Shown here piece by piece: positions 1 to 48,241 of a DNA stretch of 48,241 nucleotides. The stretch lies in assembly GCA_018385425.1 (NCBI GenBank), contig JAHBAA010000034.1:1-48241 (forward strand). The letters are read 5' to 3'. Below the pieces are notes generated by a model, which was given only the letters and a program-made list of their open reading frames with translations, did not search any database and was not told the DNA's origin. The translations under genes were made by a program, and so were the position numbers. The DNA is from Acetatifactor sp. GTDB taxonomy: Bacteria; Bacillota; Clostridia; Lachnospirales; Lachnospiraceae. Positions within the stretch are counted from its first letter, which is position 1; each line of letters begins with the position of its first letter.

Positions 1-351
1 GCTGTCCCGGCAAGACAGGTGGTTGCCGTATGCGGTGACGGTTCCTTCCAGATGTCTATGATGGAGCTTGCCACCATTGTGCAGCATCAGATCCCGGTGA
101 AGATCATTGTGTTAAAGAATAACTACCTGGGCATGGTGAGGGAGTATCAGCACTATACCTACAAGGACCACTACTCTGTGGTGGATCTGTCCGGAAGTCC
201 CGATCTGGAAAAGCTTTCCGCAGCCTATTGCATTCCGTTCCTTCGCATGACAAACATGGATCAGTGCGATGAAATGATCGATGCGTTCCTGGCTGACGAT
301 CAGACGATGCTGATGGAATGTCTGATCGATCCCATGGATCTGGTGAAGTAA
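1..351 (+). CDS. ilvB: acetolactate synthase large subunit, C-terminal part (truncated by window start)
   Basis: Frame open from base 1; TPP-binding motif GDGSFQM...NNxYLGMVRxxQ; followed by ilvN-like genes. Confidence 0.9.
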   Translation, partial: AVPARQVVAVCGDGSFQMSMMELATIVQHQIPVKIIVLKNNYLGMVREYQHYTYKDHYSVVDLSGSPDLEKLSAAYCIPFLRMTNMDQCDEMIDAFLADDQTMLMECLIDPMDLVK

Positions 352-371
352 GCAGAAAGGAAGAAAAAACC

Positions 372-875
372 ATGAAGATGAAGAAGAGAATCTATTCCGT
401 GCTGGTGGAAAACCGTTCCGGTGTCCTCTGTAAGGTAGCCGGCCTGTTCTCCAGGAGATGCTTTAATATTGACAGCCTGGCGGTGGGGGAGACGTTTGAT
501 GCGAATGTTTCCTGTATGACCATCGTGAGCAGCGGAGATGAGCGGACCATCGAACAGATCGAGAAGCAGCTGAACAAGAAGCTGGATGTCATCAAGGTAA
601 AGACCTTTGAGGAACAGCAGTGTATCACCAGAGAACTGATGCTGATCAAGATCCGATACAACAAGAATAATCGCAGGGAGATCATGGAACTGTGTGAGAT
701 CATGAAGGTGGATATCGTGGATATGTCCAAGCATTTTATGATGCTGCAGATCTGCGACACCCCCGAGCGGGTGAAGCTTTTGATCAATATGCTGCAGTCT
801 GTCAGCATAGTTGAGGTTGCCAGAACCGGAACGCTGGCACTGGCAAAATGCGCCGAGAATGATGAGGGCAAATAG
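372..875 (+). CDS. ilvN: acetolactate synthase small subunit, ACT domain (copy 1)
   Basis: MKMKKRIYSVLVENRSGVLCKVAGLFSRRCFNIDSL; start at ATG 372 chosen over 318. Confidence 0.88.
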   Translation: MKMKKRIYSVLVENRSGVLCKVAGLFSRRCFNIDSLAVGETFDANVSCMTIVSSGDERTIEQIEKQLNKKLDVIKVKTFEEQQCITRELMLIKIRYNKNNRREIMELCEIMKVDIVDMSKHFMMLQICDTPERVKLLINMLQSVSIVEVARTGTLALAKCAENDEGK

Positions 876-908
876 ACAATTTAATGTTTTACTCTGTTAA
901 AGTTGAGG

Positions 909-937
909 TTGACATTCCACGGAGAAATTGTTATATT
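909..937 (+). promoter_or_regulatory. sigma70-type promoter for second ilvN: TTGACA-N17-TATATT
   Basis: -35 TTGACA at 909-914, 17-nt spacer, -10 TATATT at 932-937. Confidence 0.75.
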
Positions 938-1027
938 AATTTGTAAAGCAACTGTTCGGACGAGCCCAGTGTTAGACTGCTGCATCGTCTGCAGCGGTTC
1001 CATATAAAGTGATGAGGTGTGAGTTCT

Positions 1028-1552
1028 ATGCAGAAGAAAGTGTTTCAGCTTCTGGCTGACAATACGTCCGGAGTGTTGAGCCGTATTTCCGGTCTTTTCT
1101 CCAGACGTGGTTATAACATTGAGAGCATTACTGCCGGCTCTACGACCAACCCCAGACTTAGTCGTCTGACCATTGTGGCAAGCGGCGAGGATGAGGTGCT
1201 GGAGCAGATCGAGAAACAGGTTGCGAAGCTGGTCGATGTGGTAGAGATCAAGGAGTTGAAGCCGGAGGAGAGTGTGTACCGCGAATTGATCCTGGTGAAG
1301 GTCCGCGTGGGTGCCCAGGAAAGACCTGCAGCGATCTCCATTGCGGATATCTTCCGTGCCAAGATCATCGATGTGGCGGCTGAGAGCCTGATCTTTGAAC
1401 TGACCGGTAACCAGACGAAGATCGATGCATTTGTGAAGATGCTGGACGGTTATGAGATCCTGGAGGTGTCCAGAACGGGAATCGCCGGTCTCGGCAGAGG
1501 TACGGAGCATATCGCCTATACGGAGAGCAGCTCCATTCCCGATACCTATTAA
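1028..1552 (+). CDS. ilvN: acetolactate synthase small subunit, ACT domain (copy 2)
   Basis: MQKKVFQLLADNTSGVLSRISGLFSRRGYNIESITAG; alternative GTG start at 1019. Confidence 0.9.
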   Translation: MQKKVFQLLADNTSGVLSRISGLFSRRGYNIESITAGSTTNPRLSRLTIVASGEDEVLEQIEKQVAKLVDVVEIKELKPEESVYRELILVKVRVGAQERPAAISIADIFRAKIIDVAAESLIFELTGNQTKIDAFVKMLDGYEILEVSRTGIAGLGRGTEHIAYTESSSIPDTY

Positions 1553-1612
1553 GTCGGTAACCGCTCTATTTTGTTAGCTCCAGGTTTATCCTGTCAGTTA
1601 TAAATTGCTTAA

Positions 1613-2677
<1,065 letters not shown>

Positions 2678-2696
2678 GAAATAACTGTTTATTCAG

Positions 2697-2728
2697 AGGG
2701 AGAGGTAGTCATACTTCTCCCTTTTCTT
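2697..2728 (+). terminator. intrinsic terminator after ilvC
   Basis: AGGGAGA...TCTCCCT stem followed by T-rich TTTCTTTG. Confidence 0.65.
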
Positions 2729-2824
2729 TGTTTTCTAAAGATATATCAATAACTTTTGTTTGAAGTATCGTCGCAACTGTGTTAAGATTGAGTCTAGAAT
2801 ATTTTGAAAGGCAAGGTGATGATA

Positions 2825-4093
2825 ATGGGAATGACAATGACACAGAAGATTCTTGCTGAGGCAGCCGGACTTGAAAAGGTGGAAGCCGGTCAGCTGATCG
2901 AGGCAAATCTGGATCTTGTTCTGGGCAATGATATCACAAGCCCCGTTGCCATTAAGGAGATGGAGAAATTCAATGCGAAGGGAGTGTTTGACAAGGATAA
3001 GATCGCACTCGTGCCTGACCATTTTGTACCCAACAAGGACATCAAGTCCGCTGAGCATTGCAAATGCGTGAGAGAGTTTGCACGCAGAAATGAGATTACC
3101 AATTACTTTGAAGTGGGAGAGATGGGTATCGAACACGCTCTGCTGCCCGAGAAAGGACTGACGGTTGCAGGTGATGTGATCATCGGTGCGGATTCCCATA
3201 CCTGTACCTACGGTGCGCTGGGAGCATTCTCTACCGGTGTGGGCAGTACCGATATGGCTGCCGGAATGGCTACCGGCAAGGCATGGTTCAAGGTGCCCGG
3301 TGCGATCCGGTTTGTACTGACCGGCAAGAAGGCTCCGCATATCAGCGGTAAGGATATCATTTTACATATTATCGGTATGATCGGTGTGGACGGTGCTCTG
3401 TACAAGTCTATGGAGTTTGTGGGGGACGGTATTGCAGACCTGACCATGGACGATCGCTTTACCATTGCGAATATGGCCATCGAAGCAGGCGGCAAGAACG
3501 GTATTTTCCCTGTGGATGACTTGGCAAAGGCTTATATGGCGGAGCATTCCACCAGAAGCTATAAGATCTTTGAGGCAGATGAGGATGCAGTTTACGATGC
3601 GGAATATGTCATCGATCTTTCCGCTCTTCGTCCTACCGTTGCCTTCCCGCATCTTCCCGAGAATACCCACACCATTGATGAGATCAAGGCTATGGATCCC
3701 ATCAAGATCGATCAGGTCGTGATCGGTTCCTGTACCAACGGCCGTCTGGACGATCTTCGGATCGCAGCGAAGATCCTGGAGGGCAAGCATGTGGCAAAGG
3801 GAATGCGCTGTATCGTGATTCCTGCCACACAGGCGATCTATCTGCAGGCAATGGAGGAGGGACTGTTGAAGATCTTCCTTCAGGCCGGTGCCATCGTCAG
3901 CACCCCTACCTGCGGTCCCTGTCTCGGCGGATACATGGGAATCCTGGCTGAGGGCGAGAGATGTGTTTCCACTACGAACCGTAACTTCGTCGGACGTATG
4001 GGTCACATTACATCCGAGATCTATCTTGCAAGCCCTGCTGTGGCAGCTGCAAGCGCTATTACCGGTATCATTTCCGGTCCCGAGGAGGTGTAA
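2825..4093 (+). CDS. leuC: 3-isopropylmalate dehydratase large subunit
   Basis: [55 protein letters not shown] aconitase-family motifs; ORF can extend to 2804. Confidence 0.95.
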
Positions 4094-4095
4094 AT

Positions 4096-4581
4096 ATGAA
4101 CGCAAAGGGTATTGTATTTAAATATGGAGACAACGTGGATACGGACGTTATCATCCCCGCAAGATATCTGAATTCATCCGATCCCGCAGAGCTCGCTGCA
4201 CATTGTATGGAAGATATCGACCGAGACTTTGTGAAGAAAGTGAAGAAGGGTGACATTATTGTTGCTGACAAGAACTTCGGCTGCGGTTCTTCCAGAGAGC
4301 ATGCACCTATCGCCATCAAGGCAGCCGGTGTCAGCTGCGTGATTGCGGAGACCTTTGCAAGAATTTTCTACCGCAACGCGATCAATATCGGACTTCCTAT
4401 TATTGAATGCCCTGAGGCCAGCAGGGGAATTGAGGCAGGAGATGAGGTGGAGATCAACTTTGATACCGGTGTGATCACAAATGTGACGAAGGGAACCTCT
4501 TTCCAGGGCCAGGCTTTCCCGGAGTTTATGCAGAAGATCATTGCTTCTGAGGGTTTGATCAATTATATTAACAATAAATAA
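4096..4581 (+). CDS. leuD: 3-isopropylmalate dehydratase small subunit
   Basis: [35 protein letters not shown]. Confidence 0.95.
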
Positions 4582-4595
4582 GGCATAAACAAAAC

Positions 4596-4632
4596 GGACC
4601 TGCGGCTTTTGACCGCAGGTCCTGTGATTTTG
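4596..4632 (+). terminator. hairpin/terminator after leuD
   Basis: 10-bp perfect stem GGACCTGCGG/CCGCAGGTCC, 7-nt loop, then TGTGATTTTGG. Confidence 0.6.
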
Positions 4633-4656
4633 GAACAGATCTAGGGGTGATAACAT

Positions 4657-6021
4657 TTGAAGAAAGACAAGAAGTATGAGATCGATATGTGTAATGGTCC
4701 GCTGCTTCCGAAAATATTGTTGTTCTACTTTCCGCTTATGATCTCCGGTATTCTTCAATTGATGTTCAATGCCGCGGATATTGCCGTGGTTGGGAGGTTT
4801 GCGGGCAATCAGGCTTTGGCTGCAGTCGGCTCTACCAGCTCCCTGACGAACCTTCTTGTGAACCTGTTCGTCGGATTATCTGTGGGCGCCAATGTACTGG
4901 TGGCCAGATATTATGGGGCAAATCAGGAGAAAGATCTGAGAGAAACGGTTCAGACTTCGGTTCTGACGGCTCTGATCGGTGGTATTGCGCTTGTCTTCAT
5001 CGGCTTTTTTGCCGCCGAACCGGCACTTGCCATGATGGGGACACCTGAGGATGTGATCGCTCATTCCACACTGTATATGAGGATCTATTTTGCGGGGATG
5101 CCGTTTCAGATGGCATACAATTTCGGCAGCGCGATCCTGCGTGCGATAGGGGATACCAGAAGACCGCTCTATTTTCTGTCTCTGGCAGGCATCATCAATG
5201 TGATCCTGAATCTTTTGTTCGTGATCGTCTTTTCCATGGGAGTGGCAGGAGTGGCGCTGGCGACAGTTCTGTCCCAGATGATCTCTGCGGTCCTGGTCCT
5301 TCACTGCCTGCTTCGATCCAAGGGGCCTTATCGATTGGAGCTGAGAGCGATTCGCCTGTGCGGGGATAAACTGTTGAAGATCGTGAAGATCGGTCTGCCG
5401 GCAGGTCTGCAGGGCACGCTGTTTTCTCTGTCCAATGTATTGATACAGGCTTCCATCAACGGATTTGGCTCCATCGTCATGGCCGGCAATACGGCCGGAA
5501 GCAATCTGGAAGGATTCGTTTATATTGCCATGAATTCCTTCTATCAGACGGCCATCAGCTTCTGCAGTCAGCAGTATGGCGCGATGAAGATCAGGAGAGT
5601 GGGAAAAACATTAGTTCAGTGTGAAGTGCTGGTGATCCTCGTGGGACTTTTGCTGGGAAACGGAGCATATTTCTTTGGCGGTACCCTTCTAAAACTGTAT
5701 AGTACCGACCCGGAGGTGATCTCTTATGGTCTGCTCCGTATGAGATATATCTGTGTCCCCTATTTTCTGTGCGGCATGATGGATGTCATGGTGGGTGCAC
5801 TGCGTGGAATCGGTTATTCCGTCCTGCCCATGCTGGTTTCTCTGTCCGGAGCCTGTCTGTTTCGGATCGTTTGGATCTCCACAGTGTTTCAGAGAGTCCA
5901 CACCCTTCCCTGTCTGTATAATTCCTATCCCATCAGCTGGGCTTTGACTTTTGCGGTACATTTGATCTGTTTCTGTATCATCTACCGAAAACTGCTGAAA
6001 ACAATGGATAAAAATACTTGA
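4657..6021 (+). CDS. MATE family efflux transporter (TTG start)
   Basis: Polytopic; LPKILLFYFPLMISGILQLMFNAADIAVVGRFAGNQALAAVGSTSSL typical of MATE. Confidence 0.9.
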   Translation: MKKDKKYEIDMCNGPLLPKILLFYFPLMISGILQLMFNAADIAVVGRFAGNQALAAVGSTSSLTNLLVNLFVGLSVGANVLVARYYGANQEKDLRETVQTSVLTALIGGIALVFIGFFAAEPALAMMGTPEDVIAHSTLYMRIYFAGMPFQMAYNFGSAILRAIGDTRRPLYFLSLAGIINVILNLLFVIVFSMGVAGVALATVLSQMISAVLVLHCLLRSKGPYRLELRAIRLCGDKLLKIVKIGLPAGLQGTLFSLSNVLIQASINGFGSIVMAGNTAGSNLEGFVYIAMNSFYQTAISFCSQQYGAMKIRRVGKTLVQCEVLVILVGLLLGNGAYFFGGTLLKLYSTDPEVISYGLLRMRYICVPYFLCGMMDVMVGALRGIGYSVLPMLVSLSGACLFRIVWISTVFQRVHTLPCLYNSYPISWALTFAVHLICFCIIYRKLLKTMDKNT

Positions 6022-6046
6022 AACATATGTTCGATTATGCTATAAT
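6018..6046 (+). promoter_or_regulatory. ruvAB promoter TTGAAA-N17-TATAAT overlapping a LexA/SOS-like box (GAAACATATGTTCG, 6020-6033)
   Basis: -35 at 6018-6023, 17-nt spacer, -10 at 6041-6046; AACATATGTT palindrome overlaps -35/spacer. Confidence 0.75.
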
Positions 6047-6048
6047 GT

Positions 6049-6111
6049 ACGCGAGCAAAAAACCAAGCGACGCGGTCGGCGGCATTTGGTTTTTGCCGCG
6101 ATAACGAGCAG
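6049..6111 (+). repeat. 63-bp direct repeat, copy 1
   Basis: ACGCGAGCAAAAAACCAAGCGACGCGGTCGGCGGCATTTGGTTTTTGCCGCGATAACGAGCAG, identical to 6171-6233. Confidence 0.95.
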
Positions 6112-6170
6112 ACGGCCTGCGGAAGCAGGCAAAAGAGCACCTTTAGGTGCGGGTATGCGAGTATAGGAAA

Positions 6171-6233
6171 ACGCGAGCAAAAAACCAAGCGACGCGGTCG
6201 GCGGCATTTGGTTTTTGCCGCGATAACGAGCAG
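6171..6233 (+). repeat. 63-bp direct repeat, copy 2
   Basis: Identical to 6049-6111; 122-bp period. Confidence 0.95.
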
Positions 6234-6270
6234 GTTTTTTTCGGATGAACATGATGGGGATACAGCGAGT

Positions 6271-6882
6271 ATGATAGCATATGTTAAGGGAATCGTTGAG
6301 TCTGTTGCTGCGGACAATTGCGTGATTGATGTGAACGGAATCGGATACAATGTGAAGATATCGGCGGATACGGCATCCAGACTTCCGGGAGAGGGAGAAC
6401 TGATCAAGCTGCACACTTATACCTGTGTCAGAGAGGATGCCTTTCAATTGTATGGTTTTCTGACAAGGAATGAACTGGAATTGTTCCAACGATTGATTAC
6501 GGTGAACGGGATCGGACCGAAAGGGGGATTATCCATTTTGTCTGTGATGGACGCGGATGATCTTCGCTATGCAATTGTGTCAGGAGATGCTAAACAGATT
6601 GCTAAGGCACCCGGCATCGGTCCCAAGACTGCGCAGCGAGTGATCCTGGACCTGAAGGACAAGATCACCATCGATGATGGAATGATCGACAGAGAGATAG
6701 CCGATGTTTCGGCCGGTGGAAGTCCGGTACTGGATTCCTCGGCGAAGAAGGAAGCGGTGGAGGCTTTGGTTGCACTGGGCTATGGACAGGCGGAGAGTGC
6801 AAAGGCTGTCAATTCCATCGAGAATATTTCAGAGCTTGATTCCGGTCAGGTTCTGAAGGCTGCACTGAAGAAACTGTTTTAG
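6271..6882 (+). CDS. ruvA: Holliday junction DNA helicase RuvA
   Basis: [11 protein letters not shown]..., [33 protein letters not shown] HhH motifs. Confidence 0.94.
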
Positions 6883-6907
6883 CCTGGTAGAAAGAGAGGT
6901 TCTCGCT

Positions 6908-7903
6908 GTGGCGGCAAAACGCATCATTGAGACGAACTTTACAGAGGAAGATGTGAAAATCGAAGGTTCCCTTCGTCCTCAGATCCTTGATGACTATATC
7001 GGTCAATCCAAGATCAAAGAAAATCTGAAGGTATATATTGAGGCTGCGAAACAGCGTGGAGACTCCCTGGACCATGTTCTTTTCTATGGACCTCCCGGTC
7101 TTGGCAAGACGACTCTCGCCGGGATCATTGCCAACGAGATGGGAGTTCATCTGAAGGTCACCAGCGGACCTGCCATCGAGAAGCCCGGTGAGATGGCTGC
7201 GATCCTGAACAATCTGGAGGAGGGCGACCTGTTGTTTGTGGATGAGATCCATCGCCTGAATCGCCAGGTGGAAGAGGTATTGTATCCGGCCATGGAGGAT
7301 TTCTGCATCGATATCATGATCGGAAAGGGCTCTGCTGCCCGGTCTGTTCGCTTGGATCTGCCCAGATTCACTCTTGTGGGAGCCACTACCCGGGCGGGAA
7401 TGCTGACAGCCCCCCTGAGAGACCGGTTCGGCATGATCCATCGCCTGGAGTTTTACTCCGTGGAGGAACTTCAGCTGATCATTATGCATTCTGCCAGAGT
7501 GCTGAACGTTGAGATCGATCCTGCCGGGGCCAGAGAGATGGCCAGAAGAAGCCGCGGTACGCCCAGACTTGCCAACCGGATCCTAAAGCGTGTCAGAGAT
7601 TTTGCACAGGTCAGATATGATGGTCTGATTACCGAAGAGGTGGCTAAAACTGCGCTGGATCTGATGGATGTGGACAAGCTGGGACTGGATCATATTGACC
7701 GCAATATCCTTTCTACCATGATCGACAAATTCGGCGGAGGTCCGGTCGGACTGGACACCCTGGCGGCTGCTATCGGAGAAGATGCCGGTACGATTGAAGA
7801 TGTCTACGAGCCCTACCTGATCAAGAATGGATTGATCAATCGTACCCCGAGAGGAAGGGTCGTGACGGAAGCTGCTTATCATCATATGGGTCTGAAGCTT
7901 TGA
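6908..7903 (+). CDS. ruvB: Holliday junction DNA helicase RuvB (GTG start)
   Basis: [70 protein letters not shown]. Confidence 0.97.
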
Positions 7904-7952
7904 TGAAGCATTTTTCGGTATCATTTTGAGGCTTTTTCGTCGCTTTTTTTAC

Positions 7953-7981
7953 TTGCTTGTCGAGATAGAATGATATATAAT
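7953..7981 (+). promoter_or_regulatory. promoter upstream of zapA, TTGCTT-N17-TATAAT
   Basis: -35 at 7953-7958, -10 at 7976-7981. Confidence 0.65.
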
Positions 7982-8031
7982 ACACTTGGTAAGGGTATAT
8001 CAAGTATTGGCAGGTATGAAGGGGGAACATT

Positions 8032-8433
8032 ATGTCAACCAAAACAGATATCGAGGTTATTATTGGGGGTAAGGTATTTACATTGACCGGGTATGAGAGC
8101 GAAGAATATATGCAGAGAGTCGCCACCTACCTGAACAACAAATACATCGAATATAATAAGGTTGACAGCTTTAAGAAGCAGCCTGCTGAGACCCAGAGCA
8201 TACTGCTGCAGCTGAATATTGCGGACGATTTCTTTAAGGCAAAGAAACAGATCGCAATTCTGGAGGAGGAGCTTCAGGCGAAGGAGAAAGAACTCTACGA
8301 TCTGAAGCATGAGCTGATTTCCTCTCAGATTCGTTTGGAGGGTGCTGAGGAGCAGGTTCGTTCTCTTCAACAGGATCTGACTGAGAATATGAAGGAAATC
8401 GTACGTTTGGAAACAGAACTTGGCAACAAATAA
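8032..8433 (+). CDS. zapA: cell division protein ZapA
   Basis: IEVIIGGKVFTLTGYESEEYMQRVATYLNNK plus C-terminal coiled coil. Confidence 0.85.
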   Translation: MSTKTDIEVIIGGKVFTLTGYESEEYMQRVATYLNNKYIEYNKVDSFKKQPAETQSILLQLNIADDFFKAKKQIAILEEELQAKEKELYDLKHELISSQIRLEGAEEQVRSLQQDLTENMKEIVRLETELGNK

Positions 8434-8437
8434 GGAA

Positions 8438-8466
8438 AGGCTGTCCGAAGAGGACAGTCTTCTTTT
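8438..8466 (+). terminator. intrinsic terminator after zapA
   Basis: GGCTGTCC-gaag-AGGACAGTC stem followed by TTCTTTTTCT. Confidence 0.7.
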
Positions 8467-8498
8467 TCTAGAGGGGAAAAACTGTTTGGTGAATTGAA

Positions 8499-10700
8499 AT
8501 GGGTAGAAAAAATCAGGTTGAGTTATTAGCTCCGGCGGGCAGCCCGGATGGGTTATATGGAGCACTTCACGCCGGTGCGGATGCTGTTTATCTTGCCGGG
8601 AACAGATTCGGCGCAAGAGCTTATGCGGAGAATTTCGATACAGACGAGCTGACAGCCGGGATCAGATACAGCCACCTGCTTGGAAAACGGGTTTACCTGA
8701 CCGTGAACACACTTCTGAAGGAAGCAGAGCTTCAGGAGCTCTATGCGTATCTGGAACCTTTTTATCAGGCGGGACTGGATGGCGTGATCGTTCAGGATCT
8801 GGGGGTGTTTGCATATATTCGGGATCATTTTCCGGGTCTTGAGCTGCATGTCAGCACACAGATGTCTCTGTGTACCTCATACGGTGCCGGTCTCATGAAG
8901 GAACTGGGGGCCTGCAGGATCGTGCCTGCCAGAGAAATTTCATTGGAGGATATACGTTCCATCAAGGAGCATGTGGACATAGAGATAGAGAGTTTTATTC
9001 ACGGAGCGATGTGTTACTGCTATTCCGGGCAGTGTCTGTTCAGCAGTATCTTAGGCGGCAGAAGCGGCAACCGGGGCAGATGTGCTCAGCCCTGCAGACT
9101 GCCCTATTCTGTGCAGACAAAGAACGGACGATCTAAGGGACATTTCTTAAGTCTGAAGGATCTGTGCACGATTTGGGATATTCCTGCCCTGATTCAGGCG
9201 GGAATTGACTCCTTTAAGATCGAGGGCCGCATGAAGCGGCCGGAATATGCCGCTGGCACGGTTTCCGCATATCGCAGGGCGATCGACAGGTATCTGGAGT
9301 TGGAGGAAGAGTATGGCTCCGTGGAAGCGACGACCAGATTTTGGGTGGATCCTGAGGAGGAAAAGCTTCTGTCCTCCCTCTATATTCGCAGTCAGGTACA
9401 GAATGGATATTATAAGAAGCACAACGGAGCGGAGATGGTAACTATCCAAAGTCCCGCCTATACGGAGACGGACGACACTGTTTTGAAAGAGCTTGCCGGA
9501 CGCTTTCTTCAGGATAAAAAGAGGCTTCCTGTCACAATGGAGGCTTATCTCTATGAAGGGGCTCCTGCGGTGCTGAATCTGTCCTGTGGGGAGATTGCGG
9601 TCACTGCTGTGGGCGAAGAGGTAGAAACAGCACAGAACAGACCACTGACAGAAGAAAATGTGACAAAGCATCTGACCAAATTGGGGGATACTTGTTTTGT
9701 GTCGGATTCCTTCAGACTGAATCTGTCGGACACGGCCTTTTTGCCGGTGGGCAGGCTGAATGAACTTCGTCGCCAAGGGATACAATCTCTGGAGGAGGCA
9801 TTGCTTTCTGCCGGAGGATACGGCAGTGCAGAGCGCTTTGGTGAAGCATCTTCAAAGAGTCCGATGCCGCCCCGAATTTCTTCGAGAAAATATGCCTTTT
9901 CCATTGGTCTGGAAACGCTTGCTCAGTTAGACAGCACCGTGCAGTTTTTGCTGGATCACCCGGCTCTCGACAGGGTAGCATTGTATGTCAACGGTGATCT
10001 TTTTTCCGAGAATGATTTTCTAAAACGGATACCCGTGGAGACAAACGCTGATATTTTTGCGGCATTACCGCCGGTACTTCGGGAGAACGAGGGGGCCTTT
10101 TTGCAGGAGATGCTTTCCCTGAAAAAGAACGATCCCCGAATCACAGGTTTTTTGGTTCGCACCGTAGATGAACTCGGCTTTTTGACAAAAGAACTTCCGG
10201 ATTGTCTGATCCATACCGATGCCAATCTCTATTGCTTTAATACGGAAGCGGCAAGGGTATTGAGATGCCTGGCAGATTGTGTGTGCCTGCCCTATGAACT
10301 GCGCTCCGGGGAACAAAGCAGCCTGATGGAAAACTATCCGCAAACCTATGAGAAGATCGTGTATGGCAGAATTCCCATGATGGTGACAGCCAACTGTGTG
10401 GTCCGTACCGCCGACAAGTGTTGTCATGAGAACGGCAGGATCATTTCTCTGAAGGACAGAATGGGGAAGAATTTTCCCGTTGTGACTAACTGCCGACATT
10501 GCTGTAATACGATTTATAATTCCGTCCCTCTCTATTTGCCAAGGGAACATTCCGCGAAGGATCATAGTTACACCAGGTCTGTCCGTTTCACTACGGAGAA
10601 GAAGCAGGAGGTGGAAGCAGTGCTTGGAGGATTCCTTCTCGGAGAGGAGTTCACCTTGGATGACTATACTACAGGTCATGAGAAAAGAGGCGTTGAATAA
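8499..10700 (+). CDS. U32 family peptidase (long, collagenase-like form)
   Basis: VELLAPAGSPDGLYGALHAGADAVYLAGNRFGARAYAENF; GRCAQPCRLPY; FKIEGRMKRPEYAA. Confidence 0.93.
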   Translation: MGRKNQVELLAPAGSPDGLYGALHAGADAVYLAGNRFGARAYAENFDTDELTAGIRYSHLLGKRVYLTVNTLLKEAELQELYAYLEPFYQAGLDGVIVQDLGVFAYIRDHFPGLELHVSTQMSLCTSYGAGLMKELGACRIVPAREISLEDIRSIKEHVDIEIESFIHGAMCYCYSGQCLFSSILGGRSGNRGRCAQPCRLPYSVQTKNGRSKGHFLSLKDLCTIWDIPALIQAGIDSFKIEGRMKRPEYAAGTVSAYRRAIDRYLELEEEYGSVEATTRFWVDPEEEKLLSSLYIRSQVQNGYYKKHNGAEMVTIQSPAYTETDDTVLKELAGRFLQDKKRLPVTMEAYLYEGAPAVLNLSCGEIAVTAVGEEVETAQNRPLTEENVTKHLTKLGDTCFVSDSFRLNLSDTAFLPVGRLNELRRQGIQSLEEALLSAGGYGSAERFGEASSKSPMPPRISSRKYAFSIGLETLAQLDSTVQFLLDHPALDRVALYVNGDLFSENDFLKRIPVETNADIFAALPPVLRENEGAFLQEMLSLKKNDPRITGFLVRTVDELGFLTKELPDCLIHTDANLYCFNTEAARVLRCLADCVCLPYELRSGEQSSLMENYPQTYEKIVYGRIPMMVTANCVVRTADKCCHENGRIISLKDRMGKNFPVVTNCRHCCNTIYNSVPLYLPREHSAKDHSYTRSVRFTTEKKQEVEAVLGGFLLGEEFTLDDYTTGHEKRGVE

Positions 10701-10751
10701 CAGGCCGGCGACATTGACGATGCCGGAGAGAAACGTAAAGGAAAAAGTTCC

Positions 10752-12089
10752 ATGCAAGAGTATATTGTTGAATTGGCCGGATATGGTATTTTGTTTTGTG
10801 TAGCACTGTTCACTGTCAGCAGCCTGATCGGTGTGCTGTTTGATGAGGAGAATCATCCATGGCTGAATTTGTTTTGCAGTCTGTTGATCGCTGCCACGCA
10901 GGTGATACTGTTTTTGGATCTGGCCATTGTATATCAGTCAATTGAATATCTTTTTTTGCTGGCTTTTATGTTGATTTTGTTGTTTGTGCTGGTAGGAATG
11001 ACACCGCTTCTCTATGAGGATTGCAGCCGGATGCTTCTGAATCTCTGCGGCATGATGATTTCTCTGGGCATCGGCATGATCTCCAGATTGTCCACCGACA
11101 AATCCTTTAAGCAGTATATGATCATCCTGTGCTCCCTGATGCTCTCCTTTTTGATTCCGTTTTTTATTTTGAAATGGAGAGGATTTCGGAAACTGACATG
11201 GCTGTACTGTGCCGCCGGAATCCTGCTGCTTGCAGGGGTACTTTTTGCGGGAAAAGTGGTCAATGGATCGAAACTAAACTTCTCCTTTGCGGAGGGGGTG
11301 AGCATTCAGCCCTCGGAGTTTGTGAAGTTATTGTTTCTCTTTTTCCTGGCATCCTTTCTCTCAAGAAATTCCGGTTTCCGCAGTGTGGCTGTCAGTGCAG
11401 TGTTTGCGGGACTCCATGTGATCATTCTGGTTCTCTCCAAGGATCTGGGCAGTGCGTTGATCTTTTTCGCCGGGTATGTGTTCCTCGTGTTTGCCGCAAC
11501 AGGGAATCCGTTGTACCTGTTGGCAGGAGGGGCCGGAGGAACGGCTGCGGCCTATGTGGCCTTTCGACTGTTTCGGCATGTGCAGATTCGTTATTTTGCG
11601 TGGAGAGATCCCTGGAAATATATTGAGCGGGAGGGGTGGGCCATCACCCAGTCCATGTTTGCATTCGGAAGCGGAAGTTGGTTTGGCATGGGACTGGGAA
11701 AAGGCAATCCAAAGTCCATCCCCTTTGTGGAACAGGATTTTATCTTTACCTGTATCTGCGAGGAATTGGGTGTCTGTGTAGGGATCTGTCTGATCCTGAT
11801 GACACTGATGGTGTTTCTGATCGCCTGCAAAATGGCTTATCGCATGAAGGATAAGTATTTTCAGCTGTTGGCCTTTGGCATCGGCTGCATGTATATTTTT
11901 CAGGTCTTTTTGACGGTGGGAGGGGGAATTACGCTGATTCCTCTAACCGGAGTGACCCTGCCCTTTGTCAGCTATGGGGGAAGCTCCAGCACGGTAACGA
12001 TGTTTATGATTTTTGTACTGCAGGCAATCGAAATGCGATGTGCTGCTGAGAGGAGAACAGTTCATGAAGGAAACGAAAAAGAACGATAA
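10752..12089 (+). CDS. FtsW/RodA/SpoVE family (SEDS) protein
   Basis: Polytopic; QPSEFVKLLFLFFLASFL; DLGSALIFF; PFVSYGGSS. Confidence 0.9.
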   Translation: MQEYIVELAGYGILFCVALFTVSSLIGVLFDEENHPWLNLFCSLLIAATQVILFLDLAIVYQSIEYLFLLAFMLILLFVLVGMTPLLYEDCSRMLLNLCGMMISLGIGMISRLSTDKSFKQYMIILCSLMLSFLIPFFILKWRGFRKLTWLYCAAGILLLAGVLFAGKVVNGSKLNFSFAEGVSIQPSEFVKLLFLFFLASFLSRNSGFRSVAVSAVFAGLHVIILVLSKDLGSALIFFAGYVFLVFAATGNPLYLLAGGAGGTAAAYVAFRLFRHVQIRYFAWRDPWKYIEREGWAITQSMFAFGSGSWFGMGLGKGNPKSIPFVEQDFIFTCICEELGVCVGICLILMTLMVFLIACKMAYRMKDKYFQLLAFGIGCMYIFQVFLTVGGGITLIPLTGVTLPFVSYGGSSSTVTMFMIFVLQAIEMRCAAERRTVHEGNEKER

Positions 12090-13515
12090 AGCAAAGCGTT
12101 TTCCTATCGTCGTGATTGGAACCTTCTTCTGCGCTCTGTTTGTGTATATGATCCTATTTCTGATCCGGTTTGTCTTGGAAAATGAACAGGATATGGTGAA
12201 TCACAGCTACAACTCCAGACAGGATATCCTGCTGTCACAAAACTATCGGGGGACGATCTTCTCGGAGGACGGCCAGGTGCTTGCCAGGGCAGTCATCGAT
12301 GAGATCGGACATGAGACCAGGGAATATCCCTATGGGAAGCTGTTTGCCCACGCTGTCGGCTATTCCGTCAACGGCAGAATGGGTGTGGAGGCCTTTGCCA
12401 ACTATTATCTGATCAACACGAATATTTCCGTCAACAGCAAGGTTCAGAATGATCTGGCCGGGCTGAAAAATCCAGGGGACAGTGTCTATTCGACTTTGAA
12501 CACGAAGCTCCAGGAGGTTGCAGACAGAGAACTGAATGTTTATCGCGGTGCTGTGATCGTCACAGAGGTGAAGACGGGAAGAGTGCTGGCACTTGTATCA
12601 CACCCGAATTTTGATCCGAATACTGTGGAGGATCAGTGGGATTCTTTTTTGAACGATCAAACGGATGCGGTCCTTTTAAACCGTGCCACACAGGGATTAT
12701 ACCCTCCCGGATCTACGTTTAAGATCGTAACCTCGCTGGAATATATGCGCGAATTTCCGGATGATTATGAGAAGTTTTCCTTTGTCTGCAGCGGTGAATA
12801 CAAGCATGGCGACCGTAGGATCAGCTGTTATCACGGGACGAAGCATGGCACGGTCGACTTCCGGAAGGCTTTCGCAAAGTCCTGTAATTCCGCATATGCG
12901 AACATCGGGATGGCTCTGGACAGGGAGCACTTTCAGTCGACGCTCTCCGAACTGCTTTTCGGCAGGGAGCTGCCTTTTGACATGGTCTATTCCAAGAGCA
13001 GTGCACCGGTAAACGGACAGACCTCTGACAGTGAGATGATGCAGGTTGCAATCGGTCAGGGTATGACTCAGATCACACCCCTGCATCTTCATATGATCAC
13101 AAGTTCCATTGCCAACGGGGGCGTGCTGATGAAGCCTTACCTGGTGGATCGGGTGGAGTCTGTGGAAGGAAAAGTGGTGAAAAGCTATCAGCCCTCCGCG
13201 GAGGGAAGTCTTATGACCGTGGAGGAGTCTGCGGTTCTCACCGAACTGATGAAAGCGGTGGTGGAAGAGGGAACGGCCCGCAGACTGAAGGATCTGCCGG
13301 TGACTGTGGCGGGCAAAACAGGTTCTGCCGAGTTCGGTAATGTGAAGGGAGAGAGCCATGCCTGGTTTACCGGATTTGCTCCCGCTGAGGATCCGGAGAT
13401 TGCGGTGACGATTCTTGTCGAGGAGGCCGGAAGCGGCGGAGATTATGCGGTTCCCTGTGCAAAAGCGATTTTTGAAACTTATTTTTCCAAAGAAAAGGTT
13501 GCACAGGAGCCCTGA
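12064..13515 (+). CDS. penicillin-binding protein 2-type transpeptidase
   Basis: STFK (GSTFKIVT), KTGSAE, SCNSAYANIG motifs; overlaps the SEDS gene by 26 bp. Confidence 0.9.
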   Translation: MKETKKNDKAKRFPIVVIGTFFCALFVYMILFLIRFVLENEQDMVNHSYNSRQDILLSQNYRGTIFSEDGQVLARAVIDEIGHETREYPYGKLFAHAVGYSVNGRMGVEAFANYYLINTNISVNSKVQNDLAGLKNPGDSVYSTLNTKLQEVADRELNVYRGAVIVTEVKTGRVLALVSHPNFDPNTVEDQWDSFLNDQTDAVLLNRATQGLYPPGSTFKIVTSLEYMREFPDDYEKFSFVCSGEYKHGDRRISCYHGTKHGTVDFRKAFAKSCNSAYANIGMALDREHFQSTLSELLFGRELPFDMVYSKSSAPVNGQTSDSEMMQVAIGQGMTQITPLHLHMITSSIANGGVLMKPYLVDRVESVEGKVVKSYQPSAEGSLMTVEESAVLTELMKAVVEEGTARRLKDLPVTVAGKTGSAEFGNVKGESHAWFTGFAPAEDPEIAVTILVEEAGSGGDYAVPCAKAIFETYFSKEKVAQEP

Positions 13516-13569
13516 ATAGACTATACTGAATGTAGTTGTGTACATGCACACCAGTCAGGAGGAATTGCA

Positions 13570-14022
13570 ATGATTGAAGCAACAAGCTGTGGTGGTGTGG
13601 TAATATTTCGTGGGAAGATCCTTCTCCTTTACAAGAATTATCGTAACAAGTATGAAGGATGGGTATTGCCGAAGGGCACTGTGGAGTCCGGCGAGGATTA
13701 TAAGCAGACCGCACTCCGTGAAGTGCTGGAGGAATCGGGAGCGAAGGCTACCATTATTAAGTACATTGATAAGAGTGAATACACCTTTACGGTTCCGGAG
13801 GATACTGTTTCCAAGGAGGTACATTGGTACCTGATGATGGCTGACAGCTATTACAGCAAGCCACAGAGGGAAGAATTTTTTGTGGACTCCGGTTTTTACA
13901 AGTATCATGAGGCTTATCATCTGCTGAAGTTTGCCAATGAGAAACAGATTCTTGAGAAGGCGTATGCCGAGTATTTAGAACTGAAAAAGAACAATCTTTG
14001 GGGGGCTCGGAAATATTACTAG
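13570..14022 (+). CDS. NUDIX hydrolase
   Basis: GWVLPKGTVESGEDYKQTALREVLEESG nudix box. Confidence 0.9.
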   Translation: MIEATSCGGVVIFRGKILLLYKNYRNKYEGWVLPKGTVESGEDYKQTALREVLEESGAKATIIKYIDKSEYTFTVPEDTVSKEVHWYLMMADSYYSKPQREEFFVDSGFYKYHEAYHLLKFANEKQILEKAYAEYLELKKNNLWGARKYY

Positions 14023-14082
14023 TGTTTCCGGCTCTTTTTGGATTATCTTGCGTATTTGTCAATTGAGAGGTGCGAATGGTCT

Positions 14083-14400
14083 ATGAGATATCGGCCCTGG
14101 TTGTATATTGGTGACAGTATTGACCCTATGAAAGTGATTGGAATCAGGAAGAAATTGGAGGAGAATCCATTCTTCGCAGGAGTCGTACTGATCGTACTGT
14201 CTGCCAACGATTATGATCAACTGGATATCATTGATGCGAGGGAACTTGCCCAACCCTTTTTCAGGAAGTCAGAGCTTTCTGTGGTCGGCATTGCCCGAGA
14301 CAGAGATGAGGCGCTGGAACTGGTCAGACAGATGGCGGCGGAGTGCCTTTCAGACAGAGGGGATTGCGCTTTGAAGGAGTATCTTTCATGGGAGGAATAA
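14083..14400 (+). CDS. hypothetical protein (unknown family)
   Basis: ORF MRYRPWLYIGDSIDPMKVIGIRKKLE...; start at 14083 preferred over 14038; compact between neighbours. Confidence 0.65.
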   Translation: MRYRPWLYIGDSIDPMKVIGIRKKLEENPFFAGVVLIVLSANDYDQLDIIDARELAQPFFRKSELSVVGIARDRDEALELVRQMAAECLSDRGDCALKEYLSWEE

Positions 14401-15308
14401 TACTTGGCTTATTGCGAGGCATCGGAATCATTTTTCTGATTCTGATTGCAGCGATGTTTTTTTTGCTGCTGATCGTGCTGTTTGATCCGATAACGTATCG
14501 TGTCCGTGGGGAAAAGTCCCCTGAGGTGCTTTTTTGCCGGGTAAAGGTCAATTGGCTGTTCGGAATCATTCGGTTCCGATTGACTTTTGACGAGAAGCTG
14601 CAGACGAGACTGTATCTGCTTTGGTTTGATTTGCTAAAAAAGAAAAACGTTGGAGAGACAGTAAAAGCATCTGCACAGGGGAGCGTGAAGCGATCCGTTG
14701 TTTCTTCTGATGAAACCATGCCGGAACACGGTGCTGCACCGGAAGATGATGTTTCGGAAGACCAAACAGACAGAGCTTGGACCGAAGGGGACAGCGATAC
14801 TGATTCACCCTCCGGGGGCGATCCTGCCGCACAGCCCTCTGCAGAAGGAAAAAAGAAAAGTATTATTCAGAAGATCAGAGATCTTCCTGATACAATTCGC
14901 GGAATACGTGATAAAATCCGTGATATTCGGAACAATATTACTGAGTATAAGGAGATTCTGGAGGATCCCAACACCAGGCAGCTTTGGAAGAAGAGCAAGG
15001 GTTCTCTGTTTCGAATGTTAAGGGCGATTTGCCCGCGCAAATGCGAGGGAAGGATCCTGTATGGTACCGGTTCGCCTGACACCACAGGATATCTTTATGG
15101 GGTATACGGGCTGCTTTCTCCCAAACTGGGGAAGAAATTAGTGGTGGAACCCGATTTTCAGGAGACTGTTTTGGAGGGAGAGGTCCGGATTCGAGGCAGA
15201 GTCTTCCTGATCACACTTCTTGTTGCCGGCCTTTCTGTTCTCTTCAGGAAGGAACTGAGGATTTTATTGAAACAAATTAAACTGATACAAACAAAAACCA
15301 GGAGGTAA
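14388..15308 (+). CDS. DUF2953 domain membrane protein (YtfI-like)
   Basis: N-terminal TM, FDPITYRVRGEKSPEVLFCRVKVNWLFGIIRFRLTFDEKLQTRLYLL; immediately precedes YtfJ homologue. Confidence 0.75.
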   Translation: MGGIILGLLRGIGIIFLILIAAMFFLLLIVLFDPITYRVRGEKSPEVLFCRVKVNWLFGIIRFRLTFDEKLQTRLYLLWFDLLKKKNVGETVKASAQGSVKRSVVSSDETMPEHGAAPEDDVSEDQTDRAWTEGDSDTDSPSGGDPAAQPSAEGKKKSIIQKIRDLPDTIRGIRDKIRDIRNNITEYKEILEDPNTRQLWKKSKGSLFRMLRAICPRKCEGRILYGTGSPDTTGYLYGVYGLLSPKLGKKLVVEPDFQETVLEGEVRIRGRVFLITLLVAGLSVLFRKELRILLKQIKLIQTKTRR

Positions 15309-15311
15309 GGT

Positions 15312-15731
15312 ATGGCTGATAACAATGGAAAAGAGAACTTTCAGGGCGTAGTGGAGGCATTGCTGAAAGGAATGGACACAGTATTGTCCACAAAGACAGT
15401 GGTAGGTGAGGCTACTCATATTGGGGATACCATCATATTGCCTCTTGTTGATGTTTCTTTCGGCGTAGGTGCCGGAGCCAGCAACAACGGCGAAAAGTCT
15501 TCCGCTTCCGGAGTAGGAGGTTTGGGAGGAAAGATGACGCCCAGTGCAGTCCTTGTGATTAAGGACGGAGAGACCAAGCTTGTAAACATCAAGAATCAGG
15601 ACGCTGTGACGAAGGTCATTGATCTGATTCCCGATCTGGTGAACAAGCTGTCAAAGAACGGCAAGAAGAATCAGGATCAGACGGTCAGCGATTCCGCTGC
15701 AATTGATGCTGCATTTCCGGAAGAGCAATAG
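15312..15731 (+). CDS. ytfJ: YtfJ/GerW family sporulation protein
   Basis: VVGEATHIGDTIILPLVDVSFGVGAGA; DUF2953 neighbour. Confidence 0.9.
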   Translation: MADNNGKENFQGVVEALLKGMDTVLSTKTVVGEATHIGDTIILPLVDVSFGVGAGASNNGEKSSASGVGGLGGKMTPSAVLVIKDGETKLVNIKNQDAVTKVIDLIPDLVNKLSKNGKKNQDQTVSDSAAIDAAFPEEQ

Positions 15732-15745
15732 GCTGCAGAAAGAAT

Positions 15746-15825
15746 AGACCACATATTTTTGGCATACAATAGAGCGAGGAATCATTTGCCTGTAGAGTGT
15801 TATGCGAAGAATATGTGGTCTTTTT
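15746..15825 (+). terminator. long-loop terminator-like hairpin after ytfJ
   Basis: Perfect 12-bp stem AGACCACATATT (15746-15757)/AATATGTGGTCT (15810-15821) followed by TTTTT; ~52-nt loop. Confidence 0.5.
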
Positions 15826-15942
15826 GCAATTTTTCTTGCGTTGGGGATGCTGTTGAAAATAGCAATCGATTCGATGCTGATCACTTATATTGTGATATTG
15901 ATCCTTCTGTTTCTTGGGTGCCTGTGCTGTTATGAGAACTAG
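15802..15942 (+). CDS. 46-aa hydrophobic small protein (not in the ORF track)
   Basis: Manual translation MRRICGLFAIFLALGMLLKIAIDSMLITYIVILILLFLGCLCCYEN*; weak RBS. Confidence 0.45.
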   Translation: MRRICGLFAIFLALGMLLKIAIDSMLITYIVILILLFLGCLCCYEN

Positions 15943-16008
15943 ATATCCCTTTTCAAGACTTGACATACAAGCCATGTCGGGGCAATATGCTCAGAAAAGG
16001 GAAAAAAT

Positions 16009-16040
16009 AAATCCCTCCCCGAAATCGAGGAGGGATTTTT
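16009..16040 (-). terminator. terminator for rpmB (T-run/A-run on both sides, potentially bidirectional)
   Basis: 10-bp stem AAATCCCTCC/GGAGGGATTT. Confidence 0.75.
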
Positions 16041-16059
16041 GGATGCATCATCAAATCAA

Positions 16060-16245
16060 TTAAGCACGCTCAACCTTACCAGACTTCAGACATCCGGTGC
16101 AGACATGCATTCTCTTAGAGCCGCCGTTAACCTTGCACTTTACGCTCTTTACATTAGAATTCCAAATTGCATTGCTTCTTCTATGAGAATGGCTTACGTT
16201 GTTACCAAAATGAACGCCCTTGCCACAAACATCACACTTAGCCAT
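16060..16245 (-). CDS. rpmB: 50S ribosomal protein L28 (Cys-containing type)
   Basis: MAKCDVCGKGVHFGNNVSHSHRRSNAIWNSNVKSVK; CDVC...CTGC pairs. Confidence 0.95.
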   Translation of the reverse strand: MAKCDVCGKGVHFGNNVSHSHRRSNAIWNSNVKSVKCKVNGGSKRMHVCTGCLKSGKVERA

Positions 16246-16287
16246 ATTGACACCTCCTCGACAAAAAGATAAGTTCGCAACATTGAT

Positions 16288-16316
16288 ATCTTAACAGATA
16301 ATGTCTATAAAATCAA
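16288..16316 (-). promoter_or_regulatory. rpmB promoter (minus strand TTGATT-N17-TAAGAT)
   Basis: Plus-strand ATCTTA 16288-16293 and AATCAA 16311-16316, 17-nt spacing. Confidence 0.55.
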
Positions 16317-16496
16317 GTAGAAAAAAATTTTTTTACTAATTTTGTAAATTCTGTTTCTTTTTTTTGCAAAAACTGGTAGAATGAATTGCGTATGTGTGCG
16401 GATTTGGAAGCCGTATCACCGGGTTGATTGTCCTATGTACGCTGAAGCAGTGAAGCTGCAGAAGGGACAAAACAAAACAGAAAGGAAGATTTCTAT

Positions 16497-16856
16497 ATGA
16501 AGGGCTCAACTTTGAATACTCACTTGGGGAATATTTATATTGACAATGAAGTGATTGCGCAGTATGCGGGCAGTGTTGCGGTAGAGTGCTTTGGTATTGT
16601 AGGAATGGCCGGAGTCAGCATGAAGGATGGTCTGGTGAAGCTTTTGAAGAAGGAAAGTCTGACCAGAGGCATCACAGTCACCTTAAGCCAGAATAAGCTT
16701 GTGTTGGATTTTCATGTAATCGTTGCATATGGCATCAGTATCCGCACGGTTGCGGACAACCTGATCGAGAACGTAAAGTACAAGGTAGAAGAGTTTACCG
16801 GAATCGAAATTGCCAAGATCAACATCTATGTAGATGGTGTCAGAGTGATTGATTAA
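16497..16856 (+). CDS. Asp23/Gls24 family envelope stress response protein
   Basis: GNIYIDNEVIAQYAGSVAVECFGIVGMAG...VNIYVDGVRV-type ending. Confidence 0.9.
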   Translation: MKGSTLNTHLGNIYIDNEVIAQYAGSVAVECFGIVGMAGVSMKDGLVKLLKKESLTRGITVTLSQNKLVLDFHVIVAYGISIRTVADNLIENVKYKVEEFTGIEIAKINIYVDGVRVID

Positions 16857-16874
16857 TGATAGGAGGACCTAATC

Positions 16875-18539
16875 GTGAGTTTACAGCAAATCGATGCTAA
16901 GATGCTTGCTAAAATGTTCTTAGCCGGTGCGAAGAATCTTGAGAATAAGAAAGAATGGATCAATGAGTTGAATGTGTTCCCGGTTCCTGACGGTGATACC
17001 GGTACGAATATGACGATGACTATCATGTCTGCGGCAAGAGAGGTTTCGGCGCTCGGTGAGGATCCCTCCATGGAGGCGATCTGTAAGGCGATCAGCAGTG
17101 GGTCCCTGCGGGGGGCGAGAGGAAATTCCGGTGTCATCCTGTCCCAGCTGTTCCGCGGCTTCACCAAGCGTATCAAGGAGGAAGAGAGCCTTACCGTTGC
17201 AATTCTTGCCGGTTCCTTTGAGAAGGCTGTAGAAACTGCGTACAAGGCAGTGATGAAACCTAAGGAGGGTACCATTCTAACCGTGGCTCGCGGTGCAGCA
17301 GAAAAGGCGTTAGAGCTTGCTGAGGCCGGAGAAGAGGATATGGAGAAGTTTCTCTCCGCAGTGATTGCTGAGGCAGAGCTTGTGTTGTCCAGGACTCCCG
17401 AACTGCTGCCTGTGTTGAAGCAGGCCGGTGTAGTGGATTCCGGCGGACAGGGACTGGTGGAGGTATTGCACGGTGCGTTCGATGCATATCTTGGCAAAGA
17501 ACTGGATCTGAATTTCACCGCACCTGCCGTGAATGTATCTGCCGGCACAGCCGGTGGTACTGTGGAGGAAGCAGAGATCAAGTTTGGATACTGTACCGAA
17601 TTTATTATTATGCTGAATAAGACCTTCACAACCAAGATGGAGATGGATTTCAAGGCTTTTTTGGAGTCTATCGGTGATTCTATTGTATGTGTTGCCGACG
17701 ATGATGTGGTCAAGGTGCATGTACATACAAATGATCCCGGACTTGCCATTCAGCGGGCATTAAAGTATGGTCCGCTGTCCAATATGAAGATCGACAACAT
17801 GCGTCTGGAGCATCAGGAGAAGCTCTTTAAGGAGGCAAACAAGGCTGACATCAGCCGGACTGCTTCTGTGGAGCCGCCCAAGGACTTCGGCTTCATCGCT
17901 GTGTCTGTTGGTGACGGCATCAATGAGATCTTCAAGAGCCTGGGCGTGGATTATATTATCGAGGGCGGACAGACGATGAATCCCAGCACGGCAGATATTT
18001 TGGATGCAGTGGCCAAGGTGAATGCGAAGACAGTGTTTGTCCTCCCGAACAATAAAAACATTATTCTGGCGGCAAATCAGGCTGCAGAGCTTACCACGGA
18101 GAAGGATCTGTTGGTGATTCCCACGAAGACGATCCCTCAGGGAATCACTGCAGTGATCAATTTTGTCCCTGATCTGTCAGCGGATGAGAACGAGGAGAAT
18201 ATGCTTCGGGAGATCGGCAATGTGAAGACCGGTCAGGTGACCTACGCGGTTCGCGATACTGTCATTGATGACAGGGAGATCCGAAAGGGTGACTTCATGG
18301 GAATCGGTGACAAGGGCATGCTGGCGGTTGGTGCATCCATGGAGGATGTGGCCAGGGAGACCGTTGCCAATATGGTGGATGAGGATTCCGAACTCATCAG
18401 TATTTATTACGGAAGCGATGTCTCTGAGGAGGATGCGGAGCATTTCCGTGGTCTGGTGGAAGAACAGTTCCCTTCCTGCGACGTGGAATTACAGTTCGGA
18501 GGTCAGCCGATCTACTACTATGTCATGTCGATCGAATAA
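16875..18539 (+). CDS. DAK2 domain protein (YloV/FakA-like)
   Basis: NELNVFPVPDGDTGTNMTMTI, GARGNSGVILSQLFRGF; Asp23-YloV-recG order. Confidence 0.93.
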   Translation: MSLQQIDAKMLAKMFLAGAKNLENKKEWINELNVFPVPDGDTGTNMTMTIMSAAREVSALGEDPSMEAICKAISSGSLRGARGNSGVILSQLFRGFTKRIKEEESLTVAILAGSFEKAVETAYKAVMKPKEGTILTVARGAAEKALELAEAGEEDMEKFLSAVIAEAELVLSRTPELLPVLKQAGVVDSGGQGLVEVLHGAFDAYLGKELDLNFTAPAVNVSAGTAGGTVEEAEIKFGYCTEFIIMLNKTFTTKMEMDFKAFLESIGDSIVCVADDDVVKVHVHTNDPGLAIQRALKYGPLSNMKIDNMRLEHQEKLFKEANKADISRTASVEPPKDFGFIAVSVGDGINEIFKSLGVDYIIEGGQTMNPSTADILDAVAKVNAKTVFVLPNNKNIILAANQAAELTTEKDLLVIPTKTIPQGITAVINFVPDLSADENEENMLREIGNVKTGQVTYAVRDTVIDDREIRKGDFMGIGDKGMLAVGASMEDVARETVANMVDEDSELISIYYGSDVSEEDAEHFRGLVEEQFPSCDVELQFGGQPIYYYVMSIE

Positions 18540-18564
18540 TCTGTATGGATGATAGTTTGCTTTG

Positions 18565-18596
18565 AAAAGAGGAGGTGATAAACCTTCTCTTTTTGT
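18565..18596 (+). terminator. terminator-like hairpin after DAK2 gene
   Basis: AAGAGGAGGT/ACCTTCTCTT stem then TTTTTG. Confidence 0.5.
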
Positions 18597-18653
18597 AACC
18601 GGATATTCAGTTTGATCGTTGGAATTTGCATCTTGAACAGGAAGAGGTGGACT

Positions 18654-20711
18654 ATGAGGGATAACACGCCGCTGATACAATTAAAAGGAGTGGGCACGAA
18701 GACGAAGGGGTATTTTGACAAGCTTGAGATCCATACCGTTGGAGATCTGCTCACCACATACCCCAGAGATTATGACAGCTTTGAGCCTCCTGTGAAGATC
18801 GGAAATCTTTCCGGAGGAGAGGTTGCCTGCGTGTATGCGGCGGTGACCGGAACGGTTTCTGAGAAAAAAGTGCGCAATCTGTCCGTTCTGACGCTGACCG
18901 TATCTGACGGCACAGGGTTACTGACATTAACCTTCTTTAACATGCCATTTTTGAAGAAGGTATTGAAAAAGGGCGGGTATTATTGTTTCCGCGGAAAGGT
19001 TTCCGCCCATGGAACGAAAGCAAGCATGGAGCAGCCGGCATATTATTCTTATCAGGATTATATGGAGCTGACGAAGTCTCTGCTGCCGGTCTATTCTCTG
19101 ACCAAGGGACTGACCAACAAGACCTTTCGAAAGCTTGTGGAGCAGGCGATGATGACCTGTGTCTGGGAGGAGGAATTCTATCCGCCGGCTATTTTAGACA
19201 CGTATCATCTGCTCCCTGAGAAAGAGGCCATCAGGCGTATCCATTTTCCGGAGGACAGAGAATGTCTGGCAGAAGCCAGAAGAAGACTGGTCTTTGATGA
19301 ATTCTTCGGTTTTTTCTATTTCCTTCGCCAGAATAAGAAATTATGCGAAGGGCTGAAGAACGAATACTGCATGTTTGAAACTGCGGATACGGTGCGGTTT
19401 TTGGAACAGCTTCCCTTTCCGCTGACAAAGGCACAGAAGAAGGTTTGGCAGGATATTCGTAATGACCTGGGAAGTCCCTATTGTATGAATCGTCTGGTGC
19501 AGGGAGATGTGGGTTCCGGCAAGACGATCGTGGCGGTCTTGGCCCTGATGATGACTGCAGCCAATGGATACCAGGGTGCATTGATGGCACCCACCGAAGT
19601 GCTCGCTGTCCAACATTTCGAGACGATCCGGGGATATGTGGAGAAGTATCATGTGCCGTTTCGACCGGTTTTGCTGGTGGGATCCATGACTGCTGCCATG
19701 AAACGACAGGCTTATGAGCAGATTGCCTCCGGGGAGGCGAACCTGATCATTGGCACACATGCGTTGATTCAGGAGAGGGTGGTCTATCGGTCACTTGCGC
19801 TGGTGGTCACCGATGAACAGCACCGTTTTGGGGTGAAACAGCGGGAACAACTGTCGGAAAAGGGTGTTTCTCCGCATATTCTGGTGATGAGTGCCACACC
19901 GATCCCCAGAACTTTGGCCATCATTCTGTACGGAGATCTGCAGGTCTCCGTTATCGATGAACTGCCTGCCGATCGATTGCCGATTAAAAACTGTGTGGTA
20001 GGGACAAATTACAGAGCTACTGCATATAAGTTTCTTGCCGGTCAGGTGGCACAGGGCAGGCAGGTCTATGTGATCTGCCCTCAGGTAGAAGAAGGGGAAT
20101 TGGACAACCTGGAGAATGTGGTGGACTATACGGAAAAGCTTCGTGCAGCTCTTCCGGAGACTGTTGCGGTGTCTTATCTTCACGGGAAAATGCGCCCCGC
20201 AGATAAGAACCGGATCATGGAGCAGTTTGCGGACGGAAGTATTGATGTACTGGTATCCACCACTGTGATCGAGGTGGGGATCAATGTGCCCAATGCCACG
20301 GTGATGATGGTGGAGAACGCGGATCGTTTTGGACTGGCCCAGCTTCATCAGCTGAGAGGCCGGGTGGGAAGAGGAGAGCATCAAAGCTATTGTATTTTCG
20401 TCAGCTCTCAGGACAGGAAGGAGACCATGGAGCGATTGGAGATCCTGAACCGGTCCAATGACGGATTCTTTATCGCTGCGGAGGATCTGCGGCTGAGGGG
20501 TCCGGGGGATCTGTTTGGCATCAGACAAAGCGGAGAGTTTGCATTTCGCATGGGGGACATCTACGGTGATTCTGATGTCTTAAAGGAGGCGTGTGAGGCG
20601 GTAGATCGCCTGCTCGTTTCTGACCCGGATCTGGAGACAGAAGAAATGCAGCCGTTGAAGGAACATTTGCGGTATATCCGAGCAAACAATGTTGACTTTC
20701 GAAGCATATAA
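18654..20711 (+). CDS. recG: ATP-dependent DNA helicase RecG
   Basis: LVQGDVGSGKTIVAVLAL, DEQHRFGVKQRE, VSTTVIEVGINVPNATVMMVENADRFGLAQLHQLRGRVGRG. Confidence 0.97.
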   Translation: MRDNTPLIQLKGVGTKTKGYFDKLEIHTVGDLLTTYPRDYDSFEPPVKIGNLSGGEVACVYAAVTGTVSEKKVRNLSVLTLTVSDGTGLLTLTFFNMPFLKKVLKKGGYYCFRGKVSAHGTKASMEQPAYYSYQDYMELTKSLLPVYSLTKGLTNKTFRKLVEQAMMTCVWEEEFYPPAILDTYHLLPEKEAIRRIHFPEDRECLAEARRRLVFDEFFGFFYFLRQNKKLCEGLKNEYCMFETADTVRFLEQLPFPLTKAQKKVWQDIRNDLGSPYCMNRLVQGDVGSGKTIVAVLALMMTAANGYQGALMAPTEVLAVQHFETIRGYVEKYHVPFRPVLLVGSMTAAMKRQAYEQIASGEANLIIGTHALIQERVVYRSLALVVTDEQHRFGVKQREQLSEKGVSPHILVMSATPIPRTLAIILYGDLQVSVIDELPADRLPIKNCVVGTNYRATAYKFLAGQVAQGRQVYVICPQVEEGELDNLENVVDYTEKLRAALPETVAVSYLHGKMRPADKNRIMEQFADGSIDVLVSTTVIEVGINVPNATVMMVENADRFGLAQLHQLRGRVGRGEHQSYCIFVSSQDRKETMERLEILNRSNDGFFIAAEDLRLRGPGDLFGIRQSGEFAFRMGDIYGDSDVLKEACEAVDRLLVSDPDLETEEMQPLKEHLRYIRANNVDFRSI

Positions 20712-20791
20712 TTGTAAAATAACTTTAATTGTTTGCGAAAATCAGACACACGACAAAGCGATAATCATACGACAGGATCAAGGAGTTTATC

Positions 20792-21667
20792 ATGGCAAAA
20801 GTAGCAATCGTCACAGACAGCAACAGTGGTATCACCCAGGCGGAGGCTAAGAATTTAGGCGTTTTTGTGCTTCCTATGCCGTTTATGATCAACGATGAAA
20901 CTTATTTTGAAGACGTGAATTTGAACCAGGAGGAGTTTTACAGAAGACTTCGGGACGGAGCGAATATCTGCACCAGTCAGCCTTCCCCGGAGTCGGTTGT
21001 CGATTTCTGGAAGAAATTGCTGGAGGAGTATGATGAGATCGTACATATTCCTATGAGCAGCGGCCTTTCCGGCTCCTGCCAGACGGCAATGATGCTTGCA
21101 GAGGACTTTGAAGGTAAGGTCTGTGTTGTCAATAATCAGCGCATTTCGGTGACGCAGCGTCAATCCTGCCTGGATGCATTGCTTCTCGTCGCTGAGGGTC
21201 ACAATGCTGCGCAGATCAAGGAGTTTTTGGAAGCGGATAAGTTCAACAGCAGTATCTATATTATGTTGGATACCTTGTATTATCTGAAAAAAGGAGGCCG
21301 CATTACACCGGCTGCCGCGGCGATCGGTACCATGCTTCGCCTAAAGCCTGTACTGCAGATCCAGGGGGAGAAGCTGGATGCCTTCGCCAAAGCCAGAACG
21401 ACTGCTCAGGGCAAATCTATCATGATCAATGCGATCCGAAATGATATTGAAAATCGTTTCGGCGGCTTCAAACATGGGGAGAGTATCTATCTGATGATCG
21501 CTCATTCCGATAATTTGGAAGGGGCTCTTGCCTTCAAAGAGGAGGTGCTTGCGGCATTTCCGGAGTATACCGGTCAGATCCAGGTGGATTGCCTGTCGTT
21601 GAGCGTATCCTGTCATATCGGCCCCGGCTCTCTGGCCATTGCCTGTGCCAAGAACATCCGGGGATAA
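20792..21667 (+). CDS. DegV family (fatty-acid-binding) protein
   Basis: VAIVTDSNSGI, TSQPSPESVVDFW, MSSGLSGSCQTA. Confidence 0.93.
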   Translation: MAKVAIVTDSNSGITQAEAKNLGVFVLPMPFMINDETYFEDVNLNQEEFYRRLRDGANICTSQPSPESVVDFWKKLLEEYDEIVHIPMSSGLSGSCQTAMMLAEDFEGKVCVVNNQRISVTQRQSCLDALLLVAEGHNAAQIKEFLEADKFNSSIYIMLDTLYYLKKGGRITPAAAAIGTMLRLKPVLQIQGEKLDAFAKARTTAQGKSIMINAIRNDIENRFGGFKHGESIYLMIAHSDNLEGALAFKEEVLAAFPEYTGQIQVDCLSLSVSCHIGPGSLAIACAKNIRG

Positions 21668-21697
21668 GATTCGTTTGTGTTTCTATATGAATGATTT

Positions 21698-21727
21698 GGG
21701 ACAGAGTGTTATGCCCTGTCCTTTTTT
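21698..21727 (+). terminator. intrinsic terminator after degV-like gene
   Basis: GGACAG...CTGTCC stem + TTTTTT. Confidence 0.75.
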
Positions 21728-21748
21728 CATAGATTTAGTAGGTTTTCT

Positions 21749-21777
21749 TTTACAAACCACTAAATCTGTGGTATAAT
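21749..21777 (+). promoter_or_regulatory. promoter of topoisomerase operon, TTTACA-N17-TATAAT
   Basis: -35 at 21749-21754, -10 at 21772-21777. Confidence 0.7.
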
Positions 21778-21885
21778 ATACAGGTGCTAAGTGAAAAGAT
21801 CGATTCGCAGATACGGATATTTGTTTCTGTTTTTCCGTTATCAAACAGGAATTCTGCGAGGCTGGATAAAAAGGAGCAGTGAGGA

Positions 21886-23814
21886 ATGGCAAACACCAGT
21901 AATTATGATGCATCCAGTATTACCGTGCTGGAGGGTCTCGAGGCCGTCAGAAAAAGACCCGGAATGTATATCGGAAGTGTATCCACCAAGGGATTGAACC
22001 ATTTGATCTATGAGATCGTGGACAATTCCGTGGACGAGCATCTGGCAGGGTTTTGTACCCGTATTGAAGTCACTCTTGAGGCAGACGGCTCCGCTACGAT
22101 TTCTGACAACGGACGGGGGATTCCGGTGGGAATGCATGAGAAAGGAATCAGCGCGGAGAGACTTGTGTTTACCACATTGCATGCCGGCGGTAAGTTTGAC
22201 AACAATGCCTACAAGACAAGCGGAGGTCTCCATGGCGTAGGTTCTTCTGTTGTGAATGCACTCTCGACCAGACTGACCGTCACGGTCAAGACCGGCGGCT
22301 TTATCTATGAGGATCAGTACGAGCGGGGAAATCCCGTGATGGAACTGGAGAACGGTCTTCTTCCCGTGAAAGGGAAGACAAAGGAGACCGGTACTACCAT
22401 TTCTTTCCTGCCGGATCCTACGATCTTTGAGAAGACTCACTTCAAGGAGGACGAGATCAAGAGCAGACTGCACGAGACTGCCTATCTGAACCCGGAGCTG
22501 ACCATTGTCTTTACGGATAAGCGCAAGGATCCCTGCGAGGTGATCACCTATCATGAGCCCGACGGAATTATCGGGTTTATCAAGGATATCAACAAGAATC
22601 AGGAGATCGTGACGGATGTGATCTGCTTTCGCGGGGAGAGCGAAGGGATCTCCGTGGAGGTCGCCTTTCAGTATGTGAATGAGTTCCACGAGAATGTTTT
22701 GGGCTTCTGCAACAATATTTATAATTCCGAGGGAGGCACCCATCTCACCGGATTTAAGACGATGTTTACCAATGTCATCAACAATTACGCCAGAGAACTG
22801 GGTATTCTGAAGGAAAAGGATGTGAATTTTACCGGAGCGGATGTGCGTAACGGTATGACGGCAGTGATCTCCATCAAGCATCCGGATCCCAGATTTGAAG
22901 GACAGACCAAGACCAAGCTGGACAATCAGGATGCGGCGAAGGTGGTCAGCAAGATCACCGGAGAGGAGATCGTCAGATTCTTTGACCGGAATCTGGAGGT
23001 GCTGAAAAATATCATCGGCTGTGCGGAGAAGGCCGCCAAGATCCGCAAGACCGAGGAGCGCGCCAAGACGAATATGCTGACGAAGCAGAAGTTTTCTTTT
23101 GACTCCAACGGGAAGCTTGCCAACTGCGAGTCCAAGGATGCCTCCAAGTGTGAGATCTTCATCGTGGAGGGAGATTCTGCAGGCGGCAGTGCCAAGACTG
23201 CAAGAAACCGTATGTTTCAAGCTATTCTTCCCATTCGCGGCAAGATCCTGAATGTGGAGAAGGCCAGCATTGATAAAGTTCTCGCCAACGCGGAGATCAA
23301 GACCATGATCAACGCCTTCGGCTGCGGTTTTTCTGAGGGCTACGGCAACGATTTTGATATCACCAAGCTTCGTTACGACAAGATCATCATTATGGCCGAT
23401 GCGGATGTGGACGGTGCCCACATTTCCAATCTGCTGCTCACGCTGTTTTACCGGTTTATGCCGGAACTGATCTTTGAGGGACATGTGTATATTGCCATGC
23501 CTCCCCTTTACAAGGCCATGCCAGCCAAAGGACAGGAGGAGTATTTGTATGACGATCATGCCCTGGAGCTTTATCGAAAGAGACATAAAGGTCCCTTTAC
23601 GCTGCAGCGCTACAAAGGTTTGGGAGAGATGGATGCGGAGCAGCTCTGGGAGACTACTCTGAATCCCGAGACCCGGTTCTTAAAGAAGGTGGAGATCGAG
23701 GATGCCAGAATGGCCTCGGAGATCACCGGTGTCCTGATGGGGACGGAGGTTCCGCCCAGAAAGGCCTATATCTATGACCATGCAACAGATGCAGAGCTGG
23801 ACTATAATGCATAG
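21886..23814 (+). CDS. type IIA topoisomerase B subunit (GyrB/ParE-like)
   Basis: VRKRPGMYIGS, EIVDNSVDEHLAG, EGDSAGGSAKTARNRMFQAILPIRGKILNVEKA, MADADVDGAHI; C-terminus lacks a canonical NLDI-type GyrB ending. Confidence 0.93.
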   Translation: MANTSNYDASSITVLEGLEAVRKRPGMYIGSVSTKGLNHLIYEIVDNSVDEHLAGFCTRIEVTLEADGSATISDNGRGIPVGMHEKGISAERLVFTTLHAGGKFDNNAYKTSGGLHGVGSSVVNALSTRLTVTVKTGGFIYEDQYERGNPVMELENGLLPVKGKTKETGTTISFLPDPTIFEKTHFKEDEIKSRLHETAYLNPELTIVFTDKRKDPCEVITYHEPDGIIGFIKDINKNQEIVTDVICFRGESEGISVEVAFQYVNEFHENVLGFCNNIYNSEGGTHLTGFKTMFTNVINNYARELGILKEKDVNFTGADVRNGMTAVISIKHPDPRFEGQTKTKLDNQDAAKVVSKITGEEIVRFFDRNLEVLKNIIGCAEKAAKIRKTEERAKTNMLTKQKFSFDSNGKLANCESKDASKCEIFIVEGDSAGGSAKTARNRMFQAILPIRGKILNVEKASIDKVLANAEIKTMINAFGCGFSEGYGNDFDITKLRYDKIIIMADADVDGAHISNLLLTLFYRFMPELIFEGHVYIAMPPLYKAMPAKGQEEYLYDDHALELYRKRHKGPFTLQRYKGLGEMDAEQLWETTLNPETRFLKKVEIEDARMASEITGVLMGTEVPPRKAYIYDHATDAELDYNA

Positions 23815-23853
23815 CTGACCGATCGTGTAAAGAAGAATTGACGGAGAGAATAT

Positions 23854-26097
23854 ATGGAAGACAACAGCAGAATCATTAGAACCGAATATTCTGAGGAGAT
23901 GCAGAAATCCTTTATCAACTATGCCATGAGCGTGATCATCGCACGTGCGCTGCCGGATATTCGGGACGGCTTGAAGCCTGTTCAGCGCCGTACACTGTAT
24001 GATATGTATGAATTGGGTATCCGCTACGACAGGCCTTATCGAAAGTGTGCCCGAATCGTTGGGGATACGATGGGTAAATATCATCCTCACGGCGACAGCT
24101 CCATCTACGATGCCCTGGTTGTGATGAGCCAGGACTTTAAGAAGGGCTTGCCTGTCATCGACGGGCACGGCAACTTCGGTAATATTGAGGGAGACGGCGC
24201 CGCTGCCATGCGATATACGGAGGCCAGACTGCAGAAGGTTACGCAGGATGCTTTTCTGGCGGATCTGGATAAAGATGTTGTGGACTTTATGCCGAATTTT
24301 GATGAGACCGAGAAGGAACCCATGGTTCTTCCCGTGCGGATCTCCAACTTCTTGGTCAACGGTTCCGAAGGAATCGCGGTTGGTATGGCAACCAGCACAC
24401 CGCCCCACAATCTGGGAGAGGTGATCGATGCCACCAAGGCTTACATGTTGGACGAAAACATTTCCACCAGAGAACTGATGAGATATCTCAAGGGACCGGA
24501 TTTTCCTACCGGCGGTATCGTGACCAACAAGGACGAACTCCTTGAAATCTATGAGACCGGCGTGGGCAAGATCAAGATCCGCGGCAAGGTGGAGCTTGAG
24601 AAGGCGAAGGGAGGGAAGACCAATGTAGTCATTACCGAGATCCCCTATCCTATGATCGGTATGAATATCGCCAAGTTCCTCTCTGATGTGGCTGCCCTGG
24701 CAGAGACCAAGAAGACCAATGATATTGTGGACATTTCCAACCAGTCTTCCAAGGAGGGCATCCGGATCGTCATCGAGCTGAGAAAGGATGCGGATGCAGA
24801 GAACTTCGTCAATCTGCTCTATAAAAAGACCCGGCTGGAGGACACCTTCGGCGTGAATATGCTTGCCATCTGCAACGGCCGTCCTGAGATCATGGGACTG
24901 AAGGCGATCCTGAAGGCCAGCGTGGATTTCCAGTATGAGATCGCCACCAGAAAGTACACCAACCTTCTGGCCAGGGAGATGGAGCGCAAGGAGATTCAGG
25001 AAGGCCTGATCAAGGCCTGCAACGTGATCGACCTGATCATTGAGATCCTGCGGGGTTCCAAGGACCGGGCCATGGCGAAGGCCTGCCTGACCGAGGGAAA
25101 GATCGACGGCATCCGGTTCAAATCCAGAGAGTCCAAGATCATGGCTACCCAGCTGATGTTTACCGAAAAACAGGCGAATGCGATTCTGGAGATGCGGCTC
25201 TATAAACTGATCGGTCTGGAGATCGAGGCGCTGATCAACGAACACGAGGAGACGATGGCCAATATCTTCCGCTATGAGGATATTCTGGAGCGCAGGGAAT
25301 CCATGGCACAGGTGATCATCAATGATCTGGAGGCGCTGAAGCGGGAATACGGCAGAAAGCGCCGTACCGCAATTGAGAATGTGGAGGAGGCTGTCTATAA
25401 GGAGAAGGCCGTGGAAGAGATCGAAGTCATGTTCCTGATGGATCGCTTCGGCTATGCCAAGACCGTTGATATGCCCACTTATGAGAGAAACAGGGAGGCT
25501 GCCGATTCTGAGAACCGGTTTGTGTTCTCCTGCAAAAACACCGGAAAGGTCTGTCTGTTTACCGACACCGGTCAGCTTCACACGATCAAGGTCGCCGATC
25601 TGCCCTTCGGAAAATTCCGGGACAAGGGGGTACCCATCGACAACGTCAGCAATTTTGATTCACAGAAAGAGTCCATCGTCTTTCTCACCAGTCAGACGGA
25701 ACTGAATCTGCGGCAGGTCATTTTTGTGACCGCAGCCTCCATGATCAAGATCGTGGACGGCGGAGAGTTCGATGTTTCCAAGAGAACCGTGGCTGCCACG
25801 AAGCTTTCCGATGGAGATAAGGTGGTTGGCGTTGCAGCCGTCACTGACCAGAGAAATATTGTGCTTCAGACAGCAGGAGGATATTTCCTCCGATTCCCCA
25901 TCGAGGAGATCCCCGAGAAGAAAAAGGGTGCCATCGGCGTTCGCGGCATGAAGCTTGCGGAGGGGGATGTGGTGGAGGCGGTCTATTTTACCAAGAACGG
26001 TGTGGAGAATGTCATAGAGTACAAGGGCAAGAAGTTCGTTTTGAATAGTATTAAGCCATCCAAACGCGATACGAAGGGTACAAAGGTGCGCAAATAG
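23854..26097 (+). CDS. type IIA topoisomerase A subunit (GyrA/ParC-like)
   Basis: ALPDIRDGLKPVQRRTLYDMYELG, YHPHGDSSIYDALV, AAAMRYTEARL catalytic Tyr; no QRRGGKG GyrA box seen. Confidence 0.93.
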   Translation: MEDNSRIIRTEYSEEMQKSFINYAMSVIIARALPDIRDGLKPVQRRTLYDMYELGIRYDRPYRKCARIVGDTMGKYHPHGDSSIYDALVVMSQDFKKGLPVIDGHGNFGNIEGDGAAAMRYTEARLQKVTQDAFLADLDKDVVDFMPNFDETEKEPMVLPVRISNFLVNGSEGIAVGMATSTPPHNLGEVIDATKAYMLDENISTRELMRYLKGPDFPTGGIVTNKDELLEIYETGVGKIKIRGKVELEKAKGGKTNVVITEIPYPMIGMNIAKFLSDVAALAETKKTNDIVDISNQSSKEGIRIVIELRKDADAENFVNLLYKKTRLEDTFGVNMLAICNGRPEIMGLKAILKASVDFQYEIATRKYTNLLAREMERKEIQEGLIKACNVIDLIIEILRGSKDRAMAKACLTEGKIDGIRFKSRESKIMATQLMFTEKQANAILEMRLYKLIGLEIEALINEHEETMANIFRYEDILERRESMAQVIINDLEALKREYGRKRRTAIENVEEAVYKEKAVEEIEVMFLMDRFGYAKTVDMPTYERNREAADSENRFVFSCKNTGKVCLFTDTGQLHTIKVADLPFGKFRDKGVPIDNVSNFDSQKESIVFLTSQTELNLRQVIFVTAASMIKIVDGGEFDVSKRTVAATKLSDGDKVVGVAAVTDQRNIVLQTAGGYFLRFPIEEIPEKKKGAIGVRGMKLAEGDVVEAVYFTKNGVENVIEYKGKKFVLNSIKPSKRDTKGTKVRK

Positions 26098-26127
26098 TCC
26101 TTTGGGAAAGTGAGGTTTCGAGAGTAT

Positions 26128-26682
26128 ATGAGAGTGATTGCAGGCAGTGCAAGAAGTCTTCCGCTGAAGGCACCTGCGGGGTTGGATACCAGACCTACTA
26201 CAGACCGCATTAAGGAGACGCTGTTTAATATGCTGCAGCAGTTTGTCCCCGGGGCTGTGTTTGTGGATCTGTTTGCCGGAAGCGGTGCCATTGGCATCGA
26301 GGCGCTGAGCAGAGGAGCTGCCAAGGCATACTTTGCAGACAATTCTCCGAAGGCGATTCAGTGCATTTCTGAAAATCTTTTATTTACGAAACTGCAGGAA
26401 CATGCTATAGTAATCAAGCAGGATGCTGTAAGTGCGCTCAGCAATATCCATGAGGACCATGTGGATCTCATTTTTATGGATCCCCCTTATGATGCCGGAT
26501 TGGAAGAACTGATTCTTACCGCACTCCGCGGCCGAACGTATCTGACTGAGGAAACCCTGATCATTGTGGAGGCGAGTCTTCGGACCGATTTCTCCTATCT
26601 GGATCAATTGGGCTATGAGATCGTGAAGGACAAACAATACAAGACGAATCGGCATGTGTTCCTTCGAAAAAAACACGAGTAA
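26128..26682 (+). CDS. rsmD: 16S rRNA (guanine966-N2)-methyltransferase RsmD
   Basis: [65 protein letters not shown]-type motif. Confidence 0.93.
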
Positions 26683-26719
26683 GGAAACGGCCGCCTTCGC
26701 GGAAATGGAGCTGCTGAAA

Positions 26720-27202
26720 ATGAAGAGAGCAATTTATCCCGGAAGCTTTGACCCTGTTACATTTGGACATTTGGATGTGATCCGCAGGGCATCGGCGATG
26801 TTTGACGAACTGATTGTCAGTGTTTTGAATAATAAAGCCAAAACACCATTGTTTTCTGTGGAAGAACGTGTTAATATTCTTAAAGAGGCTACGAAGGATC
26901 TGCCCAACGTAACAGTTGAGAGCTTCAGCGGTTTGCTGATTCAGTATGCGGAAGAGAAGAATGTACATATCGCGGTGCGCGGGCTTCGCGCGATTACGGA
27001 CTTTGAATATGAACTGCAGATCGCGCAGACGAATCGTCTGCTGTCCAAAGGCAAGCTGGATACGATCTTTTTGACGACCAGTCTGGAGTATGCATATTTA
27101 AGTTCTTCCAGTGTGAAGGAGATCGCTGCTTTCGGCGGAGACATCAGCCAGTGCGTCCCTGATTTTGTAGCAGACCTGATTCATGAGAAACTGAAGGGTT
27201 AG
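26720..27202 (+). CDS. coaD: pantetheine-phosphate adenylyltransferase
   Basis: [51 protein letters not shown]. Confidence 0.96.
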
Positions 27203-27245
27203 TTGGTTACCCTTTCCCAAAATATAAAGTAAGGAGCAGAACGAC

Positions 27246-27836
27246 ATGGTAAGCAAGATTGAACAGACGATTGAAGAACTCGCAGAATATATTAGCCAGT
27301 GCAGAACGAAATTTTTCTCCAGCACTGAGATCGTTGTGAATCGTGAAGAGATCGAAGAATTTCTTCAGGATCTGAGAGCGAATACTCCCGAGGAGATCAA
27401 GAAGTATCAGCGTGTTCTCAGCAATAAGGAAGCGATCTTAAATGACGCCCGTGAGAAGGCACAGAAGCTGATCGACGAGGCTACTGCTCAGACCAATGAG
27501 CTGATCAGCGAGCATGAGATCATGCAGCAGGCTTATGCCCAGGCGCATGAGGTTGTCACAATGGCTACGAAGCAGGCGCAGGAGATTCTGGACAACGCTG
27601 TGAATCAGGCGAATACATTGAAGCAGGAGGCTTCCAAATATACAGAGGACAGACTGGCAGAGATGGAGAGTATCTTGGAGGGCTCGATCTCTCAGGCTGA
27701 TGCGAACTATCGCAGTCTGCTGACCACTCTGGTTCAGTATCGGGATGTGATCCATTCCAACCGTGAGGCGATGACCTCTGCGACAGTCTATGAAGAAAGT
27801 ACTGATACCGATGATATTTCTGTCGGTGAGGAGTAA
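27246..27836 (+). CDS. coiled-coil protein, unknown function
   Basis: Long amphipathic coiled coil, acidic C-terminus; RBS AAGGAGC. Confidence 0.75.
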   Translation: MVSKIEQTIEELAEYISQCRTKFFSSTEIVVNREEIEEFLQDLRANTPEEIKKYQRVLSNKEAILNDAREKAQKLIDEATAQTNELISEHEIMQQAYAQAHEVVTMATKQAQEILDNAVNQANTLKQEASKYTEDRLAEMESILEGSISQADANYRSLLTTLVQYRDVIHSNREAMTSATVYEESTDTDDISVGEE

Positions 27837-27889
27837 GTGCTTTGTTGCATTGTCGGCTGCTCTTACATAGTTTATTACGAGTTTGCAAT

Positions 27890-27924
27890 CAAACCGGTTT
27901 TCGAGAGGGAGCCGGTTTGTTCTT
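27890..27924 (+). terminator. terminator-like hairpin
   Basis: CAAACCGG/CCGGTTTG 8-bp stem then TTCTT. Confidence 0.5.
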
Positions 27925-27957
27925 GGTTAAGGAGAAGGCAAGAGGGGGTGAGAGAGC

Positions 27958-29262
27958 ATGAAAAAATATGTTGTCGCTGCAATCGGGTTTCTGCTGCTCT
28001 GGATGGTTTCGGTGAATACAAGCTGTGCGGCCGGGGCGCCGGTGAAGGGAGAGCAGCCTGTGATCGTGATCGATCCCGGTCACGGCGGGGAAAACCTTGG
28101 GACAGAGGCGAACGTAAGCTTCCCGGGAGGAATTCAGGAGAAGGAGATGGATCTGATCACTGCGAAGGCAATGTATGAGGAACTGCAGGCCTTTGACGGA
28201 GTGACAGTGTATCTTACCCGCGACAGTGATCAGGATCTGACCTTGAAGGAGCGAGCAGAATTTGCTGCCGGGGTGGATGCGGATTATCTGTTCAGTATTC
28301 ATTACAATGCATCGGAGGACCACGATCAGTTTGGCGCCGAGGTATGGGTCCCTCTCCATGCCCCGTTCAATGGATACGGCTATCAGTTCGGAAGCATATT
28401 GCTTCGTGATCTGGAAGAGATGGGGATCTTAAACTGCGGCGTGAAGACCAGACAAAACGATAAGGGCAAGGATTATTACGGCATTATCCGGGAGTCCTAT
28501 GCACGGGAGATTCCCGCTTTCATCATAGAGCATTGTCATGTGGATGAGAGGAGAGATACGTCCTACTGCGATTCCGTGGAGGACATGGAACTGTTGGGAA
28601 GAAAGGATGCCCACAGTGTAGCCAAATTCCTTGGGCTGAAAAGTGAAAAACTGGGCGTTGACTATAGCAGTCACGCATTAGCCGAGGTGGATAGCGGGAA
28701 CACGGTACCGATTACGATACAGGACACTACGCCGCCGTCTCTGTGCCTGTTGGAGATCCTTAAAACCGATGAGGAGGCCTGCACCATCAGTGCGCATCTG
28801 CTGGCACAGGATCAGGAGTCTCCTCTGTTGTATTATGCGTACTCTCTGGACGGCGGACTTACCTTCAGTGAGCGATATGCCTGGCCCGGGACGGATTGCC
28901 TGTCAGGAACCGCGGATGGGGTGTTGGAGGTGGAGCTTACCATTCCCTCCGGCATTCAGCCGCATGTGGTTTTCAGGGCGATCAACATGTACGGCCTTTG
29001 GACGGACAGCAATGACTATCTCTCCGAAGTTGTCTTTCAGGCTCCTGCTTCGTCAGAGCCTGATGAGGTGCGGGAAAGTGCTGTGGAAACCATGAAGGAG
29101 ATCAAGTATGATCTGCCGCAGACCAAGGAAGAGAACCTCCTCTCCCCCGGACATATGATGGGGATCGTGATCCTCTCAGTTGTGCTGATCGCTCTGTTAT
29201 TCGGAATTTCCTGTGTGATCACTGTCATGAAAAATCATCACAGGCAGGGGAGAAACAGATAG
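27958..29262 (+). CDS. N-acetylmuramoyl-L-alanine amidase (amidase_3) with C-terminal TM
   Basis: Signal peptide; VIVIDPGHGGENLGTEA; C-terminal TM MMGIVILSVVLIALLFGISCVITVM. Confidence 0.87.
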   Translation: MKKYVVAAIGFLLLWMVSVNTSCAAGAPVKGEQPVIVIDPGHGGENLGTEANVSFPGGIQEKEMDLITAKAMYEELQAFDGVTVYLTRDSDQDLTLKERAEFAAGVDADYLFSIHYNASEDHDQFGAEVWVPLHAPFNGYGYQFGSILLRDLEEMGILNCGVKTRQNDKGKDYYGIIRESYAREIPAFIIEHCHVDERRDTSYCDSVEDMELLGRKDAHSVAKFLGLKSEKLGVDYSSHALAEVDSGNTVPITIQDTTPPSLCLLEILKTDEEACTISAHLLAQDQESPLLYYAYSLDGGLTFSERYAWPGTDCLSGTADGVLEVELTIPSGIQPHVVFRAINMYGLWTDSNDYLSEVVFQAPASSEPDEVRESAVETMKEIKYDLPQTKEENLLSPGHMMGIVILSVVLIALLFGISCVITVMKNHHRQGRNR

Positions 29263-30113
29263 TAGACAGCAGTCAGAATGGTGAGGATCAGTTTATGCAG
29301 AAGATAGCTTTGCAGTGAGCAGGGGGTGTCCCTGATACAGCTGTAGGTCTGCAGCAGGCAGCATGCGCCTCCCGATACAACCATGATGAGACTGTAGGTG
29401 GGGCAAAGCATTCCCAATGTATGCAGGCCTCCGTTGATCTCGATCCATGGTGCCAGAAGCGGCAACAATCCTGGGGACAACAGCGAAGGAACCAGAAGAA
29501 ATAGCTGAAAAAAGATCATATATCCGCCCAGATTCAGGATGCCGGTGACAGCGCCGGTTACACTTTCCTCCAGTGCCTGCGGCAGAGACAGTTTCTTTGC
29601 GTCAGGTGCTGCGGCTTTTTTGGGGAGATGCCGATAGAGGGTCCTTCGCAGAATCGCACCGTAGAGAAGCGGTATGACATACATGCCGATGAGATAGGGC
29701 CAGGCCGGGCTGAGAGAAAGCAGGGGCAAAACATATCCGCAGAAATAGATGGGGCCGATCTGGTTGACGAAGGCTAACAGATAGTTTCCTTCTTCTCTTG
29801 TCAGCTGTCCGCTTTCCATCAGATCCGCCACTGTTCTGGCCCCCATGGGAAATCCGCACAGCATACCGATCAATATTGTGTACAGACAGGTGTCAGAGAC
29901 CTGAAAGATCGGATAGAGCACCGGGCGCAGCAGTCTTGCCAGCTTCCCGCAGGATCCAAAGCGTACCATCGTACCTGAGAGGATCATGAACGGAAGCAGG
30001 GTCGGAATCATCCGGTGAAACCAAAGAGAGAGGCCGGTTTCAGCCAGATGTAAGGCTTCCTCCGGATTGGTCAGAATACAAAAAAGAGTGACTGCAAAAA
30101 AAACTAAAACCAT
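29238..30113 (-). CDS. YlbJ-like sporulation/nucleoside-recognition membrane protein
   Basis: TLLPFMILSGTMVRFG, LCGFPMGARTVADL, NLGGYMIFFQLF; overlaps amidase 3' end by 25 bp. Confidence 0.8.
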   Translation of the reverse strand: MVLVFFAVTLFCILTNPEEALHLAETGLSLWFHRMIPTLLPFMILSGTMVRFGSCGKLARLLRPVLYPIFQVSDTCLYTILIGMLCGFPMGARTVADLMESGQLTREEGNYLLAFVNQIGPIYFCGYVLPLLSLSPAWPYLIGMYVIPLLYGAILRRTLYRHLPKKAAAPDAKKLSLPQALEESVTGAVTGILNLGGYMIFFQLFLLVPSLLSPGLLPLLAPWIEINGGLHTLGMLCPTYSLIMVVSGGACCLLQTYSCIRDTPCSLQSYLLHKLILTILTAVYYLFLPCL

Positions 30114-30169
30114 AGCAGTGAAATGCTTCCCGGGTAGTTATCACAATATATGAAAAGGAATGAAGCAAA

Positions 30170-30871
30170 ATGCGGCTGGATAAATTGTTGAGCGAATTGA
30201 AGATCGGTTCCAGAAGCCGGGTAAAGGAGGAGATCCGGAGGGGCAGCGTGACAGTGAACGGTCAGAAGGAAACGGATCCCGGCCGAAAGGTGGATGAAAA
30301 CAACGATGTGATCTGTGTTCTTGGCGAGAGAGTATCCTATCAGAGATTTTATTACTATATGCTGAATAAACCGGCCGGTGTGGTGTCTGCAACGTCCGAT
30401 CAAAGGGAACGTACCGTTTTGGATCTGGTCTCTGCCGGTGACAGACGGGATGACCTGTTTCCTGTGGGGCGATTGGACAAGGATACGGAAGGTCTGCTCC
30501 TTCTCACCAATGATGGGGAGCTTGCCCACCGACTGCTTGCACCGAGGCGCCATGTGGACAAGACTTATTATGTCAGAATAGCACATGAACTGTCCGAGGA
30601 AGAGGTTTCTCTTCTCGAGCACGGTGTCGATATCGGTGAGGAGAAGCTTACCTTGCCCGGCAAAGTGGAGCGGATTGCCGAATCGGAGATCCTTCTGACC
30701 ATCCATGAGGGCAGATTTCATCAGGTTAAGAGAATGCTTTCTGCTGTAGGCAATGAAGTGTTGTTCTTAAGGAGAATCACCTTCGGAGGGCTTGTTCTGG
30801 ATGAAAAACTGGCACCCGGCGCGTATCGTGAACTGACAGAGGCGGAGGTAGAGGTGTTGCATGAAGCATGA
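30170..30871 (+). CDS. RsuA/RluB-type pseudouridine synthase
   Basis: S4 domain; YYMLNKPAGVVSATSDQ, PVGRLDKDTEGLLLLTNDGELAHRL. Confidence 0.94.
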   Translation: MRLDKLLSELKIGSRSRVKEEIRRGSVTVNGQKETDPGRKVDENNDVICVLGERVSYQRFYYYMLNKPAGVVSATSDQRERTVLDLVSAGDRRDDLFPVGRLDKDTEGLLLLTNDGELAHRLLAPRRHVDKTYYVRIAHELSEEEVSLLEHGVDIGEEKLTLPGKVERIAESEILLTIHEGRFHQVKRMLSAVGNEVLFLRRITFGGLVLDEKLAPGAYRELTEAEVEVLHEA

Positions 30872-31517
30872 AATGCTGAAGAATAAGAAGGCGATCATTT
30901 TTGATCTGGACGGGACGCTGGTGGATTCCATGTGGATCTGGCGCTCCATTGATATTGCCTATCTGGGAAGATTCGGAATTGCACTGCCGGAGGATCTCCA
31001 GTCCAAAATCGAGGGGATGAGTTTTGATGAGACTGCCGTATATTTCAAGGAGACCTTTGGCATTGCCGACGATGTGGAGGAGATGAAGCGCACCTGGAAT
31101 GAGATGGCTGCGGACAAGTATTCCAATGAAGTGTTTCTGAAGGATGGTGTGAAAGAGCTTCTTGTCTGCTGTAAGCAGCAGGGGATCAGGTTGGGGATCG
31201 CATCCAGCAATTCCAGAGAATTGGTGGAGCGGATCCTGCAGGCCCATCATCTGGAAGGGGTCTTTGACTGTGTGTTGACCGGTACCGACAGCTATCGGGG
31301 AAAACCTGCGCCGGATATCTATCTGGCGGCGGCAGAACGTTTACAGACCCGGGCCGAAGACTGTCTGGTGTTCGAGGACATCACGGCGGGCATTCGGGCG
31401 GGAAAGAGCGCGGGCATGACGGTCTGTGCGGTGGAGGATGCGTATTCAAAGGATCAGCTGTCAGAGAAGAAACGCCTGGCGGATTACTGTATTGCATCCT
31501 ACCGGGAATTGTTTTAG
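30861..31517 (+). CDS. HAD family phosphatase/phosphomutase-like
   Basis: AIIFDLDGTLVDSMW, GIASSNSRELVERIL, GKPAPDIYLAAAERL. Confidence 0.92.
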   Translation: MKHEMLKNKKAIIFDLDGTLVDSMWIWRSIDIAYLGRFGIALPEDLQSKIEGMSFDETAVYFKETFGIADDVEEMKRTWNEMAADKYSNEVFLKDGVKELLVCCKQQGIRLGIASSNSRELVERILQAHHLEGVFDCVLTGTDSYRGKPAPDIYLAAAERLQTRAEDCLVFEDITAGIRAGKSAGMTVCAVEDAYSKDQLSEKKRLADYCIASYRELF

Positions 31518-31529
31518 GAGGTTTTTGTG

Positions 31530-32111
31530 ATGTTGAGCAGAATGTTTTCCACGGAAAAGGCCAAGGGAACCCCATATTATCTCAAGACCCAGCGGTTCTA
31601 TGAACTGGCCAGAACCTGTATTTATTTCGGAATTTCCGCCTGCCTTTTTCTGGCCGGCTATCTTCAGACCGGGAATCGGGCAAACCTGTTGACCATCGTG
31701 GCCGTGTTGGGGTGTCTTCCGGCCAGCAAAAGTCTGGTGAGTGCCATCATGTTTTTCCGTTACAAAAGCTGTGACAGGGAAACCGTGGAAGAGATCCTTC
31801 CCCATACGAAGGATTTGGTTTCGGGCTTTGATTTTGTGTTTACCGCAAAGGAGGCGGTCTATGTGATCCCCCATCTGGCGGTTCGGGGCAAAAGCATCTG
31901 TGCCTATGCCGGGGAGGGTGAGTTTGCGGAGGCAGCCTTTCTGCAGCACCTGAAGGAGCATTTGGCACTGGACGGGGAAAAGGACGTGTCCGTGAAGGTA
32001 TTTCACAAGCTGTCAACCTATGTGAATCGCCTGGACCAGATGGGTACGACAGCGGAAGACAGGGAGCAGTCTGAGAGGATCCTGGCCACTATGAAGAGTA
32101 TTACGCTCTAG
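31530..32111 (+). CDS. conserved-looking hypothetical membrane protein
   Basis: Two predicted TM segments near N-terminus; in operon context. Confidence 0.7.
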   Translation: MLSRMFSTEKAKGTPYYLKTQRFYELARTCIYFGISACLFLAGYLQTGNRANLLTIVAVLGCLPASKSLVSAIMFFRYKSCDRETVEEILPHTKDLVSGFDFVFTAKEAVYVIPHLAVRGKSICAYAGEGEFAEAAFLQHLKEHLALDGEKDVSVKVFHKLSTYVNRLDQMGTTAEDREQSERILATMKSITL

Positions 32112-32124
32112 GTTAGGAGGCTCC

Positions 32125-33153
32125 ATGCAGAAGGTTGAGATCAAAATGAATCAGGCGGGACAACGCCTGGACAAATTTTTACATAAGCTTCTCCCGGAGG
32201 CCGGCACAGGCTTCCTGTATAAAATGCTCCGCAAGAAGAATATCACCCTGAACGGCAGGAAGGCGGAGGGCTCCGAGATCCTTCAGGTGGGGGACCTTGT
32301 ATCCTTTTTCTTTTCCGAGGAGACCTTTCAGAAATTTGCAGGCAGTGCATCTGCCGGACAGTCTGCTGCGGAAAAAGCCAGCCTTGACGAATACCGCAGG
32401 GCATACGAGAGACTGAAGGGGATAAAGATCATCTATGAGGACCAACATATTCTGATCGTCGATAAGCCCGCCGGCATCCTTACCCAGAAGGCAAAGCCGG
32501 AGGATCTGTCCTTAAATGAATGGCTGATCGGGTACTTACTGCAGCAGTCCTCAGACTGGGAGAGGGAGCTTGCCACCTTTAAGCCCTCCGTGTGCAACCG
32601 CCTGGACCGGAATACAAGCGGTCTGGTTCTCTGCGGGAAATCGCTGCCCGGATCTCAGTCTCTGAGCAAATGGATCAAGGAAAGAAGCATCAGAAAATTT
32701 TATCGCACCATCTGCATCGGCAGGATCGAGAAACCGATGGAGTTAGACGGGGTGCTGCAGAAAAATCCATCCACCAACATGGTCACCATCGGGAAAGCTG
32801 CTTCGGATTCCCCGGAGGCTGACCGGATCCACACCCGTATCGTTCCGCTTGCGGACAATGGGAAGTTCACCTATCTGGAGGTGGAGCTGATTACCGGTAA
32901 GACCCATCAGATCCGTGCCCATCTTGCAAGTGTAGGGCATGCTTTGATCGGGGATACAAAATATGGCGTGGACAGGATCAATGCGGTCTTTCAAAAGAAA
33001 TATCACTTGCACTGTCAATTACTTCACGCTTACCGGGTGGAATTCCCCGCTGTGGAAGATCCCCGTCTGCAGGCTGTCAGCAAAGCAGTATATCAGGCTG
33101 CACTTCCGAAGGCTTTTGAACAGATCTGTGAGGAAATGGAATGGAACAAGTGA
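32125..33153 (+). CDS. RluA family pseudouridine synthase
   Basis: ILIVDKPAGILTQ, CNRLDRNTSGLVLCGKS, GKTHQIRAHLASVGHALIGDTKYG. Confidence 0.94.
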   Translation: MQKVEIKMNQAGQRLDKFLHKLLPEAGTGFLYKMLRKKNITLNGRKAEGSEILQVGDLVSFFFSEETFQKFAGSASAGQSAAEKASLDEYRRAYERLKGIKIIYEDQHILIVDKPAGILTQKAKPEDLSLNEWLIGYLLQQSSDWERELATFKPSVCNRLDRNTSGLVLCGKSLPGSQSLSKWIKERSIRKFYRTICIGRIEKPMELDGVLQKNPSTNMVTIGKAASDSPEADRIHTRIVPLADNGKFTYLEVELITGKTHQIRAHLASVGHALIGDTKYGVDRINAVFQKKYHLHCQLLHAYRVEFPAVEDPRLQAVSKAVYQAALPKAFEQICEEMEWNK

Positions 33154-33181
33154 TTTAGATTCATGAGACGAGGGGGAGAAA

Positions 33182-33721
33182 ATGGCGACCTGGAATTCAA
33201 GAGGACTGAGAGGCTCCGTGCTGGAGGATATGATCAACCGGACCAATGAGAAATACGAAGAGGCAGGGCTGGCACTGATTCAGAAGGTACCCACCCCTAT
33301 CACACCGATCAACATCGATAAGGAGACAAGGCATATTACCCTGGCCTATTTTGAGCAGAAGAGTACGGTGGATTATATCGGAGCAGTACAGGGGATTCCG
33401 GTGTGCTTTGATGCCAAGGAGTGTGCGGCAGACACCTTTGCACTGGCCAACATCCATGAGCATCAGGTGGAGTTCATGCAGAAGTTTGAAAAACAGGGCG
33501 GTATTGCCTTCTTCCTGATCTATTACACCCACAAGGATCTGATGTATTACCTGCCGCTGGAAATGCTTTTATACTTCTGGAACAGAGCGAAGGAAGGCGG
33601 CAGAAAAAGCTTCCGCTATGAGGAACTGAATCCGGCCTACATTATCCCGAAAAAGGGAGGCGTGTTGGTGCCCTATCTGGAGGCCATGAAAAAGGATCTG
33701 GAGGACCGGGAGGAATCGTAG
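33182..33721 (+). CDS. recU: Holliday junction resolvase RecU
   Basis: NSRGLRGSVLEDMINRTNEKYEEAGLALIQKVPTP; STVDYIGAVQGIPVCFDAKEC; HQVEFMQKFEKQGGIAFFLI. Confidence 0.9.
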   Translation: MATWNSRGLRGSVLEDMINRTNEKYEEAGLALIQKVPTPITPINIDKETRHITLAYFEQKSTVDYIGAVQGIPVCFDAKECAADTFALANIHEHQVEFMQKFEKQGGIAFFLIYYTHKDLMYYLPLEMLLYFWNRAKEGGRKSFRYEELNPAYIIPKKGGVLVPYLEAMKKDLEDREES

Positions 33722-33759
33722 AGGGCAGGAGTACGTGTCTGCTGCTCTCTCAGAAAAAC

Positions 33760-33940
33760 TCCCTTCTCGGATTGTGTTCCTGCGCCTTTTAGACCAGTAT
33801 GTCTGGTTGCGGACACGCTTTCGCTTGGACCTCGACGTAGCGGTACGTAAGGCTGCAAAGTACGCAGCCTAAGTACCGACGTCTCGCTACAGTCTGCAAC
33901 AGACACACAGGTCTTGGCTGGAACACAATCCGAGAAGGGA
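33760..33940. mobile_element. MITE-like palindromic element / long hairpin
   Basis: 21-bp perfect terminal inverted repeats TCCCTTCTCGGATTGTGTTCC (33760-33780) / GGAACACAATCCGAGAAGGGA (33920-33940), imperfect pairing throughout, central stem GGCTGC/GCAGCC. Confidence 0.65.
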
Positions 33941-33967
33941 AAGGCATGCAAAGCAGAAAAACAATGC

Positions 33968-33997
33968 TTGACAAATCCCTGTCAATGTGGCTATACT
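33968..33997 (+). promoter_or_regulatory. his operon promoter TTGACA-N18-TATACT
   Basis: -35 at 33968-33973, -10 at 33992-33997; flanked by palindromes. Confidence 0.7.
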
Positions 33998-34072
33998 ACA
34001 TGTAGTTTAATTCTCTACCATGATAATATGGTAGCACGTTACTATGATAAAGTGAAACGAGTGAAAGATATG

Positions 34073-35194
34073 ATGAAACAGTTATTGCATACCCCTGAAG
34101 GGGTCAGAGACATTTACGGAACGGAATATGCCAGAAAGGTGGAGGTGGAGAATCGGATCCATTCCGTGCTTTCTCTGTACGGCTACCAGGATATTCAGAC
34201 ACCTACCTTCGAGTTTTTCGATGTATTTTCCAAAGAGATCGGCACGACACCCAGCAGAGAGCTTTACAAGTTTTTCGACAAGGAGAACAATACTCTGGTG
34301 CTGCGGCCGGATTTTACGCCTTCCATTGCAAGGTGCGCCGCAAAATATTTCAGCGAGGAAAAGCTTCCTCTTCGACTCTGCTATGCCGGCAATACCTTTA
34401 CCAATCGTTCCGATCTGCAGGGCAAACTGAAGGAATCTACCCAGATGGGTGCAGAACTGATCGGAGACTGCTCCGTAGAAGCGGATGCGGAGATGATCAG
34501 CATGGTGGTTCAGGCGCTGCTGGACACCGGCCTGAAGCGCTTTCAGATCTCCATCGGCCAGGTGGAGTATTTCAAGGGACTTTGTGCTGAGGCGGGGCTG
34601 GATGAGGAGACTGAGATGCAGCTGAGAGCCTGCATCTCCGGCAAGAACTATTTCGCCGCCCAGGAGCTGCTTGTTGAGCGAAGGGTCCAGGAGCCCTATA
34701 TGACCAGACTGCTTAAGGTGGCGGATATGTGCGGAGATATGTGCTCTCTGACGGAGGCCAGGGCAATGGTGAACAACGATCGATCCATCACCGCCATCGA
34801 TCGTCTGGAGAAGCTTTATCAGGTGCTTTCCGCATATGGAGTGGCGGACTATGTGTCCTTTGATCTGGGGATGCTCAGCAAATACAACTATTATACAGGC
34901 GTGATCTTTAAGGCTTATACCTATGGTGTCGGGGATGCCGTTGTGAAGGGCGGCCGCTATGACAAGCTGCTGACGCAGTTTGGACGAGAGGCAGGTGCGG
35001 TGGGCTTCTGTGTCCTCACCGATCATATTTTGGAGGCACTTTCCAGACAGAAGGTAGAATTACCTGTTCCGGAGGCTCCGGAGGTGTTGCATTATACCGA
35101 GGAAACCTTCCAAGAGTGTCTGGCGCAGGCAAAAAGGATCCGAGGGGAAGGCAGACCGGTGGTTCTCACGGCTGCAACAGGAGGTAACAGATGA
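34073..35194 (+). CDS. hisZ: ATP phosphoribosyltransferase regulatory subunit
   Basis: HTPEGVRDIYGTEYARKVEVENRI; HisRS-like without anticodon domain; directly upstream of short-form hisG. Confidence 0.9.
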   Translation: MKQLLHTPEGVRDIYGTEYARKVEVENRIHSVLSLYGYQDIQTPTFEFFDVFSKEIGTTPSRELYKFFDKENNTLVLRPDFTPSIARCAAKYFSEEKLPLRLCYAGNTFTNRSDLQGKLKESTQMGAELIGDCSVEADAEMISMVVQALLDTGLKRFQISIGQVEYFKGLCAEAGLDEETEMQLRACISGKNYFAAQELLVERRVQEPYMTRLLKVADMCGDMCSLTEARAMVNNDRSITAIDRLEKLYQVLSAYGVADYVSFDLGMLSKYNYYTGVIFKAYTYGVGDAVVKGGRYDKLLTQFGREAGAVGFCVLTDHILEALSRQKVELPVPEAPEVLHYTEETFQECLAQAKRIRGEGRPVVLTAATGGNR

Positions 35195-35847
35195 GCGAAG
35201 ACAGATATTTGACGTTTGCCCTGGGCAAGGGGCGTCTTGCCAATAAGACACTGGAGCTTCTGGAATCCATCGGCATCACCTGTGAGGAGATGAAGGACAA
35301 GAATTCCAGAAAGCTGATATTTACCAATGAAGAGCTGAAGCTTCGGTTTTTCCTTGCAAAAGGACCGGATGTGCCCACCTACGTAGAGTACGGTGCTGCC
35401 GACATCGGCGTGGTTGGCAGGGATACCATTCTGGAGGAGAACAGAAATGTGTATGAGGTCTTGGACCTTGGCTTCGGAAAGTGCAGAATGTGTGTCTGCG
35501 GACCGGCCGCTGCAGGAGAGCTGCTGCAGCACCACGAGCGCATCCGTGTGGCCAGCAAGTATCCGCATATTGCCAAGGACTATTTCTTCAACAAAAAGCA
35601 TCAGACCGTAGATATTATCAAGCTCAACGGTTCTGTGGAATTAGGTCCTATCGTAGAGCTTTCCGACGTGATCGTGGATATCGTCGAGACCGGCTCTACC
35701 TTGCGCGAGAACGGACTGGAGGTGCTGGAGGAGGTTTGCCCCCTTTCCGCACGGATGATCGTGAATCCCGTGAGTATGCAGATGGAGCGGGAGAGAATTA
35801 TAAAACTTGTAAATCAGATCAGAGAGAAACTGGAGGAATCCAAATGA
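35191..35847 (+). CDS. hisG: ATP phosphoribosyltransferase (short form)
   Basis: LTFALGKGRLANKTLELLESIGI; AADIGVVGRDTILEE; DIVETGSTLRENGLEVLEEV. Confidence 0.95.
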   Translation: MSEDRYLTFALGKGRLANKTLELLESIGITCEEMKDKNSRKLIFTNEELKLRFFLAKGPDVPTYVEYGAADIGVVGRDTILEENRNVYEVLDLGFGKCRMCVCGPAAAGELLQHHERIRVASKYPHIAKDYFFNKKHQTVDIIKLNGSVELGPIVELSDVIVDIVETGSTLRENGLEVLEEVCPLSARMIVNPVSMQMERERIIKLVNQIREKLEESK

Positions 35848-37136
35848 GAATCGTAAATTTATCCAAAGAGACAAAGCAGGGTATTCTGGATGACTTGCTG
35901 AAGAGAAGCCCCAACAACTATTCCCAGTATGAGGCTGCCGTAAATGATATCATTGAAAATGTGAAGGCGAGAAGAGATGCGGCGATCTTTGAATATACCG
36001 CCAGGTTTGACCGTTTTCCTCTGAATGCGGAGTGCATCAGAGTGACCAGAGAGGAGATCGACGAGGCTTATACGAAGCTGGATGCAGGTCTCATCGAGGT
36101 CATCAGAAAGTCTGCGGACAACATTCGTGCCTTCCACTCCAAGCAGCTGCGCAACAGCTGGTTTGACGCCAAGGAAGACGGAACGATCCTGGGGATGAAG
36201 ATCACTCCGATCGAGAGAGCCGGTGTGTATGTACCCGGCGGGAAGGCTGCCTATCCCTCCAGCGTTCTGATGAATGTGATTCCCGCCAGGGTTGCAGGGG
36301 TGAAGGAGATCATTATGACCACCCCTCCATCACCGGAAGGCAAGGTAAACCCGGGCACACTGGTTGCTGCGGATATTGCGGGCGTGGATACCATCTATAA
36401 GGTGGGCGGTGCACAGGCGATCGCCGCTATGGCCTTCGGCACGGAGTCCATTCCTAAGGTGGACAAGATCACCGGCCCCGGCAATATCTTCGTGGCATTG
36501 GCGAAAAAGGCAGTCTATGGATATGTCAGCATTGATTCCATCGCCGGTCCCAGTGAGATACTGGTGCTTGCGGATGAAAGTGCCAATCCCAGATATGTGG
36601 CGGCAGATCTGTTGTCTCAGGCAGAACACGACGAACTGGCCAGCGCCATCCTGATCACCACCTCTGAGGAATTGGCAAAACAGGTTTCCGAACAGGTTGA
36701 GATCTTTGTGGAGAGTCTGTCCAGAACCGAGATCATGCGAAAGTCTCTGGAAAACTACGGCTATATTCTTGTGGCGGAGACTATGCAGGATGCCATTGAT
36801 GCGGCCAACGAGATCGCTTCCGAACACTTGGAGATCCTCACTGTCAACCCCTTTGAGGTCATGACGAAGATCAAGAATGCAGGAGCCATTTTTATGGGTG
36901 AGTATGCGTCCGAGCCGCTGGGAGATTACTTTGCAGGCCCCAACCACATTCTTCCCACCAACGGAACCGCCAAGTTCTTCTCTCCCGTAAATGTGGATGA
37001 CTTCATTAAGAAGACCAGCATCATTTCCTACTCCAGAGAAGCACTTGAAAAGGTTCACAGAGATATCGAACTGTTTGCACAGAGCGAGGGCCTGACGGCA
37101 CACGCAAACAGCATCAAAGTACGTTTTGAGGATTAG
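35844..37136 (+). CDS. hisD: histidinol dehydrogenase
   Basis: ERAGVYVPGGKAAYPSSVLMNVIPARVAGV; DSIAGPSEILVLADE; starts at ATGA overlap with hisG stop. Confidence 0.96.
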   Translation: MRIVNLSKETKQGILDDLLKRSPNNYSQYEAAVNDIIENVKARRDAAIFEYTARFDRFPLNAECIRVTREEIDEAYTKLDAGLIEVIRKSADNIRAFHSKQLRNSWFDAKEDGTILGMKITPIERAGVYVPGGKAAYPSSVLMNVIPARVAGVKEIIMTTPPSPEGKVNPGTLVAADIAGVDTIYKVGGAQAIAAMAFGTESIPKVDKITGPGNIFVALAKKAVYGYVSIDSIAGPSEILVLADESANPRYVAADLLSQAEHDELASAILITTSEELAKQVSEQVEIFVESLSRTEIMRKSLENYGYILVAETMQDAIDAANEIASEHLEILTVNPFEVMTKIKNAGAIFMGEYASEPLGDYFAGPNHILPTNGTAKFFSPVNVDDFIKKTSIISYSREALEKVHRDIELFAQSEGLTAHANSIKVRFED

Positions 37137-37164
37137 TTGTCCCGGAAAGAAAGGATTTGCATAT

Positions 37165-37752
37165 ATGAGCAGAACAGCAAGCGTTGAACGCAAGACATTT
37201 GAGACAGATATTGCCGTGAGCATCGATCTGGATGGGAAAGGAACCTCCGAGATCGATACCGGCATCGGTTTCTTCGACCATATGCTGCAGGGCTTCGCAA
37301 AGCATGGTTTCTTCGACCTGACCTGTAGGGTGAAGGGAGACCTGCAGGTGGACGGGCATCACACCGTGGAGGATGCCGGTATTGTGTTGGGGCAGGCCAT
37401 TGCACAGGCGGTGGGTGACAAGAAGGGAATCCGAAGATTCGGTTATTTTATCCTGCCCATGGACGATGCGTTGGCGCTCTGCGCTGTGGATCTGTGCGGC
37501 AGACCGTATCTGAATTTTGAATGCAGCTTCCCCGTGGAACGGGTGGGAGAGCTGGAGACGGAGCTGGTGCGGGAGTTTTTCTACGCATTGTCCTACAGTG
37601 CCGGGATGAATCTTCATATCAAGATGCTCTCCGGCATCAATGCACATCACATGATCGAGGCCATGTTTAAGGCCTTTGCGAAAGCACTGGATCAGGCTGT
37701 CTCCTTTGATCCCCGCATCAGTGATGTATTAAGTACGAAAGGAAGTTTGTAA
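37165..37752 (+). CDS. hisB: imidazoleglycerol-phosphate dehydratase
   Basis: GTGFFDHML-like [54 protein letters not shown]. Confidence 0.96.
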
Positions 37753-39056
37753 TGAGCGATCAACAGGTTGTGAAAAAATTTGTCCCCTGTATCTATCTGC
37801 ATCAGGGTAAAGCCGTAGACGGATTGCGGCATGAGAGGATCGTCGAGGAGGATCCGCTGACGCTTGTACAGCGCTACAACGAGTGCGGTGCCGATGAACT
37901 GATCGTGTTTGACCTGTCCCGTGGGGATGCGGAGCATGAGGCTGCTCTGGATGTGTTGAAGGAGATCTGCGCTTTGGCAGAAATGGACGTCTTCGGCGCA
38001 GGGAATATCAAGCGCATGGAGGATGTGAAGAAGCTTCTCTATGCCGGCTGCAGCCGTGCGGTATTGAATTATGATCCGGAAGGAAATGTAGGGATCACGG
38101 AAGAAGTGTCCCTGAAATTCGGCAAGGAGAAGATCATGGCTTCCGTCACGGATCCCGGGTCAGTGGACGACAACCGGGAGCTGGCAGAGAAATATCTGAG
38201 CGGCCTGATCCTGATGGATGAAGCAAAAGCAGGGCAGTTGGGTTCTGTGCAGACCGCTCTTCCCTGGTATCTGAATCTGGAACAGTCTTCGGAGCTTCAG
38301 ATGATGGATACTTTGGCGGATACGGATCGCATTTGCGGCGTCACCGGTAATTTTGTGAATGACCATTACGCAAAGATCTATGAGTGGAAAAAGGTCCTTC
38401 TCTCAAGAGGAGTCAGTGTGCAGACGCTGGAGGCGGCTCTGAAATGGTCGGAGCTAAAGAAAAATTCCGACGGCATGGTGCCTGTGATCGTGCAGGACTA
38501 CAGAACCTCTGAGGTGCTGATGCTTGCCTATATGAATGAGGAGTCCTATGAGAAGACCCTGCTCACCGGCAAGATGACCTACTACAGCAGAAGCCGACAG
38601 GAGCTTTGGCTGAAGGGTGAGACAAGCGGACATTATCAATATGTGAAGAGCCTGACCGCCGATTGTGACAAGGATACGATCCTTGCGAAGGTTTCCCAGG
38701 TAGGGGCTGCCTGCCATACCGGTGCCAGGAGCTGTTTCTTCCGGGAGATCGCCCATAAGGAGTATGAACAGGTCGACAATCCTCTCTCCGTGTTTACAGA
38801 TGTGTTCAATGTGATAAAAGACCGTAAGCTCCATCCCAAGGAAGGATCCTACACCAATTATCTCTTTGATAAGGGAATTGACAAGATCCTAAAGAAGCTT
38901 GGCGAGGAGGCCACCGAGATCGTGATCGCGGCCAAGAATCCAAACCCCAACGAGATCAAGTATGAGATCAGCGATTTCCTGTATCATATGATGGTGCTGA
39001 TGGCAGAGAAAAACATATCCTGGGAGGATATTATGACGGAGCTGGCCAATCGCTGA
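37752..39056 (+). CDS. hisIE: HisA/HisF-like barrel fused to HisI-HisE (PRA-cyclohydrolase / PRA-pyrophosphatase)
   Basis: N-term [14 protein letters not shown]...[16 protein letters not shown]; His[51 protein letters not shown]; His[31 protein letters not shown]. Confidence 0.92.
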
Positions 39057-39071
39057 CGCTCCGTATTACAC

Positions 39072-39107
39072 AAAAAATCCTATCGATTTCGGTCGATAGG
39101 ATTTTTT
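39072..39107. terminator. his operon terminator
   Basis: 15-bp perfect stem AAAAAATCCTATCGA/TCGATAGGATTTTTT, loop TTTCGG. Confidence 0.9.
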
Positions 39108-39231
39108 AGGCACACTTCATTATCAATGATAACAAATTTCAAAAGAAAAGTCTAGTATTTTTTTTATCTTTCGGTATACTGGAGTATGTAACTTAAGAGA
39201 AATATACGAGAGAAGGGAGTGTGACAGACCT

Positions 39232-42200
39232 ATGACCGGAACAGACAGAGTATCGGAGCAGGCATATTTAAAGGATACGCTTCGTATTGTGGATGAGCAT
39301 CTGGAAAAGTACAACGCAGAGATCGCCAGAACCCAGGAGAGCATCGATGAAATGCTGGTGCACTATCATGACAATGATGTGGAGCTATGGACGATCCTGA
39401 ACAACACCATTACCATCAATGAACACATGAAGCGTTCCTATGCACATTGTCTGAAGGCGAAGAAAAAGCCCTATTTTGGCAGGATCATTTACAGGGACGA
39501 GGAGATGAACAAGGAGGTTTCTCTCTACATCGGCAGAGGGGATCTCTCCGTGGATCATACCCATCTTCAGGTGATCGACTGGCGCGCACCTGTGGCGACA
39601 GCCTATTATGAAAACGGTTTGGGAAAGTGCTGCTATATCGCTCCCGGCGGAAAGGAAATTCCCATTGATCTGTCTCTGAAGCGCACCTTTGAGATAGAGG
39701 AGGGAGTTCTGAAGGATTACTTTGATACGGAGGTAGTATCCAATGATGAGCTTCTGACCAAGTATCTCTCCAGAAATAAAGAGGCGGTTCTGGGAGAGAT
39801 CGTTGCCACGATCCAGAAGGAACAGAATGAGATCATTCGAAAAACACCTCTTCGAAACACGCTGGTACAAGGCGTAGCCGGCTCCGGCAAGACTACCGTG
39901 GCAATGCATCGTATCTCCTATATTCTCTATAATTATGCGGAGCGTTTTCGCCCGGAGGATTTCTACATCGTGGGAAGCAATCAGATTCTCCTGAATTATA
40001 TCACAGGAGTCTTGCCGGATCTGGATGTATCCGGGGTCCGTCAGATGACCATGGAGCAGTTGTTCCTTCGCCTGCTTTATGAGGATGCTCCGCTGGTGGA
40101 GGGGAAGCTCAAACCCTTCCGAAATGCTTCCGACAGCATTAAGGGTACTACAAAGTGGTTCCGGGATCTGGTGCGATTCATTCGCAGACTGGAGAATGAC
40201 TCTATCAGTCAAGAAGATGTTCTGCTGTATCCCAGACAGTTTGTGGAAGGTTTTGAGAACGGTGTGACCGGAATATACGATCGTCTGGAGGAGGATCGAA
40301 AAAACGGCAAAGCACCGGAGACCATCGTTCTGGTGGAAGGCAGTGCGGTGGAACGCTATGTGTCACAGAACCCGAATATCTCCATCCAGAGCAAGATCGA
40401 TATGCTGAATGAAAGGCTGAAGATCAAAGTGGAGGAAGAGTTCCTGACCAGAGGACTTCGCTACTCTGAGGCAGAGCGAAAAGCCATTGTGAAGGCCTAC
40501 CGCGGCTATTACGGGCCCCGGGAATGGAAACGATCGATTCTGGAGCTCTATGGACAATTCCTGGAGGAGCAAAGGGAACGGGGCGTTGTGGTGTCTGAAC
40601 AAGACGGAGCATACGATGTATACGATCTGGCGGCGCTGGCGCTGTTGTACAAGCTGGTAAAAGAGACCGAGGTGATCTCTGAGGCACACCATATCGTCAT
40701 CGATGAGGCGCAGGATTTCGGCATGATGGTCTATCGGGTGTTGGATGCCTGCATCAAGGATTGTACTTATACTGTGATGGGAGACGTATCCCAGAACATT
40801 CATTTCGGATACGGTCTTTCCGATTGGGAGGAACTCCGCAAGCTTCTGATCCGAACAAGCTTTGATTCCTTCTGTACGCTGCGCAAGAGCTATCGAAACA
40901 CCATTGAGATCTCAGAGTTTGCCACCAATATTCTGCGTCACGGTAGCTTCCCGATCTATCCGGTGGAACCCATCATCCGACATGGCAAACCGGTCCGACT
41001 GGAACGGACCAAGGATCTGGTGGTGCGTACGGCACAGACTTGTGTGGAGTGGCAGAAGCGTGATCTGAAGACGATCGCGGTCATCTGCCGTGACCGGGAG
41101 ACGGCATCGGATTTTGGTGCTGCACTGTCTGAGCTGATTCCGATTTTAGATACGGATCCGGAGAAGCTGACCTTTGGAAACGGTATCATGGTACTCCCGG
41201 TGGAATACACGAAGGGACTGGAGTTTGATGCATGTATCCTTCTGGATCCCTCGGTCAAAAACTATCCCAAGGACGACGGCCATGCAAAATTGTTGTATGT
41301 GGCAGCCACCAGAGCACTCCATGAACTCTGTGTGTTCTATTCGAACGATCTGACCGGACTGATCGCCGATCCTCTTCCAAAGGAGTCTGCGAACTTCACG
41401 CTTCCTCCGGAGCCGAAGGAGGAGACAAAAAGTACCGTGAGCCCCGCGACGATATCGGCAACGGAGAACAGGGCACAGGCTTTACGGCCGAAGGCGGTGG
41501 CACGTACCCCGGTACGGAAGGCGGCGGAACCAAAGAGTATCTTCCAGCCTAAGATCGTTGCTCCCGACAGTTATCAGGCCCCGGTGAAAAACACCGTTCG
41601 AAAGACACCCGGACAATTCGGAGATCTTCCGGATACCGCACTGATCAAGCCGATGGGACATGCCAGAAGGAATTTTGCGGTTCGATGGGTGACCAAGGAG
41701 CGGGAGGGGATCAACCTACAGAGTCAGGCGGGCAATACCTTCATCCTCCCCATTACAGATCAGATCTTTCGCATCGTTCATGGGGATGGGGTACAAAAAG
41801 TGCCGGAGTCCCATCCGCTGATCCGTGTGGGTAAGTCGTCCTCCGGTTTCTCCTGCAGAGAGAACAGCAGAACCTTCGAGCTTACCACGAAGAGTGCAAG
41901 GGTTGTAGTGGAGAAGCAGTCGGGAACCGTCAGCTTCTGCGACATGGCGGGCAATCTTCTGTTGGGAGAGCAGGGACCGGAACCTCATGTGAAGGACCGC
42001 ACACAGCACAGGTGGTATCTGAGCCTGACGAAAAAGGAGAGGCTCACCGCCATGCGGCCCGGATCGGAGCTGGCACCAATCTCTCTCAGGGGCTCCTCAA
42101 AGTATGTCTCCGACAGTTCAAACCGGGAGATCCTGCCCTTTTTGTTTTCTGACAGAGGGTATGCAATCGTTCCCGCAACCACGAAGGATGTGTTCTTCTG

Positions 42201-42312
42201 TGATATTCCGGCCTACGGTACCTATTTGTCGCTTTCCGATGATTCCTTTGATGTCTACGTCATCCTCGGAAAAGGGCTGCCCCAGGGATATACTTATCTG
42301 ACCGGCCTGTAG
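39232..42312 (+). CDS. HelD-like UvrD/Rep superfamily 1 helicase with extra C-terminal GH31-N-like beta domain
   Basis: LVQGVAGSGKTTVAMHRISYILYNY Walker A; HIVIDEAQDFGMMVY Walker B; Pro/Ala/Lys linker; C-terminal ~215 aa ending ...FDVYVILGKGLPQGYTYLTGL. Confidence 0.88.
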   Translation: MTGTDRVSEQAYLKDTLRIVDEHLEKYNAEIARTQESIDEMLVHYHDNDVELWTILNNTITINEHMKRSYAHCLKAKKKPYFGRIIYRDEEMNKEVSLYIGRGDLSVDHTHLQVIDWRAPVATAYYENGLGKCCYIAPGGKEIPIDLSLKRTFEIEEGVLKDYFDTEVVSNDELLTKYLSRNKEAVLGEIVATIQKEQNEIIRKTPLRNTLVQGVAGSGKTTVAMHRISYILYNYAERFRPEDFYIVGSNQILLNYITGVLPDLDVSGVRQMTMEQLFLRLLYEDAPLVEGKLKPFRNASDSIKGTTKWFRDLVRFIRRLENDSISQEDVLLYPRQFVEGFENGVTGIYDRLEEDRKNGKAPETIVLVEGSAVERYVSQNPNISIQSKIDMLNERLKIKVEEEFLTRGLRYSEAERKAIVKAYRGYYGPREWKRSILELYGQFLEEQRERGVVVSEQDGAYDVYDLAALALLYKLVKETEVISEAHHIVIDEAQDFGMMVYRVLDACIKDCTYTVMGDVSQNIHFGYGLSDWEELRKLLIRTSFDSFCTLRKSYRNTIEISEFATNILRHGSFPIYPVEPIIRHGKPVRLERTKDLVVRTAQTCVEWQKRDLKTIAVICRDRETASDFGAALSELIPILDTDPEKLTFGNGIMVLPVEYTKGLEFDACILLDPSVKNYPKDDGHAKLLYVAATRALHELCVFYSNDLTGLIADPLPKESANFTLPPEPKEETKSTVSPATISATENRAQALRPKAVARTPVRKAAEPKSIFQPKIVAPDSYQAPVKNTVRKTPGQFGDLPDTALIKPMGHARRNFAVRWVTKEREGINLQSQAGNTFILPITDQIFRIVHGDGVQKVPESHPLIRVGKSSSGFSCRENSRTFELTTKSARVVVEKQSGTVSFCDMAGNLLLGEQGPEPHVKDRTQHRWYLSLTKKERLTAMRPGSELAPISLRGSSKYVSDSSNREILPFLFSDRGYAIVPATTKDVFFCDIPAYGTYLSLSDDSFDVYVILGKGLPQGYTYLTGL

Positions 42313-42638
42313 TAGATGTTTTCCTGCAGCCAGCTCTTCATGGATGCGGAGTAATCAGCCGAGAGAAGTTCAAAGATCTCATTTGAACCGATCTCGGCGA
42401 TTTTGATTTTGCCGGTGTCGAGGGTGATCACTGCAAGTACAGCGGCGATGGAGAGAATCGTTCGATACAGAAAGGTACTGTGAGTCGATGCCTGCACGGA
42501 TGCCTCCTCCTCAGAGGCTGTGCTTTTCATCCGGCACATCGCGTTCAGCTGATACCGGTCTCTTTGCTGGCTGGCACGCAGACTCTCGATCTGTCTTTCC
42601 CGTGTGCCGGCAGAAACAGTTTGTGTGATATTGGACAT
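42294..42638 (-). CDS. hypothetical small membrane protein (114 aa)
   Basis: MSNITQTVSAGTRERQIESLRASQQRDRYQL...TM FLYRTILSIAAVLAVITL; tail-to-tail 19-bp overlap with HelD-like gene. Confidence 0.6.
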   Translation of the reverse strand: MSNITQTVSAGTRERQIESLRASQQRDRYQLNAMCRMKSTASEEEASVQASTHSTFLYRTILSIAAVLAVITLDTGKIKIAEIGSNEIFELLSADYSASMKSWLQENIYYRPVR

Positions 42639-42689
42639 GTTCAAAACCTTTTTACGTAGGAAGGATGTACTACAGAATATGCTGTAAGG

Positions 42690-42718
42690 TTTACAACAAT
42701 GTTTCTTTTTGGTACAAT
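42690..42718 (+). promoter_or_regulatory. promoter TTTACA-N17-TACAAT upstream of radical SAM gene
   Basis: -35 at 42690-42695, -10 at 42713-42718. Confidence 0.6.
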
Positions 42719-42758
42719 AAAGTATGACATCTATTTTTAAGCAGAGAAAGGTTTTCAA

Positions 42759-44660
42759 ATGGAGAGATTAGCATTATCAGATGATATTTTGATGAAAATT
42801 GAAAAGCCGGAGAGATACATCGGACATGAGGTAAATTCCGTTGTAAAGAACAAAGAGGACGTGAAGGTCCGTTTTGTTATGTGTTTTCCGGATGTGTATG
42901 AGATCGGTATGTCACACCTGGGGATCCAGATCCTGTATGATATGTTTAACTCCTGGGAGGATGTATGGTGTGAGAGAGTGTATTCCCCCTGGAGGGATCT
43001 GGATGCTGTTATGCGTGCGGAGAAGATTCCGCTGTTTGCGTTGGAATCCCAGGATCCGATCAGGGAATTCGATTTCCTGGGCATTACCATTCAGTATGAA
43101 ATGTGTTATACCAACATCCTGCAGATACTGGATCTTTCCGGGATCCCCATCAACGCCTCAGACCGCGGTGAGGATTGTCCGATTGTGATCGGCGGCGGCC
43201 CCTGCACCTATAATCCTGAGCCCATCGCTGATTTCTTTGACCTGTTCTATATCGGGGAGGGTGAGACCCAGTACCGAAGGCTGCTTGATCTTTATGAGGA
43301 ATGTAAAGAGCTTCGGCTCGGAAGAAAAGAATTTCTGCGAAGGGCCGCCCGGATTCCGGGAATCTATGCTCCGGGGTTTTATGAGGTGATCTATCACGAG
43401 GATGGAACGATCAAAAGCTTTACCCCTACGGAGGAAGGAATTCCTGCCACGATCCGAAAAGAGATCGAGATGGATGTGAGTGATACCTATTATCCGATGA
43501 AGCCGGTGGTGCCCTTTATCAAGGTGACTCAGGACAGAGTGGTTCTGGAGATACAGCGCGGCTGTATCCGGGGCTGCAGATTCTGTCAGGCTGGACAATT
43601 GTATCGGCCTGTTCGGGAACGCGACGTCGAAACCCTAAAGCAATGGGCGATCCAAATGCTGCAGAATACCGGTCACGAGGAGATTTCCCTGAGCTCTCTC
43701 AGCTCCAGTGATTACTCTAAGCTGCCGGAGTTGATCAATTTTCTGATGGAAGAGTGTAAGAGGAAGCATACGAATATTTCGCTGCCCTCTCTGCGCATCG
43801 ATGCCTTTTCACTGGATGTCATGAGTAAGGTCCAGGATGTGAAGAAGTCCAGCCTGACCTTTGCGCCAGAGGCTGGAAGCCAGAGACTCCGCAATGTCAT
43901 CAATAAGGGACTGACGGAGGAAGTGATCCTCCAGGGTGCTGCCTTGGCATTTGAGGGCGGTTGGACCAGAGTAAAGCTGTATTTTATGCTGGGATTGCCT
44001 ACGGAGACACCGGAGGATATCCGAGGAATCGCGGAGCTGGCAAACAAGATCGCAGCTACCTTTTTTGACACGGTTCCCAAGGAAAAACGTGTCAACGGTA
44101 AGGTACAGATCGTAGCCAGTACCTCCTTCTTCGTCCCGAAGCCGTTCACACCCTTCCAGTGGGCGAGCCAGTGTACCAAGGATGAATTTGTGGAAAAGGC
44201 TTATCAGACCAGAGCAGCCATTTCGGAACAGTTAAATCAGAAGAGCATCAAATACAATTGGCACGAAGCGGACGCAAGTGTACTGGAAGGTGTACTGGCC
44301 CGCGGTGACCGGAAGCTTTGCGAGGTCATCAGAAGAGTCTATGCGGAAGGCAGCTTCTTCGATGCCTGGAGCGAGTACTATGATAACGAACGTTGGCTGC
44401 GCGTGATGGAAGAATGTGGACTTTCCACAGAGTTCTATACCCACAGAGAACGTCCTCTGGATGAGATCCTCCCCTGGGATTTCATCGATTGCGGAGTCAC
44501 GAAGGAGTTTTTGAAGAGGGAATGGGAGAAGGCACAGAGAGAGGAGACCTCAGCCAACTGTAAACTGAAATGCCAGGGCTGCGGTGCCGCCAGATTTGGC
44601 GGAGGAATCTGTGTGGAGCATCAGATTCAGTCGGCCCCGCTGACAACAGGCGGCTGTTGA
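42759..44660 (+). CDS. B12-binding-like/radical SAM protein (TIGR03960-type)
   Basis: FPDVYEIGMSHLGIQILYDM; QRGCIRGCRFCQAGQLYRPVRER CxxxCxxC; SSSDYSKLPELINFL. Confidence 0.92.
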   Translation: MERLALSDDILMKIEKPERYIGHEVNSVVKNKEDVKVRFVMCFPDVYEIGMSHLGIQILYDMFNSWEDVWCERVYSPWRDLDAVMRAEKIPLFALESQDPIREFDFLGITIQYEMCYTNILQILDLSGIPINASDRGEDCPIVIGGGPCTYNPEPIADFFDLFYIGEGETQYRRLLDLYEECKELRLGRKEFLRRAARIPGIYAPGFYEVIYHEDGTIKSFTPTEEGIPATIRKEIEMDVSDTYYPMKPVVPFIKVTQDRVVLEIQRGCIRGCRFCQAGQLYRPVRERDVETLKQWAIQMLQNTGHEEISLSSLSSSDYSKLPELINFLMEECKRKHTNISLPSLRIDAFSLDVMSKVQDVKKSSLTFAPEAGSQRLRNVINKGLTEEVILQGAALAFEGGWTRVKLYFMLGLPTETPEDIRGIAELANKIAATFFDTVPKEKRVNGKVQIVASTSFFVPKPFTPFQWASQCTKDEFVEKAYQTRAAISEQLNQKSIKYNWHEADASVLEGVLARGDRKLCEVIRRVYAEGSFFDAWSEYYDNERWLRVMEECGLSTEFYTHRERPLDEILPWDFIDCGVTKEFLKREWEKAQREETSANCKLKCQGCGAARFGGGICVEHQIQSAPLTTGGC

Positions 44661-44707
44661 TGGTTTCTTTACAAGAATGATATTTCGGTTTAGAATTGGA
44701 GATAGAC

Positions 44708-45415
44708 ATGAAGCTGCGTATTAAATTTAGAAAATTCGGTGCGGTTCGTTTTATCGGTCATTTGGATGTCATGAGGTTTTTCCAAAAAGCCATCAGACGT
44801 GCCGGGATCGATGTGCGTTACACGGAAGGATTCAGTCCGCATCAGGTAATGACCTTTGCCGCTCCCTTAGGCGTAGGCTTGGAGAGCAACGGCGAGTATA
44901 TGGATATTGAAGTCTTAAGTATGGAATCTACCGCACAGGTGAAGGAGGCCCTGAATCATGCCAGTGTACCGGGTATCGAGGTGATCGATGTGAAGATTCT
45001 GCCGGATCAGGCCGGAAATGCTATGGCCAGCGTGTACTCTGCGGAATACACAGTTCGTTTTCGGCAGGGAAGAAAACCTGCCGTTGATTTTGCACAGGCT
45101 GTCGGTGAGTTTCTGGCGAGAGAGGAAATCCTTATTTCGAAGGTTACCAAGAAGGGTACCAGAGAAGTCAATCTGAAACCCGGCATTCATTTGCTTGACT
45201 GGAATAGTCAAGAAGAAAAATTCCACATGATTCTGGATGCTTCCAGCGCAGGAAATATCAAGCCGATCCAGGTCATCGAGGCAATGATAGAGCCCTATGG
45301 CGAACGATTGGCGGAGAATGCGCTGCAGATCACCAGAGAGGAAGTCTATACCAATATCGGTACAGAGGAACGTCCGGTTGCCGTGCCGTTGGGGGAGATC
45401 GGAACAGATGAGTAG
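44708..45415 (+). CDS. TIGR03936/DUF2344 family protein
   Basis: RIKFRKFGAVRFIGHLDVMRFFQKAIRRAGIDVRYTEGFSPHQVMTFAAPLGVG; downstream of radical SAM gene. Confidence 0.9.
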   Translation: MKLRIKFRKFGAVRFIGHLDVMRFFQKAIRRAGIDVRYTEGFSPHQVMTFAAPLGVGLESNGEYMDIEVLSMESTAQVKEALNHASVPGIEVIDVKILPDQAGNAMASVYSAEYTVRFRQGRKPAVDFAQAVGEFLAREEILISKVTKKGTREVNLKPGIHLLDWNSQEEKFHMILDASSAGNIKPIQVIEAMIEPYGERLAENALQITREEVYTNIGTEERPVAVPLGEIGTDE

Positions 45416-46703
45416 GAAGATAACACCCAACGATCAGGTGGTTTTGACGGAACAGGAGAAATCCCTGTGCCGGGATCCCTCCGGGAAGTTGATCGTGACT
45501 TCCATGAGAGGGAAGAATATGGCGCTTCTTCTGCAGGGCAATCGATTGACTTACGCCACTGTTTTGGAAGAGAGCCGAGTGGGCTCGATCTATCTGGCCC
45601 GGGTCAAAAATATAGTGAAGGAAATCTCGGCTTGTTTTGTGGAAATTGAAGACGGAGAGATCTGTTTCCTGCCTTTGCAGGATGCAGCAACCCCTTTTCT
45701 GATCAACCGCTGTTATGACGGGAAATTGAAGGAGGGCGACCTGCTCCCGGTGCAGCTGACCAGAGAGCCGCAGAAGACTAAGCAGGCCACTGTCACAGCA
45801 CATATTTCAATGTCTACGCCTTATTTTTGCCTTGCACTGGGGAGCAAACGGGTCGGTTACTCGTCGAAATTCACGAAAGAAGAGAAGACGGAACTCAGAA
45901 GGATTCTGGAGAGTAGCGGCGTCTCTTCGGAGGGAGAACTTTTGCAGGCGTCCTTTCAGCCGGATGCCCTGATGCAGCCGCAGGTTGGACTGATCGTTCG
46001 AACCCGGGCAAAGGATTATTGCGGGGACGGACTTCGCCTGATGGCTGAACTGCAGAGATTGACGGAGCAGTGGAACCAGTGTTTATGCAGGGCATTGCAC
46101 AGTGCCTGCGGCAGTCTCATTCTTCGGGCTGATCAGTCGGTCAGGGAATTGTTGGGGACAGAACTGGGCGCGAATGATTTCTGTGAGATCGTCACGGACG
46201 ACATCGCTTTTTATGAAAAACTCCGCGCGGAGTTTTCTGAACTTCCGGTTCGCCTTTATGAGGATACCTTTATCACGCTGGAAAAGCTTCTGGCATTACA
46301 GGTCAAATTGGATGAGGCTCTGAACAAGCGTATTTGGCTCAAATCGGGCGGATATCTCGTCCTGGAATATACAGAGGCTATGACGGTTATCGACGTGAAT
46401 TCGGGCAAATATGAAGCGAAGAAGGGCAATGCGGAACAGACAGCCGTGCTTGTCAATCGGCAGGCGGCAGAGGAGGTCGCCTTACTGCTTCGTCTGCTGA
46501 ATCTATCCGGCATCATTATTGTGGATTTTATCAATATGGAGCAGGAGGAAAACAACAGAGCACTCCTGAGGTATCTACGGGAGCTGGTACAAAGGGATCC
46601 AATCCCTGTCAAAGTCGTGGATATGACAAAACTGGGGCTGGTAGAAATGACACGAAAAAAGATTCGGAAGCCCCTCAGAGAGCAGCTGATGCGCAAAGAA
46701 TAA
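45408..46703 (+). CDS. rng: ribonuclease E/G family
   Basis: VGSIYLARVKNIVKEISACFVEIEDGEICFLPL S1-like; EYTEAMTVIDVNSGKYEAKKG; GIIIVDFINMEQEENNRALL. Confidence 0.92.
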   Translation: MSRKITPNDQVVLTEQEKSLCRDPSGKLIVTSMRGKNMALLLQGNRLTYATVLEESRVGSIYLARVKNIVKEISACFVEIEDGEICFLPLQDAATPFLINRCYDGKLKEGDLLPVQLTREPQKTKQATVTAHISMSTPYFCLALGSKRVGYSSKFTKEEKTELRRILESSGVSSEGELLQASFQPDALMQPQVGLIVRTRAKDYCGDGLRLMAELQRLTEQWNQCLCRALHSACGSLILRADQSVRELLGTELGANDFCEIVTDDIAFYEKLRAEFSELPVRLYEDTFITLEKLLALQVKLDEALNKRIWLKSGGYLVLEYTEAMTVIDVNSGKYEAKKGNAEQTAVLVNRQAAEEVALLLRLLNLSGIIIVDFINMEQEENNRALLRYLRELVQRDPIPVKVVDMTKLGLVEMTRKKIRKPLREQLMRKE

Positions 46704-46730
46704 TCACTGGTGAAAGGAACCGATGCTTCT

Positions 46731-47282
46731 ATGGAATTAATTGGTTTTGAGAAAGTAAGAGACGGAAAATACTTAAAGAATTATGAATTGACCTATCTGA
46801 ACAAGAGCGGCAGAGAGAAGAAGTTTGAGATCGTCAGCCACAGAGATATGACAGATCCTTCACAGATCGGCACAAGATCCAGCGGAGTCTCCATCGCCGC
46901 TGTCTGCGGCGACAAGATGTTACTGCTCCGGGAATTCCGTATGGGTGTCAATCGGTTTGTCTACAACCTGTGTGCAGGCATGATCCAACCGGGAGAAACC
47001 GTGGAGGAGTGTGTGGCCCGGGAGCTGTATGAAGAGACCGGATTGCAGGTGAAACAGATCACCGCAGTGCTGCCGCCGGCCTATGCAGCAGTTGCCATGT
47101 CGGATGCAATGAATCAGCTTGTGTTCGCCGAAGTGGAGGGAGTGATCTCAGAGGATCACACGTCGGAGAATGAACTGATCGAGGCTGCATTCTATTCAAA
47201 GGATGAGGTGAAGCATTTGGTTGCCACCGAGCCCTTCAGCGCCAGAGCACAGGCGGTTGCCTATTACTTTGCCTGCATGTAG
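46731..47282 (+). CDS. NUDIX hydrolase (ADP-ribose pyrophosphatase-like)
   Basis: CAGMIQPGETVEECVARELYEETGLQVKQ. Confidence 0.9.
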   Translation: MELIGFEKVRDGKYLKNYELTYLNKSGREKKFEIVSHRDMTDPSQIGTRSSGVSIAAVCGDKMLLLREFRMGVNRFVYNLCAGMIQPGETVEECVARELYEETGLQVKQITAVLPPAYAAVAMSDAMNQLVFAEVEGVISEDHTSENELIEAAFYSKDEVKHLVATEPFSARAQAVAYYFACM

Positions 47283-47283
47283 A

Positions 47284-47547
47284 TCAGGGCGGTGGAATGC
47301 CCCAGATGCCCTCTGACTGATAATAGGACAGAACAAGAGGGCGGAGAATGTCACCGTCCAGCACCTGACAGTGAAATTCAGACACATTGACAAAACAGCT
47401 CTTCACCCAATAGGAATGGATCTTGTAGGAATTGGATTCGATTCGCACATAGAGAGGCTTAATATGGCCTTCTGTGTCGAAGGAGGCTATGACGGGTACG
47501 ACCTTCATGGATTTGTAATCATAGGATGTATAGGAAACGATCGGCAT
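47284..47547 (-). CDS. 87-aa unknown protein, putative SOS-controlled gene
   Basis: MPIVSYTSYDYKSMKVVPVIASFDTEGHIKPLYVRIESNSYKIHSYW...; strong RBS AAAGGAGG before ATG 47547; ORF-track start at 47751 lies upstream of the promoter. Confidence 0.75.
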   Translation of the reverse strand: MPIVSYTSYDYKSMKVVPVIASFDTEGHIKPLYVRIESNSYKIHSYWVKSCFVNVSEFHCQVLDGDILRPLVLSYYQSEGIWGIPPP

Positions 47548-47578
47548 GGTATAACCTCCTTTCTTATCTGTTGATTCT

Positions 47579-47607
47579 ATTATACAAACATATGTTCGAA
47601 AAGTAAA
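47579..47607 (-). promoter_or_regulatory. minus-strand promoter TTTACT-N17-TATAAT with LexA/SOS-like box CGAACATATGTTTG in spacer
   Basis: Plus coordinates: -10 ATTATA 47579-47584, box 47585-47598, -35 AGTAAA 47602-47607. Confidence 0.8.
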
Positions 47608-47676
47608 GAGCCAAGTTTTGGAAAATACAGGATAGTTGTTGATACAAGAAAAAATTTGCAGAGGGAGGAAAATGTT

Positions 47677-48039
47677 ATGACCTATGAAGAACTTGTTGTG
47701 AGAGTAAGAGAGCTGTATGAGAATGCTGACGCAAGGGAAGTCTTTGAGCACGTTGCGATCCAGATCAATCTGGAGGGAGAAGTGACCGGGGCCTTCTACA
47801 TAGAGGTTGCTAATCGTGAGGTCTGCGTGGAACCCTATACATATTACGATCGAGATATCCTTGTTACGCTGAATTCCGGTTTGCTGGAGGACATTTTGGA
47901 CGGACGGGTAAAATACAAAGACGCCGTTGAAGGCGGTTTGATCAGTATCAAAGGCGATCTGTATAAGTATGAGCTTATGAAGAAGATTAAGCTGCGCAGC
48001 CGCAGAAAGACACGTGCAAGCAAGAAAACGAATGGATAA
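47677..48039 (+). CDS. SCP2 sterol-binding-like domain protein
   Basis: DILVTLNSGLLEDILDGRVKYKDAVEGGLISIKGDLYKYELMKKI; RBS GGGAGGA. Confidence 0.7.
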   Translation: MTYEELVVRVRELYENADAREVFEHVAIQINLEGEVTGAFYIEVANREVCVEPYTYYDRDILVTLNSGLLEDILDGRVKYKDAVEGGLISIKGDLYKYELMKKIKLRSRRKTRASKKTNG

Positions 48040-48104
48040 GTCGGAAGTTTGACCGACACTGCAAACATTCGGAGAATATCGGATAAGGAGAGTAACTGAG
48101 GCTT

Positions 48105-48241
48105 ATGGACAATAAGGATCAGCTGGCACAGCTGGTGGAAAAATTCAAGCAGGAATTTCTCCCGGGAGATTTTCTTGGGGTGCTTGCCTTTGTCGTAATT
48201 TACGCTATCGAGCTGGCATATCTGAAAGCACACCCGCCCGG
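48105..48241 (+). CDS. unknown protein, truncated by window end
   Basis: MDNKDQLAQLVEKFKQEFLPGDFLGVLAFVVIYAIELAYLKAHPPG..., frame open to window end. Confidence 0.55.
   Translation, partial: MDNKDQLAQLVEKFKQEFLPGDFLGVLAFVVIYAIELAYLKAHPP

What the first reader, a model, noticed from the sequence alone, without database searches (positions are those of the whole stretch)
41660..42312. HelD-like helicase fused to a GH31-N-terminal-like beta-sandwich without the catalytic barrel
After the helicase core (Walker A at GVAGSGKTT, end near 41390) and a Pro/Ala/Lys-rich linker, the same ORF continues with ~215 aa reading NFAVRWVTKEREGINLQSQAGNTFILPITDQIFRIVHGDG...TFELTTKSARVVVEKQSGTVSFCDMAGNLLLGE...SSKYVSDSSNREILPFLFSDRGYAIVPATTKDVFFCDIPAYGTYLSLSDDSFDVYVILGKGLPQGYTYLTGL*. 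This resembles the N-terminal galactose-mutarotase-like domain of GH31 glycosidases ('f.l.i.d.ilRv', 'l.T..l.v.v.k..G.i.f.d..G..L..E', 'PF..SdrGYgi', 'dvyvi.G....Y..LTG') and stops where the catalytic barrel would start. A carbohydrate-enzyme accessory fold on an RNA-polymerase-recycling/SF1 helicase would be unexpected and could sense a sugar or serve as a protein-interaction module.
Basis: partly seen in the sequence, partly recalled or inferred. Interest (0 to 1): 0.72.

Follow-up and report, generated by a model that had tools for sequence, protein, structure and literature searches.

The report
RNA polymerase recycler wearing sugar-enzyme domain
A family of bacteria has permanently attached the non-catalytic front domain of a sugar-cutting enzyme to the tail of HelD, a motor that frees stuck RNA polymerase, and evolution has kept and remodelled that domain, which probably now serves as a docking module and not as a sugar tool.

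Summary
Window 39232-42312 (+) is one intact 1026-aa gene: a HelD-type SF1 motor (residues 1-719, motifs intact), a low-constraint linker (about 720-794) and a C-terminal domain (804-1026). A profile of 26 such tails matches GH31 N-domains (significant PDB hits all GH31, best E 3e-15; Pfam Gal_mutarotas_2 in 15 of 26), and the AlphaFold2 model of the window tail (pLDDT 86) retrieves GH31 enzymes. It is not an assembly error: I read 36 other full-length fused genes, and a survey found the tail in 39 of 396 genomes of one family (records include Lachnospiraceae), with none seen outside it. The data fit one origin (tails form one group, 100/99). The tail is under purifying selection (dN/dS 0.08-0.27) while the linker is nearly free (0.5-1.0). 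Motifs invariant in the parent GH31s (GLGQ, HQAN, a hairpin) are lost, new ones are fixed (P-x-G-H, a Cys), and mean net charge shifts from -11 to +5. Best reading: an exapted, tethered docking module on an RNA-polymerase recycling factor, analogous to the PcrA/UvrD Tudor tail. Sugar sensing is not supported. The partner is unknown.

The parts
39232..42312 (+). helD-like gene with GH31-N tail, 1026 aa
   Evidence: open frame; 36 full-length fused relatives read
39076..39103 (+). stem-loop followed by T run (AATCCTATCGA-TTTCGG-TCGATAGGATT), likely terminator of the his operon upstream, which would make the gene monocistronic
   Evidence: read by eye; not listed by the consensus scan
39213..39219 (+). 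AAGGGAG, probable ribosome-binding site 12 nt before the ATG
   Evidence: read by eye
39247..39465 (+). residues 6-78: two-helix hairpin with acidic tip (HYHDNDVE), at the position of the HelD secondary-channel arm
   Evidence: AlphaFold2 helices 6-43 and 50-78 at modest confidence; tip conserved in A3; equivalence to the B. subtilis arm is inferred
39232..41388 (+). HelD motor region, residues 1-719
   Evidence: NCBIfam HelD_BACSU E 7.5e-94, 315 bits, under the cut-off of 419; B. subtilis HelD 6wvk E 6.4e-66
39871..39897 (+). Walker A GVAGSGKTT
   Evidence: G[VA]AGSGKTT in the 25 sequences shown
40702..40716 (+). Walker B / motif II DEAQD
   Evidence: invariant in the 25 sequences shown
41299..41316 (+). 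motif VI VAATRA
41389..41613 (+). Ala/Lys/Glu/Pro-rich linker, residues 720-794; variable length, low constraint
   Evidence: dN/dS 0.5-1.0; pLDDT below 50; length 10-174, median 104
41617..41670 (+). tail-specific entry motif FGDLPDTALIKPMGHARR (family: FG[DTS]xPxxxxLRPxGHxRID)
   Evidence: G-H in 93-95% of tails, absent from the aligned GH31s
41641..42309 (+). GH31 N-terminal-type beta-sandwich, residues 804-1026
42049..42060 (+). residues 940-943 (AMRP), position of the GLGQ loop of GH31: motif lost
42109..42120 (+). residues 960-963 (SDSS), position of the HQAN loop of GH31: motif lost
42268..42312 (+). domain end ...GKGLPQGYTYLTGL*: stops where the GH31 barrel would begin (LTGKAxMLPxWAxGxxQSQERYE in GH31)

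Best explanation
This is a HelD-type, RNA-polymerase-recycling SF1 motor, probably of the short HelD kind. Once in the ancestry of one bacterial family (records include Lachnospiraceae), it acquired the N-terminal beta-sandwich of a GH31 alpha-xylosidase-like enzyme at its C-terminus. Freed of its catalytic barrel, the sandwich lost the GLGQ/HQAN motifs and a hairpin, gained a conserved entry motif (P-x-G-H) and a set of basic residues, and hangs on a flexible linker. Most likely mechanism: the motor engages RNA polymerase with its two-helix arm and ATPase core as other HelDs do (inferred). The tethered, positively charged sandwich docks on an acidic partner, either a surface of RNA polymerase or an associated factor, to recruit or hold the motor, much as the Tudor C-terminal domain of PcrA/UvrD does. 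Shown here: the fusion, the domain's ancestry, its conservation and its remodelling. Inferred: RNA polymerase binding by the motor, and docking as the function of the tail.
For: HelD identity; helicase motifs intact in the 25 fused proteins aligned. GH31-N identity. The tail is real and retained: 36 relatives read full length; tail dN/dS 0.075-0.27 against 0.06-0.15 for the motor and 0.5-1.0 for the linker. Single origin: all 40 tails on one side of a 100/99 branch against 15 GH31 N-domains; tailed motors form one group against untailed ones (support only 66); helicase and tail distances correlate, r 0.77, none of 2000 permutations as high. Repurposing: GH31 motifs GLGQ (Q 0%) and HQAN (H 0%, N 0%) lost, hairpin deleted, new conserved residues P-x-G-H, K934, C990 and P993; net charge of shared columns +5.2 in tails against -10.9 in GH31-N, ranges not overlapping. 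Linker at pLDDT below 50, tail folds on its own. Precedents: PcrA's C-terminal Tudor domain on a long disordered linker binds RNAP (PMC8318588); the N-domain of a GH31 enzyme takes part in a protein-protein interface (PMC9061262).
Against: No binding partner is identified. The motor scores below the NCBIfam cut-off for B. subtilis-type HelD. The window's own tail is one of the more divergent (end branch 1.5) and departs at several otherwise conserved positions (R837F, F850H, R919H, G942R), so this copy may be under weaker constraint. Clade-B tails end just after the YYF strand and lack the last helix. The charge shift happened in one lineage, so it is a single event statistically.
Confidence: 0.58

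Rival explanations
1. Sugar or metabolite sensor: the sandwich binds a carbohydrate and tunes RNA polymerase recycling to nutrient state.
For: Ancestry from a carbohydrate enzyme and strong conservation of the fold.
Against: GLGQ and HQAN motifs, invariant in the aligned GH31s, are gone in the tails; the sugar pocket of GH31 lies chiefly in the absent barrel (established knowledge of GH31); no conserved carbohydrate-gene neighbourhood; charge reversal.
Confidence: 0.08
2. Nucleic-acid clamp: the basic tail binds DNA or RNA directly and increases the grip of the motor on stalled complexes.
For: Tail net charge +5 on average, against -11 in GH31-N; new conserved Lys and Arg positions.
Against: Charge is moderate and variable (-1 to +13); the window copy has only about +3; I know of no nucleic-acid-binding domain of this kind.
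Confidence: 0.2
3. Inert fossil of a gene fusion: the domain folds but has no function beyond stability.
For: Domain evolves about 1.5 times faster than the motor; the window copy is divergent.
Against: Retained in every member of the tailed clade that was read, with purifying selection close to that of the motor and new tail-specific conserved residues.
Confidence: 0.08
4. Assembly error or frameshift joining two genes.
For: One relative (L101) has motor and tail in two frames.
Against: 36 other full-length fused frames in other genomes; the L101 case looks like a slip within the linker and is the exception.
Confidence: 0.01

Closest known systems
HelD of Bacillus subtilis (class I; PDB 6wvk, 6zca, 6zfb)
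   Same: Same motor by sequence (E 6.4e-66), with intact ATPase motifs and a two-helix N-terminal arm.
   Different: Ends after the motor (774 aa); no C-terminal sandwich. The study of HelD classes (PMC8655204) lists HelDs of about 670-870 aa in the passages read, and a search of its text for C-terminal or extension found nothing. The delta subunit that helps B. subtilis HelD is not detected in this genome (HARE-HTH).
GH31 glycosidase N-terminal domain (Pfam Gal_mutarotas_2; alpha-xylosidase-like enzymes)
   Same: Same fold and clear homology from the first strand to the helix before the barrel.
   Different: No barrel, no C-terminal domains, GLGQ/HQAN motifs and hairpin lost, new motifs and reversed charge.
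PcrA/UvrD C-terminal Tudor domain
   Same: Small beta domain at the C-terminus of an SF1 motor on a long disordered linker; in PcrA it binds RNA polymerase (PMC8318588).
   Different: Unrelated fold and origin; partner of the GH31-N tail is unknown. This is 'works like', not membership.

Membership tests
HelD (RNA polymerase recycling motor) | Sequence homology over the motor | tested here: met
   NCBIfam HelD_BACSU E 7.5e-94; PDB HelD E 6.4e-66. Below the equivalog cut-off (315 of 419 bits), so a HelD-family member but not shown to be the B. subtilis equivalog.
HelD (RNA polymerase recycling motor) | Intact SF1 ATPase motifs | tested here: met
   GVAGSGKTT, DEAQD, KSYRNT, VAATRA
HelD (RNA polymerase recycling motor) | N-terminal secondary-channel arm | tested here: inconclusive
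   Two long helices with an acidic, conserved tip at residues 6-78, but at modest model confidence and without a direct structural match
HelD (RNA polymerase recycling motor) | Binds and recycles RNA polymerase | not testable with these tools
   needs biochemistry
GH31 N-terminal beta-sandwich domain | Sequence profile match | tested here: met
   for the family; the window sequence alone is under threshold
GH31 N-terminal beta-sandwich domain | Fold | tested here: met
   model pLDDT 85.8; best Foldseek hits are GH31 enzymes, E 2.8e-13
GH31 enzyme | Catalytic TIM barrel | tested here: not met
   the protein ends before the barrel in all tails read; no Glyco_hydro_31_2nd hit
GH31 enzyme | GLGQ / HQAN motifs, invariant in the aligned GH31s | tested here: not met
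   lost in window and relatives
PcrA/UvrD-type tethered RNAP-binding tail (analogy) | C-terminal folded domain on a flexible linker | tested here: met
PcrA/UvrD-type tethered RNAP-binding tail (analogy) | Tail binds RNA polymerase | not testable with these tools
   needs pull-down or structure

The most novel reading that the evidence does not exclude
The glycosidase-derived domain gates RNA polymerase recycling by sensing a carbohydrate or other small metabolite, or by docking on a carbohydrate-metabolism protein, thereby coupling transcription recovery to available sugars in these bacteria.
Probability: 0.1. Interest if true: 0.88.

Novelty: new variant of a known kind. Interest (0 to 1): 0.62.

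Why it matters
HelD proteins clear stalled RNA polymerase and, in B. subtilis and actinobacteria, protect against rifampicin (PMC12802891, PMC10719064). A lineage of bacteria has a permanent extra module on this motor that is not described in the HelD literature I could search, and it derives from a carbohydrate enzyme. It is a clean case of a domain of a digestive enzyme being recruited onto a transcription-machinery factor. It offers a testable handle on how HelD is recruited in bacteria that lack the delta subunit.

Tried and rejected
Single-sequence Pfam and PDB searches with the window tail were nearly blank (the Lipocalin hit at E 0.045 is below cut-off and contradicted by the family profile); a profile of relatives was needed. 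Idea that the tail replaces the delta subunit: the HARE-HTH domain of delta was found in only 1 of 61 genomes, tailed or not, so absence of delta does not track the tail; not supported as a specific link. Idea of a functional operon with sugar genes: neighbours differ between loci; where shared they include his genes upstream or MoxR/DUF58-like genes downstream, the latter named from memory of their sequences. Full-length structure with 7 sequences was poor for the motor (pLDDT 51) and was used only for the N-terminal helices, the low-confidence linker and the independent tail fold. Assembly artefact rejected. Literature searches for such a fusion found none, within an open-access library only.

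Full report
What is there. Window 39232-42312 (+) is a single 1026-aa frame. A stem-loop with a T run separates it from the his genes upstream, and AAGGGAG precedes the ATG (read), so it looks like a gene of its own. Residues 1-719 are a HelD-type motor: NCBIfam HelD_BACSU E 7.5e-94, under its equivalog cut-off, and B. subtilis HelD in the PDB, E 6.4e-66. The ATPase motifs are intact in the 25 fused proteins aligned. The N-terminal two-helix hairpin with a conserved acidic tip sits where HelD carries its secondary-channel arm; that equivalence is inferred.

The tail. Residues 804-1026 alone give no GH31 hit in Pfam and only a weak PDB hit to an alpha-xylosidase (E 0.44). Whole-genome searches found relatives. 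A profile of 26 tails hits GH31 enzymes in the PDB (5jou E 3.1e-15, then 7kmp, 2xvg, 5zn6, 6jr8, 6jr6), and 15 of 26 members hit Pfam PF13802, best 1.4e-8. The AlphaFold2 model of the window tail from seven sequences (pLDDT 85.8, pTM 0.87) has GH31 enzymes as its best Foldseek matches (E 2.8e-13, TM 0.79 over the query). Aligned with real GH31 enzymes, including the 834-aa enzyme of the same genome, the tail runs from the first strand to the helix just before the barrel and stops there.

Not an artefact. Thirty-seven full-length fused frames, the window's included, were read without stops. Two more tails lie at contig ends, with the motor on another contig or cut off (L040, L103). One relative, L101, has motor and tail in two frames, which looks like a slip in the linker. 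In a survey of the family, 39 of 396 genomes carry the tail by my count of the rows, all but two of them in frames of at least 1011 aa; only some of these were read in full. In the order, class and phylum surveys (295, 341 and 399 genomes), hits outside the family lie in frames of 364-818 aa, the size of GH31 enzymes or fragments of them. Among 61 close genomes, those with a tailed HelD and those with the short untailed HelD (680-729 aa) do not overlap in the rows shown, which suggests that the tailed form is the short form with a tail.

History. In a tree of 40 tails and 15 GH31 N-domains the tails form one side of a branch with 100/99 support. In the motor tree the tailed proteins form one group, with support of only 66. 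Motor and tail distances correlate (r 0.77; 0 of 2000 permutations as high; one of the 38 proteins is a contig-end fragment). One fusion followed by joint descent is the simplest reading.

Selection. In the closest pair (L037, L038) dN/dS is 0.10 in the motor, 0.54 in the linker and 0.075 in the tail. In the other pairs with usable dS the tail is at 0.12-0.27 and the linker at 0.5-1.0; dS is near saturation in most of these pairs, so the ratios are rough. The tail is thus a maintained domain and the linker a loose tether; the model has pLDDT below 50 there, and linker lengths run from 10 to 174 residues.

Remodelling. Residues that the GH31 sandwich conserves are partly kept (for example R847, E913, Y977, G996, D1007). 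The GLGQ and HQAN motifs, invariant or nearly so in the 15 GH31s, are lost in the tails (Q 0%, H 0%, N 0%), and a hairpin of about 35 residues is deleted. New residues are conserved in tails and absent from the GH31s: G809-H810, K934, C990, P993 (percentages; the window keeps all of these). Net charge over 203 shared columns is +5.2 (range -1 to 13) in tails and -10.9 (range -17 to -5) in the GH31 domains. Because the tails share one origin, this counts as one event.

Mechanism. The most likely function is a tethered docking module on a HelD motor. The parallel is PcrA, whose C-terminal Tudor domain on a long disordered linker binds RNA polymerase (PMC8318588). GH31 N-domains can make protein interfaces: the N-domain of LlGH31_u1 helps build its hexamer (PMC9061262). 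Sugar sensing is unlikely, because the conserved loops are lost, the barrel that makes most of the sugar pocket is missing, and the neighbourhood shows no link to sugar genes. Direct nucleic-acid binding by a basic face remains open. What is shown is the fusion, its ancestry, its maintenance and its remodelling; what the tail binds is not shown.

Comparison with the known. As a motor it belongs to the HelD family by sequence. As a domain the tail belongs to the GH31 N-terminal family by sequence and fold. It is not a GH31 enzyme. The study of HelD classes (PMC8655204) gives lengths of about 670-870 aa in the passages read, and its text has no C-terminal or extension entries. I found no paper describing this fusion. 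I therefore rate it a new variant of a known kind.

Caveats. The window's own tail is among the more divergent (end branch 1.5) and has changed at some otherwise conserved positions.

Noticed in passing
window 37752-39056 (+): 434-aa HisIE protein (PRA-CH and PRA-PH) with an N-terminal HisA/HisF-type barrel piece that matches only about half of the Pfam profile (PF00977 3-128 of 228): another enzyme carrying a partial barrel domain, directly upstream.
   Followed up: partly
window 42294-42758 (-): 154-aa frame convergent with the helD-like gene, overlapping its 3' end by 19 bases, with no Pfam hit; may be a small membrane protein or spurious.
   Followed up: no
L101 (G201:C1) around 4418-4528: Motor and tail of the fused gene lie in two frames overlapping inside the linker; likely a sequencing or assembly slip, but a recoding or split form was not excluded.
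   Followed up: partly
own genome, G000:C67:1556-2173 (-): The same genome carries a second, canonical-length HelD (744-aa frame, 39% identical in the matched part), so the tailed HelD is one of two paralogues.
   Followed up: no
L098-L100 (G682, G590, G744; family f30, genus g441): GH31 enzymes from another family of the class match the tail profile better (199 and 181 bits for L098 and L099) than the window genome's own GH31 (133 bits): candidates for kin of the donor lineage.
   Followed up: partly

Follow-up and report, generated by a model that had tools for sequence, protein, structure and literature searches.

Translesion polymerases drive SOS mutagenesis and the evolution of antibiotic resistance, and their small subunits are poorly known apart from UmuD. 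HumD of phage P1 is a homologue of UmuD′ and works with UmuC. The putative UmuD analogue of Gram-positive Y-family polymerases is YolD/YqjX (PF08863), which partners YqjW/UvrX. A third group is formed by the ImuB-C proteins, beta barrels that partner error-prone polymerases. Standalone members are already known, some of them beside clostridial polymerases, and ImuB-C has been coupled to two clostridial YqjH subgroups (PMC6511836). YolD, an SH3 barrel, and ImuB-C are structurally dissimilar according to published work (PMC12926913). We equate the Pfam family DUF6504 (PF20114) with ImuB-C on the grounds of a match in Caulobacter, an organism with ImuB, of the sequence pattern and of the literature.

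The gene described here encodes a protein of 87 amino acids that resembles the standalone ImuB-C proteins (PMC3765255, PMC6511836) in size, in an all-beta fold with seven strands of the same order and in a conserved C-terminal Trp. The likeness extends to predicted SOS control, to a neighbourhood of Y-family polymerases and to a 95% profile match, the latter two at the level of the family. It differs in that the Pfam model of DUF6504 does not match the protein, its clade lacks the conserved ‘AG’ loop and is mostly phage-borne, and no polymerase gene is adjacent. YolD is likewise a small, SOS-induced beta protein that goes with Y-family polymerases, but its partners are YqjW/UvrX whereas the family of the 87-aa protein is found mainly with YqjH/Pol IV-like enzymes; no Pfam match to YolD was obtained in the window protein, and YolD is absent from the families listed for the 70 members scanned. 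With HumD the protein would share the condition of an orphan accessory subunit, carried on a mobile element, for a Y-family polymerase of the host, although the fold is unrelated and the host group is another.

A LexA-type operator within the promoter of the 87-aa gene

The window, by which we mean the whole analysed stretch of 48,241 nt, holds the following features.

47284..47547 (stop codon included), minus strand: 87-aa gene for a putative ImuB-C-like SOS protein; open reading frame with ribosome-binding site, homologues, AF2 model
47555..47562 (approximate position), minus strand: Shine-Dalgarno sequence AAAGGAGG; direct reading
47579..47584, minus strand: −10 element TATAAT, abutting the operator; direct reading
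47585..47598, minus strand: predicted LexA-type operator CGAACATATGTTTG; sequence, and box kept in promoters of the family
47602..47607, minus strand: −35 element TTTACT, the operator lying within the 17-nt spacer; direct reading
6020..6033, plus strand: second LexA-type box, upstream of ruvAB, with the AAACATATGTTCGA core at 6021-6034; sequence match

An earlier note on this DNA had described an 87-aa reading frame with a Shine-Dalgarno sequence, and both are present (47547..47284, minus strand), the frame being preceded by AAAGGAGGTTATACC-ATG. Since relatives show conserved sequence, this is a true gene rather than a frame open by chance. On the minus strand the promoter is TTTACT-TTTCGAACATATGTTTG-TATAAT, with the palindrome in the 17-nt spacer just as had been noted. 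CGAACATATGTTTG at 47585-47598 is the sole exact match to the strict pattern CGAACNNNNGTTYG in the window, and the 2.47-Mb assembly contains only three: in this promoter, in the region upstream of uvrB and within a coding sequence. The last of these, CGAACGATAGTTTG at G000:C125, was discarded as an operator and put down to chance because of its position inside a coding sequence. The gene is flanked by a NUDIX gene and an SCP2 gene, and neither a phage gene nor a polymerase gene adjoins it at this locus.

A recurrence of the 14-bp core at ruvAB had also been claimed, and it is exact: the window contains AAACATATGTTCGA at 6021, at 47586 and at no other position, against an expectation of 0 from shuffled sequences, and the gene downstream of position 6021 is ruvA by translation. 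Between this LexA box with its promoter and ruvA lies an exact 54-bp direct repeat (6055-6108 and 6177-6230) which contains the inverted repeat AAAAAACCAA...TTGGTTTTT and may be a leader or REP-like element.

The host genome encodes both RecA and LexA (PF01726 match at G000:C88, E 9.9e-26). Boxes had been anticipated at lexA, recA and uvrB and are found at each: several in the divergent lexA/LysM-like region (CAAACATTTGTTCT, AGAACAAATGTTCC), two at recA, one of which is situated between its −35 and −10, and one exact match ahead of uvrB, while ruvAB is preceded by a further box. The strict pattern CGAACNNNNGTTYG therefore undercounts the LexA sites of this host. These boxes agree with the clostridial box GAACN4GTTY, for which binding of LexA has been demonstrated in C. 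difficile (PMC4234289). The SOS reading of the earlier note was thus examined at the points where it could have failed, and LexA is present, lexA and recA carry boxes and the orthologues of the gene keep theirs, as do distant homologues. It is strongly supported from the sequence side that the 87-aa gene is a DNA-damage-response gene, presumably repressed by LexA and induced upon damage. Elsewhere in the genome (L207, G000:C128), a DNA-repair gene of the SplB-like radical-SAM type and its divergently oriented neighbour have two LexA-type boxes between them.

A clostridial family beside Y-family polymerases

Scans of the 87-aa protein against Pfam, NCBIfam, PHROGs and PADLOC returned nothing meaningful, a PDB sequence search gave no credible match and a search of named phage records gave none, with relatives present on IMG/VR contigs. 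The statement that the protein belongs to no recognised family consequently holds for the curated libraries (Pfam, NCBIfam, PADLOC) and does not hold beyond them, as a large uncatalogued clostridial family exists. Its distribution within the genus is patchy: there are two orthologues, 48% and 33% identical and each with the box, and one of them is divergent from a Y-family polymerase gene with the box between both genes. Profile iteration recovered homologues in 19, and then in 121, of the 392 genomes of the order, and some members of the wider family are carried on plasmids. About 7 kb was fetched around 80 places, and 82 family genes were analysed.

A Y-family (translesion) polymerase gene is adjacent to 43 of the 82. 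Directly downstream of the polymerase are 33 family genes, 9 are upstream and 1 is divergent with a shared box, while the remainder comprises 1 with a polymerase near and 38 with none. Across the phylum a Y-family polymerase was found within 1.5 kb at 26 of 30 loci. These neighbours are IMS/IMS_C proteins whose nearest NCBI entry is PRK03103, ‘DNA polymerase IV’. Because the relatives mostly adjoin error-prone DNA-repair polymerases, a small polymerase helper subunit is the most likely nature of the product.

The operator is conserved along with the gene. In the region ahead of each gene or its operon, boxes were scored by how many of the 10 positions of the consensus they match; a score of at least 9/10 was reached by 50 of the 82 family genes and of at least 8/10 by 73, against 2.2% and 7.3%, respectively, of random 270-bp windows from the same loci. 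For the 33 polymerase-first operons two windows were scanned, by which the background is at most doubled. The 82 genes are related and so do not represent 82 independent box events; the family is nonetheless deeply divergent, with a mean column identity of 31% in its alignment. Many members without a polymerase have the box between −35 and −10, in the same layout as the window gene.

Some loci have arrangements of their own. Loci L095-L107 belong to a single family within the order (f17), where the gene is polymerase-less; in most of those examined it is divergent from a conserved 702-aa gene, judged by eye to be probably a type III glutamine synthetase, and has a box at about −53. At L132 (3495-3923, minus strand) a YolD-type N-terminal arm (DRASQFLPFAALKGF) is naturally fused to an ImuB-C-like domain, directly 3′ of a UmuC-type polymerase gene, so that one locus joins the YolD type to the domain of the family. 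Tandem or paralogous copies within a few kb occur at L113 and L115, in G278 and G421.

Remote likeness to ImuB-C

Comparison of the family with DUF6504 by hhalign gave a full-length alignment at 95.4% (E 2e-8, score 44.6); the best of 100 column shuffles scored 18.7 and the reversed control 10.9. An HMM derived from DUF6504 also finds family members (best E 3e-5, small set). Taken on its own, the clade of the window gene aligns with DUF6504 at 0.3% (score 10.7), no better than shuffles, and hmmscan of the 87-aa protein produced no DUF6504 match. The same clade aligns with the wider family at 98.3%, and it is only through this wider family that it may be tied, transitively, to ImuB-C. No single gene among 379 genomes gave a match at E≤0.01 to DUF6504 as well as to the profile of the family, and the case for homology between the family and ImuB-C hence rests on profile-profile comparison and fold.

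The AF2 model of the 87-aa protein is all-beta (pLDDT 87) and, like the AlphaFold model of the DUF6504 domain (pLDDT 93), has seven strands in identical order. Both models have the viral protein A0A8S5PG70 as a structural neighbour. Foldseek returned no match below E 0.2 from the PDB, and ImuB-C is likewise reported to lack a PDB fold match (PMC12926913). The C-terminal Trp (W82) is invariant in 70 alignment rows, and, as to the two conserved basic residues of ImuB-C/DUF6504, the Arg/Lys positions of the family alignment and the DUF6504 alignment are offset by two columns. Profiles and models together indicate that the family is remotely homologous to ImuB-C.

A clade of orphan and phage-borne copies

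The window gene falls in a clade of 15 members with support of 100/93, in a coarse tree from a short alignment. Eight of the members are viral or prophage-like copies, six are chromosomal orphans and one is divergent from a polymerase gene. Most viral copies have kept the operator, including L217 on a 150-kb contig, and no box of at least 8/10 was found at the viral L225 or the chromosomal L210. The phage-copy promoter GCTTTACTTTTCGAACATTTGTTTGTATAAT is almost identical to that of the window gene. In L016/L073 (G086:C10) the family gene has its own LexA box and lies directly 3′ of a phage-like pair of holin and endolysin genes, a moron-like position in a lysis cassette.

In the accessible text of the ImuB-C literature we found no account of orphan ImuB-C-like proteins that have LexA-boxed promoters of their own and form a clade associated with phages, and the orphan, mostly phage-borne branch with its operator-in-promoter layout is the new element here. 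One branch of the family travels in phages under what appears to be a damage-inducible promoter of its own, and the mutagenesis of anaerobic hosts, gut Lachnospiraceae among them, may thus be tuned by mobile elements. Tentatively, one may speculate further that phages, prophages and some plasmids of the Clostridia carry free-standing ImuB-C-like subunits, each under a LexA-controlled promoter of its own, that retool the Y-family polymerase and RecA of the host upon SOS, the window gene being a chromosomal member. If true, such retooling could raise mutagenesis, or divert or block the host complex of polymerase and RecA for the benefit of the phage.

Discussion

We consider it probable that the 87-aa gene is a LexA-repressed SOS gene and that its product is an orphan, all-beta, ImuB-C-like translesion subunit that acts in trans on a Y-family polymerase of the host. 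DNA damage would yield activated RecA (RecA*) and lead to cleavage of LexA, the operator in the −35/−10 spacer would be vacated and the 87-aa protein made. The protein would then bind the host polymerase in trans, probably together with RecA, and modulate lesion bypass and mutagenesis. A broad, uncatalogued clostridial SOS family is thereby given a concrete and testable role.

The same observations could be read from the side of the phage, with the clade as mainly phage cargo, the gene as a phage-derived SOS moron that takes over or inhibits the polymerase (or RecA) of the host for phage replication once the prophage is induced by SOS, and the window copy as a domesticated remnant. The 8 of 15 clade members from viral contigs or prophage-like loci, the box and promoter layout shared by phage copies, the patchy distribution in the genus and the copies adjoining holin and endolysin genes are all in its favour. 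However, no phage genes adjoin the window gene, which is intact and has a clean promoter, the ties of the wider family to polymerases of the chromosome are strong, and we regard this reading as unlikely.

Aravind et al. originally proposed for ImuB-C a role in recognition of DNA damage (PMC3765255). Transferred to the 87-aa protein, the beta domain would bind damaged DNA and recruit repair enzymes with no obligatory contact to a polymerase, in line with the frequency of polymerase-less orphans (38/82). The strong linkage of the family to Y-family polymerases argues against it, as does published modelling of ImuB-C that favours protein-protein contacts, with ImuA and DnaE2 (PMC12926913), and this function seems rather improbable.

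The earlier note had suggested a division inhibitor or a nuclease/repair modulator, and a toxin may be added to these unrelated SOS effectors. Small size, an SOS promoter of its own and an orphan location would suit such a protein, but it resembles no such family in the library scans and has no long hydrophobic segment, and the homologues co-occur with polymerases and show no recurrent cell-division neighbour. The evidence points instead to a family of partners of Y-family translesion polymerases, remotely homologous to ImuB-C, and an unrelated effector is very unlikely. That the operator is a chance box-like palindrome in the promoter of an unrelated gene can hardly be maintained, for although the window contains as many as 8 one-mismatch matches to the loose box pattern, against 3.9 expected, the box is kept across dozens of divergent family promoters and in phage relatives.

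A subunit acting in trans calls for a polymerase elsewhere, and the host genome encodes one of the YqjH/Pol IV type (L221:704-1951, G000:C177). No LexA box of at least 8/10 was found upstream of this gene on its 4.2-kb contig. Its C-terminus reads EQMSFF...KKLDSAIDSIRGRFGNASVQRAS, in which EQMSFF was recognised by eye as clamp-like and another segment as RecA-NT-like, features that are described for polymerases pairing with ImuB-C and RecA. The polymerase gene lies 3′ of, and in the same orientation as, a gene for a TetR-type regulator, and the contig carries another Y-family gene close to it.
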